A DNA stretch of 40,567 nt from Planctomycetota bacterium (GTDB lineage: Bacteria; Planctomycetota; Planctomycetia; Isosphaerales; Isosphaeraceae), in the NCBI GenBank assembly GCA_021777845.1, contig JAJYDB010000009.1, positions 1 to 40,567 of the forward strand, read 5' to 3'. Positions 1 through 40,567 of this stretch are shown piece after piece (positions within the stretch are counted from its first letter, which is position 1; the number at the start of each line of letters is the position of its first letter). A program made the translations under genes and the position numbers. Below the pieces are notes generated by a model, which saw nothing but the letters and a program-made list of their open reading frames with translations, ran no database searches and was not told where the DNA came from.

Positions 1-397
1 TGAAGCCGAGCGTCAGCGCCATCAGCACCAGCCCGAACCACCAGTTCATCTCGCGCGGCGCGCGATACGCCCCCGCCAGCACCACTTGAAGCAGGTGCAG
101 GCCGAGCAAAATCACCATCGCCTGCGCGCCGAAGTGATGGACGCCGCGAATCAGCCAGCCGAGCGTCATCGTGTCCTGAATGTAGAACACGCTGCCCCAC
201 GCCGTCGACGACCCCGGGCTGTACGACGTCATCAGCAGCAAGCCGGTCGCGAGCTGAATCATGAACGCCGACGTCAACGCCGACCCGAACACATACTTCC
301 AGCGCGCTCCGCCGGGAATCGGCTCCTCAAGCGCCTCGTGCACGAAGCCGCGATAACCCGTGCGGTTGTCGAGCCAATCGGCAAGTCCCTGCATCAT
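1..397 (-). CDS. Cytochrome b (b6-type) N-terminal part, cut by window edge
   Basis: This encodes the membrane haem b subunit of a cytochrome bc/b6f-type quinol oxidase complex. The first 132 residues are visible and the rest lies outside the window. The reading frame gives GWLIRGVHHFGAQAMVILL and then LHLLQVVLAGAYRAPREMNW, which match the helix B region of cytochrome b, with histidines in the positions of the haem ligands. An N-terminal amphipathic segment (QGLADWLDNRTGYRG) is typical of b6-like proteins. The Rieske gene lies immediately upstream on the same strand, so the two form an operon. The ATG at 397 sits 4 bases after the Rieske stop. A TTG at 409 in the same frame has a better-spaced GAGAGGA and would overlap the Rieske stop, so the start is uncertain. 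The family assignment is secure. Confidence 0.9.
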   Translation of the reverse strand, partial: MMQGLADWLDNRTGYRGFVHEALEEPIPGGARWKYVFGSALTSAFMIQLATGLLLMTSYSPGSSTAWGSVFYIQDTMTLGWLIRGVHHFGAQAMVILLGLHLLQVVLAGAYRAPREMNWWFGLVLMALTLGF

Positions 398-401
398 TGT
401 G

Positions 402-929
402 CTAGCCAAGGGGGATCCTCTCCTCGGACTGTGTCCGGAACCGCTCGAACTTGACCTTTACCGTCGGGTCGGCGTCGTCCGAAAGACTCACGTCGAGCCG
501 ATCCATACCGCGCGGCGGAACCTGGTTCAGAGGCGTGCCGTCAAACTTGAACGCGCTCGTGTGACAAGGGCACAGGAAGCTCTTGCCGTCGCCCGAGAGG
601 TTGATCGCGCACCCCAAATGCGGGCACTCCGCGGTAAACGCGATCACCCGTTCCTTCGCCTGCTCCGGCTGCCGGATCAGCCAGACCAATCCAACCGGCT
701 CGGGCGGGTATTTCACCCAGGCGTCCTCGCGAGCCTCAACCACCGGAACCGCCAGCGGTACGCCGACCTTCAAAGGACTGAGCCGCGCCAGCTCGCGAAA
801 CGCACTCGCCCTCGAACCGCGTCGCAGCGGATCAAGCAAGTACGCAACCCCAGGCACCGCAAGCGCCAAAGCCATCAGGTTGCCGACCACCAAAGTACCG
901 ATGCGGGCGAATTCGCGGCGGTTGATCAT
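402..929 (-). CDS. Rieske [2Fe-2S] iron-sulfur protein of a cytochrome bc-type complex
   Basis: This is the Rieske subunit, which takes electrons from quinol and passes them to a cytochrome c. The 175-residue protein starts with MINRREFARIGTLVVGN, a twin-arginine-like N-terminus followed by a hydrophobic segment that anchors it in the membrane. The two cluster-binding boxes are CPHLGC (about residues 102-107) and CPCHTS (about 120-125), supplying two Cys and two His. I chose the ATG at 929 because it directly precedes the RR signal; a longer frame to 992 adds a low-complexity stretch that does not look coding. The cytochrome b gene follows within a few bases, so both subunits are probably made from one mRNA. 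Confidence 0.93.
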   Translation of the reverse strand: MINRREFARIGTLVVGNLMALALAVPGVAYLLDPLRRGSRASAFRELARLSPLKVGVPLAVPVVEAREDAWVKYPPEPVGLVWLIRQPEQAKERVIAFTAECPHLGCAINLSGDGKSFLCPCHTSAFKFDGTPLNQVPPRGMDRLDVSLSDDADPTVKVKFERFRTQSEERIPLG

Positions 930-1096
930 TGTGCGTCTCGTCGCGGTCGCGGGGAGGGAACAACGCGGGACGGCGCCCGCGGGCGGGTTCAAGAGGGTTC
1001 TATCCTAGGAAATCGGTCGACGTCGTTCCAGAGGGTGCCGGAAAGGGAAGCGTCGTTCGACCGCCGCGACGGTCCGATCAAGATGCCCCTTCGTCG

Positions 1097-2092
1097 TTAA
1101 ACCGACGTTTCCAACGCCTGCCGCACCGCCGCCAACACCGCCGCGACCGCACTCTCAAGCGGCTCCGGAAGCGTCGCGCCCGCCGCCGCCTTGTGTCCGC
1201 CCCCTCCAAACACCGCCGCGACACGCGCCACGTCCAGCCCGTTCCGCGACCGCAGGCTCACCTTCACACCGCCGCGGGCCTGCTCGATAAACAAGAGCCC
1301 GACCTCGACCCCCTCCACGCTCACCGTGTAGTCGACCAAATCCTCGGTGTCTTGCGGGATCGCCCCGTTCCTCGACAGATCCTCCCGCGTAATCGTCGCG
1401 TACGACACCCGGCCCTCGAGCGCCGTCCGCAGCCCCGCGAGCATCTCACCCATCAGACGCAGCCGGCCCAGCGTGTTCCGCTCGAAAATCCGCTGGTAGA
1501 TCAGGTGAATCTCCGCCCCCGACTCCACCAGGTCCGCCACTTCGCGAAGCGTGCTCGGACGCGTGTTCGGATGCCGGAACCAGCCGGTATCCATCGCGAT
1601 CGCCGTCAGCAAGCCGTTCGCCATCGACGGCGTGATCGGCACCTGCAAGGCCCGCGCGGCCCGCGCGACCAACGTCCCCGTCGCCTCCGCCGTCACGTCC
1701 TTCAAAAACGTCGCGCCGAGGTCGTCCTGGCTCACGTGATGATCGATCACCACCCGCGGACCCGGGAACGATCGCACAAAATCGACCATGTCGCCCAGTT
1801 GGCTCCACGCCGACAGGTCGAGAATCACCAACACCTCGCGATCGGCCAGATCGCTCGCCTGCACGTCGCCGCCGAAGTGCCGAAAGAGCGTGCCGTCCTC
1901 GTCGAGGAAGTCGTACCGAGGCGGAGTCCGGCTCGAGTTCACGACCCGCACATCTTTCCCTTTCGCCCGCAACAGCCCCGCCATCCCCACCTCGGACCCC
2001 AGCGCGTCGCCGTCCGGACGCACATGCGTCGTCACCAGGAAGCGCTCGTGTTTTTCAAGAATCGCCGCGAGCGGGCTCCAGTCAATCGGCAT
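1097..2092 (-). CDS. nrnA: DHH/DHHA1 phosphoesterase, NrnA-type oligoribonuclease / pAp phosphatase
   Basis: This is a 331-residue protein of the DHH superfamily. Known NrnA proteins degrade very short RNAs and remove the 3' phosphate from pAp in the cytoplasm, using Mn2+. The sequence shows the N-terminal metal-binding motif RPDGDALGSE (about residues 25-34), a mid-domain Asp in VILDLSAWSQLG, the DHH signature in VVIDHHVSQDDLG, and the C-terminal DHHA1 substrate motif FGGGGHKAAAGATL. The length fits the family. AAGGATATCTC precedes the ATG, giving a good ribosome binding site. It lies downstream of the dehydratase gene on the same strand but is separated from it by about 190 bases, so it may have its own promoter. 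Other DHH subfamilies remain possible. Confidence 0.9.
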   Translation of the reverse strand: MPIDWSPLAAILEKHERFLVTTHVRPDGDALGSEVGMAGLLRAKGKDVRVVNSSRTPPRYDFLDEDGTLFRHFGGDVQASDLADREVLVILDLSAWSQLGDMVDFVRSFPGPRVVIDHHVSQDDLGATFLKDVTAEATGTLVARAARALQVPITPSMANGLLTAIAMDTGWFRHPNTRPSTLREVADLVESGAEIHLIYQRIFERNTLGRLRLMGEMLAGLRTALEGRVSYATITREDLSRNGAIPQDTEDLVDYTVSVEGVEVGLLFIEQARGGVKVSLRSRNGLDVARVAAVFGGGGHKAAAGATLPEPLESAVAAVLAAVRQALETSV

Positions 2093-2282
2093 GAGATATC
2101 CTTATCCAAGGTGCGTCACGCGCCGGCTGCGACCAACCGGGAACAAAGGTCCGGCCGTGCCCAAACCATGTTGACGAATGCGACGGCCGGGCCGTTGAGA
2201 ATTCAGCCCCTCGCAAGCGTCCGCCGGCTATTCGTCCATTATCACCAACGACGCCGCCGCACGCGAGAGCGTCTCCGCACGG

Positions 2283-3266
2283 TCACGTCGTGTATTCGTC
2301 AACCCGATACGTGCTCAAGTTGTCTTTGATCCACGCGATCGTCTCCGCGAGCGCCGCTTCGAGCGTGTAGCTCGGACGCCAGCCCCAAAGTTCGGTCGCG
2401 AGCGCCGTCCCCGCGAGCAGCCGGCCAACCTCGCTCGCCGCCGGACGGACGCGCGCCGGGTCCGTCTCCACGCGCAGCTCCTTACCGAGCAACCGGCCCA
2501 CGATCGCGACCAAATCGCCGATCGAGACGTCCTCGCCGCGCCCGATGTTGACCGCGCGACCAACCGCCGCATCGCATTCCGCGATCGCCGCGAAACCCGC
2601 CGCCGTGTCCTTCACATAGGTCAAGTCGCGACGCGTCTCCAAACTGCCCAACTTCAACACCGACCGCGACACCGCCTGGCTGATGATCGTCGGCACAATC
2701 GCGCGCGCCGACTGACGTGGCCCGAAGGTGTTAAACGGCCGCAAAGTCGCTACAGGCAACCCAAACGCCCTAAAGTAACTCTCGCCCAAGGAGTCGGAGG
2801 CAATCTTGGTCGCGGCGTACGGCGATTGACCACAGAGCGGGTGCGCCTCGTCGATCGGCGTATAGCGAGCTGTACCATACACTTCCGACGTCGACGTAAG
2901 CACGACGCGTTCCAAATTCGCGCTCGCTCGGCAGGCGTCGAGCACATGCGCAGTCCCCACCACGTTCGTCTGCACGACGTCGAGCGGGTTCTGATACGAA
3001 TACGGGATCGCGATCAAAGCGCCGAGGTGAAACACCCACGCGCGCCCTTCGACGGCCCGTCGGACAGCCTCGTGGTCCTTCAAATCCCCGCGGTGCACCT
3101 CGACCGCGTCACGGACATCACGGTCGAGCCGGTCCAGCCAACCGCGATCGTCGCGCCCGTTGTATCGAACGAACGCACGGACCTCGTGCCCCGCGCGCAC
3201 CAGCGCCTCGGTCAGATGGCTGCCGATGAACCCCCCCGCCCCCGTCACCAACACCCGCTTACCCAT
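2283..3266 (-). CDS. LegB-like NAD-dependent nucleotide-sugar 4,6-dehydratase (extended SDR)
   Basis: This is a 327-residue extended short-chain dehydrogenase. The N-terminus has the NAD-binding GAGGFIGSHL, the active-site region is TSTSEVYGTA followed by SPYAATKIASD (YxxxK), and RPFNTFGPRQSARAIVPT follows. These features resemble the LegB group, which converts a nucleotide-linked GlcNAc to its 4-keto-6-deoxy form on the way to legionaminic-type sugars. The ATG at 3266 has GAGGGGAG upstream at normal distance; the frame stays open to 3488 but the extension looks non-coding. No other legionaminic-acid genes (aminotransferase, NeuB-like synthase, cytidylyltransferase) are in the window, so its pathway here is unproven. 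A UDP-glucose 4-epimerase-like activity is an alternative. Confidence 0.85.
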   Translation of the reverse strand: MGKRVLVTGAGGFIGSHLTEALVRAGHEVRAFVRYNGRDDRGWLDRLDRDVRDAVEVHRGDLKDHEAVRRAVEGRAWVFHLGALIAIPYSYQNPLDVVQTNVVGTAHVLDACRASANLERVVLTSTSEVYGTARYTPIDEAHPLCGQSPYAATKIASDSLGESYFRAFGLPVATLRPFNTFGPRQSARAIVPTIISQAVSRSVLKLGSLETRRDLTYVKDTAAGFAAIAECDAAVGRAVNIGRGEDVSIGDLVAIVGRLLGKELRVETDPARVRPAASEVGRLLAGTALATELWGWRPSYTLEAALAETIAWIKDNLSTYRVDEYTT

Positions 3267-3520
3267 GCAATCACTCCCCTCGGTATCGCCGCGTCGCGCG
3301 CCATCGTACGACTTTTCCCGAGACCGGCAACGCGAACCCGGATCCTCGGCCCCCCTACCCGATCGCCCGACCACGACACCACGCACCCACGCTCGCCCTC
3401 GACATCGTGCGACTTGCCGGGCAAACTCCGAATGTCTTCGTACTTCCCTCGCGGACTCGCTCTCGTGAGCCAAAAACACAGTTGGCAAGAGTTGGCCGAG
3501 TGCGCTCGATCCACCTCGTT

Positions 3521-3546
3521 TGACAAAACGAAGCCAATCGAGGTTA
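3521..3546 (+). repeat. Dispersed repeat TGACRAAACGAAGCCAA, copy 1
   Basis: This 26-base unit starts with TGACAAAACGAAGCCAATCG. It matches copy 2 at 3691-3716 in 24 of 26 positions, 170 bases away and in the same orientation. The core also recurs twice, in inverted orientation to each other, at 17097-17170. All four copies are outside genes. Confidence 0.7.
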
Positions 3547-3690
3547 AGGGCTTTGAAATTAAGGCTTTACGGTGACCACTCTGCTCGCCTGCCAGGTGCT
3601 CGTCGGTGCGCGGCGCTCAGGAATGGCCGGACTGGCGTGTTTCGGTTCAACTCCGCGTCGCGACGGTCTCGTGTATCAAAATCGAGCGTC

Positions 3691-3716
3691 TGACGAAACG
3701 AAGCCAATCGATGTTA
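3691..3716 (+). repeat. Dispersed repeat TGACRAAACGAAGCCAA, copy 2
   Basis: This unit starts with TGACGAAACGAAGCCAATCG and differs from copy 1 at two positions. Translated in one frame the core reads TKPI, so such repeats can appear as short spurious peptides in gene predictions. Confidence 0.7.
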
Positions 3717-4033
3717 TCTTCCGCTATAGCTTCAGTTTATGAGCGCAATGCTGTTGGGCTTGTACACTAGGTGCCGCTGCGCCGCGCGCATCGCTCGGGC
3801 GGGCCGCGAGGCCCTTCGGTACCCAGCGGCCGCGCGAGGTCGCCGGACCAGGATTTCTCTCCGTAACCCGACCTGCCTTGCTGATCTTACTTTTCTCGTT
3901 AAAGGACCCAGATTGCCTCGTCGATGATGTTTAACAGCCGTTTGGGAATGATTCCTGAATCACACAACCAGCTTCGGAAGATGGATGGATGTCATCGCCG
4001 TGGTGGGGACTTTGCCGGGAGAGGTCACGCGCT

Positions 4034-5026
4034 ATGGGTTTGCGCATTGTGCTTGTGAGCATGGTCGCGGGGTTGGGGATGACACTGCCCACCCGCGACG
4101 ACGTGAAACAGTGGTCGCATTCCGCGGAACTGTGGATGAATGCACGGCTTGCGGAGTGGGACTCCGGGATGCCCAACGATCAGCGTGCTTTTGCGCTGAC
4201 GGCGATTGAGCCGAGCCGGAAGCCGGCCGAGGCGGAGACCTCGTGGATCGTCGAAAACGTCGACGCCGGGTTGTCCGACACGATCGGCGACTGCTTTTCG
4301 ACCGAGGGCGAGGCCCTCACGCGGCACGCCCGGCGACCGAGCCTCGATCGTCCGGCCGCGGTCGCGATCGTCGCGAACACTCCCGCGCCGCAAGTCAAAC
4401 CAGAACCGAAGTCCAAGGCGGCAATCAGCTTCGAGCCGATGATCGCGCCGGCCGACCTGTACGAGGGGCTGGCGTTCGCGATCAACCGCGCCGCCGACGG
4501 CCTCTCGACCCCGACCCCCGCGTTGTCCGCAACGACTCCGCCGTCGATCAGTCTGGCCAACATCCAGCCAACGCGGTTCGGCCCGCTCCCGCGCACCAGG
4601 GCAAGCTTGATCCAGCCGGTCGAAATCGTGACGGCGGTCGAGCCTCCTCCCGCGCGGGAAGCGTCGCCGAAAGTCGTCGCGACCAAGCCGCAAGTTAATT
4701 CTGAGCAGGATCTTGCGTGGTCCGAGCCGGCCGACGACACGGCCGCTCTCGACTGCGGGGCAACCTTCGTGATGAGTTGGAACGAGGAGCCTGCTCCGAC
4801 CCCGAGCGGCGAAGTCACCGTTTCGTCGACTTCGGCGCGCGACTCCTCGGTCTCGGACCCCGCCCCGGCGGTCCCGAGCGATCGCGGCGAGACGCGTCGC
4901 GAGACAAACCCGCCCGTGCTGGAGACCGACCGCGACCTCGGCCGCGCCGTGCGACTGACGCGCGAGGCCGTTCACGCCTGGGCCAACTTGTTCCACGGCC
5001 CCGCGATCGTCACTCTCGCCCGCTAA
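4034..5026 (+). CDS. Secreted Pro/Ala-rich hypothetical protein
   Basis: I do not recognise this 330-residue protein. The ATG at 4034 has GGGAGAGG about nine bases upstream and begins MGLRIVLVSMVAGLGMTLP, a short hydrophobic segment that could be a signal peptide. An alternative ATG at 3989 would put 15 residues ahead of the hydrophobic stretch. The rest is rich in Pro, Ala, Ser, Thr and Glu, with no obvious fold, and looks like a long disordered segment. A short segment near the C-terminus (RAVRLTREAVHAWANLFHG) is helical and may be the only ordered part. A strong hairpin follows the gene at about 60 bases. Function is unknown; export is an inference. Confidence 0.65.
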   Translation: MGLRIVLVSMVAGLGMTLPTRDDVKQWSHSAELWMNARLAEWDSGMPNDQRAFALTAIEPSRKPAEAETSWIVENVDAGLSDTIGDCFSTEGEALTRHARRPSLDRPAAVAIVANTPAPQVKPEPKSKAAISFEPMIAPADLYEGLAFAINRAADGLSTPTPALSATTPPSISLANIQPTRFGPLPRTRASLIQPVEIVTAVEPPPAREASPKVVATKPQVNSEQDLAWSEPADDTAALDCGATFVMSWNEEPAPTPSGEVTVSSTSARDSSVSDPAPAVPSDRGETRRETNPPVLETDRDLGRAVRLTREAVHAWANLFHGPAIVTLAR

Positions 5027-5087
5027 GGCCAAACCGCTCAATTCTTCTCATCGCACTCATAACGCGAGCGGGTTATCCTCTGCGAAC

Positions 5088-5134
5088 AGGCCCGGCGTTC
5101 TCCTCACTTCGCGAGGACGCCGGGCCTTGCTGTT
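5088..5134 (+). terminator. Hairpin terminator after the 4034 gene
   Basis: A perfect 11-base stem (AGGCCCGGCGT at 5088-5098 with ACGCCGGGCCT at 5117-5127) is followed by TGCTGTTT. The loop can form an inner TCCTC/GAGGA stem. It lies between convergent genes and could act in both directions, although the T-run is weak. Confidence 0.65.
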
Positions 5135-5221
5135 TCGATGTGTGCCGAGCCGCCCGAGGGTCGCAAAGCCGCGGCGATCCGCCAAACAAAACGCGTTCGA
5201 GCGATCGTTCCCGCCTTACCG

Positions 5222-5644
5222 TCATCCCAACTCAACTTCGTCGATCGGTCCGATCCCTGCACCGTCGTCGTTCACTTCAGGCTCTTCCACGGTCACAAGT
5301 TTGCGATAACCCAGACTCAGCGCGACCTCGATCACTTCCCGGTGCGTGGGGAATGTCTTGCCATTTAACTCCTTAAAACGCTGGATTGCGTTCATGAATT
5401 CGAGTTCGTCGTCGGTATATTGTTTCTCAAAGGTTGTCGGGTCGATGCGTCGTCGGCGTTCCTTGCGTTCGCGACGCTCGGTCGGAGCGGTGCCGGGAGC
5501 GACGACGGGTCCGGCCCCGCGACGTTCGCGGCCTTCGCGACGGTCATGAAACAGCGTGTCGGCCGGATATGCGGAAAAATCGAATTTCGGAGCCGACTCG
5601 GTCGTCAACTTGTCAAGCGGGGGCGAGTCGTCCGGGATCTTCAT
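5222..5644 (-). CDS. Hypothetical protein with conserved-looking helical C-terminal domain
   Basis: This is a 140-residue protein. The N-terminal half is charged and likely disordered (FDFSAYPADTLFHDRREGRE followed by an Arg-rich run). The C-terminal part, about residues 78-120, reads DDELEFMNAIQRFKELNGK and then FPTHREVIEVALSLGYRKL. This has the helix-turn-helix rhythm and the 'read ahead then grow' style often seen in small planctomycete proteins of unknown function. The ATG at 5644 is preceded by GCGGAG at about 11 bases. The frame stays open far upstream but the extension is basic and low-complexity, so I reject it. DNA binding is a guess from helix pattern only. Confidence 0.65.
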   Translation of the reverse strand: MKIPDDSPPLDKLTTESAPKFDFSAYPADTLFHDRREGRERRGAGPVVAPGTAPTERRERKERRRRIDPTTFEKQYTDDELEFMNAIQRFKELNGKTFPTHREVIEVALSLGYRKLVTVEEPEVNDDGAGIGPIDEVELG

Positions 5645-6160
5645 AGGATGGGCACTCCGCTCGATCGGACCAGTGATTCGTTTTTGAATTCTCGCAAGCC
5701 GACCGCGGCGGCTACGAGCTTCTCGAGATCCAGAGGCATACGTTCCGCGGCTGTCCTTTTCTTGGTCTTCCCTGAAAGGCTTAGAACGACGCGGCTCGAC
5801 TGTCAATTCGGCGTGTGATTTCCGCGGTCGGCGATTCGTGCCCGCGCACCGCGATTTTTTTTCGAAGGTTTGCGCCTCTGAGACGTTCGGACGGATTTTT
5901 TCTCGGCTCCGCGGCGGGTCGGGGCTGATTCCGTGTGTCATAATGAGGAATGTGCCGCCGCGCCGTCGGCTCCCGCAGACCTTGCCGGGCGACAGCGATT
6001 CTCCGCGCGACCGCTCTTTTGGGCGGGTTCGAAGCGTGGAGGAGCGAGTCGCGGGCAAGCGATTGAAGCGGTTCGACTTCGCGTGGTAGACTATTTTTGT
6101 TGGGTGACTGCGCCTCCCCGGTTCTTGCGCCGGACGACCCTTCTTGGGAGTATTGCGAAC
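5645..6160. promoter_or_regulatory. Divergent intergenic region with a candidate sigma70-type promoter
   Basis: About 515 bases separate the minus-strand gene starting at 5644 and the plus-strand gene starting at 6161. No gene is visible. On the plus strand, TTGAAG (6063-6068) and TAGACT (6087-6092) are 18 bases apart and lie about 70 bases before the ATG at 6161, so they are a candidate promoter for the STN/TPR gene. This is pattern matching only. Confidence 0.35.
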
Positions 6161-7828
6161 ATGTCTCGATCCTCGCGGATGTTGAGAGGCGTTGGCGGAT
6201 GGGCGCTGGGCGGCGTGCTGCTCGCTCCTTGGTCGCTCGCCGCGGCCGACGACACCTCTTCGCTGACTCGGCAATTGACTGAGCTTGGGCGTCAGGCCGA
6301 GAAGCTTGGCCGTGCCGACGACGCCGGCGGTTATTACCGCAAAGCGCTCGAGCTTGATCCGTCAAATGTCGCGGCGAAGAAGGGGCTGGACGCCGCGATC
6401 AAGCGCGTCTCGATGCTCCAGGCGCCCGCCGAGGGCGACAAGTCGAAAGCCGAGAACAAAACCGACGCGAAGCCCCTCCCCGACGGCGGCCTGCAGGCAA
6501 CCATCGAAAACGCCGCGAAAATGGACGAGGTCGCTCGCCAGGAACTCACCGACAACATTCGCAAGCGGATGCAGGAGGCCCGCGAGCTGACGAACTCCGG
6601 TCAACCCGAGGCGGCGTACAACGCACTCCGGCTGGCGCAGACGGTGGTTCGAGCCGACGACAAGGCGGGCGAAGCCCTCAAGCGAGACCTCGATCGCCAA
6701 ATCCAAAACCAGATGCTCGACACCCTCCGCAAGGAGGAGTTGGTCCAGCAGAAGCGTGCCGAGGCGGAGCGACTGGAGGCGATTTCCGAGCAGAACATGC
6801 GGGCCGTTGATCAACTCGCAAACGAGCAGTACCGCGTCAATACGATGATGACGCAGTTCGACGCCTTGATGTCGCGCGGCAACTACAACATCGCCTACGC
6901 GGCGGGTATCGGCAGCGTCGACGACATCATGGACAACACGCAACCGTTCGAGGACGCACGCGACCTTGCCCAGAAGGCCGGAGCCTTGGCTCCCTACAAC
7001 ACCGCGCCCGCGGCGGGCAAGTTCGTGGCGCAGACGTCGGCGTTCTATCAGCAGCAGATCCTTTACGACCTCGCGAAGGAATATTACTACATGTTGACGA
7101 TGGAGGACGTCGACCGCGCCGCCGTCCCCTTCCCGGACAACAAAGTGATCCAGTACCCGCAGGCGGCTCGTTGGCGAGCCATCTCCGAGCTTCGCATCAA
7201 GCGTTACTCGAAGATCGACCTGCTCTATCGCGACCCGAAAACGCAGAACATCATCGAGCAACTCGAGCGACCGATCACGATGTCGTTTCCGACCGAGACA
7301 TCGCTTGAAGAAGTCCTCAAGTACGTGAAGTCGGCGACCCAAGGCCCGAACGACGCCGGCATTCAGATCTATCTCGACCCCGTCGGGCTCTCCGAGGCCG
7401 ACAAGACGCCGTCTTCGCCGGTGACGATCGACCTGGAAGGCATTCCCCTTAAAACAACCTTGCGACTGATCTTGAAGCAGCTCGGTCTGACCTACACCGT
7501 GAAGGACGGGATGATCACGATCACGTCGGAAACATCCGACGACCAGCCGACCGAGATTCGCGTCTACCCGGTGGCCGACCTTGCCTTGATTCCGATGTCG
7601 CTGATGATGGGCGGCGGCGGCGGCATGATGGGTGGCGGTATGGGCGGCGGCATGATGGGCGGCGGTATGGGTGGTATGGGCGGTGGAATGGGCGGCGGTA
7701 TGGGCGGTATGGGCGGCGGCATGGGCGGCGGCATGATGGGCGGCGGTATGGGCGGTATGATGTCGATCGGCCTCGAACCGCAGGACGCGCCCTCCCAGAG
7801 CGCCTTCACGGAAAAAAAAAGCAACTGA
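6161..7828 (+). CDS. Secreted TPR / STN-like domain protein with Gly-Met-rich tail
   Basis: This 555-residue protein begins with a signal peptide ending near PWSLAAADD and a TPR-like segment (LGRADDAGGYYRKALELDP). A long charged helical region covers about residues 100-330. A domain at about 364-455 (ERPITMSFPTETSLEEVLKY, then VTIDLEGIPLKTTLRLILKQ and LGLTYTVKDGMITITS) has the shape of the STN/secretin N-terminal fold found in outer-membrane gating proteins. The last ~75 residues are GGGM/MMGGG repeats and then a short tail. GGGAG lies at normal distance before the ATG. The stop comes six bases after a run of nine A (7812-7820), and the -1 frame continues open into the next gene, so this may be the first half of a longer protein. 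Role unknown; periplasmic location inferred. Confidence 0.8.
   Translation: MSRSSRMLRGVGGWALGGVLLAPWSLAAADDTSSLTRQLTELGRQAEKLGRADDAGGYYRKALELDPSNVAAKKGLDAAIKRVSMLQAPAEGDKSKAENKTDAKPLPDGGLQATIENAAKMDEVARQELTDNIRKRMQEARELTNSGQPEAAYNALRLAQTVVRADDKAGEALKRDLDRQIQNQMLDTLRKEELVQQKRAEAERLEAISEQNMRAVDQLANEQYRVNTMMTQFDALMSRGNYNIAYAAGIGSVDDIMDNTQPFEDARDLAQKAGALAPYNTAPAAGKFVAQTSAFYQQQILYDLAKEYYYMLTMEDVDRAAVPFPDNKVIQYPQAARWRAISELRIKRYSKIDLLYRDPKTQNIIEQLERPITMSFPTETSLEEVLKYVKSATQGPNDAGIQIYLDPVGLSEADKTPSSPVTIDLEGIPLKTTLRLILKQLGLTYTVKDGMITITSETSDDQPTEIRVYPVADLALIPMSLMMGGGGGMMGGGMGGGMMGGGMGGMGGGMGGGMGGMGGGMGGGMMGGGMGGMMSIGLEPQDAPSQSAFTEKKSN
7602..7759 (+). repeat. GGC/GGT-ATG low-complexity coding repeat
   Basis: This is an imperfect array of ATGGGCGGC / ATGATGGGCGGC units encoding alternating Met and Gly runs (for example MMGGGMGGGMMGGGMGGMGG). 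It makes up the tail of the STN/TPR protein. Such an array is prone to length change by slippage. Confidence 0.85.
7811..7820 (+). other. GA9 slippery run joining two reading frames
   Basis: In the frame of the upstream gene the run reads GAA AAA AAA AGC AAC TGA. The -1 frame reads on as AAG CAA CTG and has no stop until 9195. The sequence A AAA AAA is a known -1 slippage heptamer type, and runs of nine A are also known sites of transcriptional slippage. Either would fuse the 6161 and 7999 genes. A miscounted homopolymer in the assembly would look identical. Confidence 0.5.
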
Positions 7829-7998
7829 GTCGGGTCGGCTCTGAGAGCAAATCCGCAGCAACCAACGACCGGGACGCGCAGGGTTCGCCCACGCGTCCCG
7901 GCTCGCTTTCGAAGCCCGGCGCCTCGACGTCGAAACCCGCGCGCGACGACCGGCCGTCGATCAAGCACAAACCCGCGGGGGCCGCGGATCGCGGCATC

Positions 7999-9195
7999 AT
8001 GATTGAAGGCGCGCCGAAGGCGAGACTAAGCACCGCGCCGCATGATCCCTACGCCTATTGGATGAATTACTACAAACCCAACGCCGACAAGAAGAAGGAT
8101 CACAACGAATCACCCGACAAGGTCTACGAGACGGTCGCGCTCTTGAACCGCGCCCGCAAATACGCCGAGGTCCAAGCGGTGCTCACCGCCTATCTGACGC
8201 AGCGCAACGAAAACGCGCGAACGTGGATGTATGAGGCGCTCGCGATGGCGATCGACCTCAACAAGGGCCGGCCGTCCGACGTTCGGCAATCGCTCGGTTA
8301 TGCCGCCGACATGGCGCTGAAGAGCGGCGAACCAACCAGCATGGCGGGTGTTGCCGACGTCATGCTCGTGCACAAGTGGTACGACCGCGCCGGCGAGATG
8401 CTCGACGCGGCGTCCGCGAAGGTGCCGCATCGGGGCGAACCTTACCTCATGATGATGCAGCTTGCCTTGCAGACCCTCGACCCGAAGCGGATGGAGGTCG
8501 CCGTTGACGGCCTGCTCGCGCTCGGCTGGCCCGGGATGGACGATCAAGTCCGTGCGAACGTGCGCAAGCAGGTCGACACGTTGTGCAAGCGTCTTCGCGA
8601 AGCCCGCCGCGAAAAAGAGGCCGACGAACTGCTGGCGCGGGTCCTCGAATTTGAAGCGCGCGACGTTTACGTACGACTGACTTGGGGCGGCTACGCCGAT
8701 CTCGACCTGATTGTCGAGGATCCGCTGGGCGGCCGCGCGGAGTTCTTCAAGCCGCGGACCGTCTTCGGCGGTGCACTGATCAAGAATGGCAAGAGCCCTG
8801 ACTCCGAGGAGATTTACGTCTGCCCGCGCGGCTTCAGCGGCGACTACAAAATCCACGTCGCGAAGGTCCTCGAGGACGAGAAGAGACCCGTCCGCGCCGC
8901 CACTCTCGACGTCATCCTGCACGAGGGGACCGACCGCGAGGAAAAGAAAACCTACACCATTCGCCCGGGCGACTTCGCCAAACCGATCGTCGTTCACCTC
9001 TCCGACGGCCGACGCAACCAGGTCTTGCCCGCGACCGCCGCGTACTCTTTGAAAGATCAGATCGAGCTCACCACCCAGTATCTGCGACTCAACAACGTGT
9101 TGAAGGCCCGGGCCGAAAAACAGGGCGGGGCGAATCAAAGCCCGCCGAAACCCTCGAACACTCCGCCGCGAAAAGGCTTTCAAATCAAGCCTTGA
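7999..9195 (+). CDS. TPR-like protein with C-terminal beta domain; probable second half of the upstream protein
   Basis: The part from the first ATG has 398 residues. Early helical repeats (HDPYAYWMNYYKPNADKKKD, then AALLNRARKYAEVQ-like units up to about residue 215) are followed by a beta-rich domain starting VYVRLTWGGYADLDLIVEDP and ending at about residue 310. That domain resembles the DUF2135/YfaP style with an Asp-x-Asp motif. The ATG at 7999 has no ribosome binding site, and the frame is open upstream without any start codon back through the A9 run at 7812-7820. The intervening translation is Ser/Pro/Lys-rich, like a linker. I therefore infer that it is normally translated as a fusion with the 6161 gene, about 1,011 residues in all. 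Substrate and partner are unknown. Confidence 0.7.
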   Translation: MIEGAPKARLSTAPHDPYAYWMNYYKPNADKKKDHNESPDKVYETVALLNRARKYAEVQAVLTAYLTQRNENARTWMYEALAMAIDLNKGRPSDVRQSLGYAADMALKSGEPTSMAGVADVMLVHKWYDRAGEMLDAASAKVPHRGEPYLMMMQLALQTLDPKRMEVAVDGLLALGWPGMDDQVRANVRKQVDTLCKRLREARREKEADELLARVLEFEARDVYVRLTWGGYADLDLIVEDPLGGRAEFFKPRTVFGGALIKNGKSPDSEEIYVCPRGFSGDYKIHVAKVLEDEKRPVRAATLDVILHEGTDREEKKTYTIRPGDFAKPIVVHLSDGRRNQVLPATAAYSLKDQIELTTQYLRLNNVLKARAEKQGGANQSPPKPSNTPPRKGFQIKP

Positions 9196-9334
9196 TTACG
9201 ATCCGTGTCTATTCGCCTATCATGCGCAGCTATTTTGCAAACGCCCGCGACTTAATTACGACGAATCGTCCGAATAGCATGCACAATTCGTTACTGAACT
9301 CGGTTCCCCTTCACGATTGAAAGGGTGGCTGTTC

Positions 9335-10357
9335 ATGAAAACGATTGACTCTGCCGACACGAGGAAGCGACTCGCCGATTTTGTTTCGGAAAACGGCGAG
9401 TGGACCGCGTTCAACATCCACCTCGGCTCCGAAGTTTACCCGATCAATCCCGACCTCACCGATGAAAGATTGCGGCGTATTGTTCAGTTGCTGTCCGACC
9501 TGGCCCACAAACCTCTCGACCAACTTCGCTTCGCCGACCTTGCGTGCGCCGAGGGTCACTATGCCATCGAGGCCGCGATGCACGGTTGCGAGTCGGTCGG
9601 CATTGAAGGACGAGAACGGAACACCGCGAAGGCACGTTTCGCGCAGAATATACTCGGGCTCGAAAGATTAACCTTCGTCACTGACGATCTCCGCAATTTC
9701 AGCAAGGAGAATTACGGCGTCTTTGACGTCGTGCTGGCCGCCGGGATTCTCTACCACCTCGACCATCCCGATGTGTTTCAATTTCTCGAACGAATCGGAG
9801 ACGCCTGCGAAGACCTTTTGATTCTCGACACCTATATCAGCCTTGCATGCGCGACATCTTTTACTTACAAGGATCACACGTACCACGGCCGCTATTACAG
9901 AGAGCACCCCAAGAGTGCGACGAAGGAAGAACAGGAGCTTCAACTCTGGTCTTCGCTTGATAACCCGCGCAGCTTTTGGCTCACAAGGGCATCGCTCTAC
10001 AACTTCTTGCAAGAGGTCGGCTTCACGTCGGTCCTCGAAGTCCACTTGCCGTGGGTGACCGACTTCCGCGCCGATCGGATCACGCTTGTCGCGGTGAAGG
10101 GGAAACGGGCTCACGCCTTGTCCTCGCCGGTCAGCGACGCGCTTCCGATCAAGCCTTATCCGGAGTCGACGCCGACGTCGGTCCATCCCATCAACGACCG
10201 CCGGCGACGGATCGTCGATCTGGTTCGAGCGCTATTGCCTGGTCCACTTCGCCGAGCCTTGAAGGCGATATTGATCAAGACGGGGGTCGTAAAGCCTCCC
10301 TCGGTCGGCGTCAAGGCTCCTTGGACTTGGAAGGAACCTTGGAAGAAGCGCTATTGA
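9335..10357 (+). CDS. Class I SAM-dependent methyltransferase
   Basis: This 340-residue protein has a Rossmann-type methyltransferase core. Motif I is FADLACAEGHYAIEAAMHG (about residues 70-90), followed by an acidic residue in SVGIEGRERN for SAM ribose binding. Then come TFVTDDLRNF and VFDVVLAAGILYHLDHPDVF, the usual motifs II-IV. The C-terminal ~90 residues are basic and Pro-rich with no recognised fold. The ATG at 9335 follows AAAGGGTGG; an in-frame TTG at 9317 overlaps that site and is less likely. The substrate cannot be told from the sequence; a tRNA wobble-type or small-molecule methyltransferase are both possible. It stands alone between a plus-strand gene and a convergent minus-strand gene. 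Confidence 0.82.
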   Translation: MKTIDSADTRKRLADFVSENGEWTAFNIHLGSEVYPINPDLTDERLRRIVQLLSDLAHKPLDQLRFADLACAEGHYAIEAAMHGCESVGIEGRERNTAKARFAQNILGLERLTFVTDDLRNFSKENYGVFDVVLAAGILYHLDHPDVFQFLERIGDACEDLLILDTYISLACATSFTYKDHTYHGRYYREHPKSATKEEQELQLWSSLDNPRSFWLTRASLYNFLQEVGFTSVLEVHLPWVTDFRADRITLVAVKGKRAHALSSPVSDALPIKPYPESTPTSVHPINDRRRRIVDLVRALLPGPLRRALKAILIKTGVVKPPSVGVKAPWTWKEPWKKRY

Positions 10358-10399
10358 TCGGAAGGGACGTCGCCCACCGGGCCGCACGATCGGCTTCCT

Positions 10400-10425
10400 G
10401 ACGCGGGCCTTCAGACACCCGCGTC
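10400..10425. terminator. Hairpin between convergent genes
   Basis: A perfect 8-base stem (GACGCGGG at 10400-10407 with CCCGCGTC at 10418-10425) with a 10-base loop sits in the 75-base gap between the methyltransferase and the YHS protein gene. There is no T-run on either side, so it may be a weak bidirectional terminator. Confidence 0.4.
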
Positions 10426-10432
10426 GGGACGG

Positions 10433-11176
10433 CTAGTTGGAGCTTGATTTCTTCGCCTTCTCGCGCGCGGCGGCCTCGGCCAGAATCGCGGCCGGGTTCT
10501 CGTTGAACAGGTCGCGGCAGCCTGAGCAACAAACGTAATACGTCTTGCCTTGATAGCTAACCGCGATCGAACCGCGGCCCTCGGTCACGATGCAGACGGG
10601 GCCTGATTCGCCCGCCGCGAACGCAACTCCTTCGCGCGTGTAGCCAACCTCGCCGAGCCGCGCGTAGTCGTCGTCTTCGCCGGGCCGGCTTTCGTAAAGT
10701 ACGAGCAGCCGCGTGTCGTGCAGCGGAGTGAGGGTGATTCGACGAACGCCGACGCCCGCGGTCGGCGTCGTGGAGAGAATCAGCTTCCCGCCCGCCGCGG
10801 CCTTGCCGGCGAAGACACGCCTCGATTCGTCCGCGAGCGTCGCTTCGAGCACATAGGCCCCCGCCGACTTTCCGGGGACGAGCTTTGCCGACTTCAGGTA
10901 TTTGCCCTTCGCAACCTTGATTTCGAGCGCCGCGGAATCGTTGTCGAGCTTCCAGATCCACTCCGCTGATTCGGTCCACGCACCCTGCCCGACGCCGCGA
11001 CGCACCTGGCCGGTGCCGCGCCATTTGCCGACGAGCGAACCGAGCGGCTTGAGCGCGGTCTGCATCTTCTGTCGACGCGCCGCGCCCTCGGAGTCGGGCT
11101 CCGCGCCCATGCACGCCGCGACGACGAGCCACGCCGCCATCGCAAACCAGATCCTCGACGCTTGACTCCGCCTCAT
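10433..11176 (-). CDS. Secreted protein with C-terminal YHS/TRASH-type metal domain
   Basis: This 247-residue protein begins with a signal peptide (IWFAMAAWLVVAACMGAEP) whose Cys could be a lipoprotein site. The middle ~140 residues look like a beta-sandwich or lipocalin-like domain (LVGKWRGTGQVRRGVGQG) that I cannot name. The end, about 190-235, reads GPVCIVTEGRGSIAVSYQGK followed by YYVCCSGCRDLFNENPAAIL, matching the YHS/TRASH pattern of metal-binding Cys residues in heavy-metal and copper proteins. AGGAGG lies right before the ATG. A role in metal binding or sensing outside the cytoplasm is inferred from the C-terminal motif only. Confidence 0.8.
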   Translation of the reverse strand: MRRSQASRIWFAMAAWLVVAACMGAEPDSEGAARRQKMQTALKPLGSLVGKWRGTGQVRRGVGQGAWTESAEWIWKLDNDSAALEIKVAKGKYLKSAKLVPGKSAGAYVLEATLADESRRVFAGKAAAGGKLILSTTPTAGVGVRRITLTPLHDTRLLVLYESRPGEDDDYARLGEVGYTREGVAFAAGESGPVCIVTEGRGSIAVSYQGKTYYVCCSGCRDLFNENPAAILAEAAAREKAKKSSSN

Positions 11177-11330
11177 CGGAACCTCCTCGCGCGCGACCTC
11201 GGCCTGAATTCGCTCGGCCGCGCGGACTCGTCGCCCGCGGTCGACACGTTCATTTCAACCGGTCACTTCGGGAGATTCAACCCGCGCGGCGGCACGAGGT
11301 TTCGACCCGGTCCGCGGCGGCGCGGCAAGA

Positions 11331-13826
11331 TCAATGTCGGAACAAGAATTCCTTCGAGTTGATCAGCACCCAGCCAAGATCCTCGATCGCTTGGCGACGG
11401 TCGACCGTTCGCGTCAGGTGCTTGACCGCGGAGGCGAGTTCGCGGTCGTTTGGACGTCGAGCCAATGCCGCCATATAGAGCTCGCCGACGATCGCGTCAG
11501 GGGTCAGCTTACTCTTCGCGAGTCGAGCCATGCGGCCGTTCTCGTCGCGCAGCTTGCCGTTCACGGTCGCTCCGCCGATCAACTGAAGCGCCTGCGAGAG
11601 GTTCGCGTCGCTCTCGCGCTCGCATTCGCAAGCGAGTTCACGAGCCGGGCGACCGAACGTCTTGAGGAACGGGTTGTCCATCTTGCCGTCCGGGATTTGC
11701 GTGGCGTGCGAGCCCGCGGGCAGTCCGGGGAACGCGTCGCGGGACTCGGTGAAAGCGGAAATCGCATCGAGCAGAACCTCGGCAGGCAGGAGCTTCGTCG
11801 CGGCGTGCGAGCAATAAATAACGTCGTCGGCGTTCGTAGGATTCGTCCGGGCCGAAAGCTGGTAGGTCCGGCTGTTCAAGATCATCCGCACGAGCGGCTT
11901 GAGGTGGAATCCGCCGCGAGCGAACTCCGACGCCAGACCATCGATCAACTCATCGTTCGAGGGGGGGTTCGAGTCGCGGAAGTCGTCGACCGGTTCGACA
12001 ATCCCGCGGCCCATCAAGTGGAACCAGACGCGATTCACGAGACTCTTCGCGAAGAACGGATTCTCGGCGCTGGTGAGCCAGCGTGCGAGTCGTTCGCGGC
12101 GGTCGGGGGCGGCGGCGCCGTCGTCGTAAATCGGTCCGCCGAGTGCCTTCGGCGGCATCCGTCGGCCGGTGCGAGGCTGATTTACTTCGCCGCCGCCGGC
12201 ATCATAGACCACCTCCTCTTCGGGCAGGTTGCCGCGCTTTTGACGCACCCGCGCGAAGAACGCCGCGAAGCCGTAATAGTCGTCCTGAGTCCACCGCTCG
12301 AACGGGTGATTATGGCACTTCGCACATTGGATTCGCACGCCGAGGAACAACTGCGCCGTCGTTTCGACCGCGGTTTGCGGGTCGCGGCTGACGCGATAAT
12401 AATTCGCGGCGGGCTTCCCAAGCGTCGAGCCGTCGGTCGTGAGCAGGTCGCGCACAAAGGCGTCGAGCGGCTCCTCCCGCTGAATCGCGTCGTGAATCCA
12501 GCGAGTAAAGACATACGTCCCCTTCGACTCGATGAGCCGAGCGTTGGCCCGCAGAATGTCGGCGAACTTGAGCGTCCAGAAGTCGTCGAACTCGGGCCGA
12601 GCGATCAGTCGGTCGATGAGCCGCGAGCGGCGATCAAGCGCAGAATCGCTGAGAAACGCCTCGACCTCGGCGGTCGTGGGCGCGGTCCCGATCGCATCAA
12701 AATAGACGCGGCGGACAAACTCGGAGTCGGTGCACGCCTCCGAGGGAGTGATCCGCATCCGATTCAGCTTCGCGAAGACCGTGCGGTCGATCACGTTGTC
12801 GCTCGGCACGGCGATCGGGCTGAACCCGGGCACGTCGACGAGATGGGTCAAACGTACGTTCGCGACGAGGTCGAGATAGTGCGCGATCACCGCGACCTCG
12901 CCGCGGTTCTTGAACACGACGTGCCCGTCGACGTCAACCTCGGCGATTTCCGGACTCGACGAATTGTAGTAGCAAATCGGCGTGACGTCGCGCGAGGTGC
13001 CGTCCGCCATGTGGGCAATCACAACGACCTGCTGCGACCGCGCAGGAGCGTTCAAAACTCGCGCGCCGGGCAGGATCTCAAGCCGGACCGCCGCGACGGC
13101 CGCCGGGTCGTCGTGCGCGCCTTCGGCGATCCAATCGCGCAGGTACTCCAACGTCTTTGTGTGTTGATAGAGCCTCAAGCCCCCTTCGTGCGGGACGAGG
13201 CCGAGCGGCTTCGCGAGAATCATGCTCGAATCAGGATCGAGGACGCTGATTCTGCGTCCCGCGGCCTCGCGCGTCAGGACCTCGAAATCCTGGTCGGGGA
13301 GATAGCCGCGGAGACTAAGGCGGAAGCCCCCCTTGCCCGTCGGCGTCCCGTGACACGAACCCATGTTGCAGCCGGCTTGGCTGAACGCGGGAACGTCGTC
13401 GCGTCGAAAGCTCACCGGCGACGGCCGCGACATCGCCTCCACGCGCACCGTTGTCTTCGCCTCGAACCCGCTCGCGCGAGCGACGATAGTCGCCTGACCG
13501 TCCTTGACCGGCGTCACGCGCCCCTTCGCATTCACCACCGCGACGTCGGGATTCAGGCTCACCCACTCGACGAGCCGCGTCAGGTCGCGTTCGGTGCCGT
13601 TCGAGTCGTGCGCCGTCGCGATCAATTGACGAGTCGCACGGCGACCCGACAGCGTCGCGCCCGACGGCTCAACCAGGACCGACTTCGGCGTCCCGACGAG
13701 TGCGACCTCGACGCGCTTCGAGCCAACGTCGGCGGCGCGCGACGCTGCACTCGCGGCAAGGATCGCGATTCCGGCGACGACGGCGAAGGTTACACGCATC
13801 GACGATCGAGCGGCATTGAACGGCAT
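11331..13826 (-). CDS. Secreted DUF1549/DUF1553 protein with Ig-like (BIG_2) domains
   Basis: This 831-residue protein belongs to a large planctomycete family of unknown function, often linked to sulfatase or carbohydrate loci. A signal peptide covers about residues 1-33. Two bacterial Ig-like segments follow (about 40-125 and 260-325, with NPDVAVVNAKGRVTPVKDGQ and SSSPEIAEVDVDGHVVFKN). A Cys pair in GCNMGSCHGTPTGKGGFRLS (about 152-171) and CAKCHNHPFERW (501-512, CxxCH) suggest haem attachment. DUF1549 spans roughly 345-525 and DUF1553 roughly 570-790. The ATG at 13826 has GAGAAGG upstream; the next ATG at 13799 is an alternative. No DUF1501 partner gene is adjacent, unlike the common pairing. 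The family call is firm and the function is unknown. Confidence 0.93.
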   Translation of the reverse strand: MPFNAARSSMRVTFAVVAGIAILAASAASRAADVGSKRVEVALVGTPKSVLVEPSGATLSGRRATRQLIATAHDSNGTERDLTRLVEWVSLNPDVAVVNAKGRVTPVKDGQATIVARASGFEAKTTVRVEAMSRPSPVSFRRDDVPAFSQAGCNMGSCHGTPTGKGGFRLSLRGYLPDQDFEVLTREAAGRRISVLDPDSSMILAKPLGLVPHEGGLRLYQHTKTLEYLRDWIAEGAHDDPAAVAAVRLEILPGARVLNAPARSQQVVVIAHMADGTSRDVTPICYYNSSSPEIAEVDVDGHVVFKNRGEVAVIAHYLDLVANVRLTHLVDVPGFSPIAVPSDNVIDRTVFAKLNRMRITPSEACTDSEFVRRVYFDAIGTAPTTAEVEAFLSDSALDRRSRLIDRLIARPEFDDFWTLKFADILRANARLIESKGTYVFTRWIHDAIQREEPLDAFVRDLLTTDGSTLGKPAANYYRVSRDPQTAVETTAQLFLGVRIQCAKCHNHPFERWTQDDYYGFAAFFARVRQKRGNLPEEEVVYDAGGGEVNQPRTGRRMPPKALGGPIYDDGAAAPDRRERLARWLTSAENPFFAKSLVNRVWFHLMGRGIVEPVDDFRDSNPPSNDELIDGLASEFARGGFHLKPLVRMILNSRTYQLSARTNPTNADDVIYCSHAATKLLPAEVLLDAISAFTESRDAFPGLPAGSHATQIPDGKMDNPFLKTFGRPARELACECERESDANLSQALQLIGGATVNGKLRDENGRMARLAKSKLTPDAIVGELYMAALARRPNDRELASAVKHLTRTVDRRQAIEDLGWVLINSKEFLFRH

Positions 13827-14476
13827 GGCGGGACACCTTCTCAACGCGGGGGCGGGTCGGATTCGCGGGCTCGGCCCAACGGACAAAACCGTGAGGGCCT
13901 TGTCAACGCCGCGGAGGACCCGTGTCCGGGGATTGCACGGCAAGGCAGGTTCAACCCCCCAATCATACCCGACCAGCCACCGACAATTCAAGCAAAATCA
14001 AACATTTTTCGGAACCCGATCTAAGGTGTTCCGCACGGAGCGGAGGTGGTTGCGAAACAGCCTCGCCGGTTCACTTGCCGGATCGCTCCGGCAGCCTCTC
14101 CTTATAAAAGTTTGCGAGGCCGCCTTCGCCGTGTTTGGCGTGATAATCGGCGAGCAAGCGGTTGGGCTCGAGCAGGCTGGGATTTGATCGCAAGAATGTC
14201 GGACGAGCAACTCGAAGGGGAAGCAGCGGAGGACGAACGATCCGAGACGTCCCGCGAGCGTTCGCCGCCGCCCAAGAGCAGTCGTCCTGTTTACATAAAG
14301 TTCCGAGGGCGGACCTGATTTGTCAACGCATCGCAGGGCGACTACAATGCGCTTTCAGTCGGGCTCGCAATGGATTGCGCTCCCGGAAGACGGACGTCGT
14401 CGCGATCGGACTCGCAACGTCCGGATTGACGGCTCCGCGTGATGTCGGCGGCTTCCGGTTCCACGAGTTCAATTTG
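13827..14476. other. Intergenic region between divergent genes
   Basis: About 650 bases lie between the DUF1549 gene and the first TPR gene. It contains one short minus-strand protein-like stretch (listed separately) and otherwise nothing I recognise. The plus-strand frame open from 14162 is basic and low-complexity and looks like chance extension of the TPR gene. Confidence 0.5.
14071..14193 (-). CDS. Possible 40-residue small protein or 3' remnant of a gene
   Basis: The minus-strand frame ending in TGA at 14071 encodes NPSLLEPNRLLADYHAKHGE followed by GGLANFYKERLPERSGK. This looks like a genuine amphipathic protein C-terminus rather than random translation. The only start nearby is a TTG at 14193 without a ribosome binding site, and the frame further upstream is not protein-like. 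It may be the surviving end of a decayed gene or a small gene with a poor start. I do not recognise the family. Confidence 0.25.
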   Translation of the reverse strand: MRSNPSLLEPNRLLADYHAKHGEGGLANFYKERLPERSGK

Positions 14477-15685
14477 ATGCGTCTTTCGGGTCGAGAACTT
14501 CTGCTGGCCTTCGCGGCGGGCGTCCCGTTGGCCGCCGGAGGTTTCTTGATCGTCTCGGTGAACGGTACGCTTCGCGCGGACCCGGCCGAGGTCATGCGGC
14601 TTGCTCGCGAACGACGCTTCAACGAGGCCTCGGAACTCGGCAAAAGCTGCCTCGCGAATCGTCCCGAGGACGTCGGTCTGCGGTTGCTGCTCGCGCAGAT
14701 CGAACTCGATCGCGACCCACCCCGGCCTGGACGCGCCCTCGAATTGCTCGAAAACGCGCCGACTTCGCCCCGACGGTTCGCCGCGACTTGGCTCTTCCAA
14801 AGAGGTCGCGCTCGACTTCTGCTTGCTAGTCACGACCTCGCCGACGCCGACTGGAACGCCGCGCTCAAGCTCGACCCGCTCGTTCCCGAAGCCGCCTGGG
14901 CGCTGCTCGACCTCTATGATTTGCAGGGACGCAGACGCGAAGAGCGCGCCCTCGCACTCCGATGCCACGAGATCGAACCCAACTCTGCGGATCGCGTCCG
15001 ATACCTCGTGACCCTCGCCGAACGAGACAATACGCCGATCGATCCAGCTTCCTTGATTCCGATCTTCAGACCGCTGGCGGAGGCTCACCCGGAGTACGTT
15101 CCGGACGGCGTCGCGCTCGCGTCGGCTCTCGTCCGCGACGCCCATTACGACGAGGGCGTCGACCGTGCCAAGCTGGTCCTTGCGGCGAATCGCGAGTCGC
15201 CTGAAGCCTGGGACGGACTGCTAGGCGTGCTCGACGACGCGGGCCGGTTTGGAGAGCTCGCGAGCACCGTCGAAACTCTGCCGCCCTCGCTCGCGGACGA
15301 CCCTCGCTTTTACCGGCACCGCGGACGCGCCGCCCAAGAGCGCGGCGACTTCACCGCGGCGGCCCGCGCCTATGAAGCCGCCCTCGACGACGACCCGAGC
15401 GACCCGGTCGTAATCTATCGGCTCTCGCGCATACTCCGCCGCCTGGGACGCAACGTCGATGCCTCCAAACTCGAGACAATGACGAAAGACCGCCCCAAAT
15501 TGCTCGAGTCGCTGAAGTCGCTCGTCAAGGAGTCGACCCGGGCGGCCGAGTTGTCCGCGTCGCGGCGCGTCGATCTTTATAACCGCTTTGCCGAGCTTCG
15601 AGATCGCCTCGGCCGCCCGGACGAAGCCCGCGCCTGGCGACGTCTCGCCGCCGAGTCCGAACCGATGCCGAGGCCCGCTCCATGA
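14477..15685 (+). CDS. Membrane-anchored TPR protein (first of two)
   Basis: This 402-residue protein starts with a hydrophobic anchor (LLLAFAAGVPLAAGGFLIVS) at about residues 7-26. The rest is tetratricopeptide-like helical repeats, for example FNEASELGKSCLANRPEDVG, ADWNAALKLDPLVPEAAWAL and FTAAARAYEAALDDDPSDPV. Domains outside the repeats are not visible. The stop overlaps the start of the next gene in ATGA, so the two are translationally coupled. The ATG at 14477 has only a weak upstream GAG. Its role is probably protein-protein interaction at the membrane or in the periplasm; partners are unknown. Confidence 0.8.
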   Translation: MRLSGRELLLAFAAGVPLAAGGFLIVSVNGTLRADPAEVMRLARERRFNEASELGKSCLANRPEDVGLRLLLAQIELDRDPPRPGRALELLENAPTSPRRFAATWLFQRGRARLLLASHDLADADWNAALKLDPLVPEAAWALLDLYDLQGRRREERALALRCHEIEPNSADRVRYLVTLAERDNTPIDPASLIPIFRPLAEAHPEYVPDGVALASALVRDAHYDEGVDRAKLVLAANRESPEAWDGLLGVLDDAGRFGELASTVETLPPSLADDPRFYRHRGRAAQERGDFTAAARAYEAALDDDPSDPVVIYRLSRILRRLGRNVDASKLETMTKDRPKLLESLKSLVKESTRAAELSASRRVDLYNRFAELRDRLGRPDEARAWRRLAAESEPMPRPAP

Positions 15686-16980
15686 ACACCCCCGCAGTCC
15701 CCTCGACCGTCGCCGTCGAACCGACCCCCAAGTCTCCGCCCGTGCGTAAATCGCGTCCCAGGCCGCGCCCCCGCCGGGTGGTTACTCTAATCTACTGGGT
15801 TGCGGTTCTCACCCTCGTCGGCGTCAACGTATGGAGCTATCGTCGCGATGCGCGCGAAGTACCGGCGACGGCGATCATCGAGGGCTGGATCCGCCAAGGT
15901 CGTTACGAGGATGCCCACTCCGAACTCGCCGAGCGTCTGCGACGTCACCCTCACGACGTCGAGGCGATGGTGCTTGACGCCCGCGCGCTCGCCGGCAAGG
16001 GCGATTATCTCGCCTGCGCCGGCCGTCTGCACGCAACCCCCGACTGGTGGCCCGCCAAGCGAGAACTCCTGCTCCGCGAAGGCGAGGCCTACCTCGAACT
16101 CGGACTCGCCGTGAAAGCCGAGAAGGCCTGGCTTGCCGCCGTTAAGGATGACCCGCTGCATCCGCTCCCGCCAAATCTGCTCGCCGACGCCGTCATCAGC
16201 AGCATGCTCAATATTTATACGATCGAAGAGCGATACGAAGACGCCCATAAGCTGATCTGGGAGGCCTACAAACAATCCCCCGGGCCCGACCGTGCCAGGC
16301 TCCTTGAGATGCGCGTTCACGGCGAACTCGAACGACCCGCGCCCTCGGCCACCCTGCCCCGACTACGGCAATTCGTCGCTGCGGACCCCGACGACTGGGA
16401 GGCCGCGCGTGCTTTGGCTCGCGCCGAATACTCCGCGGGGAACTATGAGTTCGCGGCGATTCTACTCGCGGAACGACTGAAAGAACGTCCCGACGAACCC
16501 AGACTCTGGCACGACTGGCTCTGGCTGCTCCACCAACGCGGCGACAAAGCCGAACTCCTCGCCGCGGCCGAGTCCGCACCCGCCGCCGCTGAATCGGTCG
16601 CCGACGTCTGGAACTATCGCGGACAGGCAAGGCTCAATCGAGGCGAGTTCGACGCCGCCGGCGACGCCTTTCGACGCGCCATCGAAATCGAACCGAATAC
16701 TCCGGAATATCATTACCGACTTGCGATGCTCGCTCGACGTCTTGGCCGCACCGCGGAGGCTGCGGAACACGCCGCCATCCGGAAGCGGCTCGACGAGAAC
16801 CGCGCCAAGCTTCGCACGTCCTTTGGCGAATACGAGTCCGCTTTGCTCGACGCGCCGGGAGCTCCTAAACTGGAGAACGCCGTGCTCGACCTCGCGAACA
16901 TCTGCCGCGACCTTGGCTTCAAACGAACCGCCGCCGCCTGGTTGAGTCTCAAGCCGAACGACTTTCGAGCCGGTCGTTAG
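15682..16980 (+). CDS. Membrane-anchored TPR protein (second of two)
   Basis: This 432-residue protein has a basic N-terminal tail (KSRPRPRPRRVV), one transmembrane segment (about residues 33-53, LIYWVAVLTLVGVNVWSY), then TPR-type repeats such as GRYEDAHSELAERLRRHPHD and GEFDAAGDAFRRAIEIEPNT. Topology by the positive-inside rule puts the repeats outside the cytoplasm. It overlaps the preceding TPR gene by four bases (ATGA). The two share the same architecture and probably arose by duplication and act together. Function is not known. Confidence 0.83.
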   Translation: MNTPAVPSTVAVEPTPKSPPVRKSRPRPRPRRVVTLIYWVAVLTLVGVNVWSYRRDAREVPATAIIEGWIRQGRYEDAHSELAERLRRHPHDVEAMVLDARALAGKGDYLACAGRLHATPDWWPAKRELLLREGEAYLELGLAVKAEKAWLAAVKDDPLHPLPPNLLADAVISSMLNIYTIEERYEDAHKLIWEAYKQSPGPDRARLLEMRVHGELERPAPSATLPRLRQFVAADPDDWEAARALARAEYSAGNYEFAAILLAERLKERPDEPRLWHDWLWLLHQRGDKAELLAAAESAPAAAESVADVWNYRGQARLNRGEFDAAGDAFRRAIEIEPNTPEYHYRLAMLARRLGRTAEAAEHAAIRKRLDENRAKLRTSFGEYESALLDAPGAPKLENAVLDLANICRDLGFKRTAAAWLSLKPNDFRAGR

Positions 16981-17096
16981 CGACCCTCGACAACAGCCCT
17001 CAAGCGCGACAATCGCGCGACCTTGCGGTCCTCCGAGGCCCCGTCTCGACCCGCGATTCTCGTCGTAAGCCCAAGCCAGGTCAATGCAAACCTTGG

Positions 17097-17114
17097 TTTG
17101 GCTTCGTTTCGTCA
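17097..17114 (-). repeat. Dispersed repeat TGACGAAACGAAGCCAAA, copy 3 (inverted)
   Basis: The reverse complement of this stretch reads TGACGAAACGAAGCCAAA, identical over 17 bases to the core of copy 2 at 3691. It pairs with copy 4, 38 bases away, as an 18-base inverted repeat with two mismatches. Confidence 0.7.
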
Positions 17115-17152
17115 ACGACGCGAAAACCGACCGCCGCCCGGCGCGCGGACGC

Positions 17153-17170
17153 TGACGAAGCGAACCCAAA
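17153..17170 (+). repeat. Dispersed repeat, copy 4 (degenerate)
   Basis: This reads TGACGAAGCGAACCCAAA and differs from copy 3 at two positions. With copy 3 it could form a hairpin with a 38-base loop between the convergent TPR and DHS-like genes. Confidence 0.6.
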
Positions 17171-17463
17171 ACAGTGCCCAGGGGCGTCCGCATCCCAACA
17201 TTGGCAGCAGCACCCAAAGCAGCGGCTCAGACGCGTGTGTCGACGTCCGCCGCCTCAATGAGCTTCGGAACCACGACGCCCGCGACGCACTCGTCCACGC
17301 ACGCACGCTCGCTGGCATCGCCTTCGCCGCGGCCCACATCAACCCACCCGCGAACACATACCACGCATGCGTGCATCAGCTCGTCCAGCTTGCATAAGCT
17401 CGCGAAAACCGGTGGGATCAAGGCCGCCTAGTAAAGCACGACCCGGACGTACCGGCGGGCTCG

Positions 17464-18582
17464 TCACTGACCGCGCTTCGAGCTACCCTCGCCGGTGGCG
17501 AGTCGAGATTGATAAGCAGACGTCAGCGCATCGAACGCAACGCCGCGCTGTTCGTAGAGCCGTTTGAGCGGTCGAGGCGCGTGTCTGGCGAGTGCATACG
17601 CGGTGAGAATCGGCAGCGCGATCGTGGTATCGGTGTAGCAGGTCACCGAGTCGGGCAATCGGTCGGGGTCGACTTTGCCCCAGGTCATGGCCTCGCTCGC
17701 CGTCGCGCCCGAAAGTCCGCCTGTGTCGGGTCTTGCGTCGGTGATTTGGAGAAAGTAATCGTGTCCCGCCTCCTCGAGCCCGAGCACTTCTTGGATCTGG
17801 GGCTCGGTCTGCAAGATAAAGTTCTTGGGGCTGCCGCCTCCCAAAATCAGGACGCCCGACTCGCCGCCGCCGCGCTTCGCCTGATACACCAGGGCCGCGG
17901 TCTCGTTGACGTCGAGAAGCGGGTCGATGCGCAGGTCGCCGCCTTGCAGCGCGAGCGCCGCGAGATTCATCCCGATCGAACTGTCGCCGGGGCTCGATGT
18001 GTAAATCGGCACGCCGCACTCATAAGCGACCGCGAGCAGGCTCGACGACGCGCGACCGAGCGCCGCCGCGCGACCGTGGAGGTATTTGCCGACTTCAAAG
18101 TGAAACTCGGCGGTGCCCATCGACTTTTGGAACGGTTCGCCCGCGATCAACTCACGATAAAAGGCGTCGGTATCAAGGAGAGTGGAGTAATCGAAGACGA
18201 TGTCGAAAATACGAATGACGTCATGCTCTCGCAATTCGAGGTCGTTGTAGTCGGGACGTCCCTGGTGCAGCGGCAGGTCGAGCGCGAAGTGGGTATCGTG
18301 ATACAGATTCGCGCCGGTTGAGACGACCCAGTCGACAAAGCCCGCGCGCACCAGCGGCACGAGGCTGCTGACGCCGAGCCCCGCGGGGGTCAGGGCTCCT
18401 GAAAGCGTCAGCCCGACGGTACATTTCGGCTCGAGCATCTTCCGCGTGAAAACCTGACAGAGCTCGCGCAGACGGCCCGCGTTATAGCTGGAAAAGCAGC
18501 CGTCGACGAGGTCGGCGACGCGCTCTTGCCCGTCAATAGCGGGCGGGGCGATTCGGCGGTTGCTGAAGCGGGAGAGACTCAT
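17464..18582 (-). CDS. Deoxyhypusine synthase-like protein (bacterial DHS/SpeY-type)
   Basis: This 372-residue protein belongs to the deoxyhypusine synthase superfamily, whose members move an aminobutyl group from spermidine using NAD. Bacteria lack the eIF5A target, so bacterial members are thought to make polyamines such as homospermidine. The sequence shows [20 protein letters not shown] (NAD region), [23 protein letters not shown], and [12 protein letters not shown] with Lys about 303 aligning with the catalytic lysine of the eukaryotic enzyme. The ATG at 18582 has GAGGGT upstream; an in-frame GTG at 18606 has none. A pyruvoyl arginine decarboxylase gene lies 72 bases upstream on the same strand, pointing to polyamine synthesis. 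The exact product is an inference. Confidence 0.87.
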
Positions 18583-18654
18583 TAGGCGCGCACCCTCATC
18601 GATCACGCCGCGCTCACGACGGACGTGCTTAATTCCAAATTCATAAATCGCACG

Positions 18655-19200
18655 TCAGGGCAGCAAGATCGACGCCGCGACGACGGTCGTCCAGTGCCCG
18701 TCCTTGTGCCCGACGGCCGACGCGGTCACTTCCTTCGTCTTGTAAATGACGTCGGCGATCCGCCAGATCTCGCGCTTTTCGTCCCACGAGCTGTCGGGGT
18801 TGAACTCAACGCCGAGCACCGTCGCGAGCATTTCCGCGGCGAGATCCTCGGAGTAATCGGCGGACGCCTTCGCGGTCTGCCCGTACGAGTGATGTTCCGA
18901 GAGGTATCCGAACTTCGACGGGTCGCGCGGAATCGCAACTCCGACGCTGGCCGCGATCAAGCGATTCGGCTCGGCGGTGGCGCTTTCGCTCAGGACGCAG
19001 TGGACGATTTGGCCCGGCTCGAGTTCCTTCAGGCCCTCGTCGACCTCGATCTCGACGCAATGCGGCGGGAAAATGCTCGAGACGCGCACCAGGTTGTAAC
19101 ACGCGATTTTCGCGTCGCGCAGCGCAAGTTCAAAGCTCGTGAGCTTTTCGCGGTGGGTGCCCACGCCTGCGGTGAAGAACAGTTTCTTCGGTACGTACAT
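18655..19200 (-). CDS. pdaD: Pyruvoyl-dependent arginine decarboxylase
   Basis: This 181-residue enzyme converts arginine to agmatine, the first step of polyamine synthesis. It is made as a proenzyme that cuts itself at a Ser-Ser bond to form a pyruvoyl group. The cleavage region is visible as NLVRVSSIFPPHCVEI (Ser41-Ser42). Other family segments are LFFTAGVGTHREKLTSFELA, GQIVHCVLSE and GYLSEHHSYGQTAKASADYS. An AGGAGGTG lies 12 bases before the ATG at 19200, with a perfect 14-base palindrome between them. An in-frame GTG at 19215 overlaps the ribosome binding site and is unlikely to be used. The DHS-like gene follows on the same strand. No agmatinase or agmatine deiminase gene is nearby. Confidence 0.92.
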   Translation of the reverse strand: MYVPKKLFFTAGVGTHREKLTSFELALRDAKIACYNLVRVSSIFPPHCVEIEVDEGLKELEPGQIVHCVLSESATAEPNRLIAASVGVAIPRDPSKFGYLSEHHSYGQTAKASADYSEDLAAEMLATVLGVEFNPDSSWDEKREIWRIADVIYKTKEVTASAVGHKDGHWTTVVAASILLP

Positions 19201-19201
19201 C

Positions 19202-19215
19202 GTGTTTGCAAACAC
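19202..19215. promoter_or_regulatory. Perfect 14-base palindrome in the pdaD leader
   Basis: GTGTTTGCAAACAC is its own reverse complement and lies directly between the AGGAGG and the ATG of the arginine decarboxylase gene. It could be a repressor operator or a dimer-binding site. As RNA it is too short to make a stable hairpin alone. Confidence 0.4.
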
Positions 19216-19463
19216 CTCCTGGATCGCCGCCGCCGCCGGCGCGGCATTCGCGAATCGCTCTACACATCGTCAAAGGGGGCGACCCGGCCCGCTCCCATCC
19301 TCACGCGACGCCTCGGTCGAGAGCGTCCGTATCGAAGCCAAGAGACTAAAACATTCGACCCGCGTCTTCAAGGCCGACACATTGATTTTGACCCGCTCGA
19401 GCATGCCCTCAGCGGAGGCTTCACGATGCCCGATCCCGCTTCCAGGCTCCGCGGCTCGCTCGG

Positions 19464-20294
19464 TCAACTGTTGGTCGGCAAGTCGCGACGGTTGAAAACA
19501 ATCAGGGCGAGCGCGATCGCGACCGCACCGATGCCGGACAGAATCCCGGTGTTGAAGGCGAAGGTGTCACCCTTTACGACCAGCTCGACGGGATTGAAGG
19601 CCTTGAAGATGGAGAGCTTGTCCATCCACTTCCACTCCTCAAGCGACGGGATGTTTGCGACGACGTGCAGAATGAAGCCCGCGAGCGTCGCAACCGTGGC
19701 GATCATGATCGGCCGCCAGCGGACAATGTCGACTGCTCCAAGAAAGAGAGCATAGCCATAGACCGCGAATCCGATTGCGGCAAGGTTGATCGCCGGGCGC
19801 AGAACCACTCGCAATCCGGGCGGATCGTTGAGTACGAACCGCAAGTGGGCGAGTTGATTGCCCGCGACGAGCGCCGCGCCCAGGACCGCCAGCCCGAAAA
19901 GTGCCCAACTCGCCTGCGTAAGCAGATACGTCGTGCGCGTGATCGGCCGCGAGAGGACCATGTCGAGGGTGCCGCGATCGATTTCGCCCGCGACCGCCGC
20001 GGTCCCGCGACTAATCGCCCAGACGCAGAACATCAGGATGATCATCGGGTGGTTCCAGAACGCCATCTCGATCGCGCCGGTCGAAAAATCCATCGAGCCG
20101 CCGCCCATCCCGCGCAGAAAGCGCATTGTCCGCGCCGGGTCGTTCTCTCCGATCTGTTCTCGAATCGCTTGCTCGGTCCGCGCCGCGACGAACACGAACA
20201 GCCACGATAGCCAGAACAACGCCGCGGCCGTCAGCCCGAGCATCCAGCGCGAGTCGAGGATCAGTTTTCGGGTCAAGGCCCAGGGCGCGCTCAC
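19464..20294 (-). CDS. ABC-2 type transporter permease
   Basis: This 276-residue membrane protein has about six hydrophobic segments (for example LGLTAAALFWLSWLFVFVAA, MIILMFCVWAISRGTAAVAG and ILSGIGAVAIALALIVFNRR). The motif GEIDRGTLDMVLSRPITRTTYLL after the second segment is typical of ABC-2 permeases. The GTG start at 20294 has GAGGAG at the right distance. The ATPase gene lies 15 bases upstream on the same strand, so they form one exporter. A large loop near residues 40-75 contains a Gly-rich stretch. The transported substrate cannot be deduced. Confidence 0.87.
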   Translation of the reverse strand: MSAPWALTRKLILDSRWMLGLTAAALFWLSWLFVFVAARTEQAIREQIGENDPARTMRFLRGMGGGSMDFSTGAIEMAFWNHPMIILMFCVWAISRGTAAVAGEIDRGTLDMVLSRPITRTTYLLTQASWALFGLAVLGAALVAGNQLAHLRFVLNDPPGLRVVLRPAINLAAIGFAVYGYALFLGAVDIVRWRPIMIATVATLAGFILHVVANIPSLEEWKWMDKLSIFKAFNPVELVVKGDTFAFNTGILSGIGAVAIALALIVFNRRDLPTNS

Positions 20295-20309
20295 GGGACT
20301 ACTCCTCGT

Positions 20310-21206
20310 TCAGGCGGCGTCGTCGACGTTCGGACCGTGGTAAAGGTCGTAGAGCGCCCGCAGATCCTCGGTGCCAACCGCGACCTCCTCGACGCGCAGC
20401 GCGGCTAGCCAAGCCATCAGTGCAGGCACTGGCCCGCGATGCTCGAATAACGCGGTCTGCTCGTCCACGCGGCGACGCAACGTCAACTCCAACTCCGCCG
20501 GCCAGTCGCCCGGGACCGAGTCGGCGAAACGCGCCAGCAGCATCCGCAAGGCCCGCCGCGCGTGCATGTCCTCGATGTGCATGAGCCGACCGCGACGCAT
20601 GATCGCCACACGGTCGGCGACGGCCTCGACCTCCGACAACACGTGGCCCGAGAAGATCACAGTCTGCCCCGCCGCACGCGCTGCGCCCACGAGCTTCAAG
20701 ACGTCGTTGCGCGCCGATGGATCGAGCGCCGACGTTGGTTCGTCCAAAATCAGAATGTCGACGGGATCCGCAAACGCCTGTGCGAGTGCAAGCTTCTGCT
20801 TCATACCGGTCGAATACGTGCGCACTTTGCGGTCGATGTCGAGCTTCATCACCTGCTCGGCGATCGCCGCCGCGCGGTCCAGCCCTTCGCCGCCGCGGAG
20901 GTCGCTCAAAAATTTGAGCATTCCGTAGCCCGTGAGCGCGCCGAACATCCGCAACTCGCCGGGCAAATACGACACCAGTTGACGGACCTCAAAACTCCGC
21001 CGCCAACAGTCGTACCCGGAGACCGTCGCACGTCCCGACGAAGGTCGAATCAAGCCGAGCAAAAGTCGAATCGTCGTCGTTTTGCCCGACCCGTTCGGAC
21101 CCAGCAAGCCGAAGACCTCGCCGGGTCGAATTTCCAGCGAAAGATCGCTGAGCGCGGCTGTTTCGCGGTATCGCTTCGACAATCCCTCGGTGACGATCAT
21201 CGACAT
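20310..21206 (-). CDS. ABC transporter ATP-binding protein
   Basis: This 298-residue ATPase powers the adjacent ABC-2 permease. It has Walker A GPNGSGKTTTIRLL (about 39-52), the Q-loop region SYLPGELRMFG, the signature YSTGMKQKLALAQAF, Walker B ILILDEPTSALDP and the switch His in VIFSGHVLSEVEAV. The last ~80 residues are a C-terminal extension common in the exporter type. The ATG at 21206 is chosen just before the conserved IVTEGLSKRYRETAALSD; a second ATG at 21200 is equally possible. A frame extension to 21329 does not look coding. Confidence 0.93.
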   Translation of the reverse strand: MSMIVTEGLSKRYRETAALSDLSLEIRPGEVFGLLGPNGSGKTTTIRLLLGLIRPSSGRATVSGYDCWRRSFEVRQLVSYLPGELRMFGALTGYGMLKFLSDLRGGEGLDRAAAIAEQVMKLDIDRKVRTYSTGMKQKLALAQAFADPVDILILDEPTSALDPSARNDVLKLVGAARAAGQTVIFSGHVLSEVEAVADRVAIMRRGRLMHIEDMHARRALRMLLARFADSVPGDWPAELELTLRRRVDEQTALFEHRGPVPALMAWLAALRVEEVAVGTEDLRALYDLYHGPNVDDAA

Positions 21207-22125
21207 GAGCTGCGTACGCGCCTCAACGGCGACTATCGGTCCCGAATGGAACGCGAGGAGGTGAGAACTCCGCGCATCGTGACAAACACAGTCTATCTTG
21301 AAGTTCAGCGCGCGCGAATCCCTCGACATAGCCGGAGCCCGCGTCGCCCTCTCCGGAAGTGCGCCGCGCAGGGCAAAAGCGAGATCAAGGTCACCTGGTT
21401 GATATTATCCAAGTGACCATTAAGCCGAGAGTTAACGTTACCGCAGACGTCACAAGCAGCCTGCGCCCCCCTCTTTTTTAGAAACTCCCAGACTGTGAAA
21501 TCTCGCATGACGGCCCCGCGAAATGCCCCCAGCCCGCAAGGTCGACCGACGCAACCCCAGGCCTCGGACTCGTATTGACCCCGTCGCCCCCAATCGTCGA
21601 AAACAGATCGAACACATTTCGTCAACTTCGACTCTAACTATACACTCAATAATGAATTACGACATTTTTCGGAAGCTCGGCCGACCCGCTTCCAGATCAG
21701 ACCTATGCGGTACAAAATCGCGACTCCGAGCACAGCCCAAAAGACAATCCGGACCTCCACAAAATGACACCGTGTAAGAATTAGCATTCCTATTTCTCGC
21801 ACCCTTTTATAGCTCAAATGATTCCGCCTAAAAAGAGAATTGCTGCTTGCATCTCGTCGCGGGAGTCATCAGAATAGTGTTGTAAACGCGTCAAATTGTC
21901 CTCCGTTGAATACGACGTGAAGGCGAAAAGAAATAGCGTTTGTTTGTAAGCGTAAGGTGTGACGTAGAGGCGTTCGACGCGAAGAGTCATGCTTAAATTG
22001 GGTTAAAATGGGGGATTTGCCTGAGCGGTCGGAGCGAGATTCGGCGTCATAATCGAGTCCAACAATGATTCACAACGCTCCGCGGATCGATGCAGACCCG
22101 CGGAGTTGGCGAGGAGGCGGCGGAG
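21207..22125. other. Gene-poor region, partly AT-richer than the surroundings
   Basis: I see no convincing gene over about 920 bases. The part from roughly 21,770 to 21,990 is visibly richer in A and T than the rest of the window. An 8-base inverted repeat (CTCCGCGG at 22078-22085 and CCGCGGAG at 22098-22105) lies just before the small gene at 22126 and could be a leader hairpin. Confidence 0.45.
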
Positions 22126-22374
22126 ATGAGTCGGATTGGGTCTAGGAATCGCGTCTATTCGGGGCTTGATGCGCAGGAGATGCATCTGACGGTTTTCGCG
22201 CCGCAGATTGGAGAGGCGGCGGGTGCGCGGACAAACGTCGCGCATTGGCGGATCAACGGATATCGGGCGGCGGTCATCGTGTGGACCGCCGAAGAGTGGG
22301 GGGTGCTCACTGAGCGGCCCAGAGACGCACAACCGCTGCCGTCAGGAATGTGGTGTGCGTTGCGCTGGGAGTGA
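22126..22374 (+). CDS. Small hypothetical protein, 82 residues
   Basis: I do not recognise this protein. It starts MSRIGSRNRVYSGLDAQEMH and contains VAHWRINGYRAAVIVWTAEE and a C-terminal GMWCALRWE. The aromatic and charged residue pattern is protein-like. A GGAGG sequence at normal distance before the ATG and a hairpin just upstream support expression. It stands alone in a gene-poor region. It has no signal peptide or membrane segment, so a small cytoplasmic protein is likely. Confidence 0.5.
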   Translation: MSRIGSRNRVYSGLDAQEMHLTVFAPQIGEAAGARTNVAHWRINGYRAAVIVWTAEEWGVLTERPRDAQPLPSGMWCALRWE

Positions 22375-22982
22375 ACGAGGCTCGCGACGACGAGGTCACG
22401 CGGATGCGGCATGGAATCAGGCTGCAACCGACGGCTCCGACGACTTGTACCGCGTCGGTTCCTCGTTCGGGACGTGATTGCAAAGAGCCTTGAATTATCG
22501 TAGGTGCGCGACCCGCCGCGTCTGTTTGAGTGCTCAATCCTTTGAAGATCGGGCACAAGACACTGTGTCGGTCGAGAGCGTTGCGGCGAGCGGTTTCGAG
22601 CACGTCGGACGCGATCGGTTGCGCGCTGATTTGGATCCTGCACGAAGACGACGGCGGCGAGTCCGACTGATCGTCGAGTACGGCCACCCCCACATTTCGG
22701 ATTTAGGACCGCCAGGTGCGTCACGGATGTCGCCCACCTCCGTAATAATTCGTTGTATCCGTAACGAGTTCGTGCCCTGGGTCGCAAGCGAGGTGGGCAA
22801 ACTCGGAACCGTCTCTCTTCCGAGAGCGTAGAACATTTAGACTCGCCTGGCGAATAAGTACTAGAGTTTCTTCAGTGTGTGGATGCGGACGCGTAAGCTC
22901 GCACGAGTCGTCCGCTTGATGTGGGCTGAGGCGCGTCTCGGGGTCAAGAGGCTGCAAACTCACGATTTCGCGGGAGGTTTTT
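22375..22982. other. Gene-free stretch with nested inverted repeats
   Basis: About 600 bases hold no convincing gene. An outer perfect 9-base inverted repeat (GCCCACCTC at 22732-22740 and GAGGTGGGC at 22790-22798) encloses an inner 8-base stem (AATTCGTT at 22747-22754 and AACGAGTT at 22763-22770, one G-U pair). This could be a folded RNA element, but no T-run follows. Confidence 0.35.
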
Positions 22983-23162
22983 ATGAAGAACGGCATGGGT
23001 TGGTTGAGTGATCCGATCTTTCACATGGTCGTCGTCGGCCTGATTGTCGCGGTGTGGGCGATCAGCGTTGGTGCTGGGTCGTCCAACTCCGAGAGTGGGT
23101 CGCGGCCCGCGTGGTGCCAGAAGTGTTTTGCACGGCACGCGACATCGGCGCCCTGCCCGTAA
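22983..23162 (+). CDS. Small membrane protein with C-terminal Cys/His cluster, 59 residues
   Basis: GGGAGG lies five bases before the ATG, an excellent ribosome binding site. The protein has one transmembrane segment (about residues 12-31, IFHMVVVGLIVAVWAISVGA) and a short tail ending WCQKCFARHATSAPCP. The CxxC-x3-H-x6-C arrangement could bind zinc or form disulfides. I do not know the family. The short spacing to the convergent acyltransferase gene (46 bases) suggests no shared operon. Confidence 0.6.
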   Translation: MKNGMGWLSDPIFHMVVVGLIVAVWAISVGAGSSNSESGSRPAWCQKCFARHATSAPCP

Positions 23163-23207
23163 GGGTCGAAGCGTTGATTTCGATGCGAGCGTGCTAACGC
23201 GGTGCTC

Positions 23208-24170
23208 TTAGGCAAGCTGAGGTGTATCAGTCGAGGGTGCGCGCCCGGCTGCGGCGGCGGATTTTGCCTTTGGCTGATGTTTCCAGCGTCGGTGCAACCA
23301 AAGATACTGCTCGGGTCGCTCGCGAATGATTGATTCGAGCGCGGTTGTGTAGCGTTGAGTCAGAAGACGGACGTCGTCCGCGGTGCCTTGCCACTCCTCG
23401 GGCTCGATGACGTCGAGACAGCCAACTTCATAACGAAAGCCCGGTCCGATGCGTCGCGCGTAACCCACCACCACCGGCGCGCGGTGCTCCAAGGCCAAGA
23501 GTGCGATTGCCTTGTGCGTCGAAGCGGGCCGCCCGAAGAAATCGACGTAAAGTCCGCGCTGTCCGGCGTCTTGATCGGCGAGGAACGAGAGTACGCGCCC
23601 CTCGCGCAGGACGGCGAGCATCTCGTCGTAGCCGCCCGACTTCGCGATCAGCTTCTGGCCGGTGCGCTCGCGGAACGACCTCAGAAACGCGTCGAGCCGC
23701 GCGTTGTCGAGCGTCCGCGCGACCGAGTTCGGCGGGAACCCAAACAGGCCGAAGAGATAGCCCGCCATTTCCCAGTTGCCGTAATGCCCCGTCAGCATCA
23801 CGAGTGGTCCGCCGCGCAATAGCCGCTCAATCACCGGCTCGTGACCGACGAGCGTGATGTAGCTTCTCCAGTTGTAGAGGTTCAGCTTGCGCGGGATGTG
23901 CAACATCTCAATGACCATCCGGCAGAAATGCTGATAAACACCCCGGACGAGTTGGTCGCGCTCGCGGGCGTCGTAGCGGTCGCCGAAGGCGACGCGCAGG
24001 TTATCAATACCGACCAGCCGATGGCGTCGATCGACCCTGTAGATCAAGGCCGCCAGCGCATCGGCAAGCGCGTACGACTGCTCGATCGTGAGCATCTGCG
24101 CCAGCGCGACTACCAGCCGCACTGAGAGATAGACGAGGTCGTCGAGAATCAGGTTCCGCGGTCGCTTCAT
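23208..24170 (-). CDS. LpxL/HtrB-type lysophospholipid / lipid A acyltransferase
   Basis: This 320-residue protein belongs to the lipid A biosynthesis acyltransferase family, which adds a fatty acyl chain to a glycolipid at the inner membrane. The catalytic HxxxxE motif is GHYGNWEMAGYLFG (about residues 128-141). Other family segments are VARTLDNARLDAFLRSFRER, LSFLADQDAGQRGLYVDFFG and ending PEQYLWLHRRWKHQP. A hydrophobic N-terminal segment (LSVRLVVALAQML) suggests membrane association. AAGGA lies right before the ATG. A 59-residue gene lies 27 bases upstream on the same strand. In planctomycetes the lipid acceptor is not settled, so the exact substrate is open. Confidence 0.88.
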   Translation of the reverse strand: MKRPRNLILDDLVYLSVRLVVALAQMLTIEQSYALADALAALIYRVDRRHRLVGIDNLRVAFGDRYDARERDQLVRGVYQHFCRMVIEMLHIPRKLNLYNWRSYITLVGHEPVIERLLRGGPLVMLTGHYGNWEMAGYLFGLFGFPPNSVARTLDNARLDAFLRSFRERTGQKLIAKSGGYDEMLAVLREGRVLSFLADQDAGQRGLYVDFFGRPASTHKAIALLALEHRAPVVVGYARRIGPGFRYEVGCLDVIEPEEWQGTADDVRLLTQRYTTALESIIRERPEQYLWLHRRWKHQPKAKSAAAAGRAPSTDTPQLA

Positions 24171-24197
24171 GTTCGATCCTTGAACTCGCGCAGCACG

Positions 24198-24377
24198 TCA
24201 TCTCTGAATGATCAGGGGCAAATCCAAGTTGTTCGCGATCTTGCAGCGGGAATAAATGGTCGCGACCACTCGGTGCGCGTCCTGTTCCTTGTGTGCATGA
24301 CCGAAGCGGACGATTCTGTTGTCTTCGTACTGGATGGCGACCGTGCAGCGCGGGTTCGATGTCTTTGGCTTCGTCAT
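24198..24377 (-). CDS. Small hypothetical protein, 59 residues, upstream of the acyltransferase gene
   Basis: AAGGAGG lies five bases before the ATG, a perfect ribosome binding site. The protein starts MTKPKTSNPRCTVAIQYEDN and ends DLPLIIQR, with a Cys and several charged residues in between. It has no membrane segment and no family I recognise. The stop is 27 bases before the acyltransferase ATG, so the two are likely cotranscribed. The ribosome binding site is stronger than that of most genes here. Confidence 0.55.
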   Translation of the reverse strand: MTKPKTSNPRCTVAIQYEDNRIVRFGHAHKEQDAHRVVATIYSRCKIANNLDLPLIIQR

Positions 24378-24426
24378 CGGGGCCTCCTTAGAGAGGAACG
24401 TTCCCGGTTGGCGGACGAGGTTGTCG

Positions 24427-25509
24427 TCAATGCGACCCCGGATCGCCCTGAAGAGGTAATTCGACGCTCCTACCGGTTTGTGAAGACAGATAAATCGCGT
24501 GGATGATTTCGACCGCCTTGCGGCCTTCGCGACCGTCGATCATGGCGGACGCGCCGGCGTCGATCGCGTGCAAAAAGTCGGCGAGTTGTTCGCGGTGCCC
24601 GGCGTGATTGATGCCGCGGGGGTCGGAGGCGCCGGAGTTCGAGGCCGAGCCGCCCGCGATTCTCGCGAGGATTTCGGCGTCGCCCTCGGCGCCGGTCTCG
24701 AACGTCCAAAGCGTGAGGTCGTCTTGCTCAACGCGTGCCGAGCCGCTCGAACCGTGGATCTCGGTGCGCTTGAGCAGGCCCGGCCAGGCGCTGGTGGCGG
24801 CTTCGATCACGCCGAGCGCACCCGATCGGAATCGCACGGCCGCGACGGCGGTGTCCTCAACCTCGATGCGGTCGTGCGCGAGTGTCGCTGTGACGGCGGA
24901 GACGCTCGCGACGTCACCCATGAACCACTGCAAGAGATCGACGTTGTGAATCGCTTGATTCATGAGCGCGCCGCCGCCGTCGAGCGCCCACGTGCCGCGC
25001 CAGCCGCCGGAGTCGTAATAGTCCTGCGTCCGCCACCACTTCACGTGCGTATCGCCAAGCGTAAGGCGTCCGAACCGGCCCGCGTCGATCGCCCCTTTGA
25101 GCATGCGGTTCGCGGCCGAAAACCGCGAGGGAAAGATCGCGCATAAACGCACGCCGGCGGCTTCGCAAGCGGTGATTAAGGCGTCGCAGCGCGCGAGTGT
25201 GATTTCAAGCGGCTTTTCCACGACGACGTGCTTGCCCGCGCGCGACGCGGCGAGCGCCGGCTCGAGGTGCGCGCCGCTCGGCGTGCAGATGCACACAACA
25301 TCGACGTCGGGCCGCGCCAGCATGGCGTCGAGGTCGTCATACACGCGGCAGTCGCCCTTTTCGGACGCGATCGCGGCGATTTTTGCGCCGTTCGTTGCCG
25401 ACCGACTGTACGCGGCGACAACCCGCGCGCCGTCGATCTCGTTGAGCGCGCGGGTGTGATATTCGGCGATCATCCCGCAGCCGATGATGCCGATGCCGTG
25501 CGTCGCCAT
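24427..25509 (-). CDS. Gfo/Idh/MocA family oxidoreductase
   Basis: This 360-residue protein is an NAD(P)-dependent sugar or inositol dehydrogenase-type enzyme. The N-terminal Rossmann motif is GIIGCGMIAEYHTRALNEID, the conserved EKP is in GKHVVVEKPLEITLARCDAL (about 90-110), and the catalytic Asp/His region is in ALMNQAIHNVDLLQWFMGDV (about 180-200). The C-terminal domain fits the family. Planctomycetes carry many of these and the substrate cannot be read from the sequence. It lies 39 bases downstream of tyrS on the same strand and 49 bases upstream of the small gene. Confidence 0.9.
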   Translation of the reverse strand: MATHGIGIIGCGMIAEYHTRALNEIDGARVVAAYSRSATNGAKIAAIASEKGDCRVYDDLDAMLARPDVDVVCICTPSGAHLEPALAASRAGKHVVVEKPLEITLARCDALITACEAAGVRLCAIFPSRFSAANRMLKGAIDAGRFGRLTLGDTHVKWWRTQDYYDSGGWRGTWALDGGGALMNQAIHNVDLLQWFMGDVASVSAVTATLAHDRIEVEDTAVAAVRFRSGALGVIEAATSAWPGLLKRTEIHGSSGSARVEQDDLTLWTFETGAEGDAEILARIAGGSASNSGASDPRGINHAGHREQLADFLHAIDAGASAMIDGREGRKAVEIIHAIYLSSQTGRSVELPLQGDPGSH

Positions 25510-25548
25510 GAATTACCTCTCGCGCCGGATCGATGCCCAATCCACAGA

Positions 25549-26784
25549 TCAAACCTCGCCGTCGTTTGTGAGCCCGACGCGAGCCAGTTTGCGCTTGCCG
25601 GCGCGGACGATCAGGCCGTCGACGACCGCGATCGACGCCGACGGGTCTTGGATGACTGCCCGCGCCGGGCCGATGTTGAATCCCCCCTGCTCGATCACGC
25701 GGCGCGCGTTCGACGTCGACGTTTCGAGGCCGAGCCGGACGATCAGTTTCGGCGCGGGCATACGTCCGTCGGCGTCAAGCTCGCTGCGCGCGATCGCGAC
25801 CTCCGGGATCTCGTCGGGGTCGGCACCCTGCGCGCGGCGTCGAAATTCAAGCGCGGCGGCGTCGGCCTCGGAGCCCAGACCGAGATCGCGCAGCAGGTCT
25901 TTCGCGAGCAGCTCCTTCGCGTCGCGCGGGTTCACGCCCGGTGCCAGGAGGCGGTCGATCTCATCGAGCGGGATCTCGGTGAGCAGCGTGAAATACTGCC
26001 GCAAAGGCGCGTCGGGGATACTCATCAGCTTGCCGAAGAAGTCGTTCGCGGGCAGGCCGATACCGATGTCGTTGCCGAGGCTCTTGCCCATCCGCCGGAC
26101 GCCGTCGGTGCCGACCAGAATCGGCATCGTGAGCGCGACCTGAGGCGCCTGCCCGCGCGACCGCTGTAGGTCGCGCGCGACGATCAAGCTGAAAAGCTGC
26201 TCGCTGCCGCCCAACTCGACGTCGGCCCGGATCTCGACCGAATCCCAGCCCTGCATCAAGGGGTAGAGGCACTCGTGCAGATATACCGGCTTCTCGGCGG
26301 CGAGCCGCTTCGCGAAATCATCGCGCATCGTCATCTGGGAGAGCGTCATGTGCCTCATGAGATCGAGAACGTCGAGGAACGACCACTGCGCGAACCAGTC
26401 GCCGTTGTGATGGACCTCCGCGCGGTCGAGGTCGATGATCCGGCCAACCTGCCGCAAATAGTCGACTGCGTTCGCGGCAACCTGCTCGCGGGTCAGTGTC
26501 GCACGCGTTTCGTCGCGGCCGGAAGGATCGCCGACCAGCGCGGTGTAATTGCCGATGATGATGACCGCGGTGTGACCAAGCTGCTGGAATTGTCGCAATT
26601 TCCGCAGCGGCACGGTGTGGCCGAGATGGACGTTGATGCCCGTCGGGTCGATGCCGTATTTCACGCGCAGAGGCGTCCCGGTCGCGACCGAACGCTCGAG
26701 CTTCGTCCGCAACTCGGCCTCGCCGCCGATCGCGTCGACGCCGCGCCTCAGAATTCGCAATTGCTCGTCGGCGTTAATCGTCAC
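25549..26784 (-). CDS. tyrS: Tyrosyl-tRNA synthetase
   Basis: This 411-residue enzyme charges tRNA-Tyr with tyrosine. It has the class I signature GIDPTGINVHLGHTVPLRKL (HLGH version of HIGH) near residues 44-64, a mid-region GWDSVEIRADVELGGSEQLF, and the KMSKS-type loop RRMGKSLGNDIGI. The last ~65 residues form an S4-like RNA-binding domain (SIAVVDGLIVRAGKRKLARV). I place the start at the GTG 26784; a TTG one codon upstream is also possible. A GAAAGG precedes it. The length matches the TyrZ-like group. Confidence 0.95.
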   Translation of the reverse strand: MTINADEQLRILRRGVDAIGGEAELRTKLERSVATGTPLRVKYGIDPTGINVHLGHTVPLRKLRQFQQLGHTAVIIIGNYTALVGDPSGRDETRATLTREQVAANAVDYLRQVGRIIDLDRAEVHHNGDWFAQWSFLDVLDLMRHMTLSQMTMRDDFAKRLAAEKPVYLHECLYPLMQGWDSVEIRADVELGGSEQLFSLIVARDLQRSRGQAPQVALTMPILVGTDGVRRMGKSLGNDIGIGLPANDFFGKLMSIPDAPLRQYFTLLTEIPLDEIDRLLAPGVNPRDAKELLAKDLLRDLGLGSEADAAALEFRRRAQGADPDEIPEVAIARSELDADGRMPAPKLIVRLGLETSTSNARRVIEQGGFNIGPARAVIQDPSASIAVVDGLIVRAGKRKLARVGLTNDGEV

Positions 26785-26958
26785 CAAAACAGCCTTTCTT
26801 CGAGGGTCGCCGCGGGGTTACGCACCGACGGGTTCGGTCTGGGCATGATTCTAGAGGGCGGCCGACTCGCGAGCAAGCCGGCCTGAACTTCGCCGGCGCG
26901 GTACGATCTCTGTTCGTTCCTGGTCAACGGCCCCCTACTCGTCCAAAGGACCGCGCGC

Positions 26959-28056
26959 GTGCCGCTCGCCCTCAACTCCGTCGCAGTCGTCCGCGCGCTC
27001 GGCGGCGCTTGGATCTTTAGCCTCCTGAGCGCGATGATCCTGGCCTGGGGATGGACCATTGGGCGGAAGTTCAGGGGTCGAAGACTGCTTCCGGACGGGG
27101 TTCGACCCGAAGTTCCCTGGCGATTCGGCGCGATCGTCTTAGTGTTGGTCTACTACGTTGGACTTCAAGTTGCCTTGGTCGGCACCTACGCGTCCGTGAC
27201 CCACGTGAAAAAGGGGGAGCACTTTAGTCCAAGGGAATTGATGTGCCTAACCTCGGTGATCAATGCGATTGTGATCGCGACCCTCCCTTCGATGCTGCGA
27301 AAAACCTACGGGAAGTCACCCTGGACGCTGTGGCTGCCGAGCGATCAGGCCGGCCTTGATGCCCGTCGCGGCGTGATGACGTATTTGCTGGTGACACCGG
27401 TCGTCTACGCGGTCAATATCGGGGCGCTCAAAATCTGGCCCAAGAAGGAGCACCCGATCGAGGAGATGCTCAAGGGCGGCCTCACGCCGACGACGATCTT
27501 GCTCGCGTACGTTTCGGCGACGGTGTTCGCTCCGATCGCCGAGGAGCTGCTCTTTCGCGGAGTCTTGCAGTCGTGGCTGGCGCGCGTGGCCGGGGTGTGG
27601 CCCGCGGCCGCTCCGCGGACGGCGGAGATCGTCCCGCCTCACGGTCCGCCCGAGACAAGAGATTCGCTTCTGAACGCACCCGCCGAGTCCCCGGCGAGCG
27701 ACGGACTCGCGCCCCTCGAGCAGTTTGATTTCAACACCGTCGACGACGAGCCGAACCCTTACGCGGCACCCGCGACCCCGGTGTGGCCCTCGAAGCCCGC
27801 GCCGCCCGCCGCAAACGATCTCGCCGCGATGCCGAAGCCGCTGCGTCGTGCGGTGCCGATTGTTGCCGCGGCCGTCTTGTTTGCGATCGCGCACGCGACG
27901 CAATGGCCGGACCCGGTCGGACTCTTCGTCTTTGCGGTCGGCGTCGGACTGGTGTTTCAACGCACTGGCAGTTTGGTCGGTCCGATCGTGATTCACTCCC
28001 TCTTCAACGCGACGAGCACGACGGCGCTGATCCTCGGCATCTTCGCCAAGGAATAA
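26959..28056 (+). CDS. CPBP family intramembrane metalloprotease with a long inserted linker
   Basis: This 365-residue protein has several transmembrane segments and the CPBP (CAAX protease and bacteriocin-processing) motifs: EELLFRGVLQSWLA (EExxxR), ALLFAIAHATQWPD-type His region, and PIVIHSLFNATS (HxxxN). The family cleaves peptides in the membrane. Between the first motif and the second (about residues 215-290) lies an unusually long Pro/Ala/Glu-rich insert (VWPAAAPRTAEIVPPHGP and following). The GTG start has AAAGGA at the right distance. It is divergent from tyrS and ends 16 bases from the convergent mtdB gene. The substrate is unknown. Confidence 0.82.
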   Translation: MPLALNSVAVVRALGGAWIFSLLSAMILAWGWTIGRKFRGRRLLPDGVRPEVPWRFGAIVLVLVYYVGLQVALVGTYASVTHVKKGEHFSPRELMCLTSVINAIVIATLPSMLRKTYGKSPWTLWLPSDQAGLDARRGVMTYLLVTPVVYAVNIGALKIWPKKEHPIEEMLKGGLTPTTILLAYVSATVFAPIAEELLFRGVLQSWLARVAGVWPAAAPRTAEIVPPHGPPETRDSLLNAPAESPASDGLAPLEQFDFNTVDDEPNPYAAPATPVWPSKPAPPAANDLAAMPKPLRRAVPIVAAAVLFAIAHATQWPDPVGLFVFAVGVGLVFQRTGSLVGPIVIHSLFNATSTTALILGIFAKE

Positions 28057-28072
28057 GTGTGCGGCGACGTCG

Positions 28073-28963
28073 TCAACGATCAAGACCGAGCTCGCGTCCG
28101 ATTGCGAGGGCTTCGGCGGCGTCGATTACGCGGTCGTTAGACTCGAAGATTTTGCGCACGGCGGCCTTATGGATCTTCATTTTGATCCCGCCGACGCCGA
28201 GCGCTCCCCAGCAAACTGTGCCGTCGCGTTCGACGCCGCGGTCGTGGACCTCGATCCATTCCACGCCGAGCGGCGGGACGGCGTTGAGGTCAAGCACGAC
28301 ACGAGCCGAGGCGAGTCGATCCCGAATCGACAGAGGCAAGAGAGTCGCGCCCGCGGCCCCCGCGGCAACGACGATCGCCGCGCCGTCCAAACCGGAGGCG
28401 AGCAAGTCGACGCTCGAAGTCTCGAAGGCTTCGATGTCCCCGGGTGTCTCGATCCCGGCGAGCAGCGTTTCGGCTAGAGCCGCGGCGCGGTCCAGTCGCC
28501 GTGAGCCAAGCCGCACGCTCGCCCCCAGACCAAGCAAGAGGCTCGCGACGCGACGTCCCACCGGGCCCGTCGCGCCCAAGACCGCCGCGCGTGTGCCGTC
28601 GAGTGTCCCGCCGACACTTCGGAGCGCCGCCAACACGGCAGCCGCCGCCGTCGTGTTCGCACCGCTCGGGTCGAGCAGAACCGAAACGCGGAACGGACCG
28701 AAAAACGTCGCGACGACGGCATCCTTCAGACGTTCCGCGGCGTCAACGTCCGACCCGCCGATAAAAACGGCCGTGCGACGCAGCTCGGCGGGTCCGCGCG
28801 TGAACAGCGCACCGTGCACGAGCGCCGTCGCCTCGGCGGGTACGACGCCCCCGTGCGCGAGCAGATGGTCCACCCCGGCGTCGATCGCGACCACGGAGTC
28901 GAACACGCTCGGACGGGGATCGACGTCAAGGTGCAACAGGATGGCGGGCTTTTCGTCGGCCAT
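28073..28963 (-). CDS. mtdB: Methylene-tetrahydromethanopterin dehydrogenase
   Basis: This 296-residue protein oxidises methylene-H4MPT to methenyl-H4MPT with NAD(P), a step in formaldehyde oxidation. The N-terminal domain has LLHLDVDPRPSVFDSVVAID and VHGALFTRGP. The segment FGPFRVSVLLDPSGANTTAA is characteristic of the MtdA/MtdB group, and GTRAAVLGATGPVGRRVASL is the nucleotide-binding Rossmann fold. The fae gene ends three bases upstream of its ATG on the same strand, so they form an operon and H4MPT rather than folate is the likely carrier. MtdA and MtdB cannot be separated with certainty here. Confidence 0.88.
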   Translation of the reverse strand: MADEKPAILLHLDVDPRPSVFDSVVAIDAGVDHLLAHGGVVPAEATALVHGALFTRGPAELRRTAVFIGGSDVDAAERLKDAVVATFFGPFRVSVLLDPSGANTTAAAAVLAALRSVGGTLDGTRAAVLGATGPVGRRVASLLLGLGASVRLGSRRLDRAAALAETLLAGIETPGDIEAFETSSVDLLASGLDGAAIVVAAGAAGATLLPLSIRDRLASARVVLDLNAVPPLGVEWIEVHDRGVERDGTVCWGALGVGGIKMKIHKAAVRKIFESNDRVIDAAEALAIGRELGLDR

Positions 28964-28966
28964 CGC

Positions 28967-29473
28967 TCAGCCCGCGAACGGGTGCTTCGCGGTGTCTTTG
29001 CCCTTCACCACCTCGGCGGGCGTCGGGAAGCCCTTCATCGCGCATTCGATCGCCAACTTGGTGGCTTTGTGGTTGAACTCGAGGATTTTCGCGTTGTCCT
29101 CGGCGGCGGGATGAATGAACACTCCGCAAACAATGACGATGTCTTCGGCAATTGCGGCCGGAATCGTCCCCTCGGCGAGGCAGTCGGCAACGGCCTTCGC
29201 AACGGCGTACTGTGCCGGTCCAAACATCTGGACCGCCTGCTTCATGCCCTTGATCGTCACTTTCGTGATCATCACCGTGGCGGGCTTCACGGCCAGGTTC
29301 GGCTCCAGCACCGCGAGCAGGTTCGTGTGACCCGCCGACTGATTCGCGAGCGCGTTCGCGAACGCGACGCCCACCGGACCCGTCTTCAGGCCGATCAGGA
29401 GGTCGATATGCGCGATCTCGTTCCCCTCGCCGACCAGCCCCTCGCCCACACGCATCGTCAAATCGGAACTCAT
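28967..29473 (-). CDS. fae: Formaldehyde-activating enzyme
   Basis: This 168-residue cytoplasmic enzyme joins formaldehyde to tetrahydromethanopterin. The protein has the family signature VGEGLVGEGNEIAHIDLLIG, with the conserved His in AHID, then GHTNLLAVLEPNLAVKPATV, KQAVQMFGPAQYAVAKAVAD and VIVCGVFIHPAAEDNAKI. The length matches the family. GGGGAG precedes the ATG. It overlaps no other gene and leads the mtdB gene by three bases. Together they indicate a H4MPT-dependent C1 route, either for formaldehyde detoxification or energy. Confidence 0.95.
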   Translation of the reverse strand: MSSDLTMRVGEGLVGEGNEIAHIDLLIGLKTGPVGVAFANALANQSAGHTNLLAVLEPNLAVKPATVMITKVTIKGMKQAVQMFGPAQYAVAKAVADCLAEGTIPAAIAEDIVIVCGVFIHPAAEDNAKILEFNHKATKLAIECAMKGFPTPAEVVKGKDTAKHPFAG

Positions 29474-29830
29474 GAGTCGTTGCTCCCCGGACTGATTGAA
29501 TCAAACTCGAACGCATCGCGACGTTCGACGCGGACAGCCGCGTCCGCAGCACGCGATGTCGCCCGTGCGAAGTCGGCATCATAGGATAGATCGGCGCGCG
29601 ACCGCAAGAGCCGGACGCCGGCCGCCGCGATCCAAGTCGTACGACCTCACACCCGCGCAATGTTTGACATTTGAAAAAAAAGAGTTGTCCCGGCCGGTCC
29701 GCGTTGCTTCAATAGGCACGTAGTCGTTATGAAGTGGTTCGGAGTTCCGCCCCGCCGGCCCACACGGTGGTCGCAAGTACGCGACTCGGGCCGCGATTGC
29801 ATTCCATTCACGACAAGGAGTTCGACGACG
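29474..29830. promoter_or_regulatory. Divergent intergenic region between fae and the DUF6370-like gene
   Basis: About 357 bases with no gene separate the fae start and the plus-strand gene at 29831. Promoters for both are expected here. A TTGACA at 29664-29669 is present but no matching -10 box is at the right spacing, so I do not assign a promoter. Confidence 0.5.
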
Positions 29831-30166
29831 ATGCGCAAGCTGTATTCGTTGCTGGCAGTTGCGGTGGCCTTCTCGGGCCTCGCGATCCTGAAGGCGGCCG
29901 AGGAGAAGACGATCACCGGCATGGCTCAGTGCGCCAAGTGCGCGCTCAAGGAATCGAAGTCTTGCCAGGACGTGGTCGTGACCAAGGAGGGCGGCAAAGA
30001 AGTCAAGTACTACCTGACCGGCGAGGTTGCCAAGAAAGAGCACCGCGCGAAGGGCTTTTGCACCGCCGCCAAGGGCGACGGGCCGACCGTCAAGGTCACA
30101 GGCGAGGTCTCCGAGAAAGGCGGCAAAATGATGCTCAAGGCCTCGAAGATCGAAGCCGTCGAATAA
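29831..30166 (+). CDS. Secreted small protein resembling DUF6370
   Basis: This 111-residue protein has a signal peptide (LYSLLAVAVAFSGLAILKAA) and a compact domain with two Cys pairs: ITGMAQCAKCALKESKSCQD (about residues 28-47) and GFCTAAKGDGPTVKVTGEVS. The pattern matches the DUF6370 group of secreted planctomycete proteins of unknown function, a tentative recall. The CxxC and later Cys suggest metal or disulfide binding. AAGGAG lies about 11 bases before the ATG. A strong terminator follows 31 bases after the stop. Confidence 0.75.
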   Translation: MRKLYSLLAVAVAFSGLAILKAAEEKTITGMAQCAKCALKESKSCQDVVVTKEGGKEVKYYLTGEVAKKEHRAKGFCTAAKGDGPTVKVTGEVSEKGGKMMLKASKIEAVE

Positions 30167-30197
30167 GCGATCATCCCGCAGAAACTCGAATACTCGT

Positions 30198-30237
30198 CCG
30201 CCCGTCGACCACCAAGCGTCGTCGGGCGGCGTTTTTT
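30198..30237 (+). terminator. Rho-independent terminator
   Basis: A 12-base stem with one mismatch (CCGCCCGTCGAC at 30198-30209 with GTCGTCGGGCGG at 30218-30229), an 8-base loop and then CG followed by six T form a classic terminator after the DUF6370-like gene. It lies before the ATP-grasp gene. Confidence 0.88.
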
Positions 30238-30264
30238 CGTAGACCTGATTCCGGGACGAGCCTC

Positions 30265-31392
30265 TTGAATCCGCCCGTCTGGATCGTCGGCGCAAGCACG
30301 CGAGCCGCGGCCTTTTCCGCGTTGCGTGCCGGACTTTCGCCGCGCTGTGCGGATCTGTTCGCCGACCTTGATCTTGAGTCCGCCGCGATTGCGGTACGCG
30401 TCGACATTCACAATTATCCTTCGCGACTGCGCTCACTTGAGCGAGTTCAGCCGGCTGCTCCCTTCCTCTATACCGGCGGGCTTGAAAACGAACCCGACCT
30501 GATCGACGACCTCGCGAGTTGTCGCGAGCTCTGGGGTAATCCAGGGAACGTATTGCACGCCGCACGCGACCCGAGTCGCGTTGCCGAAGTTGCTCGCTCC
30601 AACGGCTTTCCCGTACCGAAGCTTGCGTTCGATGCGCGCGGACTGCCGCGCGACGGCTCGTGGCTGCGAAAACCGCGACGCTCGTCGGGTGGCGTGGAGC
30701 TCACACCTTTGGTAGATCAAGACGAGCCGAACCAGGACGGCTCGATCTTCTTCCAGGAGCGTGTCCCAGGGTTGGACGCCTCGGCGATTTTTCTCGGCGA
30801 CGGCGGCAGCGCCCGACTCGTGGCTGTCACGCGCCAACTACTTGGCCGCCCCGGCGCTCCCTTTGCTTACGTTGGAAATGTCGGTCCTTGGCCGGTCTCG
30901 GATACGACGCGACGGTGGGTCGAGCGTCTGGGCGGAGCGGTCGCGCGCGGGTTCGGTCTACGCGGACTCTTCGGGATCGACTTCAAGCTCAGCGACGGCG
31001 TTCCCTGGCTGATCGAGGTCAACCCGCGTTACACGGCCTCGGTCGAGGTGATCGAGCACGCGCTCGGCATCAGCCTTCTGGCCGATCACGCGCGAGTTTT
31101 CGACTCAGGGGCGTCGATCAGAATTTGCGAGCCTCGCGTACAGCCGAGTTTCGTGGGCAAACGCGTGCTCTTCGCGCGCCGATCACTCATCGCGCCGGAT
31201 TTGTCGGGATTCGTAACAAACTGCCCCGAGAGGCTTCCCACTATCGCCGACATTCCGCAGCCCGGCTTGAGCATCCGGCCCGGCGACCCCATCTTGACGG
31301 TCTTCGCCGACGGCTTCACGATCGAGGAGTGCGAGTCGAAGCTCGCACGCTCAGCGGCGTTTTGGGACGACCGCCTGCACGTCCAAACCTGA
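30265..31392 (+). CDS. ATP-grasp domain protein, similar to those in H4MPT gene clusters
   Basis: This 375-residue protein has an N-terminal pre-ATP-grasp Rossmann part (PPVWIVGASTRAAAFSALRA) and an ATP-grasp core with RKPRRSSGGVELTPL, SIFFQERVPGLDASAIFLGD, GLFGIDFKLSDGVPWLIEVN and the metal-binding EVNPRYTASVEVI. ATP-grasp proteins of this shape occur in the C1/methanopterin gene clusters of methylotrophs and planctomycetes, and fae/mtdB lie about 1.3 kb away on the other strand. The likely reaction is ligation of a carboxylate to an amine. The start is a TTG at 30265; no ATG is available near the conserved N-terminus. The exact role is an inference. Confidence 0.8.
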   Translation: MNPPVWIVGASTRAAAFSALRAGLSPRCADLFADLDLESAAIAVRVDIHNYPSRLRSLERVQPAAPFLYTGGLENEPDLIDDLASCRELWGNPGNVLHAARDPSRVAEVARSNGFPVPKLAFDARGLPRDGSWLRKPRRSSGGVELTPLVDQDEPNQDGSIFFQERVPGLDASAIFLGDGGSARLVAVTRQLLGRPGAPFAYVGNVGPWPVSDTTRRWVERLGGAVARGFGLRGLFGIDFKLSDGVPWLIEVNPRYTASVEVIEHALGISLLADHARVFDSGASIRICEPRVQPSFVGKRVLFARRSLIAPDLSGFVTNCPERLPTIADIPQPGLSIRPGDPILTVFADGFTIEECESKLARSAAFWDDRLHVQT

Positions 31393-31431
31393 CACGCCCG
31401 CGCCGAGTCGGCGAGAAGGCATACGAGCGTC

Positions 31432-32061
31432 GTGGACATTTTCTCCTGGCTGATCTGGCTCGACCCTCTCTTCCTCGGCTTGCTCGCTCCGGGATTGGCA
31501 ACCGCGCTCTGGGCGCGCCGCGCGCAACGTCGCGTTCGGTATTCCTTCAAGTCGGATCGCACGCAGAGCGGCCCGACCGTCTCGGAATTCCTCGAGAGCG
31601 CAAGCGCCGCGTTCGCGCCTCCCGCGCAGCCCCTGAATGCTGAGCGGGTCCGCTTGGATCTCCCTCGCGATATTCTCGAGAGTCGAGCACCCGAGGCGTT
31701 CGCGCTCGCGACTTTCGCTCTCGCGCGCCGCTTGCAACACAACGAGCGGCCGCGAATGAGTGCGCTGCGCGACTTTGTCGCCGACGGCGCGGGCGTCGGT
31801 GCGATCGCCTGGGTGGTTGTTCTTGTGTCGGGATGGACGTTCGGAATACCGTCCTTGCTGATCGTCGCCGCGCTGCTCCTGGACGCGAACGTCGCGGCTC
31901 AAGCCGCTTTTTTGCCGCTCGGACACACCGCGGCTCGAGGGGGACGACTCCTGCCGGCGGCGGTCGGGCCGCGAGACGAGGCCTGGCAAACACGAGCACA
32001 CGCCGCTCTGAACGCGTCTGTTTGGAGCGACGTTGCGCGCACGCTCTCGATCTGGTCGTGA
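31432..32061 (+). CDS. Membrane protein resembling YugP zinc metallopeptidase without the active site
   Basis: This 209-residue protein has an N-terminal hydrophobic segment (DIFSWLIWLDPLFLGLLAPG) and a later hydrophobic stretch (ALRDFVADGAGVGAIAWVVV, then SLLIVAALLLDANVAAQAAF). The order of segments and short similarities (LLAPGLATALWARRAQRRVR, then LTG-like SGPTVSEFLESAS) recall YugP. The HExxH zinc motif expected where FALATFALARRLQHN stands is missing. The GTG start at 31432 has GAGAAGG about 12 bases upstream. It follows the ATP-grasp gene by 39 bases, so the two may be cotranscribed. The relation to YugP is tentative. Confidence 0.5.
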   Translation: MDIFSWLIWLDPLFLGLLAPGLATALWARRAQRRVRYSFKSDRTQSGPTVSEFLESASAAFAPPAQPLNAERVRLDLPRDILESRAPEAFALATFALARRLQHNERPRMSALRDFVADGAGVGAIAWVVVLVSGWTFGIPSLLIVAALLLDANVAAQAAFLPLGHTAARGGRLLPAAVGPRDEAWQTRAHAALNASVWSDVARTLSIWS

Positions 32062-32065
32062 CGGA

Positions 32066-33937
32066 TCACAACGTCTTGAGATACTCCACAAGGTCGTCGA
32101 GCTCGGCGGCGCTCAACGCCCCCTGCCCGGTGACGTCCTCGGGGTTGTGCGCTCCGGTGAGCACGTCTTTCAGCGTCGCGGCGCGACCGTCGTGCAGGTA
32201 GGGATCTTTGTCGTAGACGCCGCGCAGCGAAGGCGCGTTAAATCCGTGATAGACCTCGCCGGGCTCATGCAAGCCAACCTCGTGAATCTTGCCGTCGGTG
32301 AGCTCGGCCCCCGCGTGGCAGACGTTACATGCCGCCTTGGTCGAGCGGTAGACCTCGCGTCCGCGCGCGGCGGCGGCGGAAAGCGAGCCGTCGGCCGCTC
32401 GGTACGGGTTGCGCGGGAAGTCAAGCGTCGCCAGATACGCAATGATCGCCCGCACGTCGTCATCGCTCGGACGTCGACCTTGCATGCTCTTCGTGAAAGA
32501 TTCGACCATCGCCTGGTCGAGATTCGTTTGCCAACCGTGCCAGGTCCACGGGCCGGTTTTCGCGACTCGGCGCAGCGTCGGCACTTTTTTGCGGCTGCGT
32601 GCGTGATTCGTACTGAGGTCTTGCCAGCCGTCGTTAAGGGTGTCGAAATCTTGGCCGTTCGTGTGGCCGTCGCTGTGGCAGGTGTTGCAACTATACCACT
32701 GGTTCAGCGACCGACTCGCGTCATGAAAGAGCATTTCCCCGCGACGCACCTGCGAGAGTTCGCTCGGACCGCCGAGCGCTATCGTGCGCGCCAAACGCCC
32801 GGATTCGGCATCGACAACCTGCACGGCGTCGGCGAGGTAGTTCGCGACGTACAGCGTCTTCCCGTCCGGGGCGAACGCCAGCTCGGTCGGACGTCCGCCG
32901 AGCGCAACGCGTCGGAATCGATCAGGATCGCGCACGAGGTCGTTGGCCATCAAGTCGCGCGAGCCTTTCTCGCGCCACGGCAACTCGCTCATGTCCGTGC
33001 GAAAAATCATCAATTCGTGCGTCCCGCCGCACGCGACGGCGAGGATATTGCCGCCGGCCCCGATCGCCAGTCCGTGGACGTCGCTCGCCGCCATGCCGTG
33101 CGGGTCGAGCGAGAGCGTCTCATACGGCCTCGAACCGTCGAGCGCGATACGCGTGACGCGCTGACCGAGCACCCAACCCAAGTCGATGTTTTGCCGCGTC
33201 GTCGCGAAGCCTCGGTTCTTCATGTTCGCGACGTAACCGGTCTTGCCGTCCGGGCTGAACGCCACCTGACGCAGGTTGTCGCCGTCCATCGGCAACGTCC
33301 GCTCAACCCGCCACGCCTTGAGGTCGATCACGCTCAAATCCTTCGAGCGCGCGTTGCCGACCAGAAGTCGCGACTCGTCGGGTGCCGTCGCAACGCCGCG
33401 CGGCTCGCGTCCCACGCTTAGCCTGCCGCTCACCTTGGCCGCGTCGAGGTCGATCCGCACAATCTCGTTCGCGACCCCGACCGCGACGTACGCAACCTTG
33501 CCGTCGCGAGTGATCGCGACGCCGCGCGGCTCCGGCCCCACCTCGACGCGGCCGCTCACTTTGAGCCGATCACCCTCGATCGCAAGCACCGCGACGTTGT
33601 AACCGTACCAGTGCGCGACGATCGCGCGCCGGCCGTCGGCCGAGATTGCTACCCCCGCGGGCTTCTCGCCGGTCTTGATTTCGTCAAGCACGCGACCTGT
33701 GCCGGTGTCGACGAGCGAGACCGAGTCCGACGTCTGATTCGCGGTCATCAGCCGCGTGCCGTCCTTCGAGAGCGCGAGGGCAATCGGCGAACGGTGCGGC
33801 TCCGCGTGCCCCGCGGGCCCCGCGGCGACCACCGGCGAGCGATCTCGCCCCGGCCAGACCATCGCGGCGACGAGCACCGCGCAAATCGCCGACGCGGCGC
33901 CCCACGCCGCACGTCGAATTCGCGAATCTTCACGCAT
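32066..33937 (-). CDS. YVTN beta-propeller fused to di-haem cytochrome c peroxidase-like domain
   Basis: This 623-residue protein starts with a basic N-terminus and a transmembrane or signal segment (AWGAASAICAVLVAAMVWPG). The next ~375 residues are YVTN-type propeller repeats, such as VSLVDTGTGRVLDEIKTGEK and GRPTELAFAPDGKTLYVANY. The C-terminal part has two haem c motifs, CNTCH (about 417-421) and CNVCH (about 537-541), with the spacing of MauG/cytochrome c peroxidases. The ATG at 33937 has GGAG at good spacing. It converges with the YugP-like gene, four bases apart. Such fusions are common in planctomycetes and are presumed periplasmic oxidoreductases; the substrate is unknown. Confidence 0.87.
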   Translation of the reverse strand: MREDSRIRRAAWGAASAICAVLVAAMVWPGRDRSPVVAAGPAGHAEPHRSPIALALSKDGTRLMTANQTSDSVSLVDTGTGRVLDEIKTGEKPAGVAISADGRRAIVAHWYGYNVAVLAIEGDRLKVSGRVEVGPEPRGVAITRDGKVAYVAVGVANEIVRIDLDAAKVSGRLSVGREPRGVATAPDESRLLVGNARSKDLSVIDLKAWRVERTLPMDGDNLRQVAFSPDGKTGYVANMKNRGFATTRQNIDLGWVLGQRVTRIALDGSRPYETLSLDPHGMAASDVHGLAIGAGGNILAVACGGTHELMIFRTDMSELPWREKGSRDLMANDLVRDPDRFRRVALGGRPTELAFAPDGKTLYVANYLADAVQVVDAESGRLARTIALGGPSELSQVRRGEMLFHDASRSLNQWYSCNTCHSDGHTNGQDFDTLNDGWQDLSTNHARSRKKVPTLRRVAKTGPWTWHGWQTNLDQAMVESFTKSMQGRRPSDDDVRAIIAYLATLDFPRNPYRAADGSLSAAAARGREVYRSTKAACNVCHAGAELTDGKIHEVGLHEPGEVYHGFNAPSLRGVYDKDPYLHDGRAATLKDVLTGAHNPEDVTGQGALSAAELDDLVEYLKTL

Positions 33938-33999
33938 AAATCGACTCCACACATCCTCGGGGCATGCTGCGGCGGAAGGAAGGCGGCGAGGCAACACGA

Positions 34000-35718
34000 C
34001 TACATCCGTTCCAGAACCTCGATACCGAGCAGTCCCAGACCTCGCTCGAGCACACGTGCGGTCAAATCGGAAAGCGCGAGCCGACTGTCGCGCAGCGCGG
34101 CGGACTCGGCTTTCAGCACCGGGCAGGCCTCGAAAAAAGTACTGAATCGATTCGCCGTTTCAAATAAATAGTCGGTGAGCACGTTCGGCTTAAGCTCGTT
34201 CGCAGCCAGCTCGAGCGTCTCCGGGAACCTCAGCACCTGCATCGCGAGTGCACGCTCGGCGGGTTGCCCGAGCGTGATCTCCGGCCTTCGCGAACGCAAC
34301 GCGTACGGGTCGACCTCGCCCTTTCGAAAGATGCTCCGGATGCGCGCAAAGGCATATTGGTGATAAGCGCCGGTGTTGCCGTTCATGGCCACCATTTTTT
34401 TCCAGTCAAAAACGTAGTCGCTGAGGCGATTCTGCGACAAGTCGGCGTATTTGATCGCGGCCAAGCCGACCGTCTCGGCGATCCGCGCGCGCTCGTCGGG
34501 GTCGATATCCGGGCTGTTCGCGTCGATCAGCGCGCGGGCCTCGGAGACGGCGTCGTCGAGCAGCGACTCGAGCCCGACGACGTCGCCGTCGCGCGTCTTG
34601 AACGGACGCCGGTCCGCGCCCAATACCGTCCCAAACGCGACGTGCCGATAATCGACGCGATCGAAACCCCAGCGCCGGGCGACCTCGAAGAGCAGTTTGA
34701 AGTGATCGCCCTGCCGGTGGTCGACTACGTAAAGCATCAGGTCGGGGTTCCACGTCTTTACGCGGTATTGGATGGTCGCGAGGTCGGTCGTCGCGTAGGT
34801 GAACGCGCCGTCGCTCTTGCGGACCATGAACGGTGTCTTCGAACCCTCGACAAAGACGACAGTCGCCCCCTCGCTTTCGACTGCAAACCCGCGCGACGTC
34901 AGGTCGTCGACGACGCCCGCAAGCATCGGGTCGTAAAAACTTTCGCCGAGTCGGACGTCGAACCGCACGCCGAGCCGACTATAAATCGCCTCGATCGCTT
35001 CCAGGCACGACGGCATGAACTGCTGCCAAAGTGCACGATTTTCCGGGTCGCCCGCGTGCAGCTTCGCGGTTTCACGCCGCGACGCCTCTTCGACGCCCGC
35101 ATCGCCGCCTTGAATCCGCGACTGGGCCAGCCGGTAGAGTCTGGCCAACTCTCGAACAGGAGAGGATGCGTACGCCGCGTCATCCCGAGCGTTCTTCCAG
35201 CCCCAAAGGATCATTCCGAACTGCGAGCCCCAGTCGCCCAGGTGGTTGTCCCGGATCACGTGATGTCCGAGCGCCTCGAACAGACGTGCGAGACAATCGC
35301 CGATCACCGTCGAGCGGATATGCCCGACGTGCATCGGCTTCGCGACGTTCGGCGACGAAAAATCGATCACCACCGTCCGCGTCCGACGGGGTGGCGCCAC
35401 GCCTAGCGTAGGGTCGTCGAGCAACTCCCGAAGACGCCGAGCAATCCAGTCGTCGCGAATCCGGACATTCAAAAATCCGGGGCCCGCGACCTCGGGTTTA
35501 AGCGCCATGTCGCCGAGGTCGACAACTTCCGCCACACGTGCCGCCAAATCGCGTGGAGAGACCCCGAGCGACTTCGCGAGCGCCATGCACCCGTTCGCTT
35601 GGTAATCGCCGAATTTAGCGTCGGTCCCGGGGCGCACGCTGTTTCCAAGCGCGGCGGCGTCAACCCCCTCGGGCGCCGCGTTTGCGAAGCTCTCCCGCAA
35701 ACGATCAAGCAGATTCAT
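34000..35718 (-). CDS. argS: Arginyl-tRNA synthetase
   Basis: This 572-residue class I enzyme charges tRNA-Arg. The N-terminal additional domain is present (GTDAKFGDYQANGCMALAKS), then the HIGH-type motif in SSPNVAKPMHVGHIRSTVIG, then DNHLGDWGSQFGMILWGW. Further segments are VDHRQGDHFKLLFEVARRWG, the mid-region KTRDGDVVGLESLLDDAVSE, and the C-terminal DALR anticodon domain (NTGAYHQYAFARIRSIFRKG). The length matches the family. The stop is 62 bases before the propeller gene and rsfS lies just upstream, so these may share a transcript. A GGAGG occurs upstream at about 12 bases. Confidence 0.97.
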   Translation of the reverse strand: MNLLDRLRESFANAAPEGVDAAALGNSVRPGTDAKFGDYQANGCMALAKSLGVSPRDLAARVAEVVDLGDMALKPEVAGPGFLNVRIRDDWIARRLRELLDDPTLGVAPPRRTRTVVIDFSSPNVAKPMHVGHIRSTVIGDCLARLFEALGHHVIRDNHLGDWGSQFGMILWGWKNARDDAAYASSPVRELARLYRLAQSRIQGGDAGVEEASRRETAKLHAGDPENRALWQQFMPSCLEAIEAIYSRLGVRFDVRLGESFYDPMLAGVVDDLTSRGFAVESEGATVVFVEGSKTPFMVRKSDGAFTYATTDLATIQYRVKTWNPDLMLYVVDHRQGDHFKLLFEVARRWGFDRVDYRHVAFGTVLGADRRPFKTRDGDVVGLESLLDDAVSEARALIDANSPDIDPDERARIAETVGLAAIKYADLSQNRLSDYVFDWKKMVAMNGNTGAYHQYAFARIRSIFRKGEVDPYALRSRRPEITLGQPAERALAMQVLRFPETLELAANELKPNVLTDYLFETANRFSTFFEACPVLKAESAALRDSRLALSDLTARVLERGLGLLGIEVLERM

Positions 35719-35785
35719 CGTCCCGGGCCGCCTCCGCCGTCGTCGCCGCCGTCATCGCCCGAGGTCGTCGCGACCACACCGGCGC

Positions 35786-36316
35786 TCACGCCTCGTCGGG
35801 CGACCGTTGCACGGCCCCCGCCCAATCCATCCGCGGGGCATCGCCCCAAAGCTCCTCGATCGCGTAGTAACCGCGTGCTTCCGGTGCGAACACATGGACC
35901 ACGAAATCGCCGTAATCGATCAGAACCCAACTCCCCTCCTCGGTTCCCTCGATGCCGAGCTTTTTGTCGCCGCGACGCTTCATTTCCTGGTCGATCTCGC
36001 TCGCGATCGCATTCGCCTGTCGACGCGAGGCCGCGGTGGCAATTACGAAGTAGTCGACCAGCGACGTGGCCGCACGGACATCGAGCACAAGGACGTCTTT
36101 CGCGCGATTGTCGTCGGCGATCCGGGCGGCGAGTTGCGCATTCTCAAGGGCGAGCGCGAGCCGCCCGGCGTTCGAGCGCGCTGACGCCGAGTTCGCGACG
36201 GCGTCTTGCGCTTGCTCGAGCGTACGGTTGCCCCGTGGCTTCTTTATTTTTGTAATCGTCGAGCGTGATTCGGGGTTAGAGTTCGAGGAAGCCGCCTTTG
36301 AGTCCAATTTCGTCAT
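35786..36316 (-). CDS. rsfS: Ribosome silencing factor RsfS
   Basis: This 176-residue protein belongs to the RsfS/DUF143 family, which binds ribosomal protein uL14 and blocks subunit joining when nutrients are low. The conserved core is AKDVLVLDVRAATSLVDYFV (about 73-92), then RQANAIASEIDQEMKRRGDK and GSWVLIDYGDFVVHVFAPEA. An N-terminal ~60-residue extension is rich in Ser/Lys/Arg and looks disordered; an internal start is possible but no better one is seen. argS lies 67 bases downstream on the same strand. The ribosome binding site (GGATAAG) is weak. Confidence 0.92.
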   Translation of the reverse strand: MTKLDSKAASSNSNPESRSTITKIKKPRGNRTLEQAQDAVANSASARSNAGRLALALENAQLAARIADDNRAKDVLVLDVRAATSLVDYFVIATAASRRQANAIASEIDQEMKRRGDKKLGIEGTEEGSWVLIDYGDFVVHVFAPEARGYYAIEELWGDAPRMDWAGAVQRSPDEA

Positions 36317-36669
36317 GTATTCTTATCCGAAGGTGCCTGTCGGCCGGGCGCTCGACTCCATTTCGCTGCGTTCTCCGGACACGCCGGAGTACGCGGGAGT
36401 TCACCGCGATAACTCCGACAACTCGCGACGTCGCCGCGCGTCGGAAGTCGGAGAAGGTACAACCCACGTCAATGTATTTTACTCGACCGACGTCGCCTTG
36501 ACTACCGCCCAAGCAGCGACGCCCTGAACCTCAACGCCCCCGAGGTCTATGAGGCTCGCCCCCCGGCGGAACGCGAGTCGTTTCCAAATCGATATTGGTG
36601 GTGGAACAACGTCTTTCCCTTCGTCGGGGCAAGATAGGACGCGCCTCCGCATCACCCAACGACGAACGC
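36317..36669. other. Intergenic region before a hypothetical gene
   Basis: About 350 bases with no convincing gene, RNA or repeat. It must hold the rsfS promoter and probably that of the plus-strand gene that follows. The short frames here lack ribosome binding sites and protein-like translations. Confidence 0.5.
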
Positions 36670-37056
36670 ATGCATCTACTATTATTTCGCAGGCTTGCGG
36701 TGAACGGATTCATGCTCATCAATTGTTGCCTTGTACTTCCGTTGAAACTTTTTGCGGCGGCGAGTTTGATCGTCGCAGGAGTTCGCGCGCGCCGATTCGA
36801 CCGCGTCGACGATCGCTGGGCGCGTCGGCGCCGCGTCTATCACGGCCTGCGGAACGGGATTTTGAGTTGGTCGCGCGACCCCGACGGTCGCTGGAGGGCA
36901 AGGCTCTCGTACGAAGCGACGCCGCGGACGGTCGAGCGTACCGGGGTTGATCGACGCGAGGCCATCGGTCGCGCCGAATTGGCGATCAAGCGGCTTTCGA
37001 TCTTGAGGGCACGGATGTTTGACGAAAACTCGGGGGCGCGCGAAGGCTCGCTTTAG
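36670..37056 (+). CDS. Hypothetical protein, start uncertain
   Basis: I do not recognise this protein. From ATG 36670 it has 128 residues. The start region carries a hydrophobic stretch (FMLINCCLVLPLKLFAAASL), possibly a membrane segment. The part most like a real protein is the C-terminal half: YHGLRNGILSWSRDPDGRWR, then RLSYEATPRTVERTGVDRRE and AIGRAELAIKRLS. No clear ribosome binding site precedes 36670, 36712 or 36595, so the start is a guess. It is followed 42 bases later by the next hypothetical gene on the same strand. Confidence 0.4.
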   Translation: MHLLLFRRLAVNGFMLINCCLVLPLKLFAAASLIVAGVRARRFDRVDDRWARRRRVYHGLRNGILSWSRDPDGRWRARLSYEATPRTVERTGVDRREAIGRAELAIKRLSILRARMFDENSGAREGSL

Positions 37057-37098
37057 AAAATGCAACGCCCCATATGATTACTGAGAGAATTTAACACA

Positions 37099-38175
37099 AT
37101 GTCGATGAGACTTTGGAAAGAGAACTTGGGCCCAAGCGCCTTGAGCGCGTTCTTTCAAGGGTCGCCGTTTAAAGCCGATGCCGACGCGGAGCTCGCGCGG
37201 TTCCAGGCGATCCGAGAAGATCTCGAGAAGCAGATCGGCCGCGGCGACTTGACGTTGAAGGTCGCGCGCGAGCGCGCCCAGAACGCGGTCGACCAACTGC
37301 GCGACCAGTTGCATAAAAAGTCGGAGGGTTACAGCCCCGCGCCGCGGGCGTTTCTCGACCGGCTGAACGAGGAAGGCGACGCGCGAAAACGAGCTCGCGA
37401 AAATATGTCGCTCGAGAGCTTGCAGCGCGAGACGAACAAGTTGCTCAAGCAGTCGCTCGTCGAACAGCAGCTCGCCAGTCGAGCGCCCGAATTCGAAGGG
37501 CGCGCGTTCATGAGGCCGATGACGGGCGGACCCGCCGCCCCGACGCTCGACTCCCTGCTCGACTTCCACCAGACCGCTCGCAACGCAGGCGACGACGCCG
37601 CTCTCGAGTGGGGCCGGCGTCAGCTCGAAGCCTTCCGCCCCCGCGTGCCCGACGACCAGAGCCAAGCGGTGATCGACCGCGCTTGCGATCGACCCGACCA
37701 GGTCAATCCGCGGCTCGTCGGCAAATACACGCAGGCGATGCAGGACGCCGATCCCGACAGCCTCGATACCTTCGTCCGGCAATCGCTTGACGCCCGCGAC
37801 TCGAACGCCTGCCTTGCTTGCTATATGCTCGCGCGGCAGTCTCCCGAGGGTACCCGTCCGCGGTGGACGAGGACGCTCCTCAAAGGAATATCCCAGTTTC
37901 CTGACGCCGCCCTCGAAACCGCTCGCTCCTTCGAAGCCGAGGCGCGTCAACGCGAGGCCGACGCCGCCCGCGCGCACAGCGAATTCGCAATTGCGCAGGC
38001 CGCCGCGCAACTCCCACTCGACGCCGTTGCCCCTTCGAGCGACGACCTCGCGCGGCGCGCTCGCGTCTTCAACAAGCCGATCGCACAGCCCGACGAACCG
38101 ATCGGTTTGGCACTCGACCGTCGCGGCATCCCCGCCGACGACTTTGACTCCAGCTTGCGACTCGCGACCCCTTGA
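37099..38175 (+). CDS. Hypothetical coiled-coil protein
   Basis: This 358-residue protein has no recognised family. Its N-terminal ~120 residues are heptad-like charged helices (AELARFQAIREDLEKQIGRG and ARKRARENMSLESLQRETNK), likely a coiled coil. A Pro/Gly stretch around residue 140 separates a helical C-terminal half with Ala/Arg/Glu repeats and a CLACYMLARQ segment. No signal peptide or membrane segment is visible. The ATG follows TGAGAGA at about 11 bases. It may be a cytoplasmic structural or scaffold-type protein, but that is a guess. Confidence 0.68.
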   Translation: MSMRLWKENLGPSALSAFFQGSPFKADADAELARFQAIREDLEKQIGRGDLTLKVARERAQNAVDQLRDQLHKKSEGYSPAPRAFLDRLNEEGDARKRARENMSLESLQRETNKLLKQSLVEQQLASRAPEFEGRAFMRPMTGGPAAPTLDSLLDFHQTARNAGDDAALEWGRRQLEAFRPRVPDDQSQAVIDRACDRPDQVNPRLVGKYTQAMQDADPDSLDTFVRQSLDARDSNACLACYMLARQSPEGTRPRWTRTLLKGISQFPDAALETARSFEAEARQREADAARAHSEFAIAQAAAQLPLDAVAPSSDDLARRARVFNKPIAQPDEPIGLALDRRGIPADDFDSSLRLATP

Positions 38176-38347
38176 TTCTGCTCGCCGTCGCCAACGGCTT
38201 AATCGGTGGCGTCAACTGCGACGGCATCGGTCCGCGATCCGCCCGCCTGACAACGCCGGACTCGGTCGCCGACGCGTGCTCCTCCCCCGCGTCGGCCCCG
38301 ACATATTCCGCGTCCTTCCCGCTGTCACCCCTGATCGAGACCCAACC

Positions 38348-38917
38348 ATGAACGCCGACTTTCGCAGCGAGCTCGCCCGCCAGGCGATAGATCTTCTCGA
38401 ACACTGCACTTGCTCGCCAGGCCTCTGGCAGAGTCCGTCGCGACTCGCCCGGGATCTCGGCCGCGACGAAGAGGCGGTCACCGACTTGCTCGCCGAACTC
38501 GACCTCGCGGGGTGGATCATCGTTCACGCCGAAGGCCCGGAACCTTTGATCTCACTCTCGCCGCGTGCCGCCGCCCGCCTCGGCGTCACGCCGCGCGTCT
38601 CCGCGGACAACGACCGAGCCTCATGGATGCGACTCGCCGCAACCGAAGCACCCAAGCGTCGCAACCGCAAACGACGGCGTCGTCCTTCCGATGCCTCCTC
38701 GAACCGACGCGGCGTCTCCTCTGAGCCGATCCCGGCCGACCGACCGCGCGAACAGTCTCCGGCTGAACACGCCCCGCGCGACCTTGCTTCGGCTCAAGTG
38801 CGCCGCCACTCTCTCATCGCCCCCGGTTCAATGCCAGCGGCAGCGCCCTCGGCGCGTAATGGTCACTCCTCGACAGCGTGCCGACCATGCTCAAGTAACC
38901 TCAAGGCCCGCTCGTAA
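38348..38917 (+). CDS. Winged-helix-like DNA-binding hypothetical protein
   Basis: This 189-residue protein has an N-terminal ~75-residue domain shaped like a winged helix: RQAIDLLEHCTCSPGLWQSP, RLARDLGRDEEAVTDLLAEL, DLAGWIIVHAEGPEPLISLS. The remainder is basic and Ser/Pro/Arg-rich with no fold. A regulatory role is inferred from the domain shape. The ATG at 38348 has only a weak GAGA upstream. Its 3' end overlaps the convergent mobA gene by 55 bases, so the true end of either transcript matters; a shorter protein is possible if the tail is not used. Confidence 0.55.
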   Translation: MNADFRSELARQAIDLLEHCTCSPGLWQSPSRLARDLGRDEEAVTDLLAELDLAGWIIVHAEGPEPLISLSPRAAARLGVTPRVSADNDRASWMRLAATEAPKRRNRKRRRRPSDASSNRRGVSSEPIPADRPREQSPAEHAPRDLASAQVRRHSLIAPGSMPAAAPSARNGHSSTACRPCSSNLKARS

Positions 38918-39498
38918 TCCATTGGAGTGTTCAAGTTGCACAATGTCGCGAGGTCAGGGTCGACGATCCTCAGTTCGTCGACTCCGAGATCGCGGGTGCG
39001 GAGGCTATCAAGCAGTGAAGTCAGACGCAGTTCGCCGCGCGCGAGCAGTTCCTCGGCGGCTTCGCGTGCGACGCGCGGTCGATAAATCGCCGCCAACGGG
39101 AACCGTCGCCCCTCAATACGCGGCGCGGCCGCGTCGTGTCCCTCGAGGTATCCGACGAGCAACGCAATCCAACCCCGCGCCAAAAAGGGAGCGTCGGTCG
39201 AGGTCGCGTACACGACCTCGGAGTCGGTCGGCAGCGCGGCCAGTCCGGTCGCGAGTGCGGTCAACGGTCCGCGATCAGCCACGGCATCACGAACCACAAT
39301 CACTCCGACGCCGACCGGAGGCGCCGGCAAAACCTGGTCCATCCCCGCGACGAGCACCACGCGCTCAACCTCCTCGGCGAGCCGCGCGACCACCCGCATC
39401 AGCAGCGACACCCCGTCGAACGGCAAGTCGGCCTTCGATCGGCCCATCCGCCGGCTTCGCCCTCCGCATAAGATAATTGCGTCGGTTGCGGACCTCAT
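38863..39498 (-). CDS. mobA: Molybdenum cofactor guanylyltransferase MobA
   Basis: This 211-residue enzyme transfers GMP from GTP to molybdopterin to make the dinucleotide cofactor. The N-terminal nucleotide-binding signature is AIILCGGRSRRMGRSKADLP (about residues 7-26). Further motifs are VVRDAVADRGPLTALATGLA, the metal-binding Asp in YATSTDAPFLARGWI and the C-terminal LNTPMDYERALRLL. The ATG at 39498 follows AAAGGA. It implies molybdoenzymes in this cell, though no molybdopterin synthesis genes are in the window. A related NTP-transferase specificity is the main alternative. Confidence 0.92.
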   Translation of the reverse strand: MRSATDAIILCGGRSRRMGRSKADLPFDGVSLLMRVVARLAEEVERVVLVAGMDQVLPAPPVGVGVIVVRDAVADRGPLTALATGLAALPTDSEVVYATSTDAPFLARGWIALLVGYLEGHDAAAPRIEGRRFPLAAIYRPRVAREAAEELLARGELRLTSLLDSLRTRDLGVDELRIVDPDLATLCNLNTPMDYERALRLLEHGRHAVEE

Positions 39499-39560
39499 CC
39501 TCCGTCCTTTACGATCGGGATCGCGTGCCCATCAGCTCGATTCCGCCGACGCAACCCGGC

Positions 39561-40223
39561 TCACTGGCCACGGATGCGGTCAAGCAAGACGCGGAGCGCG
39601 GCACGCGTGGACGGCCGGCCCAGAACCAGAACCAGAATCGGCAACACGAGAGCGGCGATGGAGACGCCGATCAAGCCCCAGGCGAACGGCGTCGGCGGAC
39701 TCGTTTCACTCGAAAGCACCGCCGCCAGCCGGGGTCGTATCCGGTCAAGCAACGCCTCCGCCTGTGTCCCGTGCGTTTCCACAACCGCGGTCTGAAGCAG
39801 GCTCGACGTCTCGACGCGTACTCCGCGACCTGCGAGAGCGTCCTCGAAACCGCCCAGCGTACGAGTGAATTGGTTGTCATCCCCCGCCAACACGACCGCC
39901 AACGCACGCGTCAGCGCCTCGGGCTTGACGTGATACACAACCAACCGCCGCGAGGCCAGCCGAGCCACGATCGAGCAGACCATCGCGTAACCCGACGCAA
40001 TCGTCAGCCAGTCGAGCAACCCCGGACGTCCAAAAGCGATTCCCGCGATCAAATGGCCGGGAGGCCCCCAAACGATCAAGCCGGCGAGCCCAAAACCAAG
40101 CAAAGCCGCGTCGATCGAGCCGGGAACGATCTTCGGCCTGCGTCCCCCGTGCCAGGTCGAAAGCAGCGCGCAATAAATCGCGACCGGCGCAGCCATCAAG
40201 ACGTATTCGATCGACGCCGGCAT
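39561..40223 (-). CDS. Hypothetical integral membrane protein
   Basis: This 220-residue protein has hydrophobic segments near residues 7-25 (EYVLMAAPVAIYCALLSTWH), 40-70 (AALLGFGLAGLIVWGPPGHL and following), about 75-90, and 180-205 (AWGLIGVSIAALVLPILVLV). A soluble loop between them (about 100-170) contains SRRLVVYHVKPEALTRALAV and VRVETSSLLQTAVVETHGTQ. I do not recognise the family. The ATG at 40223 has GAGGT at normal distance; a TTG one codon upstream is also in frame. It shares the strand with mobA, 62 bases apart, and may be cotranscribed. Confidence 0.68.
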   Translation of the reverse strand: MPASIEYVLMAAPVAIYCALLSTWHGGRRPKIVPGSIDAALLGFGLAGLIVWGPPGHLIAGIAFGRPGLLDWLTIASGYAMVCSIVARLASRRLVVYHVKPEALTRALAVVLAGDDNQFTRTLGGFEDALAGRGVRVETSSLLQTAVVETHGTQAEALLDRIRPRLAAVLSSETSPPTPFAWGLIGVSIAALVLPILVLVLGRPSTRAALRVLLDRIRGQ

Positions 40224-40254
40224 CAACTACCTCGTCGCTTGGACGGATTCGCGC

Positions 40255-40567
40255 TCACGACGCGCCGCGCCGCCGCGAACTCGCCGCCAACTCCGCCAAA
40301 ATCGGCTCGTTCGCTTCGGGAAACCGCAAGCCAGGCAACGCCGCACCCTCGACCCACACAAAACCCGAAGCCGCATCGGGCTCGTCGACGGGAGCGGCCA
40401 ACCGACAATCATAGTATGAAAATTCCACGGGCCCGTGGGGTTAGTCGTGCACGACGATGCGTCGCAGCCGCCCCACGGTCACGATCAGACCGGTCTCTTC
40501 GCGACACTCGCGTTCCGCCGCGGTCTCCGGCGATTCGCCGGGCTCGCACTTGCCGCCCGGAAACTCC
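40255..40567 (-). pseudogene. Nudix hydrolase (MutT-like) with an in-frame stop, cut by window end
   Basis: The visible 3' part holds a complete Nudix box, GGKCEPGESPETAAE followed by RECREETGL, which fits GX5EX7REUXEEXGU. The frame then meets TAA at 40443-40441 after VVHD. The same frame continues past it as PHGPVEFSYYDCRLAAPVDE and ends with WVEGAALPGLRFPEANEPIL, the normal C-terminus of MutT-type hydrolases, at TGA 40257-40255. In related enzymes the VHD is usually followed by a Tyr, so one base change from TAC or TAT would give the stop. The gene is therefore either freshly inactivated or a sequencing error. Confidence 0.75.

Follow-up and report, generated by a model that had tools for sequence, protein, structure and literature searches.

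We propose that a single planctomycete gene yields two proteins through programmed slippage at a run of nine adenines (A9), a reading to which we assign a probability of about 0.72 in the absence of RNA-seq, reporter or proteomic data. The gene lies in a 40,567-nucleotide stretch of a Planctomycetota bacterium genome (assembly GCA_021777845.1, contig JAJYDB010000009.1), referred to here as the window. Nearly all members of two families share the same cassette at this gene: the A9 run, nearby stops in both other frames and, further away, a hairpin resembling a transcription terminator.

Two reading frames meet at a run of nine adenines

The upstream frame (frame 0) reads ...TTC ACG GAA AAA AAA AGC AAC TGA around the junction, so that its stop begins at the sixth base past the run; the original prediction, that the gene starting at 6161 ends just past nine adenines, was correct to the base. 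The features at the junction are as follows, in window coordinates.

6161..7828, + strand: ORF1, encoding the short product of 555 aa, with a putative signal peptide, TPR, a long helical region, an STN-like domain and a Gly/Met-rich tail, ending ...EKKSN before the stop (sequence, Pfam, NCBIfam, model m51ec187ecfa6)
7602..7769, + strand: Gly/Met-rich low-complexity segment upstream of the junction (sequence; low pLDDT)
7812..7820, + strand: A9, the putative slippery run, read in frame 0 as GAA AAA AAA AGC and including A_AAA_AAA (sequence; exactly nine in 89 of 90 usable split loci)
7826..7828, + strand: frame-0 stop TGA, which terminates the short product (sequence)
7842..7844, + strand: third-frame stop TGA, 24 nt past the run, closing the frame reached by slips of +2 or -1 nt
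7869..7901, + strand: terminator-like hairpin within the -1 frame, with a 10-bp stem CCGGGACGCG (7869-7878) / CGCGTCCCGG (7892-7901) and inner GGG-TTCG-CCC (equivalents in nearly all split loci; covariation)
7902..7909, + strand: T-enriched tail after the stem, CTCGCTTT, 4 T in 8 (sequence; T enrichment across loci)
7819..9195, + strand: ORF2, in the -1 frame, with a disordered linker, TPR-like helices and a beta domain resembling DUF2135 (sequence; model md52a2750968f; PDB fold matches)

The -1 frame has no stop from A9 as far as the TGA at 9193-9195. Its first in-frame ATG, GTG or TTG past the run is the ATG at 7999, upstream of which we found no Shine–Dalgarno (SD)-like sequence; the frames thus bear out the earlier statements that the frame is open to 9195, offers no start before 7999 and has no ribosome binding site there. 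Joining the frames gives 553 + 458 = 1,011 codons, as had been anticipated. We propose that ORF2 is entered only by a slip, for which RNA or protein data are lacking.

Twenty-five A9 runs occur in the 4.85-Mb genome, and ORF1/ORF2 is the only place at which two long frames are joined in this way. One other look-alike was rejected, being intergenic and placed before an acyltransferase-like ORF (L192). A gene with a methyltransferase domain follows on the same strand (window 9335-10357). The DNA of the Gly/Met repeat (7602-7769) has near-matches of about 100-150 bases and about 72-85% identity on other contigs of the genome (C121, C57, C203 and C52 of G000), so other genes may carry tails of this type.

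The run and its frame offset are conserved across two families

A search for ORF2 in 59 related genomes gave 57 matches; across the class, 377 of 398 genomes (about 95%) had a match, essentially one copy per genome. The gene is split at the junction in two families. One is the family of the window, identified as Isosphaeraceae because its loci match Singulisphaera acidiphila, Paludisphaera soli, Aquisphaera insulae and Tautonia sociabilis; the other we take to be Planctomycetaceae. In the remaining families examined, loci cut by a contig end aside, the homologue is a single ORF of about 1,200-1,650 aa without an A run.

Exactly nine adenines, with ORF2 always in the -1 frame, were found at all 42 usable Isosphaeraceae loci and at 47 loci of the second family. 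These counts take one locus per genome, so that the 89 usable A9 loci stand for 89 genomes, with a single A10 locus kept apart; related genomes are not independent. At all 89 loci the -1 frame extends without a stop back to the run. The recurrence of the same run with the same offset is far beyond chance and, with the fused homologues of other families, it supports the programmed slippage with two products that the original prediction had offered as one possibility.

The position of the run relative to codons varies. In Isosphaeraceae it begins after one nucleotide of a codon at 40 loci and after two at 2, and in the second family at position zero at 39, after two nucleotides at 6 and after one at 2; across the 89 loci its length stays nine in all three phases. 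Lysine in Isosphaeraceae ORF2 is encoded by 855 AAG versus 328 AAA codons, and A9 is never interrupted by AAG. ORF2 residues are well conserved at the protein level, and a constraint on Lys-Lys-Lys could contribute to conservation of the run. Median distances past the run are 8 nt to the end of the frame-0 stop and 19 nt to the third-frame stop. Closure of the third frame departs from an in-gene null with a combined p of about 1e-36, a value inflated by the relatedness of the loci.

Several individual loci depart from this layout or from their records. The A10 locus (L102, identical to L178; G166) belongs to an Isosphaeraceae MAG that is 64% complete and has a single frame of 1,054 aa; its near relative (L091/L179) has A9, and the tenth adenine stems from an error in the sequence or from a recent fusion. 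In one second-family genome (L119; G278) a stand-alone ORF2 homologue sits behind an unrelated ORF with no STN gene upstream and has its own signal-peptide-like N terminus, with A9 still present in frame, a possible gene fission. Another second-family ORF2 (L118; G395) is broken by an in-frame TAG, probably through MAG error or decay of the copy. Three MAGs (L176, L178 and L179) are titled Candidatus Kuenenia stuttgartiensis; the gene groups firmly with Isosphaeraceae in each, and the record names look wrong.

A terminator-like hairpin lies downstream of the run

Folding in sliding windows across the 89 loci gave a mean z near zero along the gene except from about +40 to +130 nt past A9, where it fell to -4.1 in the interval from +60 to +130 nt. 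The hairpin responsible is found in nearly all split loci, has a median length of 14-15 bp and starts about 54 nt (Isosphaeraceae) or 68 nt (second family) after the run. Among 20 loci of common layout, 96.5% of the cells were standard pairs, compared with 24-47% in slid controls, and both sides had changed in 9 of 13 pairs; two second-family hairpins that MAFFT had misregistered were left out of the pair counts. The eight bases past the stem hold 3.25 T in Isosphaeraceae and 4.24 in the second family, against 1.21 and 1.67 past control hairpins in ORF2. At least five of the eight are T at 49% of second-family and 15% of Isosphaeraceae loci, against 0-1% of controls (none of those from the second family).

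The element thus meets the requirement of an intrinsic terminator for a GC-rich stem-loop conserved as structure, and its covarying stem and T tail resemble, on sequence evidence, the signature of such a terminator inside a reading frame. That it acts as one is an inference without RNA 3'-end data, which we put slightly short of even odds. Doubt about this role is greatest in the window itself, where the tail is weak (4 T in 8) and a strict terminator scan finds nothing at this site. The linkers of fused homologues contain no comparable hairpin; their lowest z values are scattered and reach -3.7, versus a median of -4.9 at split loci. In Rfam the sole match was below threshold, lay on the minus strand and is put down to chance.

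The evidence favours slippage of RNA polymerase

We infer that it is probably the polymerase, and not the ribosome, that slips. The RNA–DNA hybrid within RNA polymerase is 9-10 bp long (PMC5009743). Nine adenines are kept in every codon phase although the heptamer A_AAA_AAA needs only seven, a frame-blind constraint of the kind that such a hybrid predicts. The locus also has the features expected of a slippage gene: a homopolymer of the A/T type, about eight or more long, at the frame junction; conservation independent of phase; and stops close by in the non-productive frames.

The same two proteins would arise from a uniform mRNA if ribosomes underwent programmed -1 frameshifting at A_AAA_AAA, perhaps with the distant hairpin as an aid; we think this rival unlikely but possible. 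Its heptamer is contained in A9 in the right register whatever the phase, the product would be identical, and in phage T7 gene 10 a terminator far downstream can participate in -1 frameshifting (PMC5009743). It leaves unexplained, however, why the length is fixed at nine in three phases where seven suffice, and why the third frame is also closed, which ribosomal shifting does not need. The accessory signals are missing as well. An SD-like stimulator upstream of A9 was present at 5 of 89 loci, compared with 7% of control positions. The usual stimulators of -1 frameshifting lie 5-9 nt downstream (PMC5009743); at split loci we detected no significant fold 0-45 nt downstream of the run (mean z -0.73), and the only strong hairpin is about 50-70 nt away. 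An apparent folding z of -2.1 over 0-70 nt was discarded, as it fades when the A run is excluded. The fixed nine in all phases, the closure of both other frames, the absence of AAG from the run despite its prevalence in Isosphaeraceae ORF2, and the lack of an SD or of a hairpin at 5-9 nt together favour transcriptional slippage from A9 to A10.

We regard it as very improbable that translation of ORF2 begins independently past the ORF1 stop, by reinitiation or at a start of its own, as it would for a separate cistron. The in-frame ATG at 7999 and the stand-alone homologue behind a different upstream gene (L119) could be read that way, but the ATG has no SD, and six relatives (L063, L064, L066, L068, L080 and L085) have no in-frame ATG, GTG or TTG with a ribosome binding site for at least 300 nt after A9, and mostly no start at all, so a separate start is not the rule. 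The -1 frame moreover reaches the run unbroken in 89 of 89 loci, and a C-terminal module without a signal peptide would, we infer, stay in the cytoplasm. A cistron of its own calls for a start and a ribosome binding site, and this is not met; nor, given the six relatives, do we find the situation that would have overturned the original prediction, namely relatives in which the two are distinct genes, both preceded by a ribosome binding site.

Least credible of all is a phase-variable contingency locus or a homopolymer sequencing or assembly error, for although homopolymers are prone to indels and one MAG (L102/L178) has A10 with an intact fused frame, phase variation calls for length variation among relatives (we count 89 A9 and one A10), the run is constant across many genera and single-contig genomes, and error would not be expected to conserve a hairpin or stops in both other frames. 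Of the alternatives first raised for this junction, assembly error is refuted by many independent genomes, including the single-contig Singulisphaera acidiphila NC_019892.1, and phase variation finds no support; as far as genome comparison can decide, both, along with a pseudogene, are excluded as general explanations.

The two halves of the protein

ORF1 matches the Pfam families TPR_2 (E 7e-4) and STN (E 2e-4), both short of Pfam's own cut-offs. A weak, partial NCBIfam match over the STN part, to the type IV pilus outer-membrane protein Amuc_1098 (E 5.5e-7), suggests a protein of the envelope. The structure model of ORF1 is of low confidence (pTM 0.30). That of ORF2 (pLDDT 81) consists of TPR-like helices and a beta domain, which is DUF2135-like in 10 of 27 members; the PDB fold search returned generic TPR proteins only, and the PDB sequence search for ORF2 nothing useful.

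Second-family ORF1 and fused homologues, compared at loci L047, L053, L045 and L056, begin with a vWA domain that is absent from Isosphaeraceae ORF1; by this comparison Isosphaeraceae appear to have lost the domain or to have split it off. A tree of the C-terminal domain resolves each split group as a clade (support 100); the two are not sisters and fused families lie between them. The cassette, hairpin included, therefore either arose twice or was present in the common ancestor and disappeared through fusion on two or more occasions.

A proposed mechanism

We suggest that, in a fraction of transcripts, RNA polymerase realigns on the nine adenines and inserts an extra A. The 555-aa STN/TPR protein, predicted to be exported, would come from unslipped A9 mRNA, because frame 0 stops just past the run. 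A10 mRNA would be read into the -1 frame to give the protein of ~1,011 aa with its C-terminal TPR/beta module, and transcripts with other numbers of adenines would meet the third-frame stop a few codons on.

The hairpin may add a second consequence. On unslipped mRNA the ribosome would leave at the TGA ending at 7828, about 40 nt ahead of the hairpin, which, free of ribosomes, would fold; transcription would then tend to end, and the 3' end of the short mRNA would be protected. On slipped mRNA ribosomes would translate through the hairpin and the remainder of the gene would be expressed. This coupling of slippage, translation and termination is an inference that requires a ribosome lagging near RNA polymerase, which is not known for planctomycetes. 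The resulting idea of a slippage-gated intragenic attenuator, in which the frame that is read and the transcription of the gene's second half would both be governed by one switch at A9, is tentative, and we consider it somewhat likelier to fail than to hold.

Relation to known systems

Our literature search brought up neither a description of this gene nor any account of programmed frameshifting in planctomycetes; predicted frame transitions have been tallied for two planctomycete genomes, with nothing more on this group (PMC3711429).

The Citrobacter rodentium gene tssM1 undergoes transcriptional frameshifting at A11, and both of its length forms are required, in a defined ratio (PMC4256274). 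It resembles the planctomycete locus in that a poly-A run stands just ahead of a frame-0 stop, an A is added by slippage, and short and full-length proteins with an exported domain are made (PMC4256274). It differs in having A11 and not A9, in being confined to two T6SS loci and not a whole family, and in encoding an unrelated protein; the abstract and discussion of that study mention no conserved downstream hairpin (PMC4256274). By analogy with tssM1 we can only guess that most of a complex may be built from the short form, with the long form adding the C-terminal module.

In the two-ORF dnaX of Chlorobi a poly-A run likewise sits at the junction and a slip is required for the long product, and Thermus dnaX combines a poly-A run and slippage with nearby stops in the other frames (PMC3711429, PMC5009743). 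The runs of two-ORF dnaX vary between 7 and 10 A (PMC3711429, PMC5009743), whereas the planctomycete run is fixed at nine over two families; the gene is another one, and the terminator-like hairpin is additional in the planctomycete locus. Shigella mxiE, spa13, spa33 and mxiA also give two products of secretion-system genes by transcriptional slippage at homopolymers; they are not known as a class-wide conserved cassette and, in the texts consulted, no attenuator-like element is described (PMC5009743, PMC4256274).

Ribosomal frameshifting in E. coli dnaX shares an A-rich heptamer (A_AAA_AAG) and the -1 direction, but uses a 5' SD and a close 3' hairpin, neither of which the planctomycete site has. 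Transcription attenuators, as intrinsic terminators gated by translation, are similar in that the stopping point of the ribosome would determine whether a terminator-like hairpin folds; the planctomycete gate, which is only inferred, would be polymerase slippage within the gene and not a leader peptide.

Significance

To our knowledge, only a few scattered examples of bacterial cellular genes with programmed polymerase slippage have been described. If our reading is right, this locus would be among the most widely conserved, with a fixed A9 in two families and a gene present in about 95% of the class sampled, and the fused homologues of other families provide a built-in natural control. Genes of this kind are prone to annotation as two genes or as frameshifted pseudogenes. 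The terminator-like hairpin would add a possibly new coupling between slippage, translation and termination.
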